The notes under the pieces were generated by a model, which worked only from the letters and a program-made list of their open reading frames with translations, ran no database searches and was not told where the DNA came from. Shown here piece after piece: positions 1-40,190 of a stretch of 40,190 bases of DNA (the first letter of the stretch is position 1; every line of letters begins with the position of its first letter). The stretch spans positions 1-40,190 of the forward strand of contig JAUWYL010000008.1 of assembly GCA_030615855.1 (NCBI GenBank), read 5' to 3'. Made by a program: the position numbers and the translations under genes. Source of the stretch: a bacterium (GTDB lineage Bacteria; UBP18; UBA7526).

Positions 1-833
1 CTTATATGATCTGCGATGATGCGCAGCGTCAGATCCTTTATTTTATCCTGGCCATATCTTACCCCGGATAGAGAAGTAGTATAGTCAATAATTGGCTTCA
101 AGAGGTCGGTGTCAAAAGTATTCTCTTTCTCCTGGAGAATCGTGGCCAATCTCTCTAACCCCATTCCAGTATCGATGTTCTTCCTGGGCAGAGGTCTCAG
201 TCTTCCCTCATGGTCCCGGTTGTACTCCATGAAGACTAGGTTCCAGACCTCTAAGAATCTATCACAGTCACATCCTACACCACAGGTCGGTCTACCACAA
301 CTATACTTCTTCCCTCTATCGTAGATGATCTCAGAGCAGGGACCGCAGGGACCGGTGGGGCCGATGGCCCAGAAGTTATGCTCACTTCCCAACCTCACAA
401 TTCTACTCTTGGGGATCTTCTCCTCTTTATGCCAAATGTCGAAGGCCTGGTCATCCTCCTCATAGACCGAGACCCATAGCTTCTCTTTGGGAATCTTTAA
501 CTCTTTTGTCAGAAACTCCCAGGCCCATCTAATGGCTTCTTTCTTACCATAATCTCCAAAGGAGAAGTTCCCCAACATCTCAAAGAAGGTGTGGTGCCGG
601 GCGGTCTTTCCCACATTCTCAATATCATTCGTCCTTAAGCATCTCTGAGAGGTAGTCGCCCTCCTCAGATCTGGCTTTGTTTCTCCCGTAAAGATAGGCT
701 TGAAAGGGAGCATCCCGGCAATAGTCAATAGAACGCTTGGATCCTCAGGGATCAAGGAACCAGAGGGCTTGATAGTATGCCCTCGCTCCTTAAAGAATTC
801 TAAGAACCTCTCCCTTATCTCATTTCCCCTCAT
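1..833 (-). CDS. alaS: Alanine--tRNA ligase, N-terminal part (runs off left edge)
   Basis: Charges tRNA-Ala with alanine in the cytoplasm. Reading from the ATG at 833 gives 277 open codons to the window edge, so only the class II catalytic core is present. Visible are the N-terminal [15 protein letters not shown], the motif 2 region with [16 protein letters not shown] at about residues 79-94, the substrate-pocket segment [12 protein letters not shown], a cysteine-rich [13 protein letters not shown] insertion, and motif 3 [12 protein letters not shown]. The start overlaps the 3' end of recX by 14 nt (820-833), so translation is probably coupled. A recX-alaS order is familiar from recA-recX-alaS clusters, but recA is absent here. 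The identification is certain; the editing and C-terminal domains lie outside the window. Confidence 0.97.
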
Positions 834-1467
834 TCTCCGTCCCCTTTAACTCTTTCATGACTTCTTGGATGATATCGTAGGAGAAGCCCCTTCTCTGTAA
901 GAAGCCATAGAGCTTCCTCTTAGTAGTTACCTCATCTAAATTCTGGTAAGACCTCTTTAGTTTCCTCTGGGCAAGTTCGCGGGCCAACTTTATTTCTTCT
1001 TCTTCTCGGTAGTCATTCAGGATTTTCTCAATTAAATCCCTGTCAATACCTTTCTGGATGAGTTCCTGATAAAGTCTATATCTGCCCATGGGCCTGGTCT
1101 TTATTCTGCTCTCCACCCACATTCGAGCAAACTCTTTATCATTGAGAAACTTTAATCTCTTCAGGCTTTTGATTACTTCAAGGATAATTTTTGAAGAATA
1201 ATCCTTCTTCTTTAACCTATCCTGAATTTCCTTTATACTTCGCGGTCTATAGGAAAGGAGTTTAAAGGCATAGTCCTTTGCTCTTTTTATCTCCTCTTTA
1301 TGAAGGATCTCCTTTATTCTTTTCTTGTCTACTTCCTGGCCGACCTTGAGGCCTAAGACAGCGACAATCTCTTCATCCACCCCGCATAAGAATTCATTAT
1401 TTACAAAAATCGACCTTCTCTTGAAATGCCTCTTCTGAAGTTTGATATCTGTAATCTTACTCTTCAA
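820..1467 (-). CDS. recX: Regulatory protein RecX
   Basis: RecX binds RecA filaments and modulates recombination and the SOS response. The 215-residue product has the usual all-helical three-repeat layout: [20 protein letters not shown]-type repeat 1 at about residues 62-100, then [17 protein letters not shown] and [15 protein letters not shown], then a C-terminal repeat ending [16 protein letters not shown]. The first 50 residues (ITDIKLQKR...) match the N-terminal extension typical of Firmicute-type RecX, which supports the TTG start at 1467 despite a weak ribosome site. It overlaps the upstream OmpA-like gene by 11 nt and alaS by 14 nt, so the three are probably co-translated. recA itself is not nearby. 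Confidence 0.93.
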
Positions 1468-2896
1468 TCCTGAGTTCTACCCTCTTCTTTTCTTTCTCTT
1501 CTTTAGCACTTAATTTAATCTTCTCTTCTGGAATTTTTGCTTCCTTGATTAAGTAATCAGCCACTTTCTTGGCTCTCCTTTGGGCCAGGCTGGTTCCTTT
1601 CCATAACCCCTTTTCACTTAAGGGATCGACATATCCTTCGATATGGAGGGGGGTGGCGGGATACTTTATTAAGAGGCGGGACAGGTCCACCAGTTTAGTA
1701 ATCGCTCCTTTGGCCAATCTGGCGCTTCCTTTGACAAACTCGATGGGAAGAAGGTAGATCTTAGACATCCCTTCTTTGGTGAAGACCAGTTTGGCCGCAG
1801 AACCAAAGGGACCAATGATCGTCTCCTGAACGGCCCTTATCAAAGCCTTGAGAAGTGCCGGACCGATTTTGAAGTCTGGATCGGTAATATCACCCTTTAC
1901 GGGAATATTCAATCTTATTTTTCCTTCATTATCTCTTAAGACGGTGGCCAGAGTAGCGGGGCCCATGCCCATCACCTTTATGAGGGAAGGTTTGGCGCCG
2001 AGGAGAGGCTGGAGTTCAAGCCCTTTGAATACCGCTCTATTCATACAATCCAATTCGTTCTTCTCGCATTCGAGTTCTGCCTCCAGGTCCATTTTCCCCC
2101 GCATTAATTTACATGAGGTGATCTCTCTCTGATAGGGAGCGAAGGGAAGGAGATCCAGATCTTTGACCTTCAAGTTTAGACAGAAATCAAAGGGCTCTCT
2201 GAATGAGTCAATGGTACCTCCTGCTTCTAAGGGGGTATTGTATAAATTGCCCGTTAGGTTATACTCTATTCCTGCTGGAATCCTTCCTGAGAGATTGGTC
2301 GCCTCTCCCCTTACCTCTCTTAACTCTGTAGTCAGCCCTTCTTCAGTTATCATTCCATCCTTGAAGATAATCTTCCCATCTTCTACTTTTGCCTTGAGCA
2401 TAATGAAAAACCATCGGGGCTTGCGATACTTCTTCCTCTTGGGAAGGTTCCACTTACCCTCACCATCTCTTTCGATGAAGAGTAGCGGTTCTTTAAAGAG
2501 CATATCATCCATTACTGTCTTCATCCTGAAGAGCTGGCGGAAGTAGAAACGGCCTTCTCCTTCCGGGCAGTAAAAAAGGGGCCTTTCGCTTATCTGGTTG
2601 GAACTTATTATCCTAAAGCCTTCAAGGCGCACTGTATCCTGGTAGATATTGGCCTCTACTTTATCTATTCGCACCCGAACAGTGAGGCGCTTCTCAATGT
2701 TATAGATGATGATCTGCTCTGTGATGAAGGCCGCAATGGAGTTAGCCTTTATGATGATAAGAATAAGAAGGACCAAGATAGCAACGAGAGTAAGTAGGCC
2801 CCCTATTTTCCTCCTAGGTTTTTTCCCCCTTCTCTTTTTCCTCTCTTTAACAAAGTACCACCTGCCAGTCTTTAAATCCTTCCTTAAGGGGTCCAT
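1457..2896 (-). CDS. AsmA/DUF748-like envelope protein with C-terminal OmpA-like domain
   Basis: This 479-residue protein has a basic cytoplasmic N-terminus (KKRRGKKPRRK), one membrane segment at about residues 32-49, a long periplasmic beta-rich region of the DUF748/AsmA type (for example LFIERDGEGKWNLP near 140), and an OmpA-like domain at about 405-479 ([33 protein letters not shown]). OmpA-like domains often bind peptidoglycan and AsmA-like proteins are linked to lipid movement across the periplasm, so it may anchor an inner-to-outer membrane bridge to the wall; that role is inferred. The ATG is preceded by AAGGA at a good distance. It is the last of three AsmA-like genes in a row and overlaps recX by 11 nt. 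Confidence 0.82.
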   Translation of the reverse strand: MDPLRKDLKTGRWYFVKERKKRRGKKPRRKIGGLLTLVAILVLLILIIIKANSIAAFITEQIIIYNIEKRLTVRVRIDKVEANIYQDTVRLEGFRIISSNQISERPLFYCPEGEGRFYFRQLFRMKTVMDDMLFKEPLLFIERDGEGKWNLPKRKKYRKPRWFFIMLKAKVEDGKIIFKDGMITEEGLTTELREVRGEATNLSGRIPAGIEYNLTGNLYNTPLEAGGTIDSFREPFDFCLNLKVKDLDLLPFAPYQREITSCKLMRGKMDLEAELECEKNELDCMNRAVFKGLELQPLLGAKPSLIKVMGMGPATLATVLRDNEGKIRLNIPVKGDITDPDFKIGPALLKALIRAVQETIIGPFGSAAKLVFTKEGMSKIYLLPIEFVKGSARLAKGAITKLVDLSRLLIKYPATPLHIEGYVDPLSEKGLWKGTSLAQRRAKKVADYLIKEAKIPEEKIKLSAKEEKEKKRVELRIEE

Positions 2897-2904
2897 ATCT
2901 TTCC

Positions 2905-2978
2905 TTCAGGTATTGTTTATTCGTGTAGATTCGTGTTTTGTTTATTACATTCTTGCCTAACAGTTCGTGTCTATTCGT
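2905..2978. repeat. Decamer word array between two AsmA-like genes
   Basis: The short spacer contains ATTCGTGT words at roughly 10-bp spacing (ATTCGTGTAG, ATTCGTGTTT, TTCGTGTCTA, TTCGTGTTAC). The same word family recurs at 8590-8660, and related ATCCGTG words occur at 30207-30245. No coding potential is evident. Confidence 0.7.
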
Positions 2979-2979
2979 G

Positions 2980-4536
2980 TTACTTCTTTTTGAAGAGTTC
3001 TCCCAGGCCCTTAATTACTTCCTTTGCTGCTTCGGCCTCTTCCTTGCCCACGGCCTTCTCCAGCTCTTCCTCTACTGTCTTCTCTATCGCCTTCTTGATC
3101 ATCTTCTCCCATTTGGGCTGAAACTTGGGGTCCTGGATTGTTCCCTTTAGTTCAAAGGGCAATAAGGCATTCCCTTCTTCGTCTTTCAACTGAACCGGGA
3201 CATTTGAGGACTTGATGAGTTTGGGAGTGGTTTTTAGTGTAATGTCGAAATCGAGCCTGCCCAGCAGGGAGTAAGACCCTTGGGCAGATATTTTCATTAA
3301 GTCACTATCCAGTTTGAAATCCTCAGTCGTAATCTTGGCTTCTCTTAGGTCGAAGTGGCCGCCCAGGCTATTATAGGGAATCTCTACTAAGGAAGGAATG
3401 GGAAGGACATGGGAGAGAAAGCTTAGACATTTCTTCTGTAAGGGCAGACCGCTTATCCTTCCTTTAGAAAGATTTACAAACCCCTTTCCCTTGGCATTCT
3501 TGACCAATCTCTTTCCCCTCCCCTTTGCCTCTATCTCCAGATCAGTGGCCAGGGTTCCATAGACCATATCCTTCATTGTGGTAAGAGAAGAGAGAAGATC
3601 GTTTATGTTCATCTTCTCTATCTTTGCTTTCAAGTCATATTCTGTTTTCTTGAGATCGATCTTTGCTTCTGCCTTCAATTCTCCCTGACAGGTTAGGACC
3701 TTTAGACTCTCTATAGTAAGCAGATTGTTTCTGAACTCATAAGGGATTTCCAGTTTAGAGATCTTCAGGGGTTTCTTCGTGGTAGGATTCATCTGGGCAG
3801 TCAAATCATTCAGGCTTATCCTTCCCTTTGAGGCAAACCCTTCCTTCATCTCAATGCTGGAAGTTAAATCGATGCCGGTCTTTAAAGACTTGAGGGCTGC
3901 CTTGCTCCTATCCTCAAGAGAAACCTCCCCCTTCTTAATAGCAATTTGAGAGATGGTCAGAGCCAAACGCTTCTTTGCCTTCTCTTCTTCTGTGGCAGCA
4001 TAGGCGTAGGAAGTAAACAATTTAGGTTGTTCGCCAGTTTGCCAGTTTGCCAGTTTGCCAGTTTCTTCGCCCACCTGCTCACTTTCCCACCTGCCTGCCC
4101 CGTTGGAAGCCAAAGGTTTTCCTTCGGGGCTCACTTTCTCTGTGCCCTCTGTGGTTGCAATGCCAGAGAAGTTCCAAACACCCTTCCTATTCCTCTCCAA
4201 AAGGATCTTTGGCTCAAGTAGAATGACCTTTTTAATGACCAGTTCCCTATGGAGCAGGGGAAGGAGTTCATACTTGACCACAATCCTCTTTCCGGAAAAG
4301 ATAGGCTCTTTGGCAAAGCCTTTCTTATTGGCCACTGTCACCTTATCCAACCTTATGCCTCGTAGAAGGACAATCCTCACTCGTTCAATGTTCACTTCCC
4401 GGCCCAAGATGGGCTTCGCCTTTGTTAAGGCCAGGTCCTTCAGTTTTGGCGACGTGATGGGAATGGTGCAGAGCAAGACGATAAGAACAACAATCACCCC
4501 AACAATAATACCTCCGATTTTAACCGGTTTTTTCAT
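2980..4536 (-). CDS. AsmA family protein (518 aa)
   Basis: AsmA-family proteins are inner-membrane-anchored, groove-forming periplasmic proteins implicated in phospholipid traffic to the outer membrane and in outer-membrane assembly. A single membrane helix lies at residues 8-27, followed by the AsmA N-domain (LGREVNIERVRIVLLRGIRL) and the C-terminal AsmA region (KGFVNLSKGRISGLPLQKK, then LDFDITLKTTPKLI at about 425-440). The last 90 residues closely resemble those of the neighbouring 4712-7234 gene (KAVGKEEAEAAKEVIKGLG), so the two are paralogues. GGAGGG six nt upstream supports the ATG at 4536. Residues about 127-175 are an oddly simple linker with an octamer DNA repeat (GCCAGTTT) encoding KLANWQTGEQ. 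The AYAA near 178 suggests low-complexity sequence rather than a signal cleavage site. Confidence 0.88.
   Translation of the reverse strand: MKKPVKIGGIIVGVIVVLIVLLCTIPITSPKLKDLALTKAKPILGREVNIERVRIVLLRGIRLDKVTVANKKGFAKEPIFSGKRIVVKYELLPLLHRELVIKKVILLEPKILLERNRKGVWNFSGIATTEGTEKVSPEGKPLASNGAGRWESEQVGEETGKLANWQTGEQPKLFTSYAYAATEEEKAKKRLALTISQIAIKKGEVSLEDRSKAALKSLKTGIDLTSSIEMKEGFASKGRISLNDLTAQMNPTTKKPLKISKLEIPYEFRNNLLTIESLKVLTCQGELKAEAKIDLKKTEYDLKAKIEKMNINDLLSSLTTMKDMVYGTLATDLEIEAKGRGKRLVKNAKGKGFVNLSKGRISGLPLQKKCLSFLSHVLPIPSLVEIPYNSLGGHFDLREAKITTEDFKLDSDLMKISAQGSYSLLGRLDFDITLKTTPKLIKSSNVPVQLKDEEGNALLPFELKGTIQDPKFQPKWEKMIKKAIEKTVEEELEKAVGKEEAEAAKEVIKGLGELFKKK
4024..4072. repeat. In-frame octamer tandem repeat in the AsmA linker
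   Basis: Four near-perfect copies of GCCAGTTT lie head to tail inside the AsmA-like gene 2980-4536. The period is 8 nt, so the frame shifts in each unit yet stays open; the encoded stretch is ETGKLANWQTGEQ. Replication slippage could change its copy number. Confidence 0.85.
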
Positions 4537-4546
4537 CTCTTTCCCT

Positions 4547-4705
4547 CCTTAGTACTAGGTTGGTTACGGTTAAGGTTACGATGCCCGTTTCGTCTCTCGG
4601 TTACGGTTACGTCATTACCTAACCCTTTGACGTTACCGATACGGGCTTCGTTGCCCTAATTCTTTAACGTAACCTTTAGCTTATTCGTATCTTTTCAGGT
4701 TACTT
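4547..4705. repeat. Nested inverted word array between AsmA paralogues
   Basis: The 175-nt spacer is made of GGTTAC/GGTTAA words (period about 6), with matching GTAACC words on the far side that can pair back. It includes ACGGGCTTCGTTGCC (about 4641-4655), whose reverse complement recurs near 13782-13796 beside waaF. No gene or clear promoter was seen. Confidence 0.7.
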
Positions 4706-4711
4706 CTGCGT

Positions 4712-7234
4712 TTATTCTTTTTTCTTTTTAAAGAGATCCCCAATACCTTTGATTACTTCCTTAATTGCTTCGGCCTCTTCTTTGCCTACTGCCTTTTCTA
4801 ATTGTTTTTCTGCCTCGGTCCTGATTGCCTTTTCTATCATCCTCTCCCATTTGGGTATGAATTTAGGTTTCTGGGTAGTGCCCGTTAACCTAAAGGGAAT
4901 GACTACATTTCCTCTTTCGTCTTTCAGGTGAGGTGGTATAGGAGAGGCACCGATCAAGAAGGGAGTGGGCTTAACCATGACATCAAAGTCCAGCCTTCCA
5001 TCGAGGAAGTAACTCCCAGAAGCCAAGACTTTCATCTCCTTACCATCCAGATTGAAGTCGTTTGTCTTCACTTCTCCTCCTGCCAAGTTAAAGTGGCCGG
5101 AGAGGCTATCATAGTGAATCTCTTTTATCTCTGGTATCTGAAGAATGCCCAATAAGAACCTAATGAGTTCCTTCTGGATGGTGACGCCAGTAATTTTCCC
5201 ATTAACGAGATTCAGATAGCCCTTTCCCGAGGCATTCCTCTCTAAATCCTTTTGGTCTGTTCCTTTACCGCTAATCTCTAAATCCAATCCTAAAGTGCCA
5301 TAAAACTTATCCTTCAGATTAGTATTGGCGGTCAAGAGTTTATTTAGGTCAATTTCCTTAGCATCGGCCTTTAGGGAATACCCCAATTTTTTAGGGTTAG
5401 ATAGATTCAAGCTGCCAGAGGCATTGAAGTTCCCCTGATAGAGGTTGGTCTTGAGGGATTTGATAGTGAGTAACTTTTTCGCCAATTGGAAATTATAGTT
5501 TAAGTCAGTATTTGACAGTTTTAGTTTATCAACCTTGAGTTGGGAAATGCCAATATCTCCAGCAAGATTTATCTTCTTTGTGGGACCAGTTATCCTGGTA
5601 TTTAGAGAGGCGATTCCCTCTATAACTGGTCCTTTCTTCGCTCCGGGCTTAGCAGTGATATTGGCCAGTTCACTCAGGATCAATTTATCTGAGGTCAGAA
5701 GAATATCCAATTGTGGTTTCCTGAAGTTAATAATCTGGCCCTTCAGGGCCAGATGGGAACTTCCCAGATTGGCGGAGAGTCTTGGAATATCGATGTTCTT
5801 TTTATCGAACTTTATACTTGACTTTATATTGCTCAAAGGCTGCTTGAGTTTGGCATACTTAATGGTATCATTATTCAGGTTGAGCACTCCATCTATCTCA
5901 AGCTCCTTCAGTTTCCCTTTTAGGTTGGCTCTCAGGTCAATGGTCCCTTCTGCCTCAATCTCTTTTAGAATGGGTGCCTTAACAAAAGAAGAGGCAAGGC
6001 TCTTTGCTTTCTTTAGTGGAATTTGGTCAGTAGAAAGAGAGAGATTTAACATCTTCTCCTTTTTGAAGTCGTTTATCTTGCCTTTAGCATTTAGGGATAT
6101 CTCCTCTATCTTCACATTCAATCTTATTATATCAATATCACTCTTTTCTAGGTCGATCCCTAAATCATGGTCTATAGAAAAACTCTCTAATTTTATGGGC
6201 AAAGGAACTCTTCTGGTCATGATGAAAACAAGATTGTTTAAAGCAATTTTTCCAGAAGAAGATATTTTCTCCTTTCCCCTTAATCCCACATCTAAACCGA
6301 TATCCAACTTTGCGCTCTGAAGTTTCCCAGGAAGGAAGGATTTATAGTAGGGAGCGAAATAGATTAAATTGAGGTCGTCAATATCTATTCTGGCATCTAT
6401 ATCCATCTTATCCTTAAGGGTAAAGGGATTGAGAGAGGCCTTTATCTTTAGAGGTGAAGCCATCTCTTCCGGGATACTTAAAGCGATATCGAAGTCTGCT
6501 TTCTCTTTCTGCGAGATATTGCTTACCAGGATATTGAGGTCTTCTACGGTTATCACCTGAGGGATAACCTCATCATTAAAGATTATCCTCCCCTTCTGAA
6601 TGACAATACTAGAAACAGTAACAGCCATCTTTTTTGGTTTATCTTCTCCAGTGGCAGCATAGGCTAAACGCTGATGGCCGCTGATTTTTGGCGCAGATGC
6701 CGGATGCGCTTCGCCCTGAACCATATGGTTCAGGGCTTCGCTGGCATCCGAGAGAGCATGAATATCAAGCAATGACCGCTGATATCTGCGTAAATCTGCG
6801 CTTTGATCTGCGGTCATCTGCGTCTTGCCAAGATCGGAGAAGCTCCACCTGCCCTCTTTATCTCTCTCAATAAGTATCTGGGGCTTAACCAGAACAACCT
6901 TCTTGATGACCAATTCCTTATGAATTAGAGGAAGGAGGGCATATTTAACTACCATCTTATCCGTCTTGAAGAGGGGAGTTTTAGAGAAGTCCTCATGGTT
7001 GGCGATCTCGATATTCTCAAATGCCCCTCCCCTTAAGAGATAGAGCTGGAAGTCTCCTATGCTCACCTTGCGGCCCAACTTAACCTCTACCTTGGCTAAG
7101 ACCTCATCCAAAGAGATTCCAAACTTAGAGAGCATCTTCGGTGAAATGGGAACTAAAGTAACAACTACCCCAACAGCAACAATAAGGATTAAGATGATAC
7201 TTAGAGTAATTTTCAACCATTTTTTTCTTCTCAT
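4712..7234 (-). CDS. AsmA family protein, large paralogue (840 aa)
   Basis: This is a large AsmA-like periplasmic protein with one N-terminal membrane helix (ITLSIILILIVAVGVVVTL), an AsmA N-domain, a long middle of repeated beta-strand segments (for example GKIALNNLVF, GVLNLNNDTIKYA, GSLNLSNPKKLG) and the conserved AsmA C-terminal region (GYLNLVNGKITGVTIQKEL). Such beta-groove proteins are thought to carry lipids between membranes. I prefer the ATG at 7234: AAGGAAG lies six nt upstream and the N-terminus then matches the paralogue. An upstream ATG at 7291 overlaps the dehydrogenase stop (TGATG) but has no ribosome site. About 55 residues (positions 137-191) between the N-domain and AYAAT are a word-repeat linker at the same place as in the paralogue at 2980-4536. 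Confidence 0.88.
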   Translation of the reverse strand: MRRKKWLKITLSIILILIVAVGVVVTLVPISPKMLSKFGISLDEVLAKVEVKLGRKVSIGDFQLYLLRGGAFENIEIANHEDFSKTPLFKTDKMVVKYALLPLIHKELVIKKVVLVKPQILIERDKEGRWSFSDLGKTQMTADQSADLRRYQRSLLDIHALSDASEALNHMVQGEAHPASAPKISGHQRLAYAATGEDKPKKMAVTVSSIVIQKGRIIFNDEVIPQVITVEDLNILVSNISQKEKADFDIALSIPEEMASPLKIKASLNPFTLKDKMDIDARIDIDDLNLIYFAPYYKSFLPGKLQSAKLDIGLDVGLRGKEKISSSGKIALNNLVFIMTRRVPLPIKLESFSIDHDLGIDLEKSDIDIIRLNVKIEEISLNAKGKINDFKKEKMLNLSLSTDQIPLKKAKSLASSFVKAPILKEIEAEGTIDLRANLKGKLKELEIDGVLNLNNDTIKYAKLKQPLSNIKSSIKFDKKNIDIPRLSANLGSSHLALKGQIINFRKPQLDILLTSDKLILSELANITAKPGAKKGPVIEGIASLNTRITGPTKKINLAGDIGISQLKVDKLKLSNTDLNYNFQLAKKLLTIKSLKTNLYQGNFNASGSLNLSNPKKLGYSLKADAKEIDLNKLLTANTNLKDKFYGTLGLDLEISGKGTDQKDLERNASGKGYLNLVNGKITGVTIQKELIRFLLGILQIPEIKEIHYDSLSGHFNLAGGEVKTNDFNLDGKEMKVLASGSYFLDGRLDFDVMVKPTPFLIGASPIPPHLKDERGNVVIPFRLTGTTQKPKFIPKWERMIEKAIRTEAEKQLEKAVGKEEAEAIKEVIKGIGDLFKKKKE
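6665..6832. repeat. Word-repeat insertion with 22-bp perfect palindrome inside the AsmA gene
   Basis: Within the coding region, TCTGCG words at roughly 10-bp spacing (6785-6832) lie beside a perfect 22-bp palindrome at 6714-6735 (CCCTGAACCAT and its complement). GGATGC/GGCATCC arms extend the palindrome into a larger imperfect hairpin. The reading frame stays open. The TCTGCGG words recur in the lolD tail at 38705-38758. Confidence 0.85.
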
Positions 7235-7290
7235 TCTTCTTCCTTTTTCTGCCCGCTCTACTCCATAGTTTAATGCTTTTTTATTAAACA

Positions 7291-8568
7291 TCAGAGTTTA
7301 ACAATTTTTCTATTCTTTATTCCCTTTGTTGCATTCCGGCTATCAATGATCAATCTGGCCCTCTTCACGATCTCAGGATAATTAAAAGCAGCGTGATCGG
7401 TAGCAATGACTACGCAATCTTGTCTTTCTAATAGAGGGGCTTTCTGGGATCTGAACACCTTTCCATCCAATCTTAGTTTAGGAACGTGGGGATCATGATA
7501 ACTGACCTTTACCCCTTTCTTCTCTAATATCCTGATGACGTCTAGGGCGGGTGACTCCCTGGTATCTGAGACATCTCTTTTGTAGGCCACTCCTAAGATT
7601 AAGACCCTTGAACCTTTGAGGGCTTTCTTTTTCTTATTCAGAGCATCTTCTATTCTTTGGACCAGAAACTCGGGCATCTTGCTATTGATCTCACCCGCCA
7701 GTTCGATGAAGCGGGCACAGAAGTCCAGAGTCTTTAACTTCCAGGAGAGGTAATGGGGATCAACGGGGAGGCAGTGACCTCCCAATCCTGGACCAGGATA
7801 GAAGGGCATGAAGCCGAAGGGTTTTGTCTTAGCAGCCTCAATCACCTCCCAGACATCTATGTCCAGCCGATGACACATCAAAGCGATCTCATTCACCAGG
7901 CCAATATTTACACTGCGGAAGGTGTTCTCTAAGAGTTTAACCATCTCGGCTATCTCAGTTGAGGAGACAATAATAACTTCGCCTACGATCTCTTTGTACA
8001 GAGCCTTAGCCAATCGGGCACACCCTTTGGTAATTCCTGAGACTATCTTGGGGGTATTTTTTAAGGTATATTTTTTATTGCCAGGATCGATCCTTTCTGG
8101 AGAAAAGGCAAGATAAAATCTCTTCCTGGTTTCTTTCAGGATGGGAAGTATGACCTCCCTGGTAGTACCAGGATAGGTAGTGCTTTCTAAGATAATCAGC
8201 TGATTATTCTTCAAGTATTTGGCAATCTTTTTTGTAGCAGAGACGACATACGAGATATCGGGATCCTTTGTCTTTCTCAAAGGAGTGGGAACACAGATGA
8301 TAATCACATCCAGTCCCTTTAGGGCTTTAAAGTCAGAGGTGGGTTTTAAAGACCCCTTCTTTATTAGCTGGGCTACCTCTTTTCTCCCCACATCTTCAAT
8401 ATAATGCCTTCCCATTTTGATGCGCTTTATCCTTTCTCTGTCAATATCTATTCCGGTTACCTTAAATCCTGCCCGAGCAAACTCACAGGCCAAGGGGAGA
8501 CCGACATATCCCAAGCCCAAAATTCCGATCCTGGCCTTTCTCTTAACAATCTTCTCCTTTAAACTCAT
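7291..8568 (-). CDS. UDP-N-acetyl-hexosamine 6-dehydrogenase (WbpA/WecC-type)
   Basis: An NAD-dependent nucleotide-sugar dehydrogenase that oxidises C6 of a UDP-N-acetylhexosamine twice to give the uronic acid, a precursor for surface polysaccharides. The Rossmann motif GILGLGYVGLP is at residues 15-25, the catalytic cysteine is C266 in GPGLGGHCLPVDPHYL, and KLLENTFR near 211-218 supplies the conserved lysine and asparagine. The length of 425 fits the WbpA/TviB/WecC branch better than UDP-glucose dehydrogenase. AAGGAGG precedes the ATG. The stop TGA shares a base with an ATG (TGATG) at the start of the AsmA frame. The exact sugar cannot be told from sequence, and no epimerase or aminotransferase partner is visible, so no symbol is given. 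Confidence 0.9.
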   Translation of the reverse strand: MSLKEKIVKRKARIGILGLGYVGLPLACEFARAGFKVTGIDIDRERIKRIKMGRHYIEDVGRKEVAQLIKKGSLKPTSDFKALKGLDVIIICVPTPLRKTKDPDISYVVSATKKIAKYLKNNQLIILESTTYPGTTREVILPILKETRKRFYLAFSPERIDPGNKKYTLKNTPKIVSGITKGCARLAKALYKEIVGEVIIVSSTEIAEMVKLLENTFRSVNIGLVNEIALMCHRLDIDVWEVIEAAKTKPFGFMPFYPGPGLGGHCLPVDPHYLSWKLKTLDFCARFIELAGEINSKMPEFLVQRIEDALNKKKKALKGSRVLILGVAYKRDVSDTRESPALDVIRILEKKGVKVSYHDPHVPKLRLDGKVFRSQKAPLLERQDCVVIATDHAAFNYPEIVKRARLIIDSRNATKGIKNRKIVKL

Positions 8569-8584
8569 ATTGCCTCCTTATGCA

Positions 8585-8662
8585 ATATTTTTGTTCGTGT
8601 AGTTTCGTGTGTTATTTTGCTCACATTCTATTTTGCCTTTTTGTGTTGTTTCGTGTTTTCTT
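8585..8662. repeat. Decamer CGTGT word array running into the kinase 3' end
   Basis: TTCGTGTAGT and TTCGTGTGTT words fill the spacer and continue past 8621, where they encode the C-terminal KKTRNNTKRQNRM tail of the kinase. The array belongs to the same family as 2905-2978. Confidence 0.7.
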
Positions 8663-9439
8663 GAGGGTACGTCTCTCAATTCTTTTTAAGTATCTTCTCA
8701 TCTTCTTTTCCTTTGCTTCGTTTCCCTTTGCATATTCCTCATAGAACCTCAACTTATTTGTCCTTGTAATATAAGAAGGCATGGATTCATTCAGCCTTGC
8801 CAAGTCCTTTATCCATCTGAAGTCCGAGGCCCTCCTCTTCAAGCGAGCATTTTCGAAATCGAGATAGTAAAATTCATTCCCTTTTACCATAATGTGGCTG
8901 GTGTTTAGGTCGCCATGGGTAAAACCCCTATCATGAATATCTCTGATGCTTTCTGCCAACTTAAAAATAAACTCCCTTTTTTCTTTAATCTTTCCCTTAC
9001 TCAAGGAAGGACGAAGGCTATTTACATAAAGGCTCAAGTTTTTTGCCTGAGAGAGTTCTTCAGTAATTAGAAAGCATTTCTTTAGCAGGCGAAGGTTTCT
9101 TTTCTCGCCTATCGCCAAGGGCTCGGCTACTGAAATCCCCATCTTCAAGAGTCTATTGCCAAGCACAAACTCCCTCATTGCCTTTGAGGGTCGATAGAGG
9201 TCGGTCCAGGCCTTCCCTATTCCCCGGGGCTTATACTCCTTTAGGACAACCTTCCCCTCGTTTACCTGGAGGGAGAAGATATTTGAACGTTGGCTATCAT
9301 CTAAGAGCCTTGCCTCCCTCCTCCTAAATAGATTATCCGGATTTTCCAGACCGAGTTTCAGGAGAAGCTCCTGATATTCCTTCTTTAGCTTTATTCTCCA
9401 CTCTCCCCTTTTCAGGGTTAGGAAGTCGTTTCTCGCCAT
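8621..9439 (-). CDS. WaaP/KdkA-like lipopolysaccharide kinase
   Basis: This is a small protein-kinase-fold enzyme of the lipopolysaccharide kinase (Kdo/WaaP/InaA) family, which phosphorylates Kdo or core heptose on the cytoplasmic face. Seen are the ATP lysine K67 in VVLKEYKPRG, the catalytic loop HGDLNTSHIMV at 175-185, and the metal-binding DFENAR at 194-199. Its length of 272 residues is usual. It overlaps the heptosyltransferase gene by 22 nt, supporting a role on the LPS core. AGGAAAG precedes the ATG. The last dozen residues are basic and encoded by the decamer repeat, so the original C-terminus was probably shorter. Whether the acceptor is Kdo or heptose cannot be decided from sequence. 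Confidence 0.83.
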   Translation of the reverse strand: MARNDFLTLKRGEWRIKLKKEYQELLLKLGLENPDNLFRRREARLLDDSQRSNIFSLQVNEGKVVLKEYKPRGIGKAWTDLYRPSKAMREFVLGNRLLKMGISVAEPLAIGEKRNLRLLKKCFLITEELSQAKNLSLYVNSLRPSLSKGKIKEKREFIFKLAESIRDIHDRGFTHGDLNTSHIMVKGNEFYYLDFENARLKRRASDFRWIKDLARLNESMPSYITRTNKLRFYEEYAKGNEAKEKKMRRYLKRIERRTLKKTRNNTKRQNRM

Positions 9440-10524
9440 TCTCTCTTTCCTGATAACTCCTTATCTAATGCCTCGATAATCTCATCGACTCCCGCCTTTA
9501 CGGAGAGGGCGATCTGATTCTTCCCTCTCGGCGCCCATTCCGGGATGCTTGTGGGATCGAAGAGGGCGATTAATGGTTTCTTCAAAGCGCTGGCAATGTG
9601 CATGGGAGCGCTATCCAGGCCGAGATAGAGATTGCTTCTCTCAATTAAGGCGACCAGTTGTTTCAAGGTGATCTTCCCTGAAAGATCGACTGGAGTCTTT
9701 TTCATGAGGCTAATTATCTCTCTTACTCTTCTCATCTCCCTCTTTCCTGGACCAGAGGTGAAGATTACTTTGGAATGATACCTGTCAATGAGGTAGTCGC
9801 AGGCTTTAGCAAATCCTTCGTCCCTCCACTCTTTCTCTCTCCATCTTGAGACGGGATGGATAATGGCTAATATCTTCTCTTTCCCTATTCCCTTCTCCTT
9901 TAACAGACTTTCGATATGTCTCCTGTCTTCGTCAGAAACAAATATCTCAAGTTCCTTATTCTTGGTATCGATTCCCAGGTTTCTGACCACATTCAAATCG
10001 TGCTCTATGGTATGCTCTCTTATTCCCTTTAGTCTGGCAAGATGGGTGAACAGAAACCTCCTTCCCAGGGTTCCTTTCCCTTTGAAGTGCCAGTGGAAAA
10101 GGAGATACTCCAATTTAGGAAAGAGATTTTTAAAAGCGACCTTTTCTCTGGGAACATCGAAACTGGCTCTTATCTTTGCCCCACTGACAAAGGCGATCAC
10201 TGCCCCCCGATCTCCCCCTCCTAAATCTACAACCAAGTCAAACCTCTTATTCCTTATGCTCTTTGCCCAGTTGAGGCTTTCAGTAATCTTTTTTATTCTG
10301 GTCAATTTCTTTACGGAACGATCAAAGGTTAAGATCTCGTCGATCAGGGGATTCCCGGTAAGCATCTCTTCCGTCCCTTTATTCATCAGACAAGCAATAT
10401 GCGCTTTAGGAAATTTTTCCCTCAAGGCACGGACCGTGGGAACCATCAATAATACATCCCCAATATGCTTGAACTTTATAACCAGTATCCTTTGAACTTT
10501 GCTCAGATCTACTTTTTTGTCCAT
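9418..10524 (-). CDS. Glycosyltransferase family 9 heptosyltransferase (WaaC/WaaF-like)
   Basis: Transfers ADP-heptose, or a related sugar, to the inner LPS core on the cytoplasmic side. The N-terminal ILVIKFKHIGDVLLMVPTVR and C-terminal LDSAPMHIASALKKPLIALF are classic GT9 signatures, and AIIHPVSRWREKEW forms the donor-site loop. The ATG at 10524 (MDKKVDLSK) gives 368 residues and follows AGGAAA. A longer frame from a GTG at 10602 would read through an intergenic hairpin (10561-10651) and has no homology-like content, so I rejected it. It overlaps the downstream WaaP-like kinase by 22 nt. A second GT9 gene lies at 12709-13740, so the pair probably adds two core residues in sequence. Confidence 0.9.
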   Translation of the reverse strand: MDKKVDLSKVQRILVIKFKHIGDVLLMVPTVRALREKFPKAHIACLMNKGTEEMLTGNPLIDEILTFDRSVKKLTRIKKITESLNWAKSIRNKRFDLVVDLGGGDRGAVIAFVSGAKIRASFDVPREKVAFKNLFPKLEYLLFHWHFKGKGTLGRRFLFTHLARLKGIREHTIEHDLNVVRNLGIDTKNKELEIFVSDEDRRHIESLLKEKGIGKEKILAIIHPVSRWREKEWRDEGFAKACDYLIDRYHSKVIFTSGPGKREMRRVREIISLMKKTPVDLSGKITLKQLVALIERSNLYLGLDSAPMHIASALKKPLIALFDPTSIPEWAPRGKNQIALSVKAGVDEIIEALDKELSGKREWRETTS

Positions 10525-10560
10525 TGCTTTCCTATTTTGGGGTTTTTCAAAAACTGTGAT

Positions 10561-10651
10561 AAGCGGGTGGCTCGGCAGATCTCTATGGGTGGGAGGATCC
10601 ACACCGGGCGGAGGGGCCCACGAAGAGAGAATGCCGAGGCAGGACCCGCTT
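10561..10651. repeat. GC-rich long hairpin in the spacer upstream of the heptosyltransferase
   Basis: A 91-nt imperfect inverted repeat: outer arms AAGCGGGTGGCTCGGCA (10561-10577) and TGCCGAGGCAGGACCCGCTT (10632-10651), and inner arms around TCTCTATGGGTGGG and CCCACGAAGAGAG. It is clearly richer in G+C than the genes around it. On the transcribed strand it lies between the deacetylase stop and the heptosyltransferase start. It has no U-tract, so it is not a standard terminator. It could be a structured leader RNA or a small dispersed repeat; I do not recognise it. Confidence 0.75.
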
Positions 10652-10664
10652 CAGAATCCTATTT

Positions 10665-11465
10665 TTATATTCTGCTTTTTCCCAGTTTTAGATTCAAAAT
10701 AAAATGGAGTTTTGTATCGTAGCCTCGGATGAGTATCCTGCGCAGGAGAAAGGGGTCTTCGTTTCTACCATTCTTACCCGGAAGAGTAGAAAACGCCCCT
10801 AAATAGCCAGCCCCTTTCACCATCTCCTTAATTTTCGAATTGAATTTTCCGTAGGGATAGGCGAAGAAGATGATCGCTTCTCCTAATCTCTCCTCCAGTA
10901 TTCTTTTAGAATCCCTGATCTCAGATAGTACTTTATTCCGAGATAGTTCTAAGAGATTGGGGTGGGTGTGGGCATGGGAGCCGAAAGAGAATCCTTCTTT
11001 CTTCATCTCTTCAATCTCCTTCCAAGAGAGCATCTCCTCATTCCCCTTACTCCATCCATTCTTCTTACCCATATATCGGGTAACTAGAAATATAGTTGCC
11101 CTGAAATTATACCTTTTCAGGATGGGATAGGCATGGGTGAAGTTATCCTTATAGCCATCATCGAAGGTAAGGAGTACCGGTTTCTGGGGTAGGGTCCCCC
11201 TCCTCACTCTAACGACAGACGATGGACGAGCGTTCGCTTTGCTCACTAAGACGATGGACGATTTATCCCTTTGTTCCTCATCCCTCGTCTCTCGTCTCTC
11301 GTTCCTCGCCCCCTTAATAAACCTTAATAGATCATCGGGTGAGATAGTCTGATACCCTTTACCAGAAAGATATTCCATCTGGCTGGTAAACTTCTCCGGG
11401 CTTATTCTATACTTCTCCTTTTGGCCCGGGGAAACCTTATGATACATGAGAATAGGAATTTTCAT
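10665..11465 (-). CDS. Polysaccharide deacetylase (NodB domain)
   Basis: A carbohydrate esterase 4 enzyme that removes N- or O-acetyl groups from a polysaccharide using a bound metal. The product begins MKIPILMYHKVSP, has the metal/base motif LTFDDGY at 99-105 (D102, D103), histidines H164 and H168 in SHAHTHPNL, and AYPYGKFN near 205. There is no obvious signal peptide, so it may act on a cytoplasmic or membrane-associated intermediate. Residues about 53-94 are a word-repeat insertion (NERRETRDEEQRDK, RPSSVVRVRRGTL) in the variable linker before the TFDD strand. The leader word GAGCGTTAGCGAGGGAGGG sits directly before the ATG and supplies its ribosome site. The substrate is unknown, but the context points to LPS core or a surface glycan. 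Confidence 0.87.
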   Translation of the reverse strand: MKIPILMYHKVSPGQKEKYRISPEKFTSQMEYLSGKGYQTISPDDLLRFIKGARNERRETRDEEQRDKSSIVLVSKANARPSSVVRVRRGTLPQKPVLLTFDDGYKDNFTHAYPILKRYNFRATIFLVTRYMGKKNGWSKGNEEMLSWKEIEEMKKEGFSFGSHAHTHPNLLELSRNKVLSEIRDSKRILEERLGEAIIFFAYPYGKFNSKIKEMVKGAGYLGAFSTLPGKNGRNEDPFLLRRILIRGYDTKLHFILNLKLGKSRI

Positions 11466-11470
11466 CCCTC

Positions 11471-11488
11471 CCTCGCTAACGCTCGGAG
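11471..11488 (-). promoter_or_regulatory. Leader word GAGCGTTAGCGAGG before the deacetylase start
   Basis: On the minus strand CTCCGAGCGTTAGCGAGG lies directly upstream of GAGGG and the ATG at 11465, so it forms part of the ribosome-binding region. Near-identical words precede three other start codons (20091, 20830, 37150). Confidence 0.7.
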
Positions 11489-11723
11489 TGATCCGTGATC
11501 GGTGATCTGTGATCAGTTCTAAGGGTTATTAGATAATCCGGCGATCGGGGACTGGGGGACCCGGATAGACGCCAAACAAGTTGGCTAAATTCTTCGCAGT
11601 GCTCAGAATGCCGGAGACCCGGATAACCTAGTCCCAGATAACCTGCGGGCACCCCGATAGCATCGGGGTCGGGATAGCCTTATTCTGTTCACGGTTCACG
11701 GTTCACTGATCACTGTTCACTGT
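11489..11723 (+). repeat. Compound intergenic element, copy A (core 11565-11612)
   Basis: A heptamer array GTGATCC/GTGATCG/GTGATCT/GTGATCA on the left (11489-11517) faces GTTCACG/GTTCACT/GATCACT on the right (11687-11723), able to pair as outer arms. Between them sits a core shared with two other spacers: ATAGACGCC, hairpin GCCAA-ACAAG-TTGGC, TAAATTCTTCG, then GTGCTCAGAATGC. A CCCCGAT-AGC-ATCGGGG hairpin lies at 11652-11668. The right array supplies the stop codon of the WaaE-like gene. The words flanking the core (CCGGAGACCCGGATAACC) differ from the other copies. Confidence 0.85.
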
Positions 11724-12460
11724 TTGCTACTTCTCTCCCATAATCTAGCATACTTACTGAAAGTATAGAAGGAATGGCAGAGAGCTAAAATCAGGCCATG
11801 GATACCATCCAAGAAGCCCCTTTTTATAATATACATCTTGAAGAAGGTGAAAGGAGGGTGAAAGAAAACCTGATGCCATCCTGCTTTTCCTTCCCTCTCT
11901 TCTATGGCCAATTTAGCATATTTATCCATCCTCTTTAGGTATTCACCTATGGACTTGGCAGTGAAGTGCTCTATCGCGCCTTTAAGATAATCCTTTTTGC
12001 CCTCTACCTGGACCGCCTCATGAACCACCCGCTCATTAAACCCTCCTTTCCCCTTCTTGAAAAGCCTCAAGTGGTAGTCTGGATACCAACCAGAATGTCT
12101 CATCCACATTCCCAAGAAGTAGGCCTTATTGGGAATGTAACAGCCGTTACATTCTTTTCTTTGAATAGCCTCTTTTATCTCCTGAGCCAGCTCCTTGGTA
12201 ACTCTCTCATCGGCATCAATATTCAATATCCATTCTCCAGTCGTCTTCTCCAAAGCGAGGTTCTTCTGCCTTCCATATCCCATCCATTCCTTCTGGAATA
12301 TCTTATCCGTATATTCCTTGGCAATCTCTACTGTTTTATCATTAGAAAAGGAATCAACGATGATGATCTCATCCGCCCACTTCACGCTCTCCAGACAATC
12401 CCTGATATTTTCTTCTTCGTTCTTAGTGATAATGATTACAGAGATCTTAGCCACTTTCAT
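11717..12460 (-). CDS. Family 2 glycosyltransferase, WaaE/KdtX-like
   Basis: An inverting GT-A glycosyltransferase resembling WaaE, which adds glucose to heptose in the LPS inner core. Seen are the N-terminal SVIIITKNEEENIRDCL, VDSFSNDKTVEIAK, the metal-binding DADER at 82-86, WYPDYHLRLFKKG and the C-terminal membrane-associated KMYIIKRGFLDGIHGLILAL. Its 247 residues match the family. The position between waaF and a second heptosyltransferase supports a core function. Start: AAAGGAGA just before the ATG. The stop TGA lies inside the right-hand heptamer array of element copy A, and the residues SSKQ are encoded by it. Donor and acceptor are inferred from family only. Confidence 0.88.
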   Translation of the reverse strand: MKVAKISVIIITKNEEENIRDCLESVKWADEIIIVDSFSNDKTVEIAKEYTDKIFQKEWMGYGRQKNLALEKTTGEWILNIDADERVTKELAQEIKEAIQRKECNGCYIPNKAYFLGMWMRHSGWYPDYHLRLFKKGKGGFNERVVHEAVQVEGKKDYLKGAIEHFTAKSIGEYLKRMDKYAKLAIEEREGKAGWHQVFFHPPFTFFKMYIIKRGFLDGIHGLILALCHSFYTFSKYARLWERSSKQ

Positions 12461-12481
12461 TTCTCCTTTAGGTAGAAATGA

Positions 12482-12720
12482 GTTAACAGTTTACAGCGAA
12501 CAGTTTACAGTAAAAAAACTAAAAGAGTATCAGAGCACCAGAACATCAGATGGAGAAGGACAGATATCAGAATTCAGATTAAATCTGACATTCTGACCCT
12601 CTGAATTCTCACTCTGATGTTCTGCATTCTGAGCACCACGAAGAATTTAGCCAGCTTGTCTGGCGTCTATACTGACATTCTATGGTTTTACTGGTTACTG
12701 TTAACTGGTTACTGGTTACT
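12482..12720 (+). repeat. Compound intergenic element, copy B (core 12624-12671, reversed)
   Basis: About 235 bp that aligns end to end, without large gaps, with the reverse complement of 37178-37408 (copy C). Outer heptamers AACAGTT/TACAGCG on the left oppose GGTTACT/GTTAACT on the right. The inner region (ATCAGAATTCAGATT, AAATCTGACATTCTGA) is self-complementary. The core with hairpin GCCAG-CTTGT-CTGGC lies near the right. Its right end encodes the last residues (QSNQ) and the TAA stop of waaF. Confidence 0.9.
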
Positions 12721-13740
12721 TTGGCATTCACGGCTTAGATATGTTTTCGCTGCTCGGAGGACATCTTCAACAGTGATTGCTTTGAAACAGGCAAGGCTTC
12801 TACATTTCCTTCTGAAGCAGGGGCTGCAGGGAACTTTCTTATAGATGATGCTACAATCCTTCTTTCTCCAGGGGCCAGTCTTCTGGGGATCGGATGAGCC
12901 AAATAAAGCAATAATGGGGGTCTTAGTAGTGGAGGCGATCTGCAAGGGACCACTATCATTAGTAATAAAGAGGTGACATCTCTCGATTAATGCCCTGAGT
13001 TGCTTGAGGGATGTCTTTCCTACCACATTTATTGGATTAGCGGTCATCTTATCTATAATCTTCTGAACAAGGGGGAGATCGTTCTTTTCCCCAAAGAGAA
13101 CTACTCTGGCTCTATAATTTTTTATTAAACGATCTGCTAAAGTAGCGTATCTCTCAGGAAACCATCTCTTGGCTGGGCCAAAATAGGCACCAGAGAAGAT
13201 GCCGATGAGTGGATCGCCCTCTTTATAGCCATTCTCGATTAGAAAGTTTCCCACCCATCCTCTGGCCTCTCTATCTTCGGCCATGAAGACCTCTTTTCCT
13301 TCTATCTCCACTCCCAAGGCCTTTATTAATCCCAAGAAGAAGTCTACCTCATGTTGAGTCCCTTTAGAACGTTTAACTACCTCAGTTAAGAAAAGATTAC
13401 GTAAACTATGGGAATACCCTACCCTCTCTGGAATTCTTGCCAGAGATAGGAGGATGGCTGGTTCATAAGAGGTGGACTGCATAATGATTCCTAGGTCAAA
13501 TTTCTTCTCTCTTAAAGTTCTAATGAGCTCAATCTTCTCTTTTAGGCTTCTTTTTCGTCTGCAAGTGATCAACTCATCGATATCTGGGTTTCCTTGGTAT
13601 ATTTCAGCCACCTTTTCCGGAACTAAAAGACTAATCTTTGCTTTTGGAAAACCACTTCTTAAAGTAGATAGGGCAGGAGTAATGAAGATAGCATCCCCCA
13701 CCCAGTTTACTCCCTTTACCAATATTTTCTTATATTCCAT
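12709..13740 (-). CDS. waaF: ADP-heptose:LPS heptosyltransferase II
   Basis: Adds the second L-glycero-D-manno-heptose to the LPS inner core in the cytoplasm. The 343-residue product has the GT9 start ILVKGVNWVGDAIFITPAL, the donor-loop GAYFGPAKRWFPERYA, the signature TNDSGPLQIASTTKTPIIALFG, and the WaaF-type C-terminal cysteine cluster CSPCFRRKC...CFKAITVEDVL. These favour WaaF over WaaC. No strong ribosome site precedes the ATG at 13740. The tail SRECQSNQ and the stop are encoded by the edge of repeat element B, replacing whatever ending it once had. It sits between lpxK (upstream) and the WaaE-like gene (downstream). Confidence 0.92.
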   Translation of the reverse strand: MEYKKILVKGVNWVGDAIFITPALSTLRSGFPKAKISLLVPEKVAEIYQGNPDIDELITCRRKRSLKEKIELIRTLREKKFDLGIIMQSTSYEPAILLSLARIPERVGYSHSLRNLFLTEVVKRSKGTQHEVDFFLGLIKALGVEIEGKEVFMAEDREARGWVGNFLIENGYKEGDPLIGIFSGAYFGPAKRWFPERYATLADRLIKNYRARVVLFGEKNDLPLVQKIIDKMTANPINVVGKTSLKQLRALIERCHLFITNDSGPLQIASTTKTPIIALFGSSDPQKTGPWRKKDCSIIYKKVPCSPCFRRKCRSLACFKAITVEDVLRAAKTYLSRECQSNQ

Positions 13741-13781
13741 TAAGAAATCTCTTGCTTCTTTAGGTTACGTCTGGAGGTTAC

Positions 13782-13945
13782 GGCAACGAGGCCCGTATCA
13801 AATGATATGTTGCAATATTAAAAATCAAAATGTAAAAATTAAAATGACAATGCAAAATGTAAAATTTTCTAAGATTTAGGATTTATTGATTTTGATATTT
13901 AATATGTCATTTTGATATTTGATTTTTAATATTTGATTTTCTTAC
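13782..13945. repeat. AT-rich inverted repeat between lpxK and waaF
   Basis: The left arm (about 13814-13849) and right arm (about 13905-13933) share AATATTAAAAATCAAA and AAAATGACA in inverted order and would fold into a long AT-rich hairpin. To their left lies GGCAACGAGGCCCGTATC (13782-13799), which recurs inverted at 4638-4655 with one mismatch. It lies upstream of waaF on the coding strand. Confidence 0.75.
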
Positions 13946-13954
13946 ATGGCCGAA

Positions 13955-15043
13955 TTAGAGCATTCTTTCTAAGATCTCTTGGTCTTTGGTAATCTTCAGT
14001 TCTATCTTTAAGGCAAGAATGGATTCATTCTCTAATAATGGCTCAAGGCGCACCCCATCCTTCTGGGTGGTAATGATGAGACAGCCCCTGGCCTTAGTGG
14101 TAATCTCTTTCAGGTCTTCTTTAGTATAGGGATGGTGGTCGGAATAACGAAGTCTCTTCATAATGATTGCCCTCAGATCCTCCAATGTCTTTTCAAAGGA
14201 TTCTGGATGGGCGATACTCGATAAAGCAAGGACCTCTTTATCCTCTATAAATTCTAAGTCGACCTTCCTCTTGCTCTTCAAACCTTCTAAGTAGCAGGGG
14301 GCGTGGATGCTCTCCAGAATGGGAGCAAAGGGATTAATACTTCTTATTCTATTCTTCAAACCCTCTAAATTCCCTGCCTGATCCGTCCTGGTCAAGATGT
14401 AAAGGTCTGCCCTCTTAACGCTTCTTAAAGACTCTCTCAGTATTCCTCGCGGCAGAAGGTGTCCATTGCCAAAGGGATTAAGACTATCAATGAGTAAAAT
14501 ATCCAAATCGCGTTCCAACCTCTGGTACTGGAATCCATCATCTAAGATAAAGGTCTCTGTGTCAAAATTAGCTAGACAGTAATTCCCGCTCGCAATGCGA
14601 TTCTTTCCTACGACTATTGGGACTCCGGATAAGTTCTGAGCCAAGAGGTACGGCTCATCTCCCCCCTCCTTCGCTGACAACAATATCTTTCTTCCGTCAC
14701 TCACCACTGCTATCTTCCGATTGGTAATTGGGAATTGGGAATTGGGAATTTTCCTTTTATATCCCCTACTCAATATGGCTGTCTTTCTCCCCTTCTCTTG
14801 AAGAAGCCTTGCTATTCTTTCAACTGCAGGGGTCTTTCCCGTTCCCCCTACAGTCAGATTTCCAATACTAATCACCCTTGCCTTTAACTTTAGTCTCTTT
14901 AAAATTCGTACTCGATAGAGAAACCGGATAACCTGAAGACCCAAATAGTATATCCCAGATAGAATCAAAAATATAAGGCGCAACGAAGAAGCAAAGACAC
15001 CCTTTCTCCCATCTAAAATAATGCTCAACAAATACTTCTCCAT
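13955..15043 (-). CDS. lpxK: Tetraacyldisaccharide 4'-kinase
   Basis: Phosphorylates the 4' position of the lipid A disaccharide to give lipid IVA at the inner membrane. The product has an N-terminal hydrophobic segment (about 21-42), the P-loop SIGNLTVGGTGKTP at 59-72, SRGYKRK, EGGDEPYLLA, the nucleotide-interacting ILDDGFQYQRL and a C-terminal TTQKDGVRL. Its 362 residues are within the usual range. Residues about 98-110 (KIPNSQFPITNRK) are a heptamer-coded insertion between the SRGY and VSDG motifs. The gene follows the LpxL-like cluster after 40 nt of CTTTCCTACTCTT words. The ribosome site is weak. Confidence 0.95.
   Translation of the reverse strand: MEKYLLSIILDGRKGVFASSLRLIFLILSGIYYLGLQVIRFLYRVRILKRLKLKARVISIGNLTVGGTGKTPAVERIARLLQEKGRKTAILSRGYKRKIPNSQFPITNRKIAVVSDGRKILLSAKEGGDEPYLLAQNLSGVPIVVGKNRIASGNYCLANFDTETFILDDGFQYQRLERDLDILLIDSLNPFGNGHLLPRGILRESLRSVKRADLYILTRTDQAGNLEGLKNRIRSINPFAPILESIHAPCYLEGLKSKRKVDLEFIEDKEVLALSSIAHPESFEKTLEDLRAIIMKRLRYSDHHPYTKEDLKEITTKARGCLIITTQKDGVRLEPLLENESILALKIELKITKDQEILERML
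14722..14753. repeat. In-frame heptamer repeat ATTGGGA in lpxK
   Basis: About four tandem copies of a 7-nt unit (ATTGGTA, ATTGGGA three times) encode the NSQFPITN insertion. Because 7 is not a multiple of 3, three units make a 7-residue peptide repeat; gain or loss of one unit would shift the frame of lpxK. Confidence 0.85.
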
Positions 15044-15083
15044 TTTCAGTTTTACTTTCCTACTCTTCTACTCTTTTACTTTC

Positions 15084-15998
15084 CTACTTTTCTGGTGGTT
15101 GGCTCTTCCACCTATTATGCATCCACCACCACTGAGAGGGATATTTTCTAACATACCTTTCGATGACCTTGGTAAGTCTTTGAGTATTGGTTATCAAATC
15201 TTTCTCCTTATTCCCAGTATTAACCAAAGGGACCTCGGGCTCTATGATTAACCGATGCTTCTTTCTTTCTTCTCTAATGATGCACATGGGCACAAGAGGG
15301 GCCCCGGTTCTCTGGGCAAAGACTACTGGGCCAGCGGGAGCAGAAGCCGATCTTCCAAAGAAATCAACGAATACCCCTTCTTTCCCGGCATTCTGATCGA
15401 TGGGAATAATAAGAACTTCCTCTCTTTTTAACGAGGCTAAAGCTTTCTTAATTGCCAGGCTTTTTGGTTTAGGAAGAACGGTTCCCATATTTGAGCGGTC
15501 GCGCAGTTCCTGCATGAACCGAGCCACTCTCTTATCCTTAGGGACCTTAGCTATAACACTCGCCGGATAGCCTTCGTTGGCTATTTTTCGCAGCAGAAGA
15601 GTAATATTCCCAATATGGCCTATAATTGCAACCGCTCCCCTCCCCTTAGCTAAGGCTTTATCCAGATTCTCCTTTCCCTCAATGGCTAAGAGATGGGCGT
15701 ATCTCTTTCCATACTTCATTACTCGGAGCATCTCAAAGCCACCCTGAGCGATATGGCAATAATTCTCTTTTATTATTCTCTTTAGTTCTGGAGGGGATTT
15801 TTCTTTCCCCAGGGCCATTCTGATATTCTCCAGACCTATCTTACGATGCCTCCGGTCAATATAATAAGCCAGGTGACCAATACATCTCCCTCCCCAGAGA
15901 AGGAGGCTAAGGGGAAGGATCTTTACGGGAAGAAGGATGGTGTATAGGACGAGCCCTCCCGCACCATATCTTATCTTATCCCTTAGCTTTTTTAGCAT
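15084..15998 (-). CDS. LpxL/HtrB-family lipid A acyltransferase, paralogue 1
   Basis: A member of the lysophospholipid/lauroyl acyltransferase family that adds secondary acyl chains to Kdo-lipid A at the inner membrane. The 304-residue product has an N-terminal hydrophobic stretch, the IEGKENLDKAL motif near 107-117, IIGHIGNITLL with H128, and the C-terminal RYVRKYPSQWWWMHNRW. The acidic residue of the usual HX4(D/E) motif is T133 here. GAGGAG four nt upstream fixes the ATG, which overlaps paralogue 2 by 23 nt. It is the last and most divergent of four tandem copies. The acyl chain and position are unknown. Confidence 0.9.
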   Translation of the reverse strand: MLKKLRDKIRYGAGGLVLYTILLPVKILPLSLLLWGGRCIGHLAYYIDRRHRKIGLENIRMALGKEKSPPELKRIIKENYCHIAQGGFEMLRVMKYGKRYAHLLAIEGKENLDKALAKGRGAVAIIGHIGNITLLLRKIANEGYPASVIAKVPKDKRVARFMQELRDRSNMGTVLPKPKSLAIKKALASLKREEVLIIPIDQNAGKEGVFVDFFGRSASAPAGPVVFAQRTGAPLVPMCIIREERKKHRLIIEPEVPLVNTGNKEKDLITNTQRLTKVIERYVRKYPSQWWWMHNRWKSQPPEK

Positions 15999-16935
15999 TC
16001 ATCTCCTCTCTTCTCTTGGCCAGCCCCCGCCACCTCTTATAGATCCAGAAATATTGGGTGGGGTATCTTCTCACATAATCCTCGATAATCTTAGTAAATT
16101 TCTGGGTATTGATTAAGATATCCTTCTCCTTATCTCCGGTCAGTTCTAACTCTACTGGTGGATCGATGACTATGGTATATCCTTCATTCCCTTTCTTTCG
16201 TACAACAAACATGGGAAGAAGAGTGGCGCCGCTTCTCTTTGCTAGAGTAACTGTTCCCGGGGCCGTGGGTGCTGGCTGGCCGAAGAAGTCCACCCAGATG
16301 GCTCCCTTATCTTCAAAGAAGTTCCTATCCTGCTGGAGATAGAGGATCTTATTCTCCCTTAACCATCTCAAGGATTCTTTTACTGCTCGATGGGCTGGTA
16401 GGGCAGGAATGGAATGGATATTTATTCCTTTCTGCATATCTTTAATGAGTCGGGCTACCTTCTTATCCCGAACCTCCCGATAGAGAACGCCGAGGGGATA
16501 ACCCTCCTGGACTAATTTAGTGCCCAGAAGCATGAAGTTCCCCAGATGACCAGAGATGGTCATTATTCCCTTCCCCTTAGCTAAGGCCTTATCCAAATTC
16601 TCTTTTCCCTCAATGGTGAACATGCGATCAATAGTTTCTTGAGAGAGGCGATAACAGCGAAGTAATTCCACACTATACCTTGTTAAGTTATGGTAGATCC
16701 CTTTGGCGATCCTCTTTAGCTCTTCTTCAGATTTCTCTTTTCCAAAGGCAAGGTTCAGGTTCTTAAAGACCGTTTGATGATAGAGCCTTATGAGCCAGGC
16801 GAAATTGGCCATGCCCCGAGCAAAGAGATAGGCCATTCTCCAGGACATAGCGTTTATTAGCCAGATAGTAAACTTCAAAAGTATTCTATAGACAATCCAG
16901 TACTTCCATTCTCTTTTAATAAGCCTTCGTCTCAC
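15976..16935 (-). CDS. LpxL/HtrB-family lipid A acyltransferase, paralogue 2
   Basis: Same family and likely reaction as its neighbours: transfer of a fatty acyl group to a lipid A intermediate. Residues 12-30 are hydrophobic; FTIEGKENLDKALAKGKG precedes ISGHLGNFMLLG, with H130 and M135 where an acidic residue is expected. WVDFFGQPAPTAPGTVTLA and the C-terminal YVRRYPTQYFWIYKRWRG are family hallmarks. The start is GTG, in a GTGA four-nt overlap with the stop of paralogue 3, so translation is coupled. With 319 residues it is the longest of the four. Confidence 0.9.
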   Translation of the reverse strand: MRRRLIKREWKYWIVYRILLKFTIWLINAMSWRMAYLFARGMANFAWLIRLYHQTVFKNLNLAFGKEKSEEELKRIAKGIYHNLTRYSVELLRCYRLSQETIDRMFTIEGKENLDKALAKGKGIMTISGHLGNFMLLGTKLVQEGYPLGVLYREVRDKKVARLIKDMQKGINIHSIPALPAHRAVKESLRWLRENKILYLQQDRNFFEDKGAIWVDFFGQPAPTAPGTVTLAKRSGATLLPMFVVRKKGNEGYTIVIDPPVELELTGDKEKDILINTQKFTKIIEDYVRRYPTQYFWIYKRWRGLAKRREEMNAKKAKG

Positions 16936-17867
16936 CTCTGTGTCCTCTGTGTTTCTTTCTGTGTCCTCTGCGGTACTGTCTTCCAGCGCTTATAGGTCCA
17001 GAGCCACTGCTCGGGATATTTTCTAACGTAGGATTCAATAATCTTAGTAAACTTAGCACTATTTACCAAAATGTCTTTTTCTTTATTACCGGTTACTTCT
17101 AACTCTACGGGAGGACCAAAGATAATTCTGTGTCTATTATCCACTTTTCTAACAACGAACATGGGCAGAATAGCAGCTCCGGTTCTCTTAGCCAATACTA
17201 CCGGCCCGATTGGGGTTGCTGCGGGATAACCAAAGAAATCGACAAAGACCCCTTGAGGAGAATCACGGTCTGCCTGGATGCAGAGAACCTTATTCTTCCT
17301 TAGCCATTTTAAGGATTGGCGAACTGAAGCATAAGAAGGAGAAGTGGGTATAAGGTCAATCCCTAAGTGGCGTCCAATATTAAAGAAGAGTTTTACTACT
17401 CTGGCATCACTTGCTCCATAAATGAAAGAGGCACAGGAATAACCTTCCTGAGCCAATTTAGCGCCCATCAAGGGGAAATTGCCCAGATGACCAGAGAGTC
17501 CGATCACCCCTTTTCCTCGAGCCAGAGCAGTATTTAAATATTCTCTTCCCTGGATAGTAAATATTCTATCGATCTCTGTCTGGGAAAATTTGAAGACGCG
17601 TAATAGCTCACAGATGTTTTTAGCAATATTGCGGTAGGTCTCCCGAGCAATGGCTCTAATTTCATGAGAATCCTTCTCTCTTCCGAAAGCGCGATTAAGA
17701 TTATTAAAAACTATTTGACGCCTGACACCCAGTATCCAGGCCAAGCCAGCCAGACCATTTGCCAGGCCATACATCATCCTTAGGGGTAGAATATTTATCA
17801 GAGCAATAACCATCTTAAGCGCTACCCATCCTATCTTATGTTTGATCCACCTTCTCACCTTTTTCAT
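16932..17867 (-). CDS. LpxL/HtrB-family lipid A acyltransferase, paralogue 3
   Basis: Probable secondary lipid A acyltransferase of 311 residues. It shows FTIQGREYLNTALARGKG, LSGHLGNFPLMG (H127; P132 replaces the acidic residue), VFVDFFGYPAATPIGPVVLA and YVRKYPEQWLWTYKRWKT. A 47-bp stretch near the 3' end (16978-17024) is identical to one in paralogue 4 (17910-17956), pointing to recent duplication or gene conversion. The C-terminal RTQKETQRTQR is encoded by CTCTGTGTC words, another repeat-coded tail. AAGGA seven nt upstream supports the ATG. It overlaps paralogue 2 by four nt and follows paralogue 4 by 17 nt. Confidence 0.9.
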   Translation of the reverse strand: MKKVRRWIKHKIGWVALKMVIALINILPLRMMYGLANGLAGLAWILGVRRQIVFNNLNRAFGREKDSHEIRAIARETYRNIAKNICELLRVFKFSQTEIDRIFTIQGREYLNTALARGKGVIGLSGHLGNFPLMGAKLAQEGYSCASFIYGASDARVVKLFFNIGRHLGIDLIPTSPSYASVRQSLKWLRKNKVLCIQADRDSPQGVFVDFFGYPAATPIGPVVLAKRTGAAILPMFVVRKVDNRHRIIFGPPVELEVTGNKEKDILVNSAKFTKIIESYVRKYPEQWLWTYKRWKTVPQRTQKETQRTQR

Positions 17868-17884
17868 CCTAATATCCTTCCAGC

Positions 17885-18790
17885 CTAACTTTCTCTTTTG
17901 GGTGGTTTCGTCTTCCAGCGCTTATAGGTCCAGAGCCACTGCTCGGGATATTTTCTCACGTAATTCTCGAGTATTTTGGTATACTTTTGCACATTTACCA
18001 GGATATTTTTCTCCCTATCGCCAGTCGATTCCAGTTCCATTGGAGAATCGATGATAATCCTGTGTCTATTATTCTTCTCTCTTATGGTGATCATGGGAAG
18101 GATGGTGGCTCCGGTTCTTTTGGCTAAAATAACAGGGCCAGGAGCAGTGGCCGCTGGATGGCCGAAGAAATCAACAAATATCCCTCTGGGAAAATCCCGA
18201 TCCCCATGGAGACCCAAGATCTTGTTCTCCTTTAGCCAGGCTAAGGACTTCTGAGCCGAGAGGCGACGAGGCAAGGCAGGAATAATATCCAAACCTAAGT
18301 GATTCCCGATATCTACGAAAAGCCTTGCTCCCTTCTTGAGGCTGGTGCCATACATAACAAAAGCAAAGGGAGTGCCCTCCTGGGTGAGCCTTGCTCCCAT
18401 TAAAACAAAGTTGCCGAAGTGGCCTATAAGGGCGACCACTCCCTTTCCCTTTACAAGGGCTTTATCCAGGTTCTCCTTCCCCTCTATGGTGAACATCTCT
18501 CTAAGTTTCTCAGGTGAGATTTTATACTTGAATCCTTCACAGCCATTCTTAATCCAATTGCGATAGCTCTGGAAGGCAATTCTTCTAATCTCTTCCGCAG
18601 ACTTCTCTTTCCCAAAGGCACGATTGAGATTCTCAAAGACTGTCTTGTGGAAGATGCCCAATACCCAGGCAATCCTTGCTAAGGCCTCTGCTAAAAGATA
18701 GAGCGCCCCCCAGGGAAGGATATTAGCCAGCCAAACGAAACCTTTTAAAGATAGATATTCCAATTCATGCTTTATTTTCTTCTGCTTCAC
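17885..18790 (-). CDS. LpxL/HtrB-family lipid A acyltransferase, paralogue 4
   Basis: First-transcribed of four tandem LpxL-like genes, 301 residues. It shows FTIEGKENLDKALVKGKG, LIGHFGNFVLMG (H124; V129 replaces the acidic residue), IFVDFFGHPAATAPGPVILA and YVRKYPEQWLWTYKRWKT. The GTG start overlaps the waaA stop in GTGA, so acyl transfer is directly coupled to Kdo addition, which fits enzymes that act on Kdo2-lipid IVA. It is closest to paralogue 3 at its 3' end. Function is inferred from family and context; the missing motif acid leaves catalysis in some doubt. Confidence 0.9.
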   Translation of the reverse strand: MKQKKIKHELEYLSLKGFVWLANILPWGALYLLAEALARIAWVLGIFHKTVFENLNRAFGKEKSAEEIRRIAFQSYRNWIKNGCEGFKYKISPEKLREMFTIEGKENLDKALVKGKGVVALIGHFGNFVLMGARLTQEGTPFAFVMYGTSLKKGARLFVDIGNHLGLDIIPALPRRLSAQKSLAWLKENKILGLHGDRDFPRGIFVDFFGHPAATAPGPVILAKRTGATILPMITIREKNNRHRIIIDSPMELESTGDREKNILVNVQKYTKILENYVRKYPEQWLWTYKRWKTKPPKRES

Positions 18791-20091
18791 TCCAATAATT
18801 TCCCTATCAGTTCTACAGTTTTCTCTGATGCTCCTTGATGTTCTTTAACAATCCTTTGGGCCTTTTCGCCCAATCCCTCTCTTTCTTCAGCGCCTCTTAG
18901 AAGGCTTAAGACCTTCTCTAAGAGTTCTTCCTTATTCCTGATCTGAATCCCCCCTTCCCCTTCTTTAAGCAATCGTGCGCTCTCTATGAAGTTGTGCATG
19001 TAGGGGCCGAAGAGGGGTGCCTTGCCTAAGGCAGCAGGCTCCAGAATATTATGGCCCCCAATAGGAACCAGGCTTCCTCCCACAAAGACCACTGTTGCTA
19101 AGGAATAAACCTTGGCCAATTCGCCGATAGTGTCAAGGAGAATGATCGGTCGGTGATCGGTGATCGGTGATCGGTGATCAGTAATTTGGGAGCGGCGGAT
19201 ATAAGAGAGATTTCTATTTTTACATAAGGACTCGACTTCTGGGATGCGTTCTGGGTGGCGAGGGGTAAGGATGAGTCTTAGGTCTGGAAATTCTTCTTTT
19301 ACTTTTTGATAAATATCTAAAATAATCTCCTCTTCTTTGGGATGGGTGCTTCCTGCGACCAGAACCAGATCCTTTAAGGAAATCTTTAGTTCTTCAGCCA
19401 ATTTCTCCATATCTGGGGGTTCGGTCTTCAGTCCATCGAACTTGACATTGCCTGTGGTATAGACCCTCTCCTCTGAAACCCCTAAAGAGATGATTCGCTC
19501 CTCATCCAGTTTAGACTGCATGCTGAATAGATCGATATTAGAGAGTACTCTTTTTAGAAAGGGTTTTATTATTCTATAGCCTTTATACGATTTAGATGAA
19601 ATCCTACCATTGACTACTGCCAAAGGGATTTTCCTTCTCTTTGCTTCCCTTATGAAATTGGGCCAGAGCTCAGTCTCAACCATAATGAAGAGCTTTGGCT
19701 GGATAACCTTCAAAACTTTATTTACGATCCATTTAAAGTCTAAAGGAAAGTAGATGATTTCCTTGGGATCAGAAATGGCCTTCCTTGCCATATCCTGGCC
19801 AGTATCAGTCACTGTAGAGATTAAAAAGTTATCGTTTGGAAATCTCTTTTTTATAGCATCTATTATGGGAGAGGCAGCGATTACCTCTCCCACACTCACC
19901 GCATGAACCCAGATGATATCTTTATTCTTTACTTTAGGAATTAACCCCGCTCCTGTGTACAGGGGGGGGGTAAACCCCAGACGCTGTTTCAATCCCTTCT
20001 TATACTTTCCTTTAGTAATCATTCTGAATAAAAAGTAGGGACTGGAGAAGAGCAAAAATAAAAATAGCAAGAGACTATAGATAAGATACAT
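18787..20091 (-). CDS. waaA: 3-deoxy-D-manno-octulosonic acid transferase
   Basis: Transfers Kdo from CMP-Kdo to lipid IVA at the inner membrane. The N-terminal membrane anchor (residues 1-22), WVHAVSVGEV with the likely catalytic base E69, FPLDF, MVETELWPNFI, NGRISSKSY, AGSTHPKEEEI and the C-terminal GGSLVPIGGHNILEPA are all present in 434 residues. Two repeat-coded insertions are visible: residues about 41-50 (TPPLYTGAGL) containing a nine-cytosine run, and 301-316 (SQITDHRSPITDHRPI) from GATCGGT heptamers. The leader word GAGCGTTACCGAGG lies just before the ATG. It overlaps the first LpxL paralogue by four nt. Confidence 0.96.
   Translation of the reverse strand: MYLIYSLLLFLFLLFSSPYFLFRMITKGKYKKGLKQRLGFTPPLYTGAGLIPKVKNKDIIWVHAVSVGEVIAASPIIDAIKKRFPNDNFLISTVTDTGQDMARKAISDPKEIIYFPLDFKWIVNKVLKVIQPKLFIMVETELWPNFIREAKRRKIPLAVVNGRISSKSYKGYRIIKPFLKRVLSNIDLFSMQSKLDEERIISLGVSEERVYTTGNVKFDGLKTEPPDMEKLAEELKISLKDLVLVAGSTHPKEEEIILDIYQKVKEEFPDLRLILTPRHPERIPEVESLCKNRNLSYIRRSQITDHRSPITDHRPIILLDTIGELAKVYSLATVVFVGGSLVPIGGHNILEPAALGKAPLFGPYMHNFIESARLLKEGEGGIQIRNKEELLEKVLSLLRGAEEREGLGEKAQRIVKEHQGASEKTVELIGKLLE
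19146..19184. repeat. In-frame heptamer repeat GATCGGT in waaA
   Basis: Consecutive GATCGGT/GATCAGT heptamers encode the seven-residue repeat ITDHRSP/ITDHRPI between SYIRR and ILLDTIGEL. The word family is shared with the spacer at 11489-11517. Confidence 0.88.
19962..19970. repeat. Nine-G homopolymer (C9 in coding sense) in waaA
   Basis: The run encodes T-P-P-L near residue 42, inside a repeat-like insertion next to CCTGT-GT-ACAGG. Tracts of this length are prone to slippage. Confidence 0.85.
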
Positions 20092-20095
20092 ACAC

Positions 20096-20113
20096 CCTCG
20101 GTAACGCTCAGGT
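20096..20113 (-). promoter_or_regulatory. Leader word before the waaA start
   Basis: On the minus strand ACCTGAGCGTTACCGAGG is followed by GTGT and the ATG at 20091; its 3' end, GAGGGTGT, is the only purine-rich stretch positioned as a ribosome site. It is a variant of the word seen at 11471, 20836 and 37158. Confidence 0.6.
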
Positions 20114-20186
20114 AAATCCCAAATTCCAAACTCGAAACTCTAAAAAACTTTCCTAATTTTGAGTTTTGAGTTTTGAGTTTTAAGTT
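20114..20186. repeat. Inverted heptamer array between DUF374 gene and waaA
   Basis: TTGAGTT heptamers (20159-20186) oppose AAACTC/CAAATTCC words (20117-20142), which can pair back as a hairpin. The array reaches the stop codon of the acyltransferase at 20180, contributing its last codons. Confidence 0.65.
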
Positions 20187-20830
20187 TGAACGAAGTAGTT
20201 GTCTGCTTCCTCTGTGAGCCTGTTTAGGACTTCTTCTAATTCTTGGGTCTTTTCTTTTATTATCTTTTGTGATGCTTTAGGTGGAACCCTAATTGGTTTT
20301 CCATATATAATTATTCCCCGGCTAAAAAAACGAGGAAGGATGAACTTGCTCCAGTTATCAAGATAGACCTTCCTTCTATTAGCATTGGAGCTCAATGGGA
20401 TAATAGGCATCTGAGTCTTCTGAGCGAGGCGGATTACCCCTTCTTTTACCTTATAGATGGGGCCCCTCGGGCCATCGGGAGTAAAGGCACCATCGAAACC
20501 CTCTTTTAATTTCTTAGCCATCAGAAGAAGCGCCCTGCCTCCACCGCGCGATGTAGAACCGCGAAGGGTCCTACTCCCTAAGTGGTGGAGGATGCGGGCA
20601 AGATACTCACCATCACGATGTCTGCTCACCAGAGCATAGATACTCTGATTGCGCAGGTGATAGGTGGGTAGAAGCATCCTTCCATGCCAGAAGGCATAGA
20701 TGACTCTTTCTCCCTTTTTGCGAAGCCTTTTTAGAGGCCCCTCGCCTTTTATCTCGATTTTCAATGTCTTCCCCAAGAGAAGCATAAAGAGCCAACCGAG
20801 AAAGGACATTATGCTTGGAGAAAATTTCAT
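20180..20830 (-). CDS. DUF374 lysophospholipid acyltransferase-like protein
   Basis: A 216-residue membrane-associated protein of the DUF374 family, related to 1-acylglycerol-phosphate acyltransferases and often found beside waaA and msbA. Seen are an N-terminal hydrophobic segment (residues 6-22), the IYAFWHGRMLLP block at about 44-55, LVSRHRDGEYLARIL, GSTSRGGGRALL and the family motif FTPDGPRGPIYKVKEGVIRLA, followed by PIIPLSSNA. By family and place between msbA and waaA it probably modifies a lipid A or phospholipid acyl chain, but no DUF374 substrate can be assigned from sequence. The leader word CTCCGAGCGTTAGCGAGG lies directly upstream of the ATG. Confidence 0.88.
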   Translation of the reverse strand: MKFSPSIMSFLGWLFMLLLGKTLKIEIKGEGPLKRLRKKGERVIYAFWHGRMLLPTYHLRNQSIYALVSRHRDGEYLARILHHLGSRTLRGSTSRGGGRALLLMAKKLKEGFDGAFTPDGPRGPIYKVKEGVIRLAQKTQMPIIPLSSNANRRKVYLDNWSKFILPRFFSRGIIIYGKPIRVPPKASQKIIKEKTQELEEVLNRLTEEADNYFVQT

Positions 20831-20835
20831 CTACC

Positions 20836-20853
20836 CCTCGCTAACGCTCGGAG
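20836..20853 (-). promoter_or_regulatory. Leader word before the DUF374 gene start
   Basis: CTCCGAGCGTTAGCGAGG on the minus strand, then GGTAG and the ATG at 20830. It is identical over 18 nt to the word at 11471-11488 upstream of the deacetylase. Confidence 0.7.
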
Positions 20854-20910
20854 TAAGAAAGTATTTTTCATCTTGACTTTGCTTCTTTCAATTCCTACTC
20901 TGATACTTTC

Positions 20911-22782
20911 CTACTCTTTTGTTCTGTTCACTGTGTCCCTGAATTGCATCTCATAGAGTCTCTTGTAGAGTCCACCCTGAGCCAGAAGTTCCTCATGAGT
21001 TCCCTTTTGAACAATCCTTCCCTTCTCCAGGACGATGATTTTATCTGCATTCCTCACTGTTGATAGCCGATGGGCGATGACGAAGGTCGTCCTTCCCCTC
21101 ATTAGTTTATCCAAGGCCTCCTGAACTAACCTTTCTGACTCACTATCCAAGGCACTAGTGGCCTCATCCAGAATTAAAATGGGAGGGTTCTTCAATATTG
21201 CCCGAGCAATGGCTAATCTCTGCCTCTCCCCTCCAGATAACTTCACCCCCCGCTCTCCGATAATGGTATCGTAGTCCTTTTCTGTGGCCATGATGAAGTC
21301 ATGGGCATTGGCTGCTTTAGCGGCTTTAACAATCCCTTCTTCACTGGCTCCCGGTTTTCCATAGGCGATATTATTCCGAATGGTATCGTTGAATAAGAAG
21401 GTCTCCTGGGTAACGATCCCAATCTGGCCCCGTAAGGATTTGATGGTTGCTTTTTTAATATCCTTTCCATCTATGGCTATCCTTCCTTTTGTGGGGTCGT
21501 AGAAGCGAGGAATGAGATTTACTAAGGTGGTCTTACCCACCCCAGTTGGTCCCACTAAAGCCAGGATCTCTCCCACCTTTGCTTCAAGACTGATATCCTT
21601 CAGAATCTCTTCCTTCTCGTAAGAGAAACTGGCCTTTTTAAACTCAATTCTCTCTTTTATTCTGGGTAGTTCTTTAGCATCCTCTGCCTCTTTTACCGTG
21701 GGTTCGGTATCCAGAACCCGGAAGACTCTCTCTGCTGCTGCTAATCCCTGCTGGATCTCGGCATTCACCTTGGAGAGTCTCTTCATGGGCTGGGCCAAAG
21801 AACCCAGAGCAGCGGCGAAGATTACGAAGAGTGGCCAGGAGATGAGTCCCTTTATAACCTGCATACATCCATACCAAACGATGACCACAATGCCCAGAAC
21901 AGCGAAGAGTTCTGTTAGGGGAGAGATTAGGGCATCCCTTCTGGCCCACTTCATGAGAGTTCTGAAGAGACTCTTGTTCTCTTTTCTGAACCTCTCGTTC
22001 TCCTTCTCCTCCATACTAAAAGCCTGGACAATGTGGATCCCGGATACCGTCTCCTGGAGGTTAGAATAAACATTGGCCATCTTCTCCTGGGAGCGGGTGG
22101 TAAGCTTCCTAATCCTCCTTCCCAGACGGGAGACGGGCAGGGCGATAAAGGGAGTGACAGCGAGGTAGACTAAGGCCATCTGCCATCTGATAGCAAAGGC
22201 CAGGACAAGACAGATAATAATATTACAGGGCTGGAGGAGGAGATTTCTCAGGCCACTGGTAATCGAGCTCTGGACCGCTCCCGTATCATAGGTGAGACGG
22301 GAGATGATCTCACCAGAGCGTCTCTCAGTGAAATAATCTAAGGAAAGGAAGGAGATGTGGCGGTAGAGGTCATTACGCAGATCGATGACCACCCTCTGGC
22401 CGATATAGGACATGAGATATTCCTGGTAGTAGCTACTCAAACCTTTAGCAAAAGTAGCAATTACCATAGCAACAAGGATGAAAAGTAGGACTTCTTTTCT
22501 GGTATACTTTTCATAAAAATAGAGGAGCTTCTCCTGGGCCCTCCCCTTCCAGCTTCTCTCGAGTTTAGCGATATAGTCAGGGACAAGCTCCTCTTTCACT
22601 CCCAGTTCTTTAACATCAAATAGGGCGATAGGTTCTGGGGAGAGGACCTTGCCCATCAGAGGAAGGCCGGTAACGAGAGTAAAGCCAGCGAATATTGCAG
22701 CAAACCACATACAGATTAAAGCAACCAAGAAGCGTCCCTTATATGGTCTAAGGTATCTTAATAGCCTTCTATAGAGTCCCAT
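20911..22782 (-). CDS. msbA: Lipid A export ABC transporter (MsbA-like)
   Basis: A fused permease-ATPase that flips Kdo-lipid A across the inner membrane. The membrane domain (about residues 15-340) carries the usual coupling region FTERRSGEIISRLTYD. The ATPase has GPTGVGKT at 411-418, the Q-loop VTQETF, the signature LSGGERQR at 515-522, Walker B ILILDE at 535-540 and the H-loop VIAHRLS. Its 623 residues exceed E. coli MsbA by about 40, mostly an extended segment between the first two helices (about 48-95). GGAGG precedes the ATG. Its place between lpxB and waaA fits the lipid A path. Other type IV ABC exporters look similar, so the name leans on context. Confidence 0.9.
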   Translation of the reverse strand: MGLYRRLLRYLRPYKGRFLVALICMWFAAIFAGFTLVTGLPLMGKVLSPEPIALFDVKELGVKEELVPDYIAKLERSWKGRAQEKLLYFYEKYTRKEVLLFILVAMVIATFAKGLSSYYQEYLMSYIGQRVVIDLRNDLYRHISFLSLDYFTERRSGEIISRLTYDTGAVQSSITSGLRNLLLQPCNIIICLVLAFAIRWQMALVYLAVTPFIALPVSRLGRRIRKLTTRSQEKMANVYSNLQETVSGIHIVQAFSMEEKENERFRKENKSLFRTLMKWARRDALISPLTELFAVLGIVVIVWYGCMQVIKGLISWPLFVIFAAALGSLAQPMKRLSKVNAEIQQGLAAAERVFRVLDTEPTVKEAEDAKELPRIKERIEFKKASFSYEKEEILKDISLEAKVGEILALVGPTGVGKTTLVNLIPRFYDPTKGRIAIDGKDIKKATIKSLRGQIGIVTQETFLFNDTIRNNIAYGKPGASEEGIVKAAKAANAHDFIMATEKDYDTIIGERGVKLSGGERQRLAIARAILKNPPILILDEATSALDSESERLVQEALDKLMRGRTTFVIAHRLSTVRNADKIIVLEKGRIVQKGTHEELLAQGGLYKRLYEMQFRDTVNRTKE

Positions 22783-22794
22783 TTAAGCCTCCAT

Positions 22795-23003
22795 TGAACA
22801 TTGAGCATTGAACATTGAGCATTGAAATCCGAAATCCAAAACCAGAAATCCGAAAAAATGTCTAAATGCCTCAATGACTAAATTTAACATTTGGAAATTT
22901 GAGCATTGATTCGTTATTCGTCATTCGGGTTTCGCCATTTAATTTGGTGATTGGTTATTACTTTTTTCTTTTCATTTTGCATTGTTAACTTTGCATTTTG
23001 CAT
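22795..23003. repeat. Word-array spacer upstream of msbA
   Basis: The 223-nt spacer consists of heptamers ATTGAGC/ATTGAAC, then AAATCCG/AAATCCA, then ATTCGTT/ATTCGTC and TTGCATT words on the right. No gene, tRNA or clear terminator was found in it. Confidence 0.7.
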
Positions 23004-23005
23004 TT

Positions 23006-25075
23006 TTACTTGGTTGATTCCAAGGTTTCCAGGATATTTTCCGCTGCTCTTCTCGGTGCCCCAGGCTCTCCCAGTTTCTCCTTTACTTTGGCCAGTTCGG
23101 CCTTCATCCCATTCAATCTTTTAGAATCCTGCAAGATCTTTAGGGCAGCTTGGGCGATTTTTTCTGGTCTTGCTCCGTATTGCAGAAACTCAGGAACTAT
23201 TTTTCTACCGGCTACGACATTCACCAATCCAATATAGGGAATCTTTAACAAGATCTTCGATAATAACCAGGTAGTGAAATGGACCTTATAGATAATAATC
23301 ATGGGAAGGCCTAAACAGGCGTTCTCTAAAGTGGCGCTTCCCGAGGCCACCAGGGCAAAGTCCATTATATTCCGAGCATCAAAGGTAGGATCCTCCACTA
23401 TCCTAATAGAGGAATTTACCCTCTTTAATACAGTATTCACCCTTTCTCTGGAGAGGGTGGGGGCCAGGGGTAGGATGAACTGAGAATCTGGTATTCTTTC
23501 CTTTATTCTCTTTGCGGTTTCAACCATTACTGGAAGGAGGCGCTTGATCTCTCCTTCTCTACTACCTGGTAAGAGGCCAATGATGGGTTTATTCTTCTCA
23601 AGTTTGAACCTCTCATAGGCTTTCTCCTTAGGAAGAAGAGGTTTAACGATATCCATGAAGGGATGGCCGATAAAACTTACCGGGCAACCCGCTTCCTGAT
23701 AAATTCTTTCCTCAAAGGGAAGAATGACGACCATCTTTTTCACTAAATTGGTGATCTTCTTTACCCTTTTCCTTCCCCAGGCCCAGACCTGGGGACTGAT
23801 GTAATAATTAACTGGGATATTCTTCTTTCTGGCCTTCTTCGCCACCCTCAAGTTGAACCCGGGATTATCGATTAAGATTATCCCCTGAGGCCTCTCCTTC
23901 TCCATGAGATCGTCTAACTTCTTGAGGATTCTACGAAAGACTTTAATATGTTTCAGGACCTCAACGAAACCAACTACTGCTATCTGGGTAATATCGGAGA
24001 CCAGCCTCACCCCGGCCTTCTCCATCCTCCTTCCCCCAATCCCAAAGAGTTCTATCTCTGGAGAAAGATTCTTTAGTTCTTGGACAAGATAGGCTCCTTG
24101 GAGATCGCCACTGGCCTCTCCGGCCAAAATCATGATCCTCCTCTGGGGCTTAATTTGACGAGATATCTCCCAAGCAATGGCCAGCGCCTCCCTCCCTGCT
24201 TCTCCGGAAACCAGGGGTTCCTGGCCTCTCTGAACGGCGTGAATAAAGGCCTCCAGTTCCAACTTTAAGGGTTCTATCTTCTCAATCTCTGGTTGGGAAG
24301 GGACGATCCTCACCCCACCATCTGGGGTAATCTCCCGACGATAGACTAAAAGTTCCTGATTGATATAATCTAAGGAGAGATAGGCATCCCTCTGAAATAT
24401 CCTTATCTTCCTGGTCTCCTCTTTTGTCACGCGACTGGCGGTGATATTTGCGATACAGCCATTCTCAAATGTGATTCGGGTGTTGGCAATGTCCTCTTCC
24501 TGGGAGAGGACAGGTACTCCTACCGCCTCTATTCTCTTGACCGGTGAATTGACCAGGGAGAGGATAATATCGATGTCGTGGATCATGAGATCCATAACCA
24601 CTCCTATATTGGCTGCCCGGGGCTTAAAGGGGCCCAAACGGTGGCATTCTATAAACCTCGGGTCCTTGATTATCCTATTTAGGGCGGAGACCGCGGGATT
24701 GAATCTTTCAATATGGCCTACCTGCAAAACGAGTTTCTTCTTCTTCGCTAATCTGAGTAGTTCGTCTGCTTCTCCCAGAGTCTGGGTCATGGGCTTCTCA
24801 ATCAGAATATGGACCCCAACATTCAAGAAGTCCTTACTTATTCTATAATGGAGTTCTGTGGGAACGGCGATGCTTGCAACATCCACTCTTTTTAAGACTT
24901 GAGTATATTCTGTATAAGCAGAGGTTTTATATTCCTGGGCGATCCTCCTTGACCTCTCTTCATCGATATCGACCACAGCCACCAGTTCCACATCAGACAT
25001 CTCAGAGTAGATCCGAGCGTGATGCTGTCCCAGGTGTCCTACACCAATTACTGCTATTTTAATTAGCTTCGTCAT
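23006..25075 (-). CDS. lpxB: Gfo/Idh/MocA oxidoreductase fused to lipid-A-disaccharide synthase
   Basis: One 689-residue frame holds two enzymes. Residues 1-314 are a Gfo/Idh/MocA NAD(P)-dependent oxidoreductase: Rossmann motif AVIGVGHLGQHHA at 8-20, the EKPM motif near 94-97 and GHIERFNP. Residues 315-689 are LpxB, which joins UDP-2,3-diacylglucosamine and lipid X: MILAGEASGDLQGA, VWAWGRKRVKKI, LPGSREGEI and ASGSATLENACLG. The LpxB part has its normal length of about 375. An AGGAGG three nt before the internal ATG at 24133 could also start free LpxB. In some bacteria a related oxidoreductase (GnnA) makes the 3-keto sugar for amide-linked lipid A, but its aminotransferase GnnB is not in this window. 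GGGAG precedes the first ATG. Confidence 0.93.
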   Translation of the reverse strand: MTKLIKIAVIGVGHLGQHHARIYSEMSDVELVAVVDIDEERSRRIAQEYKTSAYTEYTQVLKRVDVASIAVPTELHYRISKDFLNVGVHILIEKPMTQTLGEADELLRLAKKKKLVLQVGHIERFNPAVSALNRIIKDPRFIECHRLGPFKPRAANIGVVMDLMIHDIDIILSLVNSPVKRIEAVGVPVLSQEEDIANTRITFENGCIANITASRVTKEETRKIRIFQRDAYLSLDYINQELLVYRREITPDGGVRIVPSQPEIEKIEPLKLELEAFIHAVQRGQEPLVSGEAGREALAIAWEISRQIKPQRRIMILAGEASGDLQGAYLVQELKNLSPEIELFGIGGRRMEKAGVRLVSDITQIAVVGFVEVLKHIKVFRRILKKLDDLMEKERPQGIILIDNPGFNLRVAKKARKKNIPVNYYISPQVWAWGRKRVKKITNLVKKMVVILPFEERIYQEAGCPVSFIGHPFMDIVKPLLPKEKAYERFKLEKNKPIIGLLPGSREGEIKRLLPVMVETAKRIKERIPDSQFILPLAPTLSRERVNTVLKRVNSSIRIVEDPTFDARNIMDFALVASGSATLENACLGLPMIIIYKVHFTTWLLSKILLKIPYIGLVNVVAGRKIVPEFLQYGARPEKIAQAALKILQDSKRLNGMKAELAKVKEKLGEPGAPRRAAENILETLESTK

Positions 25076-25087
25076 ACTTCTCCCTAC

Positions 25088-25205
25088 TATTGTAAATTAG
25101 TTGGATTAGTATATTAGGTGGATTTTTACCCAACTAGTCCAACCAATCCACCTATTTTAAGATACCGAAATTTCAATAAAACAAGGTTCTCCGATGAAAT
25201 CGGAG
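25088..25205. repeat. Inverted word array and CTCCGAT hairpin downstream of lpxI
   Basis: TTAGTTGGA/TTAGGTGGAT words (25095-25125) oppose CCAACTAGTCCAACCAATCCACC (25129-25151, broken here as two words CCAACTAGT and CCAACCAATCCACC). At 25189-25205 CTCCGAT-GAA-ATCGGAG forms a 7-bp stem, followed on the minus strand by AACCTTGTTTTATT. That tail is only weakly terminator-like. Confidence 0.65.
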
Positions 25206-25229
25206 GTTCTTATTTTACTGACTTCTATC

Positions 25230-26036
25230 TTATTTGGCTACGATACTGATTCCTGCCTCATTGGCCATTTCGATGAGCCGCTCTCTATCCAAGAGGACGG
25301 TCTTCCGAGCATCGATAGCTAAACAGGAAGCATTAATCTCTTTTAATGCCTTCAAGGTCTCTGTGCCCACCACAGGTAGATCGAGCTGAATCTCACCCTC
25401 TTCTCTGGCAACCTTGACCACTACCGCTTTCTCCTTTGCCAATCTTCCACCCCTTCTTATGGTCTTATCCGTCCCCTCAGCGCTCTCTACAGCTAAGATG
25501 GTTTGCTCCTTGACCACCACGGTTAAGGAACTCATTTTTAAAACCCGGGCAATCTCTTTGGCTATTCTTCTGCCAAAATCCATATCCTCTTCTTCTTCCC
25601 GAGAAGGCTTCCTCTCAGTAAGGACTCCTTCCTTAGGAATGAGCGGGGAAAGAAACTCCCTGGGATCGGCTACTCTTACTCCTGTCTGGGCTAACTTATC
25701 CCTTAGAGCCCCCAAGAGAGAATCATCACTTTTATCCTTTAGATTAGTGAGAAGGGCTCTTGCTTCATCGTCCAGTTTTAGATTGGTGAATAGAGAATCC
25801 TTTGATATCCTCCCCACCATAGCTAATTCTTCGATCGCTTCTTCTTTCAATATCTTGATTAACTTTCCGAGCTCTCCCAATCCTATCCAGTGAACTTTTT
25901 CTATTTCCTTTTCTATTCTTAGAGAAGCCTCACCCTTTATACCAATTGCTACCACTTCCTTTCCCTCTTTCTGAAGAGCCTGAATGAAGAAGAGGGGAAA
26001 CTTGCCCTTGCCGGCAAGGAGTCCTATCCTTTTCAC
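25230..26036 (-). CDS. lpxI: UDP-2,3-diacylglucosamine pyrophosphatase LpxI
   Basis: Hydrolyses UDP-2,3-diacylglucosamine to lipid X, the step done by LpxH in E. coli; LpxI is unrelated and attacks the alpha phosphate. The product begins VKRIGLLAGKGKFPLFFI, and shows VGRISKDSLF, DDSLLGAL, GVLTERKPS, and the C-terminal catalytic block SAEGTDKTIRRGG with LDLPVVGTETL, all typical of DUF1009/LpxI. I chose the GTG at 26036, because AGGAGG lies six nt upstream; a TTG nine codons earlier (26063) would place that ribosome site inside the gene. The result is 268 residues. It sits between lpxA and the lpxB fusion, the exact pathway order. Confidence 0.95.
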   Translation of the reverse strand: MKRIGLLAGKGKFPLFFIQALQKEGKEVVAIGIKGEASLRIEKEIEKVHWIGLGELGKLIKILKEEAIEELAMVGRISKDSLFTNLKLDDEARALLTNLKDKSDDSLLGALRDKLAQTGVRVADPREFLSPLIPKEGVLTERKPSREEEEDMDFGRRIAKEIARVLKMSSLTVVVKEQTILAVESAEGTDKTIRRGGRLAKEKAVVVKVAREEGEIQLDLPVVGTETLKALKEINASCLAIDARKTVLLDRERLIEMANEAGISIVAK

Positions 26037-26139
26037 CCCGCCCCTCCTTTTACATTCAAACAAATAATTCCTATCAAGGAAAAATCCACCATTTCAGGCT
26101 TTTCAGTCTTAAAATTATCAATCTTACGAGGGGCGGGGT

Positions 26140-26913
26140 TCATTTGCATATCCCCCGCTTACTTGTTCTTAAAAACTCCAGAAGATGTTTTATAGAATCT
26201 GTCTTTTCTAATTCTTGCTCAATTTTCTCTGTTGCCCGAGAGAGGTTGAGTTTGGAGCGAAAGATGAGGCGAAAGGCCTCTTTTAGAATAGAAATCTCTT
26301 TACGGGAGAAGCCGTGCCTCTTCAACCCGATAGTATTTATTCCCGATACCCGCAGGGGGTCTCCGGCACCTATAATATAGGGGATAATATCCTTACGGAC
26401 TGGAGAAAACCCTCCGATCATCGCATATGCCCCGATGCGCACATATTGATGAACAGCCACAATCCCTCCAACGACGGCATAGTCCTCAACAGTTACATGG
26501 CCTGCTAGGGTAGCCACATTGGCCAAGGTAACTCCATCCCCTATTCTACAATCATGGGCAATGTGAACATAGGCCATAAGGAAGTTATTATTCCCAATTT
26601 TCGTCTCCCCTCCCCCCTCCTTTGTTCCTCGATTGATGGTCACGAACTCCCGGATAATGTTATTCTCCCCAATTACTACCCTTGTCTTCTCCCCCTTATA
26701 TTCCAGATATTGAGGAGGAGTGCCGATGGCTGATTGAGCAAGGATCTTACAGTTCTTACCGATCTTTGTCCAGCCATCAAGGAAGACATGAGGACCGATC
26801 TGGCAACCATATCCAATCTCTACATTCTCCCCCACAATGGTATAAGGACCGATGCTTACTTCTTTACTAATCTTTGCCTTCTTATGAACAATGGCTGTCC
26901 TATGTATTCCCAT
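26140..26913 (-). CDS. lpxA: UDP-N-acetylglucosamine acyltransferase
   Basis: Catalyses the first lipid A step, moving a 3-hydroxyacyl chain from ACP to UDP-GlcNAc, or possibly to its 3-amino analogue. The 257 residues form a left-handed beta helix of hexapeptides (VSIGPY, VEIGYG, TKIGKN, VRIGAY), with the catalytic histidine in YVHIAHDC near residue 118 and the C-terminal helical domain from GLKRHGFSRKEI. The spacer GGAGG-11 nt-ATG is rather long. It follows lpxC-fabZ and precedes lpxI. The acceptor choice matters because the oxidoreductase fused to LpxB resembles the type that prepares amino-sugar lipid A; sequence alone does not settle it. Confidence 0.96.
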   Translation of the reverse strand: MGIHRTAIVHKKAKISKEVSIGPYTIVGENVEIGYGCQIGPHVFLDGWTKIGKNCKILAQSAIGTPPQYLEYKGEKTRVVIGENNIIREFVTINRGTKEGGGETKIGNNNFLMAYVHIAHDCRIGDGVTLANVATLAGHVTVEDYAVVGGIVAVHQYVRIGAYAMIGGFSPVRKDIIPYIIGAGDPLRVSGINTIGLKRHGFSRKEISILKEAFRLIFRSKLNLSRATEKIEQELEKTDSIKHLLEFLRTSKRGICK

Positions 26914-26937
26914 TTTTCGTTAAACCTCCTAAGTAAC

Positions 26938-27009
26938 CAGTAACTAGCGAACAGTAAAAAACTGGTTACTGTAAACTGTTAACTGTGAACTCCCCGATGA
27001 AATCGGGGG
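26938..27009. repeat. Inverted heptamers with A-rich loop and CCCCGAT hairpin after lpxC-fabZ
   Basis: CAGT-AAAAA-ACTG at 26952-26964 sits within GGTTACT/GTAAACT/GTTAACT/GTGAACT heptamers. CCCCGAT-GAA-ATCGGGG (26992-27008) directly follows the lpxC-fabZ stop on the minus strand, but no U-tract follows. Confidence 0.75.
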
Positions 27010-28392
27010 TCATTCCCCCTCCCTCAGGACAAGGGCGAACATGAGCTCTGCCCCAGCCACTAACTTATCTTCGACATAGGCCCTGGTGGTCATCTTCCCC
27101 ATTCTTCCTTTAATCTTGCTCACCTCTGCCTCGAGACGCAAAGTATCACCGGGGACTACTGGTTTTCTGAAACGAACCTTGTCAATGCCTGTAAAGTAGG
27201 CCAGTTTCCCGGAATGTTCTCGCTTCGATAGGAGTAAAATTCCTCCTACCTGGGCCATGGCCTCAACGATGAGCACCCCGGGCATAACCGGATGGCCTGG
27301 GAAGTGCCCCTGAAAAAACTCCTCATTTATTGAAACATTCTTAATCCCCACTGCCCTCTTATCCTCTTCGAGTTCAAGGATCCTATCTACTAAGAGGAAG
27401 GGATATCTATGGGGAAGGATCTTCTGAATGTCCTTAATACCTAAGATTTCTTTAGTCCTTATCCTCTTCTGAATTTCTTCTATTTCTTTCTTTAAAGGAA
27501 TCTTCTCTCTCTTCAGGCTATGGATTTTCTTTACCAGCTCCACGTTTGCCCCATGGCCACTCTTTAAGGCAATGATATGGGCTTTAAGGGGGGGGCCGAT
27601 GAGATATAAATCTCCAAGTAAATCGAGGATCTTGTGGCGCACAAACTCATCGGGAAACCTTAAGGGTTCTTTATTCAATATTCCTTTCTCGCCGATGACC
27701 ACGGCATTCTCCAGGCTCCCCCCTTTAATGAGCCCCCTCTCCCTCAGTTCCCTTACTTCGCTCTCAAAGCCAAAGGTCCTTGCGGGAGCGATTTCTTTTA
27801 CGAAGGTATCCTCATTTATGACAAAGGAAGCAAACTGGGTCCTCAGGACCGGATGGTCAAAGTCAATGGTATAACTTATCTTGAGCTCCTCGTTTGGTAG
27901 GGCGATGAGATAGACATCCCCCTTCGCTGAAGCTTCGGAGGATAGTCCACCGAAGTCTTGACGAAGGTGGACATCCTCTTTTATATAGAAAACAGGCTCT
28001 TTTAACTCTAAGTATTCTCTTTCTTTTTCCTGCTCAACGATCCCTGCTTCTTTTAGGGCTTGAGCAAAGGGAAGGGCACTTCCATCCGCTGCCGGTGCTT
28101 CATCTGAATCTATCTCAATAATTAAATTATCAATACTCAAACCGGTCAAGGCCGCCAAGATATGCTCGACACTCTGCACTTTTAGTTCACCTTCTCCGAG
28201 ACTTGTTTCGCGAGAGGCTTTAATCACTTTAGTAACTTCTACTACTATCTGGGGCTTGCCCCCAAGGTCCACCCGAACAAACCTTACTCCACTATCTACG
28301 GGAGCAGGCTTGAAGGTAATCTTTACCTTTCTCCCAGTATGTAATCCGTTCCCAGAGTAACTGATTTCTCTTCCAATGGTCCTCTGTTTCAT
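27010..28392 (-). CDS. lpxC/fabZ: LpxC-FabZ fusion: UDP-3-O-acyl-GlcNAc deacetylase / 3-hydroxyacyl-ACP dehydratase
   Basis: Residues 1-300 are LpxC, the zinc deacetylase committing to lipid [10 protein letters not shown] (E76, H77), SGHGANVE (H280), and [11 protein letters not shown] giving zinc ligands H253 and D257. Residues about 315-460 are FabZ, the fatty acid dehydratase, with [20 protein letters not shown] (H363, E377). Both draw on 3-hydroxyacyl-ACP, so fusion may balance membrane and lipid A synthesis; such fusions are known in Bacteroidetes and some other phyla. A short insertion ([14 protein letters not shown], about 145-158) encoded by TTCG-rich words sits in LpxC. The start overlaps the lpxD stop as ATGA. 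Confidence 0.96.
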
Positions 28393-29414
28393 TTCTTCTT
28401 TTCCAATTCCTCGATTCTTTTCTTTAACTCTCGAACCAATTTGTGTAATTCTGGTAGCCTCAATATGCTGGCCTCGATCCTCTTAGCCTGAGCATGGGGC
28501 CTTGCTGGGTAACCAGAGACAACCGTATTTGGGGGAACGGATTTTAATACCCCTGCCCGACCCCCCACTATCACTCCATCCCCAATCTTTATATGGCCGA
28601 CCACCCCTGCCTGACCTGCTAAGGTAACTCCTTTACCAATCTCGGTACTTCCTGAGACCCCCACTTGGGCAATGATGATGGAGTCCTCTCCAATGACTAC
28701 ATTATGGGCGATTTGGACCAGGTTGTCTATCTTCACTCCTCTCTTTATCCAGGTTTTTCCCAAGGTTGCTCGGTCGATAGTGACATTGGCTCCAATCTCA
28801 ACGTCATCCTCAATGACCACCCTTCCAATCTGAGGAACCTTATGCTGCTTTCCTTCGTGTGGGATATAGCCGAAGCCATCGGAACCGATGACTGTCCCGG
28901 AATGGATAATTACTCTACTGGCAATCTTTACTCCCTCTCTGATCATCACCTGGGGGTAGATGAGGCAATCTTTTCCTATTCTACTTCCCCTTCCCACATA
29001 GACTAAGGGATAGATTATGGTATTATCTCCAATCCTCGCTTTTTCTTCTATCATAGAGTAAGCACCGATGGAGACCTTCTTCCCCAGATCCACCCCTTTT
29101 GAAACGATGGCTGTGGGATGAACCCCTTCGGTAGGTTTTTGGTAAGGAACTAAGATCCTCATCACCTGGCTAAAGGCAAGATAAGGATTCTCCACCTGGA
29201 TAAGGGGAACTTTCGCTTCCTTGACTTCGCGGGAGACGATGACCGCTGAGGCCTGAGTAGTTTCTAAAAGGGGAAGGTGCTTTATATCGCTAATGAAGGT
29301 GATTTCTCCTTTCCTTGCCTCCTTTATTTCAACTACACCCTCTACCTCAATACTTGCATCTCCTACTATCTTTCCTCCAATTAGTTCCGCTATCTCTCTC
29401 AAACTTTTTTTCAT
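28389..29414 (-). CDS. lpxD: UDP-3-O-acylglucosamine N-acyltransferase
   Basis: Adds the second 3-hydroxyacyl chain, N-linked at C2, in lipid A synthesis. The N-terminal substrate-binding domain (residues 1-100, with [15 protein letters not shown]) precedes a long left-handed beta helix of hexapeptide repeats ([41 protein letters not shown] with the catalytic histidine) and a short C-terminal coiled helix ([19 protein letters not shown]). 341 residues is normal. It overlaps lpxC by four nt and lies 260 nt downstream of the OmpH gene, in the bamA-skp-lpxD order common in Gram-negative bacteria. Confidence 0.96.
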
Positions 29415-29427
29415 ATTTCACCACGAG

Positions 29428-29660
29428 ATAGGTAACCACAGATTTTCACAGATTCTCACGAGATTTTGAAAACTTTCTCTCTCGCTAATCTGTGTTAATC
29501 TTGTGGTTCATTTTGCATTTTGCATTGCTAATTTTTCATTTTTCATTGATCTTCTTTCCCACTTTTTCCGTTACCCCGTTACCCCGTTACCCCGACACCT
29601 CGTCCCTCATCCCTCGTCCCTCGGTCACTCCCACTCTCCCGCCTACTCACTTTCTCTCTT
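29428..29660. repeat. Word-array spacer between OmpH gene and lpxD
   Basis: CACAGATTTT/CACAGATTCT decamers (29438-29460) oppose AATCTGTGTTAATCTTGTGG (29489-29508) as an inverted pair. Then come TTTTGCATT words, three GTTACCCC octamers (29572-29594) and CCCTCGT/CCCTCAT heptamers (29600-29624). No coding or RNA gene was seen. Confidence 0.7.
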
Positions 29661-29674
29661 TCTCTCTTTTACAA

Positions 29675-30184
29675 TTACTTCCCTTTATTCAATACTTTTA
29701 TCACCTCATCCGTGAGATCCATGCCCTCTCCTCCATAAAGCAAGCTATCCTTCCTTAAGATGAGGGTATATCCCTCCTTTTCCCCGACCTTCTTTATCAC
29801 ACTTAATATCTCAGTGATTAGTTTCTTGGTCATGGTTTCCTCTTTTCTTGCCAGATCTATTTCCACATCCCTTACATACTTCTGGAGGTCCAGGATCTTC
29901 TGATTGATCTCCTGGGCCCTCTTCAATCTCTCCTCTTTAGAGAGGAGGGCCTCCTGGGTGGTGAGTTCTTCTCTTAAAGAAGTAATCTCATTTTCTAATT
30001 TGGTAATTTCCTTCCGACGCGCGTTAATTTCCTTATTGAGCTCCTGGCTCGCCTTCTGGGTCTCAGTATACTCATCGAATACCCGGTCCATATCCACATA
30101 GCCCACCTTCGCCAAATCCGCTGTTTTCGCTGATCCAGCAAATAAAACCAGCAACATTCCTAGGATCAAAATCTTCTTCAGCAT
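29675..30184 (-). CDS. OmpH/Skp-family periplasmic chaperone
   Basis: A jellyfish-like trimeric chaperone that holds unfolded outer-membrane proteins on their way to BamA. The 169-residue product has a signal peptide (KKILILGMLLVLFAGSAKTA), then KVGYVDMDRVFDEYTETQKA, a long alpha-helical coiled coil (about residues 40-125, rich in E, K and R) and VGEKEGYTLILRKDSLLYG, typical of OmpH. The ATG at 30184 is chosen since AGGAGG stands six nt before it; the ATG seven codons upstream (30205) lacks a site and would put that Shine-Dalgarno inside the gene. It is located directly after bamA and before lpxD. Confidence 0.92.
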   Translation of the reverse strand: MLKKILILGMLLVLFAGSAKTADLAKVGYVDMDRVFDEYTETQKASQELNKEINARRKEITKLENEITSLREELTTQEALLSKEERLKRAQEINQKILDLQKYVRDVEIDLARKEETMTKKLITEILSVIKKVGEKEGYTLILRKDSLLYGGEGMDLTDEVIKVLNKGK

Positions 30185-30246
30185 TTTCTTCCTCCTTTTA
30201 TTCATTATCCGTGCAAATCCGTTTTTAATCCGTGCCTATCCGTGTT

Positions 30247-32484
30247 TTAGAAGGATTGACCAATAGAAAAATAGAACTGGCTATGGGAGACACCAGTCGG
30301 GGGATTGATGGGTTTTCCATAATCGAAGCGCAGAAGACCCATGGGGCTATGGAACCTTATTCCCGCTCCATAGCCTCCCTCAATATCTTCCCAGTCCGGA
30401 TTACTACCCCTGGCCCAGGTATTCCCACTATCGACAAATAAGACTCCTTTTAATCTCCGATATATGGGAAAGCGCCACTCTAAGTTACCCACCACCATCT
30501 TTACTCCTCCAATGGGATCACCATTGGCTGCCTTGGGACCGATATCGGCATACTTCCATCCTCTCACAGTATCCGCTCCCCCAATATAGAACCTCTCGAA
30601 GATGGGGACATAGGCAGAGTCATCGAACTCCTCAACATATCCCGCCCGAAGGCGCAGGGCGAGAACGAACTTCCAGAAGGTTTTGAAGTACCACCTAGAA
30701 TCCAATCTATGCTTTAAGAAGTCAAAGTCCCCTCCTAAGGGGCCGCCAGCGCACTCTATCGATAAAGAGTTATAGGAGCCTTTGCTGGGATCGAAGATGT
30801 AGTCCCTGGTATCCCTCGCCAGGCTAGGGGTGAGAGAAGAGAGAAATTTCTTCCCTTCTTCCCGGGTAATATCAAAGGGGGCATCGCTTTCTACTTTATA
30901 AACCCTCACCCTCTCCCCCTTATACTTAAGGTACCACTTGGTGAAGTCGGTTATGGGGTGACCAAAAGTAATATCTCCCCCTCTCCTTTCAATATCATAG
31001 CTATCCCGGACCCTCGTCTTATGCCAAATACCGGTAGAGAAGTAGGTTGGAGTATTGAAGAGCCAAGGGTTAGTAAAACGCAGGGAATAGTTCTGCCTCT
31101 TCCCTCCAAACTCCACAGTGGCGCTTGCCTGATATCCCCGGCCAAAGAGGTTGATTTCAGAGACTGAGACCTGGCCTATCACCCCGTCTACATTGGAATA
31201 TCCCGCTCCCAGGTTTAGGGTCCCGGTCTTCTTCTCCTTGACATCAAAGACCAGGTTTATGATATCTGGTTCTTTTCCCGGATAGGTATCGATTTTTACC
31301 CCTTCTTCTCCCTCGATGTCCAACCTCTTGAAGTATCCTAAGTTATATAACTTCTCCTGGCTTCTCAGTATCTTCTTATAGTTGAAGATCTCTCCTTCCC
31401 CAATGACCAGCTCCCTTCTTATCACATAATTCTTGGTCTTCTCATTCCCCGTGATCTCGATCTTCCCGATATAGGCCAAAGAGCCTTCCGTGATATCCAG
31501 ACTGATGTCTATCCTCTCTTCCTTTTCATCGATCTTCTTCGTTGGTACTACCCGGGCAAAGGCATATCCCTTATTGTAGTATAGGGCGTGGATCTGGAAG
31601 AGATCCCTATCGAACTGTAGTTCATTATAGACCATCCCCTCTTTCAGAACTGTCTCTTTCTTGATCTCCTCATCTGTGAATAATTCATTGCCCGAGATGG
31701 TCAGGCTTCCCATCTTTATCTGAGGTCCTTCTTTGATTAAGATAGTAATAAATATCTTTTCTTCTTCATAACTAATCTTATGATCCACAATCCCCGCTAA
31801 AAGATAGCCTCTTGTCTTATAGAGAGTGACTATCCTTTCTAAGTCTTCTTGAAAGACCTTCTTATCGAACTTTCTCTTCTTGGTCTTCATCACCCTCCTT
31901 ATCTTCCTATCAGAGAAGACTTCATTCCCCAGGATCTCAATCTTCTTTACCTTTAGCCTCGGACCCTCTTTAATATTAAAGGTGACATTTACTTTCCCTT
32001 CTTCCTTATCTATCTTTATCTCTTCCTGAACCTTGGCCTGATAATACCTCTTCTCCTTGTATAGAGAGAGAATCTCCTCCTTGGCCTCCTCTACCTTCTT
32101 CTCGCTATAGACCTCGTCAACCTTCAGCCCAACCTCATCTAAGAGGGTTCCTTTTCTGATCTTCTTATTTCCCTTAAAAATTATCTTCTCAACTAAGAAT
32201 CTCTCCTCAACGATGAACTTTACCTTAATCCCTTCTTCAAAAGGAGAGATGTCGATCTTGACATCAGAAAAGAAACCTAAGGCATAGATTCTCTTCAGGT
32301 CTTCTCTTAAGGCAGGAAGAGAGTATTCATCCCCTACTTTGGTCTCTACCACCTTTAAGATTCTTTCCCGGGTAATGTTCTTATTCCCCCCAACCTCAAT
32401 GGCCTTGATAATCTTTCCTTGGGCCCTTGCTCCGCCAGTAATAATCGCCAGACTAAAAATGACAAGGATCAGACTTTTCCTCAT
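30247..32484 (-). CDS. bamA: Outer membrane protein assembly factor BamA
   Basis: The central subunit of the machine that folds beta-barrel proteins into the outer membrane. A signal peptide (residues 1-21) is followed by five POTRA domains at roughly 25-96, 97-176, 177-255, 256-336 and 337-424, each ending in a FxIKEGP-like turn, then a C-terminal 16-strand barrel (425-745). The loop 6 motif reads GADTVRGWKYADIGP, so the usual VRGF/Y is VRGW. The barrel ends in FYFSIGQSF with the terminal Phe needed for insertion. No Bam lipoproteins are in the window. No strong ribosome site precedes the ATG. The neighbour order clpC-bamA-ompH-lpxD is notable. Confidence 0.96.
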   Translation of the reverse strand: MRKSLILVIFSLAIITGGARAQGKIIKAIEVGGNKNITRERILKVVETKVGDEYSLPALREDLKRIYALGFFSDVKIDISPFEEGIKVKFIVEERFLVEKIIFKGNKKIRKGTLLDEVGLKVDEVYSEKKVEEAKEEILSLYKEKRYYQAKVQEEIKIDKEEGKVNVTFNIKEGPRLKVKKIEILGNEVFSDRKIRRVMKTKKRKFDKKVFQEDLERIVTLYKTRGYLLAGIVDHKISYEEEKIFITILIKEGPQIKMGSLTISGNELFTDEEIKKETVLKEGMVYNELQFDRDLFQIHALYYNKGYAFARVVPTKKIDEKEERIDISLDITEGSLAYIGKIEITGNEKTKNYVIRRELVIGEGEIFNYKKILRSQEKLYNLGYFKRLDIEGEEGVKIDTYPGKEPDIINLVFDVKEKKTGTLNLGAGYSNVDGVIGQVSVSEINLFGRGYQASATVEFGGKRQNYSLRFTNPWLFNTPTYFSTGIWHKTRVRDSYDIERRGGDITFGHPITDFTKWYLKYKGERVRVYKVESDAPFDITREEGKKFLSSLTPSLARDTRDYIFDPSKGSYNSLSIECAGGPLGGDFDFLKHRLDSRWYFKTFWKFVLALRLRAGYVEEFDDSAYVPIFERFYIGGADTVRGWKYADIGPKAANGDPIGGVKMVVGNLEWRFPIYRRLKGVLFVDSGNTWARGSNPDWEDIEGGYGAGIRFHSPMGLLRFDYGKPINPPTGVSHSQFYFSIGQSF

Positions 32485-32527
32485 ATGAAATTCTTAAAGG
32501 AATTCTCCCCTGAAACCCCTTGATGTA

Positions 32528-32632
32528 AGTAAGGAAAAAAGGGAAACAGGGAAAAAGGGAAAATAGGCATTAGAAATGGGAAATTGGAAATTGGAAATTC
32601 TCTCACTTTCTCACCTGCTCACTTTCCCACTT
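32528..32632. repeat. Word-array spacer between clpC and bamA
   Basis: GGGAAAC/GGGAAAAA words and GGAAATT heptamers (32580-32598) are followed by CTCACTTTC/CCCACTTTC words running into the 3' end of clpC at 32619, where they encode its final KVGK and stop. Confidence 0.65.
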
Positions 32633-35162
32633 TCTCCCTTCCCTTCTCCTTGAAGACCAGCCTATTCTCCTCAAGATCGACCAGAATGGTGGAGCCCTCT
32701 TTGAACCTTCCTTTTAAGAGTTCAGAGGAGAGAGGGTCCTCAATGAACCTCTCAATATTCCTCTCCAGTGGTCGGGCGCCAAAGACATAGGTATAATCCT
32801 TGGTCCCCTTGATGGCATCGTACTCCTTGGTGACCAGGAATTCCCTGGCCTTATTAGAGAGCTCTAACTTTATCCCCTTCTTATCCAATCTCTTGCGCAA
32901 TCTTTCAAGCATGAGTTCCGAGATTTTGGTTAGATTATCCTTGTCTAAGGGATGGAAGACGATGATCCCATCCAGCCTATTCAAGAACTCTGGTCGGAAG
33001 ATCTTCTTCATCTTGGAGAGAACATTCCGCCTCATCTCCTCATGGGAGATTTCCTTTACCGCCTCAAAGCCCGGAGCTCTCCTCATAATATCCTCAGTCC
33101 CCACGTTACTAGTCATGATGACGACCGCGTTCTTAAAGTTTGCCGTTCTGCCCAGGCTATCCGTCAATCTCCCTTCATCCATAACCTGCAACAAGATATT
33201 GAAGACATCGGGATGGGCCTTCTCGATCTCGTCTAAGAGAATCACAGTATAGGGCCTTCTCCTCACTGGTTCTGTGAGCTGGCCCGCCTCCTCATATCCT
33301 ACATATCCTGGGGGAGCCCCAACCAGTCTTGAGACTGTAAACCTCTCTGCGAATTCACTCATATCGAACCTCACCATGGCATTCTCATCACCGAAGAGGG
33401 ACTCGGCCAGGGTGCGGGCAAGTTCCGTCTTTCCTACTCCAGTGGGACCAGCGAAGATAAAGGAGCCGATGGGCCTCTTGGGCTCCTTTATCCCTACCCT
33501 GGCCCTTCTCACAGCATCGGAGACCGTCTTAAGGGCCTCCTCCTGACCGACTACCCTCTTGGCTAGCTCCTCTTCCATCCTGGTTAGCCTCTCCTGCTCA
33601 TCCTGGGTGAGTTTGATGACCGGTATTCCCGTCCACTTGGAGACGATATAGGCGATATCGTCACTAGATACTTCCGGCTTCAAGGCCTTCTTTGACCTCT
33701 CCCACTCCTCCCTGGTCTTCTTCAACTTCTCTTTCAGTTCTTTGACTCTGTCTCTATATTCTGCTGCTTTCTCAAACTCCTGGGCCTTTACCGCTTCTAC
33801 CTTCTCCTTCTCTGCCTCCTCTATCTCCTTCTCTATATCCTTAAGATGAGGGGGCATGGTGGCCTCTGCTAAGCGCGCCCGGGCGCTGGCCTCATCAATC
33901 AGATCAATGGCCTTATCTGGAAGGTTCCTATCAGAGATATATCTCTCGGATAATTCTGCTGCAGATTTCAGAGCCTCTGGGGTTATCCTTACTTTATGAT
34001 GCTCCTCATACCTGCTCTTTAATCCCTCCAGGATCTTCTCTGTCTCTTCCACAGATGGCTCATCGATGAAGACCTGCTGAAACCTCCTCTCAAGGGCTCC
34101 GTCCTTCTCAATATACTTTCTATATTCACCTAAGGTTGTGGCCCCGATACACTGCAGTTCCCCCCGGGCTAAAGAGGGCTTTAGGATGCTGGAAGCATCG
34201 ATGGCTCCCTCTGCCGCACCAGCCCCGGCCAAGGTATGGAGTTCATCAATGAAGATGATGATGTTCCCACTCCTCCTAATCTCATCCACTACTTTCTTTA
34301 ATCTTGCCTCAAACTCACCCCGATACTTGGTTCCCGCGACCATTCCTGCTAAGTCCAGGGCGATCATCCTCTTATCGGCTAATAGATCGGCCACTTTCCC
34401 TGCTGCAATTCTCTGAGCAACACCCTCTGCGATGGCCGTCTTTCCCACTCCCGGCTCACCAATTAATGCCGCATTATTCTTTGTCCTCCGGGCTAAGATC
34501 TGGATGATCCTCCCTATCTCATCCTCCCTTCCGATGACCGGATCGAGCTTTCCCTCTTTTGCCAATTGGGTCATATCCCTCCCATAGGCATCCAGGGCTG
34601 GAGTCTTAGAGACCGCCTTCGGTTTCATGGCCGCTTTCGGTATTCCAAATATTCCAGGAAAACCCTTGGGGATCTCTTCTTCTGGAGCAATTCCTGGTAT
34701 CTCCGGGGCCTCAGGAGGAACCTCTGGTCGAAGGAGCTCCAGTATGGCCTTTCTTGCTTTTTCTAAATCAACCTTTAGGTTTAATAAGACCTGGGCAGCC
34801 ACCCCTTCTCCCTCACTAATCAGGGCCAAGAGGATGTGCTCTGTCCCCACATAATTATGTCCTAACCTTCTCGCCTCCTCCACCACAATCCTTTCCAGGA
34901 CTTTCTTCGCCCGAGGAGTAAAGGGGATCTCGCCCATCTTTAGAGTTGCTGCTCCTTTGGGGACGATCTTCTCCACCGCTAACCTTATGGACTCTAAATC
35001 GACACCGAAGCCCTTAAGTATTTCAACCGCTACCCCCTCTCCCAATCTTACCAATCCTAAGAGTAGATGCTCTGTTCCCACATAATCGTGACCCAGTCTT
35101 CCTGCCTCTTGGCGGGCAAGATCTATGACCCTCTTTGCTCTCTCAGTGAACCTTCCATCCAT
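32619..35162 (-). CDS. clpC: ATP-dependent unfoldase ClpC
   Basis: An AAA+ ring ATPase that unfolds substrates for ClpP, in Firmicutes recruiting proteins tagged by phospho-arginine. The 847 residues contain a double N-domain (1-145) with two GTEH motifs whose glutamates E31 and E108 correspond to the phospho-arginine-binding E32 and E106 of B. subtilis ClpC; D1 Walker A GEPGVGKT (235-242) and Walker B IIFIDE; a UVR-type middle domain (AQEFEKAAEYRDRVKEL, 460-476); D2 Walker A GPTGVGKT (572-579). GGGAGG precedes the ATG. It follows mcsA-mcsB, so arginine-phosphate-directed proteolysis is expected. clpP is not in the window. Confidence 0.97.
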   Translation of the reverse strand: MDGRFTERAKRVIDLARQEAGRLGHDYVGTEHLLLGLVRLGEGVAVEILKGFGVDLESIRLAVEKIVPKGAATLKMGEIPFTPRAKKVLERIVVEEARRLGHNYVGTEHILLALISEGEGVAAQVLLNLKVDLEKARKAILELLRPEVPPEAPEIPGIAPEEEIPKGFPGIFGIPKAAMKPKAVSKTPALDAYGRDMTQLAKEGKLDPVIGREDEIGRIIQILARRTKNNAALIGEPGVGKTAIAEGVAQRIAAGKVADLLADKRMIALDLAGMVAGTKYRGEFEARLKKVVDEIRRSGNIIIFIDELHTLAGAGAAEGAIDASSILKPSLARGELQCIGATTLGEYRKYIEKDGALERRFQQVFIDEPSVEETEKILEGLKSRYEEHHKVRITPEALKSAAELSERYISDRNLPDKAIDLIDEASARARLAEATMPPHLKDIEKEIEEAEKEKVEAVKAQEFEKAAEYRDRVKELKEKLKKTREEWERSKKALKPEVSSDDIAYIVSKWTGIPVIKLTQDEQERLTRMEEELAKRVVGQEEALKTVSDAVRRARVGIKEPKRPIGSFIFAGPTGVGKTELARTLAESLFGDENAMVRFDMSEFAERFTVSRLVGAPPGYVGYEEAGQLTEPVRRRPYTVILLDEIEKAHPDVFNILLQVMDEGRLTDSLGRTANFKNAVVIMTSNVGTEDIMRRAPGFEAVKEISHEEMRRNVLSKMKKIFRPEFLNRLDGIIVFHPLDKDNLTKISELMLERLRKRLDKKGIKLELSNKAREFLVTKEYDAIKGTKDYTYVFGARPLERNIERFIEDPLSSELLKGRFKEGSTILVDLEENRLVFKEKGREKVGK

Positions 35163-35199
35163 CTCAAACCTCCCAATAGTCTCTTTATCGTTAGCCAGT

Positions 35200-35290
35200 T
35201 AATGGTTTACCCGCTCCCCGATTCACCGGGGTCGCTGTTTACCGCTTACGGTAAAAAACCGTACACCGTAAACCGTTAACCGTAAACCAA
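35200..35290. repeat. CCGTTAA heptamer array with hairpins between mcsB and clpC
   Basis: CCCCG-ATTCAC-CGGGG (35216-35231), a perfect TACGGT-AAAAA-ACCGTA stem-loop (35247-35263) and CCGTAAA/CCGTTAA heptamers (35266-35287). It lies in the 131-nt spacer upstream of clpC. The structures lack a terminator U-tract. Confidence 0.75.
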
Positions 35291-35293
35291 TTG

Positions 35294-36352
35294 TTATCGA
35301 TTACTGCTTCTTATTTTTAACTTTTCTCTTATGAGTGTTGCTCTCTTCACGTCCCTCTCTGGAGCGCTTAACTTCTTGCCTGCCATCTCTTGAAGATGGG
35401 CAGGTCGGGTGAGAATCAGTAGTTCATTTAAAGTGGAGATATCTATATCCTTAGCCAGATCGATACTCGCTCCCAAGCGCAATTTGGAGAGGAGGGTCAG
35501 GGTCTCAGCAGAACTGATGGTATAGGCGCTGCAGAGCGTTCCATAGGCCCGGGAGACGCTATCTTTTATCTCTTCTTTTAATTGGGTTAGGAGCCTCTTC
35601 CGTGCTCCCTTTTCATACTCCATAATCTCCCGGGCAGCCTTCTCCACGTGCTCCACAATCTCCTCCTCACTCTCACCCAGACTTATCTCATTTGAAATCT
35701 GAAATAAGTCTCCCTGGGCCTGGGTCCCCTCTCCATAGATGCCCCTTACCGCCATATTCGCTCGGGAGACGGCATCCAGGACCTTGTTTATCTGTCTTGA
35801 TATAACTAAGGCAGGGAGATGAATCATGGCCGAAGCCCTCAGGCCTGTTCCAGTATTTGTGGGGCAGGCGGTTAAGTATCCATACTTCTCAGAATAGGCA
35901 TAATTCAATCCCTTCTCCAGTTCATTATCTATCTTGCTTGCCAATCTCCAGGCCTCAATGAGGTTCAGTCCAGACTCTGTCACCTGAATCCTGAGATGGT
36001 CCTCCTCATTCACCATGATGGAGATGATCTCTTTATCTCCGATAATAACCGCCCTCTCCTTTCCCTTGCCTTGAGCATGCTCCCTGGAGATTAGATGACG
36101 CTCCATCAAGAACTGGCGATCGATGTCATCCAGTTCTTTGAGATCGATTATAAGGGCATTCTTCAGATAACTGCTTCTCTTAGCTCCTTTTGAAACCTGT
36201 TCTATAATCGCGGCTAAATCTTCTTTCTTTGCCCAATGGGTGAAGGAGAAGTCAGCCAAGTTCCGGGCAAGTCTCACGCGGCTTGAGATGACGATCTCCT
36301 TTGACTCCTCGAGCCACTGACTAATCTTAGAAGCCATTTCTTTAAAACGCAT
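35294..36352 (-). CDS. mcsB: Protein-arginine kinase McsB
   Basis: Phosphorylates arginine side chains of proteins, marking them for ClpCP and inactivating heat-shock repressors in Firmicutes. The 352-residue product is an ATP:guanido phosphotransferase: VISSRVRLARNL at 21-32, DHLRIQV near 118-124, the catalytic-site CPTNTGTGLRASAMIHLP from C163, and a C-terminal domain with ARPAHLQ. The N-terminal half matches McsB rather than eukaryotic creatine or arginine kinases, and linkage to mcsA and clpC is decisive. GGGGAG shortly before the ATG supports the start. Arginine phosphorylation in an LPS-bearing diderm is less studied, and no CtsR repressor gene is seen upstream. Confidence 0.96.
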   Translation of the reverse strand: MRFKEMASKISQWLEESKEIVISSRVRLARNLADFSFTHWAKKEDLAAIIEQVSKGAKRSSYLKNALIIDLKELDDIDRQFLMERHLISREHAQGKGKERAVIIGDKEIISIMVNEEDHLRIQVTESGLNLIEAWRLASKIDNELEKGLNYAYSEKYGYLTACPTNTGTGLRASAMIHLPALVISRQINKVLDAVSRANMAVRGIYGEGTQAQGDLFQISNEISLGESEEEIVEHVEKAAREIMEYEKGARKRLLTQLKEEIKDSVSRAYGTLCSAYTISSAETLTLLSKLRLGASIDLAKDIDISTLNELLILTRPAHLQEMAGKKLSAPERDVKRATLIREKLKIRSSNR

Positions 36353-36368
36353 TTTACTCCCCTAAAAT

Positions 36369-36594
36369 TAGTTGACAAGTTGACAAGTTGATAAGTCAAT
36401 ACGTTAATAAGGTAATTGGGTAACGGTTAAGGTTAGGTAGTTAGTTTGGTTGTTAGGTTAGGTAGTTGGTCTTTTTAAAAGAACACCTAACCCTTACCCA
36501 ACTACTTGGTATAACCCCTTCTATTACTCCCCTCTTCGTCGCCTTATTCTCTTATTTTTCCTTATTTGCTTATTAACTTATTAACTTATTAACT
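36369..36594. repeat. Nested inverted octamer array between mcsA and mcsB
   Basis: Outer arms: GTTGACAA/GTTGACAA/GTTGATAA (36370-36394) against TTATTAAC repeated three times (36566-36592). Inner arms: GGTTAGGTAGTTGG words against CACCTAACCCTTACCCAAC. The 240-nt spacer has no gene; mcsA ends at its right border. Confidence 0.8.
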
Positions 36595-37150
36595 ATCTCT
36601 GTTTTTTCTGTCTTGTCTCAAGGGTCCTTATCTCATCTCTTAGCCTTGCTGCCTCTTCATACTCTTCCCTCTTAACTGCTTCCTGAAGCTTTTTCTTCAT
36701 CTCTTCGATCTCGTTCTTAGGGACCTTCGCTTTTGCTGGAACCTTGGAGGGAACCTTTCCCTTATGAATGATGCCTCCGTGTATCCTTCTGAGCATGGGC
36801 TCCAACTGTTCCTTGAACGTCTCGTAGCACTGACTACATCCCAGCTGGAATGTTTTCTTAAAGTCGCTATAAGAAAGACCGCATCTGGGACATTTGATTT
36901 CCTCTACTTCCGGGGGCTTGATCTTCTCTTCAAAAGGGGTAAAGAACTCGGTATGAAAGGAAGGGAAATCAGAAAATATCTTCAAAAAGAGATCAGGAAA
37001 AGAGGGGAAGAAGGACTCTATCTCCTTCTTTATCTCACCCGTGACCTCCTCGGCACATTTATCACAGAGGTGCATGACCGTGAACTCACCACCCACGATC
37101 TTTATTACTGGGACTGTGGCCTCTTCCTTACCACATCTCTCACAAAGCAT
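36593..37150 (-). CDS. mcsA: McsA, zinc-binding activator of McsB
   Basis: A small adaptor that activates the arginine kinase McsB. Two zinc-binding modules are visible: MLCERCGKEE with HLCDKCAEE (CxxC pairs, residues 3-36) and CPRCGLSYSDF with LGCSQCYETF (about 80-110). A C-terminal UVR helix pair (EAVKREEYEEAARLRDEIRTL, quoted as two parts EAVKREEYEE and AARLRDEI) ends the 185-residue protein. The leader word CCGAGCGATAGTGAGGAG supplies its ribosome site (GAGGAG, five nt before ATG). It heads the mcsA-mcsB-clpC set; the gene upstream is an aminotransferase rather than ctsR. Confidence 0.94.
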   Translation of the reverse strand: MLCERCGKEEATVPVIKIVGGEFTVMHLCDKCAEEVTGEIKKEIESFFPSFPDLFLKIFSDFPSFHTEFFTPFEEKIKPPEVEEIKCPRCGLSYSDFKKTFQLGCSQCYETFKEQLEPMLRRIHGGIIHKGKVPSKVPAKAKVPKNEIEEMKKKLQEAVKREEYEEAARLRDEIRTLETRQKKQR

Positions 37151-37157
37151 CGCTTCT

Positions 37158-37175
37158 CCTCACTATCGCTCGGAT
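37158..37175 (-). promoter_or_regulatory. Leader word before the mcsA start
   Basis: ATCCGAGCGATAGTGAGG on the minus strand, with the final GTGAGGAG as the mcsA ribosome site. It is a variant of the words at 11471-11488 and 20836-20853. Confidence 0.65.
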
Positions 37176-37177
37176 AG

Positions 37178-37408
37178 TTTACAGTAACCAGCGAACAGTA
37201 ACCAGCAAAACCACAGAATATCAGTATAGACGCCAGACAAGCTGGCTAAATTTTTCGCGGTGCTCAGAATGCAGAATAGCAGAATGAGAATTTAGAAGGT
37301 CAAAGTATCAGATTTTGTCTGATTTCTGATAACTGACCCTCTCCATCTGATATTCTGGTTATCTGATGCTCTTTTACTTTTTTACTGTAAACTGGTTACT
37401 GGTTACTA
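37178..37408 (-). repeat. Compound intergenic element, copy C (core 37226-37272)
   Basis: Its reverse complement aligns along its whole length with copy B (12482-12720). It has outer CAGTAAC/CAGCGAA heptamers on the left and GTAAACT/GGTTACT on the right, a core with hairpin GCCAG-ACAAG-CTGGC and GTGCTCAGAATGC, and an inner ATCAGATTTTGTCTGATTTCTGAT inverted pair (two halves ATCAGATTTTGTC and TGATTTCTGAT). It occupies nearly all of the ilvE-mcsA spacer and abuts the ilvE stop codon. Confidence 0.9.
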
Positions 37409-37409
37409 T

Positions 37410-38282
37410 TTACTTATAGATGGACGTTCCTTCTCTTTGAGTCAGTTTCTTGAACCTTTCTCTCAGTTTAAGAGTAATCTCCCCTGGTTTTCCATCCCCG
37501 ATATCCTTGTCATCTACCTTGACTACTGAGATGACCTCTGCTGCTGTTCCGGTCAGAAAGCACTCATCCGCCTCATACAGTTCCTTAACGGTGAAGGGCA
37601 ACTCATGTGCCTTAATTCCCAAAGTTTCTGCTATTTCTAGAACGGCATCCCTGGTTATTCCTCTTAAGGCCCCCGTCTCTGTGGGGGGAGTAATCACCTC
37701 TTTATTTCTAACAATGAAGACGTTATCCGCAGTGGCCTCTGCCACATAGCCCTCAATATTGGTCATGATTCCCTCTGCCATATTTGCTCTATTCACCTCG
37801 ATCCTGGCCAGGATATTATTCAGATAATTTAAGGACTTTATCCCTGGATTCAGGGCCTCCCTAATATTTCTCTTTGTTTTGGTAACTATTACCTCCAATC
37901 CATTCTCATAAAACTCCTCGGGATAGAGTTTTATCTTATCAGTAATGATGAAGATAGTTGGCTTAGGACACTTCCTGGGATCTAAGCCCAAATCCCCTAT
38001 CCCCCTGGTAACCACCAATCTTATATAGGCATCCCTTAACTTATTGGCCCTCAAGGTCTTCAAAACCGCTTCCCTCATCTCTTCTTTTGAAAGAGGAATC
38101 TTTAAAGCGATAGCCTGGGCTGAAGCATAGAGTCTATCCAGATGCTGTTCCAATCTGAAGACCTTGCCATTATACGACCTTATTCCTTCAAATACCCCAT
38201 CTCCGTATAAGAGCCCATGGTCATAGACCGAGACCTTTGCTTCTTCCTTTTTGATCAGTTCTCCATCAAAATAGACTAACAT
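37410..38282 (-). CDS. ilvE: Class IV aminotransferase, branched-chain type (IlvE-like)
   Basis: A PLP enzyme interconverting branched-chain amino acids and their 2-keto acids with glutamate. The 290 residues show YDHGLLYGDGVFEGIRSY at 20-37, RLVVTRG, the PLP lysine K149 in NPGIKSLNYLNN, the cofactor motif EGYVAEATADNVF and TPPTETGALRGITRDAV, all standard for fold-IV enzymes. D-amino-acid aminotransferase and aminodeoxychorismate lyase share this fold; the FEGIRSY and TGALRGITR blocks favour the branched-chain type. GGGGGATAAAG precedes the ATG. It takes the place that ctsR has in Firmicute clpC operons, and is two nt from the PilZ gene, so co-transcribed. Confidence 0.88.
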   Translation of the reverse strand: MLVYFDGELIKKEEAKVSVYDHGLLYGDGVFEGIRSYNGKVFRLEQHLDRLYASAQAIALKIPLSKEEMREAVLKTLRANKLRDAYIRLVVTRGIGDLGLDPRKCPKPTIFIITDKIKLYPEEFYENGLEVIVTKTKRNIREALNPGIKSLNYLNNILARIEVNRANMAEGIMTNIEGYVAEATADNVFIVRNKEVITPPTETGALRGITRDAVLEIAETLGIKAHELPFTVKELYEADECFLTGTAAEVISVVKVDDKDIGDGKPGEITLKLRERFKKLTQREGTSIYK

Positions 38283-38284
38283 CT

Positions 38285-38680
38285 TTATCCCCCGGGATTA
38301 ATCTCTTTTTTGAGTCTCTCCAATTCTTCTTCTACGTAGCGGGCGATCTTCTTCTGGGCAACATCATCAGGAAGGACGAACTTAAGGCCCACAGAATAAT
38401 CCTCTTCTTTTTCCACCTTATGGCACCAGACGACCTGGGCGATGGTTTTAACCTTATCCATCTCTCCCTCTTTCGTGGGAAGGTCGATCTCTAAGGCAGC
38501 AATAGTCCCTTCCTTAACGGAATCCTTCCTCTTTATTCTTAAGCCCCCTCCTCCTACCTCATAGGTAGATGTCTCCCAAGTTCCTCCCGAGAACTCTAAG
38601 GGAAACATATACCTTACTGGAATGGCCCTCTTCACCCTCGGGACTTTTCTCCTCTCTGGTCCCTTATACTCCTTTTCCAT
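38285..38680 (-). CDS. PilZ-domain protein with degenerate c-di-GMP motif
   Basis: A 131-residue soluble PilZ beta-barrel protein. PilZ domains usually bind cyclic di-GMP through RxxxR and (D/N)xSxxG. The first is present (RRKVPRVKR, R11 and R15), but the second reads YEVGGGGLRI, with E41 and G43 in place of Asp and Ser, so nucleotide binding may be weak or lost. A C-terminal helix (QKKIARYVEEELERLKKE) follows the barrel (VVWCHKVEKEEDYSVGLKFV). AAGGAGG is well placed before the ATG. Located between lolD and ilvE, its target is unclear; it may be a non-binding structural PilZ. Confidence 0.85.
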   Translation of the reverse strand: MEKEYKGPERRKVPRVKRAIPVRYMFPLEFSGGTWETSTYEVGGGGLRIKRKDSVKEGTIAALEIDLPTKEGEMDKVKTIAQVVWCHKVEKEEDYSVGLKFVLPDDVAQKKIARYVEEELERLKKEINPGG

Positions 38681-38697
38681 AATTATTCCTCCTTAAA

Positions 38698-38758
38698 CGC
38701 AGATTGTCGCTGATAAATCTGCGGTCATCTGCGTTTTGATCTGCGGTCATCTGCGGTC
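38698..38758. repeat. TCTGCGG decamer array at the lolD 3' end
   Basis: TCTGCGGTCA words at roughly 10-bp spacing run from the PilZ upstream region into lolD, encoding its last residues (TADDRRSKRR) and stop. Related words fill the AsmA linker at 6785-6832. Confidence 0.8.
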
Positions 38759-39429
38759 CTGCCATCCACCAGGCGAACCATGCGCTCGGCTCTCTTAGCT
38801 AACCCCTCATTATGGGTAGCAATAATGAGGGTCTTTCCCTTCTTTTCACTCAACCTCCAGAGAAGGCTATGTATCGCCTCGCCTGTTTTCCTGTCCAGGT
38901 TTCCGGTTGGTTCATCTGCTATGAGAATATCTGGCTCATTTACTAAAGCCCTTGCTAAAGCAACCCTCTGCTGTTCACCTCCCGATAGCTCAGGCGGCCT
39001 GTGATCTAACCTCTTTCTCAGCCCCATCTCTTCCAATATCTCCCTCGCCCTCTCCTTAACTTTGGACATCGGACTTCGGACTTTGGACATTATTAAACCA
39101 GGCATCATCACATTCTCTAAAGCAGTGAACTCGTTCAAGAGGTGATGAAACTGGAATAAGAAACCAATCCTTCTACTTCTCAAAAGAGCAAGTTTTCCGT
39201 CATTTAGATTATAGACTTCCTCTCCCCCTAAGAAGACTTTCCCTCTCGTTGGTCTATCCAGGGCACCCAGAAGATGGAGAAGAGTGCTCTTCCCCACGCC
39301 AGAGGGTCCAACGATGGATATAATCTCCCCCTCCTTTACCTTTAGATTCACTCCTTTTAAAACTGGGACGGCCTGACCATCCTGGTAATAGGTCTTGTAT
39401 AAATTTTTGGCAACAAGAATATCATCCAT
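38725..39429 (-). CDS. lolD: Lipoprotein-releasing system ATPase LolD
   Basis: The ATPase of the LolCDE complex, which extracts lipoproteins from the inner membrane for transport to the outer membrane. The 234 residues show GPSGVGKST at 41-49, the Q-loop LFQFHHLLNEFTALENV, the signature LSGGEQQRVALARAL at 148-162, Walker B ILIADEPTGNLD and the H-loop IIATHN. Residues about 114-124 (MSKVRSPMSKV) are a heptamer-coded insertion in the helical domain, and the C-terminal ten residues are repeat-coded. MacB-type ATPases are similar, but the linked LolC/E permease decides. No clear ribosome site; the spacer before it is an inverted heptamer array. Confidence 0.93.
   Translation of the reverse strand: MDDILVAKNLYKTYYQDGQAVPVLKGVNLKVKEGEIISIVGPSGVGKSTLLHLLGALDRPTRGKVFLGGEEVYNLNDGKLALLRSRRIGFLFQFHHLLNEFTALENVMMPGLIMSKVRSPMSKVKERAREILEEMGLRKRLDHRPPELSGGEQQRVALARALVNEPDILIADEPTGNLDRKTGEAIHSLLWRLSEKKGKTLIIATHNEGLAKRAERMVRLVDGRTADDRRSKRR
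39063..39092. repeat. In-frame heptamer repeat GGACATC in lolD
   Basis: Four 7-nt units (GGACATC, GGACTTC, GGACTTT, GGACATT) encode MSKVRSPMSKV within the ATPase helical domain without breaking the frame. Confidence 0.85.
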
Positions 39430-39446
39430 CGCAGCAACCTCTAAAG

Positions 39447-39492
39447 TAACCAGTTTTTTTACTGTAAACTGTAAACCGTTAACCGTTAACCT
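39447..39492. repeat. Inverted heptamer hairpin between lolC/E and lolD
   Basis: CAGT-TTTTTT-ACTG (39451-39464) followed by GTAAACT/GTAAACC/GTTAACC heptamers. Same layout as 26938-26990: short GT/AC stem with an A/T-only loop in a heptamer array. Confidence 0.7.
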
Positions 39493-39503
39493 CTATTCTT
39501 CCG

Positions 39504-40190
39504 TCACTCATACCTGATGGCCTCTACCGGATCCAGCCTCGCTCCCCGCCAAGCGGGGTAGATGGTCGCCAATAGACTTATCCCGATAGCTGCTAAAATG
39601 ATGAGGAGGATATCGCTTCCTCTCATGGAAATGGGCAGGATGCTTATATAGTAGACTTCTCCTCCTCCAGGAAGTTTGACGAAATGGTACCTATCCTGCA
39701 GGAAACAGATGAAAGAACCAATAAACGTCCCCAAAAGGGTTCCCATAAGGCCAATGATCAACCCCTCCAGGATGAAGATGGACATGATGCTTTTGCGCTG
39801 AGCGCCCATGGCCTTCAGTATCCCGATCTCCTTCGTCTTCCTGATGACCTTCATGATCAGGGCGCTGGCGATGTTAAAGGCGGCGACCAGGATGATGAGA
39901 ACCAGAATAACGGTCATGGTAATCTTCTCCATCCTTAGAGCAGCGAAGAGGTTGCTGTTGAGCTCCATCCAGTTCCTTACCCAGTAGGGGTAGCCTAATT
40001 CCTCCTGGATTCTTTTATCCATCTTACCTGCCTGATAGATATTATCTATCTTTACCTGTAGCCCGGTGACTACCTCTCCCATCCCAAATAATCCCCGGGC
40101 GCTATCCAAGGTAACATAGGCCAGGGTTGAATCATACTCATACATCCCGGTATCGAAGATGCTAGTGACTTTGAATCTTTTGAACCTGGG
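39504..40190 (-). CDS. Lipoprotein-releasing permease LolC/LolE, C-terminal part (runs off right edge)
   Basis: The membrane subunit that works with LolD to release outer-membrane lipoproteins. The frame is open through 40190, so the N-terminus lies outside the window; the visible 228 residues begin in the periplasmic domain (FKRFKVTSIFDTGMYEYDSTLAYV) and continue through three membrane helices of the FtsX type (TVILVLIILVAAFNIASALI, then IFILEGLIIGLMGTLLGTFI, then ILLIILAAIGISLLATIYPA), with the cytoplasmic coupling loop TKEIGILKAMGAQRKSIM. It ends ARLDPVEAIRYE, as in LolC/LolE. Whether it is LolC, LolE or a single LolF-like subunit cannot be told from this part. Confidence 0.93.
   Translation of the reverse strand, partial: PRFKRFKVTSIFDTGMYEYDSTLAYVTLDSARGLFGMGEVVTGLQVKIDNIYQAGKMDKRIQEELGYPYWVRNWMELNSNLFAALRMEKITMTVILVLIILVAAFNIASALIMKVIRKTKEIGILKAMGAQRKSIMSIFILEGLIIGLMGTLLGTFIGSFICFLQDRYHFVKLPGGGEVYYISILPISMRGSDILLIILAAIGISLLATIYPAWRGARLDPVEAIRYE

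Follow-up and report, generated by a model that had tools for sequence, protein, structure and literature searches.

The hairpin repeat that occurs three times in the window, by which we mean the whole stretch of 40,190 nucleotides analysed here, is in our judgement best regarded as a non-coding, dispersed, REP-like DNA fold-back repeat of UBP18, composed of two hairpins whose arms would owe their continued match at least in part to template switching during replication; we hold this reading with middling confidence. Established for the unit are its copy number, its restriction to the family, its intergenic position without strand preference and its turnover at orthologous sites. The earlier note had taken an A-T for G-C exchange in one of the copies as a sign of selection for a folded structure. 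The exchange is real, and the covariation of the kind that was claimed lies in the second hairpin of the unit rather than in the first, where the exchange sits.

The repeat unit, its copies and their setting

Copies A, B and C are all present where, and with the sequence with which, they were first described, and are pairwise 83–91% identical over 47–60 nt. The unit of ~47 nt, ATAGACGCCAGACAAGCTGGCTAAATTCTTCGCGGTGCTCAGAATGC, joins two adjacent hairpins, GCCAG-ACAAG-CTGGC and ATTCT-TC-GC-NNN-GC-TC-AGAAT; hairpin 1, with an ACAAG loop, is followed by hairpin 2, with a TCGC-NNN-GCTC centre, and the whole lies inside larger intergenic palindromic arrays.

11565–11612, plus strand: copy A, core of the 47-nt two-hairpin repeat, antisense to both flanking genes
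11571–11585, plus strand: hairpin 1 of copy A, GCCAA-ACAAG-TTGGC, with the exchanged pair A11575/T11581
11589–11609, plus strand: hairpin 2 of copy A, ATTCT-TC-GC-AGT-GC-TC-AGAAT, the form that the widespread ATTCTTCRC-NNN-GCTCAGAATG hairpin takes in UBP18
12624–12670, minus strand: core of copy B, hairpin 1 at 12664–12650 and hairpin 2 at 12646–12626, reading down
37226–37272, plus strand: core of copy C, hairpin 1 at 37232–37246 and hairpin 2 at 37250–37270

The 3' half of hairpin 2, GTGCTCAGAATGC, has exactly three exact matches in the window and four at up to two mismatches, against 0.66 expected, four being reached by no shuffle; because this count exceeds expectation, the three-copy repeat is not due to chance. 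The same letters had been described as an invariant 3' flank, suggestive of a protein-binding or recognition part. Invariance holds among the three window copies only, as hairpin 2 takes 16 different sequences across 30 copies, and the presumed recognition part is actually half of the second hairpin. Folded as DNA by a nearest-neighbour program, the 48-nt core shows no unusual stability (z −1.5 to 0), though such a program may give GNA loops and sheared GA pairs too little weight.

A covariance model (at least 52 bits) finds 30 confident full copies in five of the six UBP18 genomes, and the stem counts below are taken from these 30 distinct copies, with the reservation that orthologous copies inflate repeat counts. 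By BLAST, 12 copies lie in the source genome (1.375 Mb, 45 contigs), which is incomplete (93.6%), as are the other UBP18 genomes examined. Nearly all 30 copies are intergenic according to an ORF heuristic, three or four overlapping a short, probably spurious ORF call, and they run both sense and antisense to the neighbouring genes with no strand bias. When all of GTDB was scanned with the pattern GACGCC-N9-GGCTARATTCTTC, 14 contigs matched, 13 of them in four MAGs, namely one UBP18 (UBA7526) and CSMAG_2758, HyVt-354 and KR13, which appear to be the relatives G002, G004 and G005. The fourteenth match, a Kiritimatiellae contig from roe deer cecum (L169), has the 5' pattern once and could be chance or a relative. 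A strict 45-nt pattern matched nothing in the GTDB genomes, although the looser pattern did find UBP18; the 5' half of the unit is absent from the viral contigs searched, and a literature search for the letters of the repeat returned no description.

The three copies lie in the following palindromic arrays.

11486–11722: array of palindromic words with copy A near its centre, between the glycosyltransferase-2 and polysaccharide-deacetylase genes; RNA fold z −4.4
12481–12725: array with copy B, outer AGTAACC-type words and an inner ATCAG-type module; RNA fold z −6.8
37178–37409: array with copy C, outer arms common to G002 and G005, inner module different; RNA fold z −6.9

Such arrays consist of modules set one within another, and they turn over fast. 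In G001 and G002 the site of copy A has neither spacer nor array; at the copy B site G004, which belongs to another genus, keeps the unit with an internal deletion, and G002 has the outer palindrome only. In that G004 locus (L028) the inner module was apparently deleted between two GTGCTC copies. Many spacers of the window are likewise nested imperfect palindromes of 7–8-nt words (AGTAACC, GTTAACC and others) that are replaced at the orthologous sites of relatives, for example at 12482–12725, 26928–26991, 35258–35288, 37178–37409 and 39452–39495. As for the genes of the window, four consecutive ORFs that resemble each other and carry repeated blocks of DNA (15084–18790) look like tandem lipid A acyltransferase-type genes, and two long ORFs appear by eye to be fusions, one of an oxidoreductase with an LpxB-like protein (23006–25075) and one of LpxC-like and FabZ-like proteins (27010–28392).

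The exchanged base pair of hairpin 1

Copy A reads GCCAA/TTGGC where copies B and C, both with GCCAG-ACAAG-CTGGC as hairpin 1, read GCCAG/CTGGC. Among the 30 copies, 24 stems have the consensus pairs, one of these with a G-T pair, and the innermost A-T pair free of any other change occurs once, in copy A itself. Four copies of one subgroup read GCCTA/TTGGC, the inner A-T being joined by an adjacent T-T mismatch, and a single copy has an uncompensated A-C mismatch (GCCAA/CTGGC) where its orthologue has G-C. The innermost G-C is thus exchanged for A-T in five of the 30 copies, through one or two events, and unpaired changes are found in five as well, compensated and uncompensated departures being equally frequent. 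The earlier note had named mismatches as common as compensated pairs as the result that would speak against its reading, and this stem comes very near to it. With 23 copies, shuffles match the observed paired cells and covariation score in 19 of 500 cases and the number of double-change pairs in 162 of 500. Because these measures are barely above the shuffles, hairpin 1 alone does not demonstrate selection, and the covariation claim for this stem is weak.

One alternative is that the exchange in copy A was a single neutral accident, or a conversion by a sister repeat, with hairpin 1 under no structural selection. The equal frequency of uncompensated changes favours such an explanation, as does the presence of the same inner CAA/TTG pairs in the sister repeat ATGAGCCAARCAAGTTGTCTC at ~54 places, on account of which the A-T inner pair may even be the older state. 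Against it, 145 of 150 cells of hairpin 1 are still paired, and a core-only tree sets copy A apart from the other A-T copies, which suggests, with low support, two separate exchange events. On balance we consider this explanation possible, somewhat on the unlikely side.

The sister repeat itself, AAATGAGCCAARCAAGTTGTCTCTTT with TCGCNNNGCTC, was seen at ~54 places in the six genomes (L506–L535 and related loci), in places in tandem with a period of 41–43 bases (contigs C21 of G001 and C30 of G005). Its left arm is the reverse complement of its middle arm in 19 of 38 copies, compared to 7.9 after shuffling, which is what successive fold-back copying would give.

Hairpin 2 class: covariation, fold and dispersal

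Hairpin 2 belongs to a class that reaches well beyond the family. Its ATTCTTCRC-NNN-GCTCAGAATG core is found in 15 of 98 genomes, including 10 of the 92 outside the family, compared to none of the same 98 for a reversed-pattern control, and in 97 stretches of the IMG/VR viral collection. The flanks of this widespread form are sharply bounded (RAG...ACA, which is TGTC-ATTCT on the other strand), and in 126 of 157 contexts its loop is TNC, or GNA on the other strand.

The covariation of this class is real and strong, and in this way the relatives support the idea that a fold is of importance. In UBP18 the two inner pairs covary where the outer arms match (Fisher p 3.6e-16 and 2.8e-15, n=157), compared to p 0.91 and 0.035 in a control with non-matching arms. 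The inner pairs of the sister repeat, GC/GC, AC/GT or GT/AC, are with few exceptions matched (Fisher p 3.6e-4 and 3.3e-4, each distinct sequence being counted once), and at one orthologous pair of loci (L257/L245) a C-A mismatch in G002 stands opposite a T-A pair in G000. IMG/VR loci fetched by the hairpin centre alone have arms that differ from locus to locus yet match each other, with complementarity of 0.47–0.51 against 0.24, and of 0.65 and 0.59 against 0.32 and 0.30, in shuffles; since related patterns served to retrieve the loci from public collections, their neighbourhoods are enriched for such repeats.

Written along what we call the GA strand, the class has the form arm-GA-XY-G(N)NA-Y'X'-GA-arm'. 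By far the commonest internal loop is GA/GA, both in IMG/VR after removal of the query matches (36, no other loop exceeding 5) and in UBP18 (26, no other exceeding 2). Read on the opposite strand, hairpin 2 of copy A shows this loop too. Four-base loops are often GNNA, with T as the third base in 18 of 25, and being mostly GNYA they are unlike the GNRA loops of RNA. Loops of GNA or GNNA on two or more inner G-C pairs are seen in the relatives of wide distribution, in 126 of 157 loops, and in a large share of the UBP18 relatives, and are absent from the window copies, whose hairpin 2 loops are AGT and GGT and which fit the class by arms and internal loop only. Two related mini-hairpins with a GTTA loop do occur in the window.

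11469–11488, minus strand: CTCC-GA-GC-GTTA-GC-GA-GGGA, closely preceding the start codon of the deacetylase gene
20834–20853, minus strand: CTCC-GA-GC-GTTA-GC-GA-GGGG, upstream of an ORF whose start is at 20830

Extraordinarily stable DNA mini-hairpins are formed when a GNA or GNNA loop is closed by two or more G-C pairs, GCGAAGC melting at 78 °C (PMC4686876). Because the class keeps the tandem GA/GA internal loop together with GNA/GNNA loops on two inner pairs, we infer that folded single-stranded DNA is the form in which the unit matters or spreads, perhaps during replication. Its arms would be made complementary, and repaired, at least in part through template switching at the hairpin or through fold-back copying there. 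Template switching is known to create hairpins and to restore their pairing, giving compensatory changes without RNA selection (PMC8794818), and to homogenise the arms of DNA hairpins (PMC8604942). Since it yields compensatory pairs in DNA hairpins too, such pairs need not mean selection on an RNA, and with upkeep of this kind the A-T for G-C exchange of copy A need not reflect it either. Points against this reading are that the hairpin 2 loops in the window are not of the GNA type, that folding gives the core no excess stability as DNA, and that neither an intermediate nor an enzyme nor a mobilisation event came to light.

An alternative explanation is that the spacers are transcribed and that their hairpins, as RNA, terminate transcription, mark sites of processing or stabilise mRNA, selection on the RNA keeping the compensatory changes. 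The repeat-bearing spacers (246–261 nt) do fold far better as RNA than their shuffles, strongly so on the transcribed strand; most arrays lie between co-directional genes, and for REPs as a whole transcription is often plausible (PMC3733652). However, the core stands in both orientations to genes and the GA strand is coding or template without bias (13:20), the tetraloops are of the GNYA type just described, no known structured RNA of Rfam is matched at the curated score, and whole arrays differ across orthologous sites, so that we consider an RNA element improbable. The best Rfam matches (E 0.035 and 0.73) fall far under the cut-offs and concern eukaryotic families. The ratio of G-T to A-C intermediates was also considered as a test for RNA; neither is rarer than the other (3:4 and 4:5), so that the ratio favours neither DNA nor RNA.

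Just as improbable, to our mind, is a non-autonomous REP- or MITE-like mobile element whose hairpins a transposase would read as single-stranded DNA: a precise 47-nt unit in differing contexts (copy A among other words than the rest), and four copies placed on the other arm of the ATCAG module, at a position where the unit is missing in relatives, would suit it, but a site common to different genera implies slow movement, no clean target-site duplication is seen, and the six UBP18 genomes, incomplete as they are, contain no Y1 (TnpA-REP) transposase (PF01797), reverse transcriptase (RVT_1) or IS110-type transposase (Transposase_20) in searches with detected controls (in 5 of 14 for PF01797). 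The AGAATA flanking some copies was rejected as a target-site duplication, its 3' copy being part of hairpin 2 and its left side variable.

Returning to the DNA fold-back repeat, one may go further and envisage a cross-bacterial class with fixed centres (GA-GC-G(N)NA-GC-GA, perhaps also GA-G-CTTGT-C-GA) which copies its own free complementary arms at replication, self-primed or by template switching, and of which UBP18 would have joined two hairpins into a single unit that disperses without a transposase. We regard this extension as doubtful. Covariation is commonly held to prove that an RNA is functional; the repeat class described here covaries strongly with DNA-type loops and no preferred strand, and it offers a natural setting in which to ask whether replication on its own can maintain the match between hairpin arms. 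One structural rule would unite REP-like repeats from unrelated bacteria.

Relation to known repeats

The palindromic word spacers recall the TAACTGA heptamer repeats of marine Beggiatoaceae (PMC4679880). The GNA/GNNA loop rule on two inner pairs, which the class follows though hairpin 2 of the window copies does not, is also that of DNA mini-hairpins. In the telomere hairpins of Streptomyces the stems end in GNA or CTTG loops (PMC7205883); unlike these, the UBP18 repeats are internal and chromosomal. GTAG REPs, which are mobilised by RAYT (TnpA-REP) proteins, are likewise dispersed intergenic hairpins; the terminal GTAG motif is absent from the aligned copies, and, as given above, so is the Y1 transposase from the six genomes.

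Of the groups described so far, the CGTC-tagged REPs (Di Nocera et al. 2013) come closest, being short intergenic palindromes of many phyla, with a tag that is often TGTC, an AT-initial stem that is variable but complementary, and no dedicated transposase (PMC3733652). The window copies nevertheless differ from it in both tag and stem. At the tag position, where CGTC, TGTC or CCTC would be expected, they read CTGC (B and C) or CCGGC (A), the GA strand being CTGCATTCT in B and C and CCGGCATTCT in A. Their stem does begin with AT; in place of 8–9 bp and a loop of 4–5 nt, it has 5 bp, GA/GA, 2 bp and a 3-nt loop, and hairpin 2 is fused to another hairpin. The widespread relatives of hairpin 2, in contrast, do carry the tag, reading TGTCATTCT, with TGTC-ATTCT on the GA strand.
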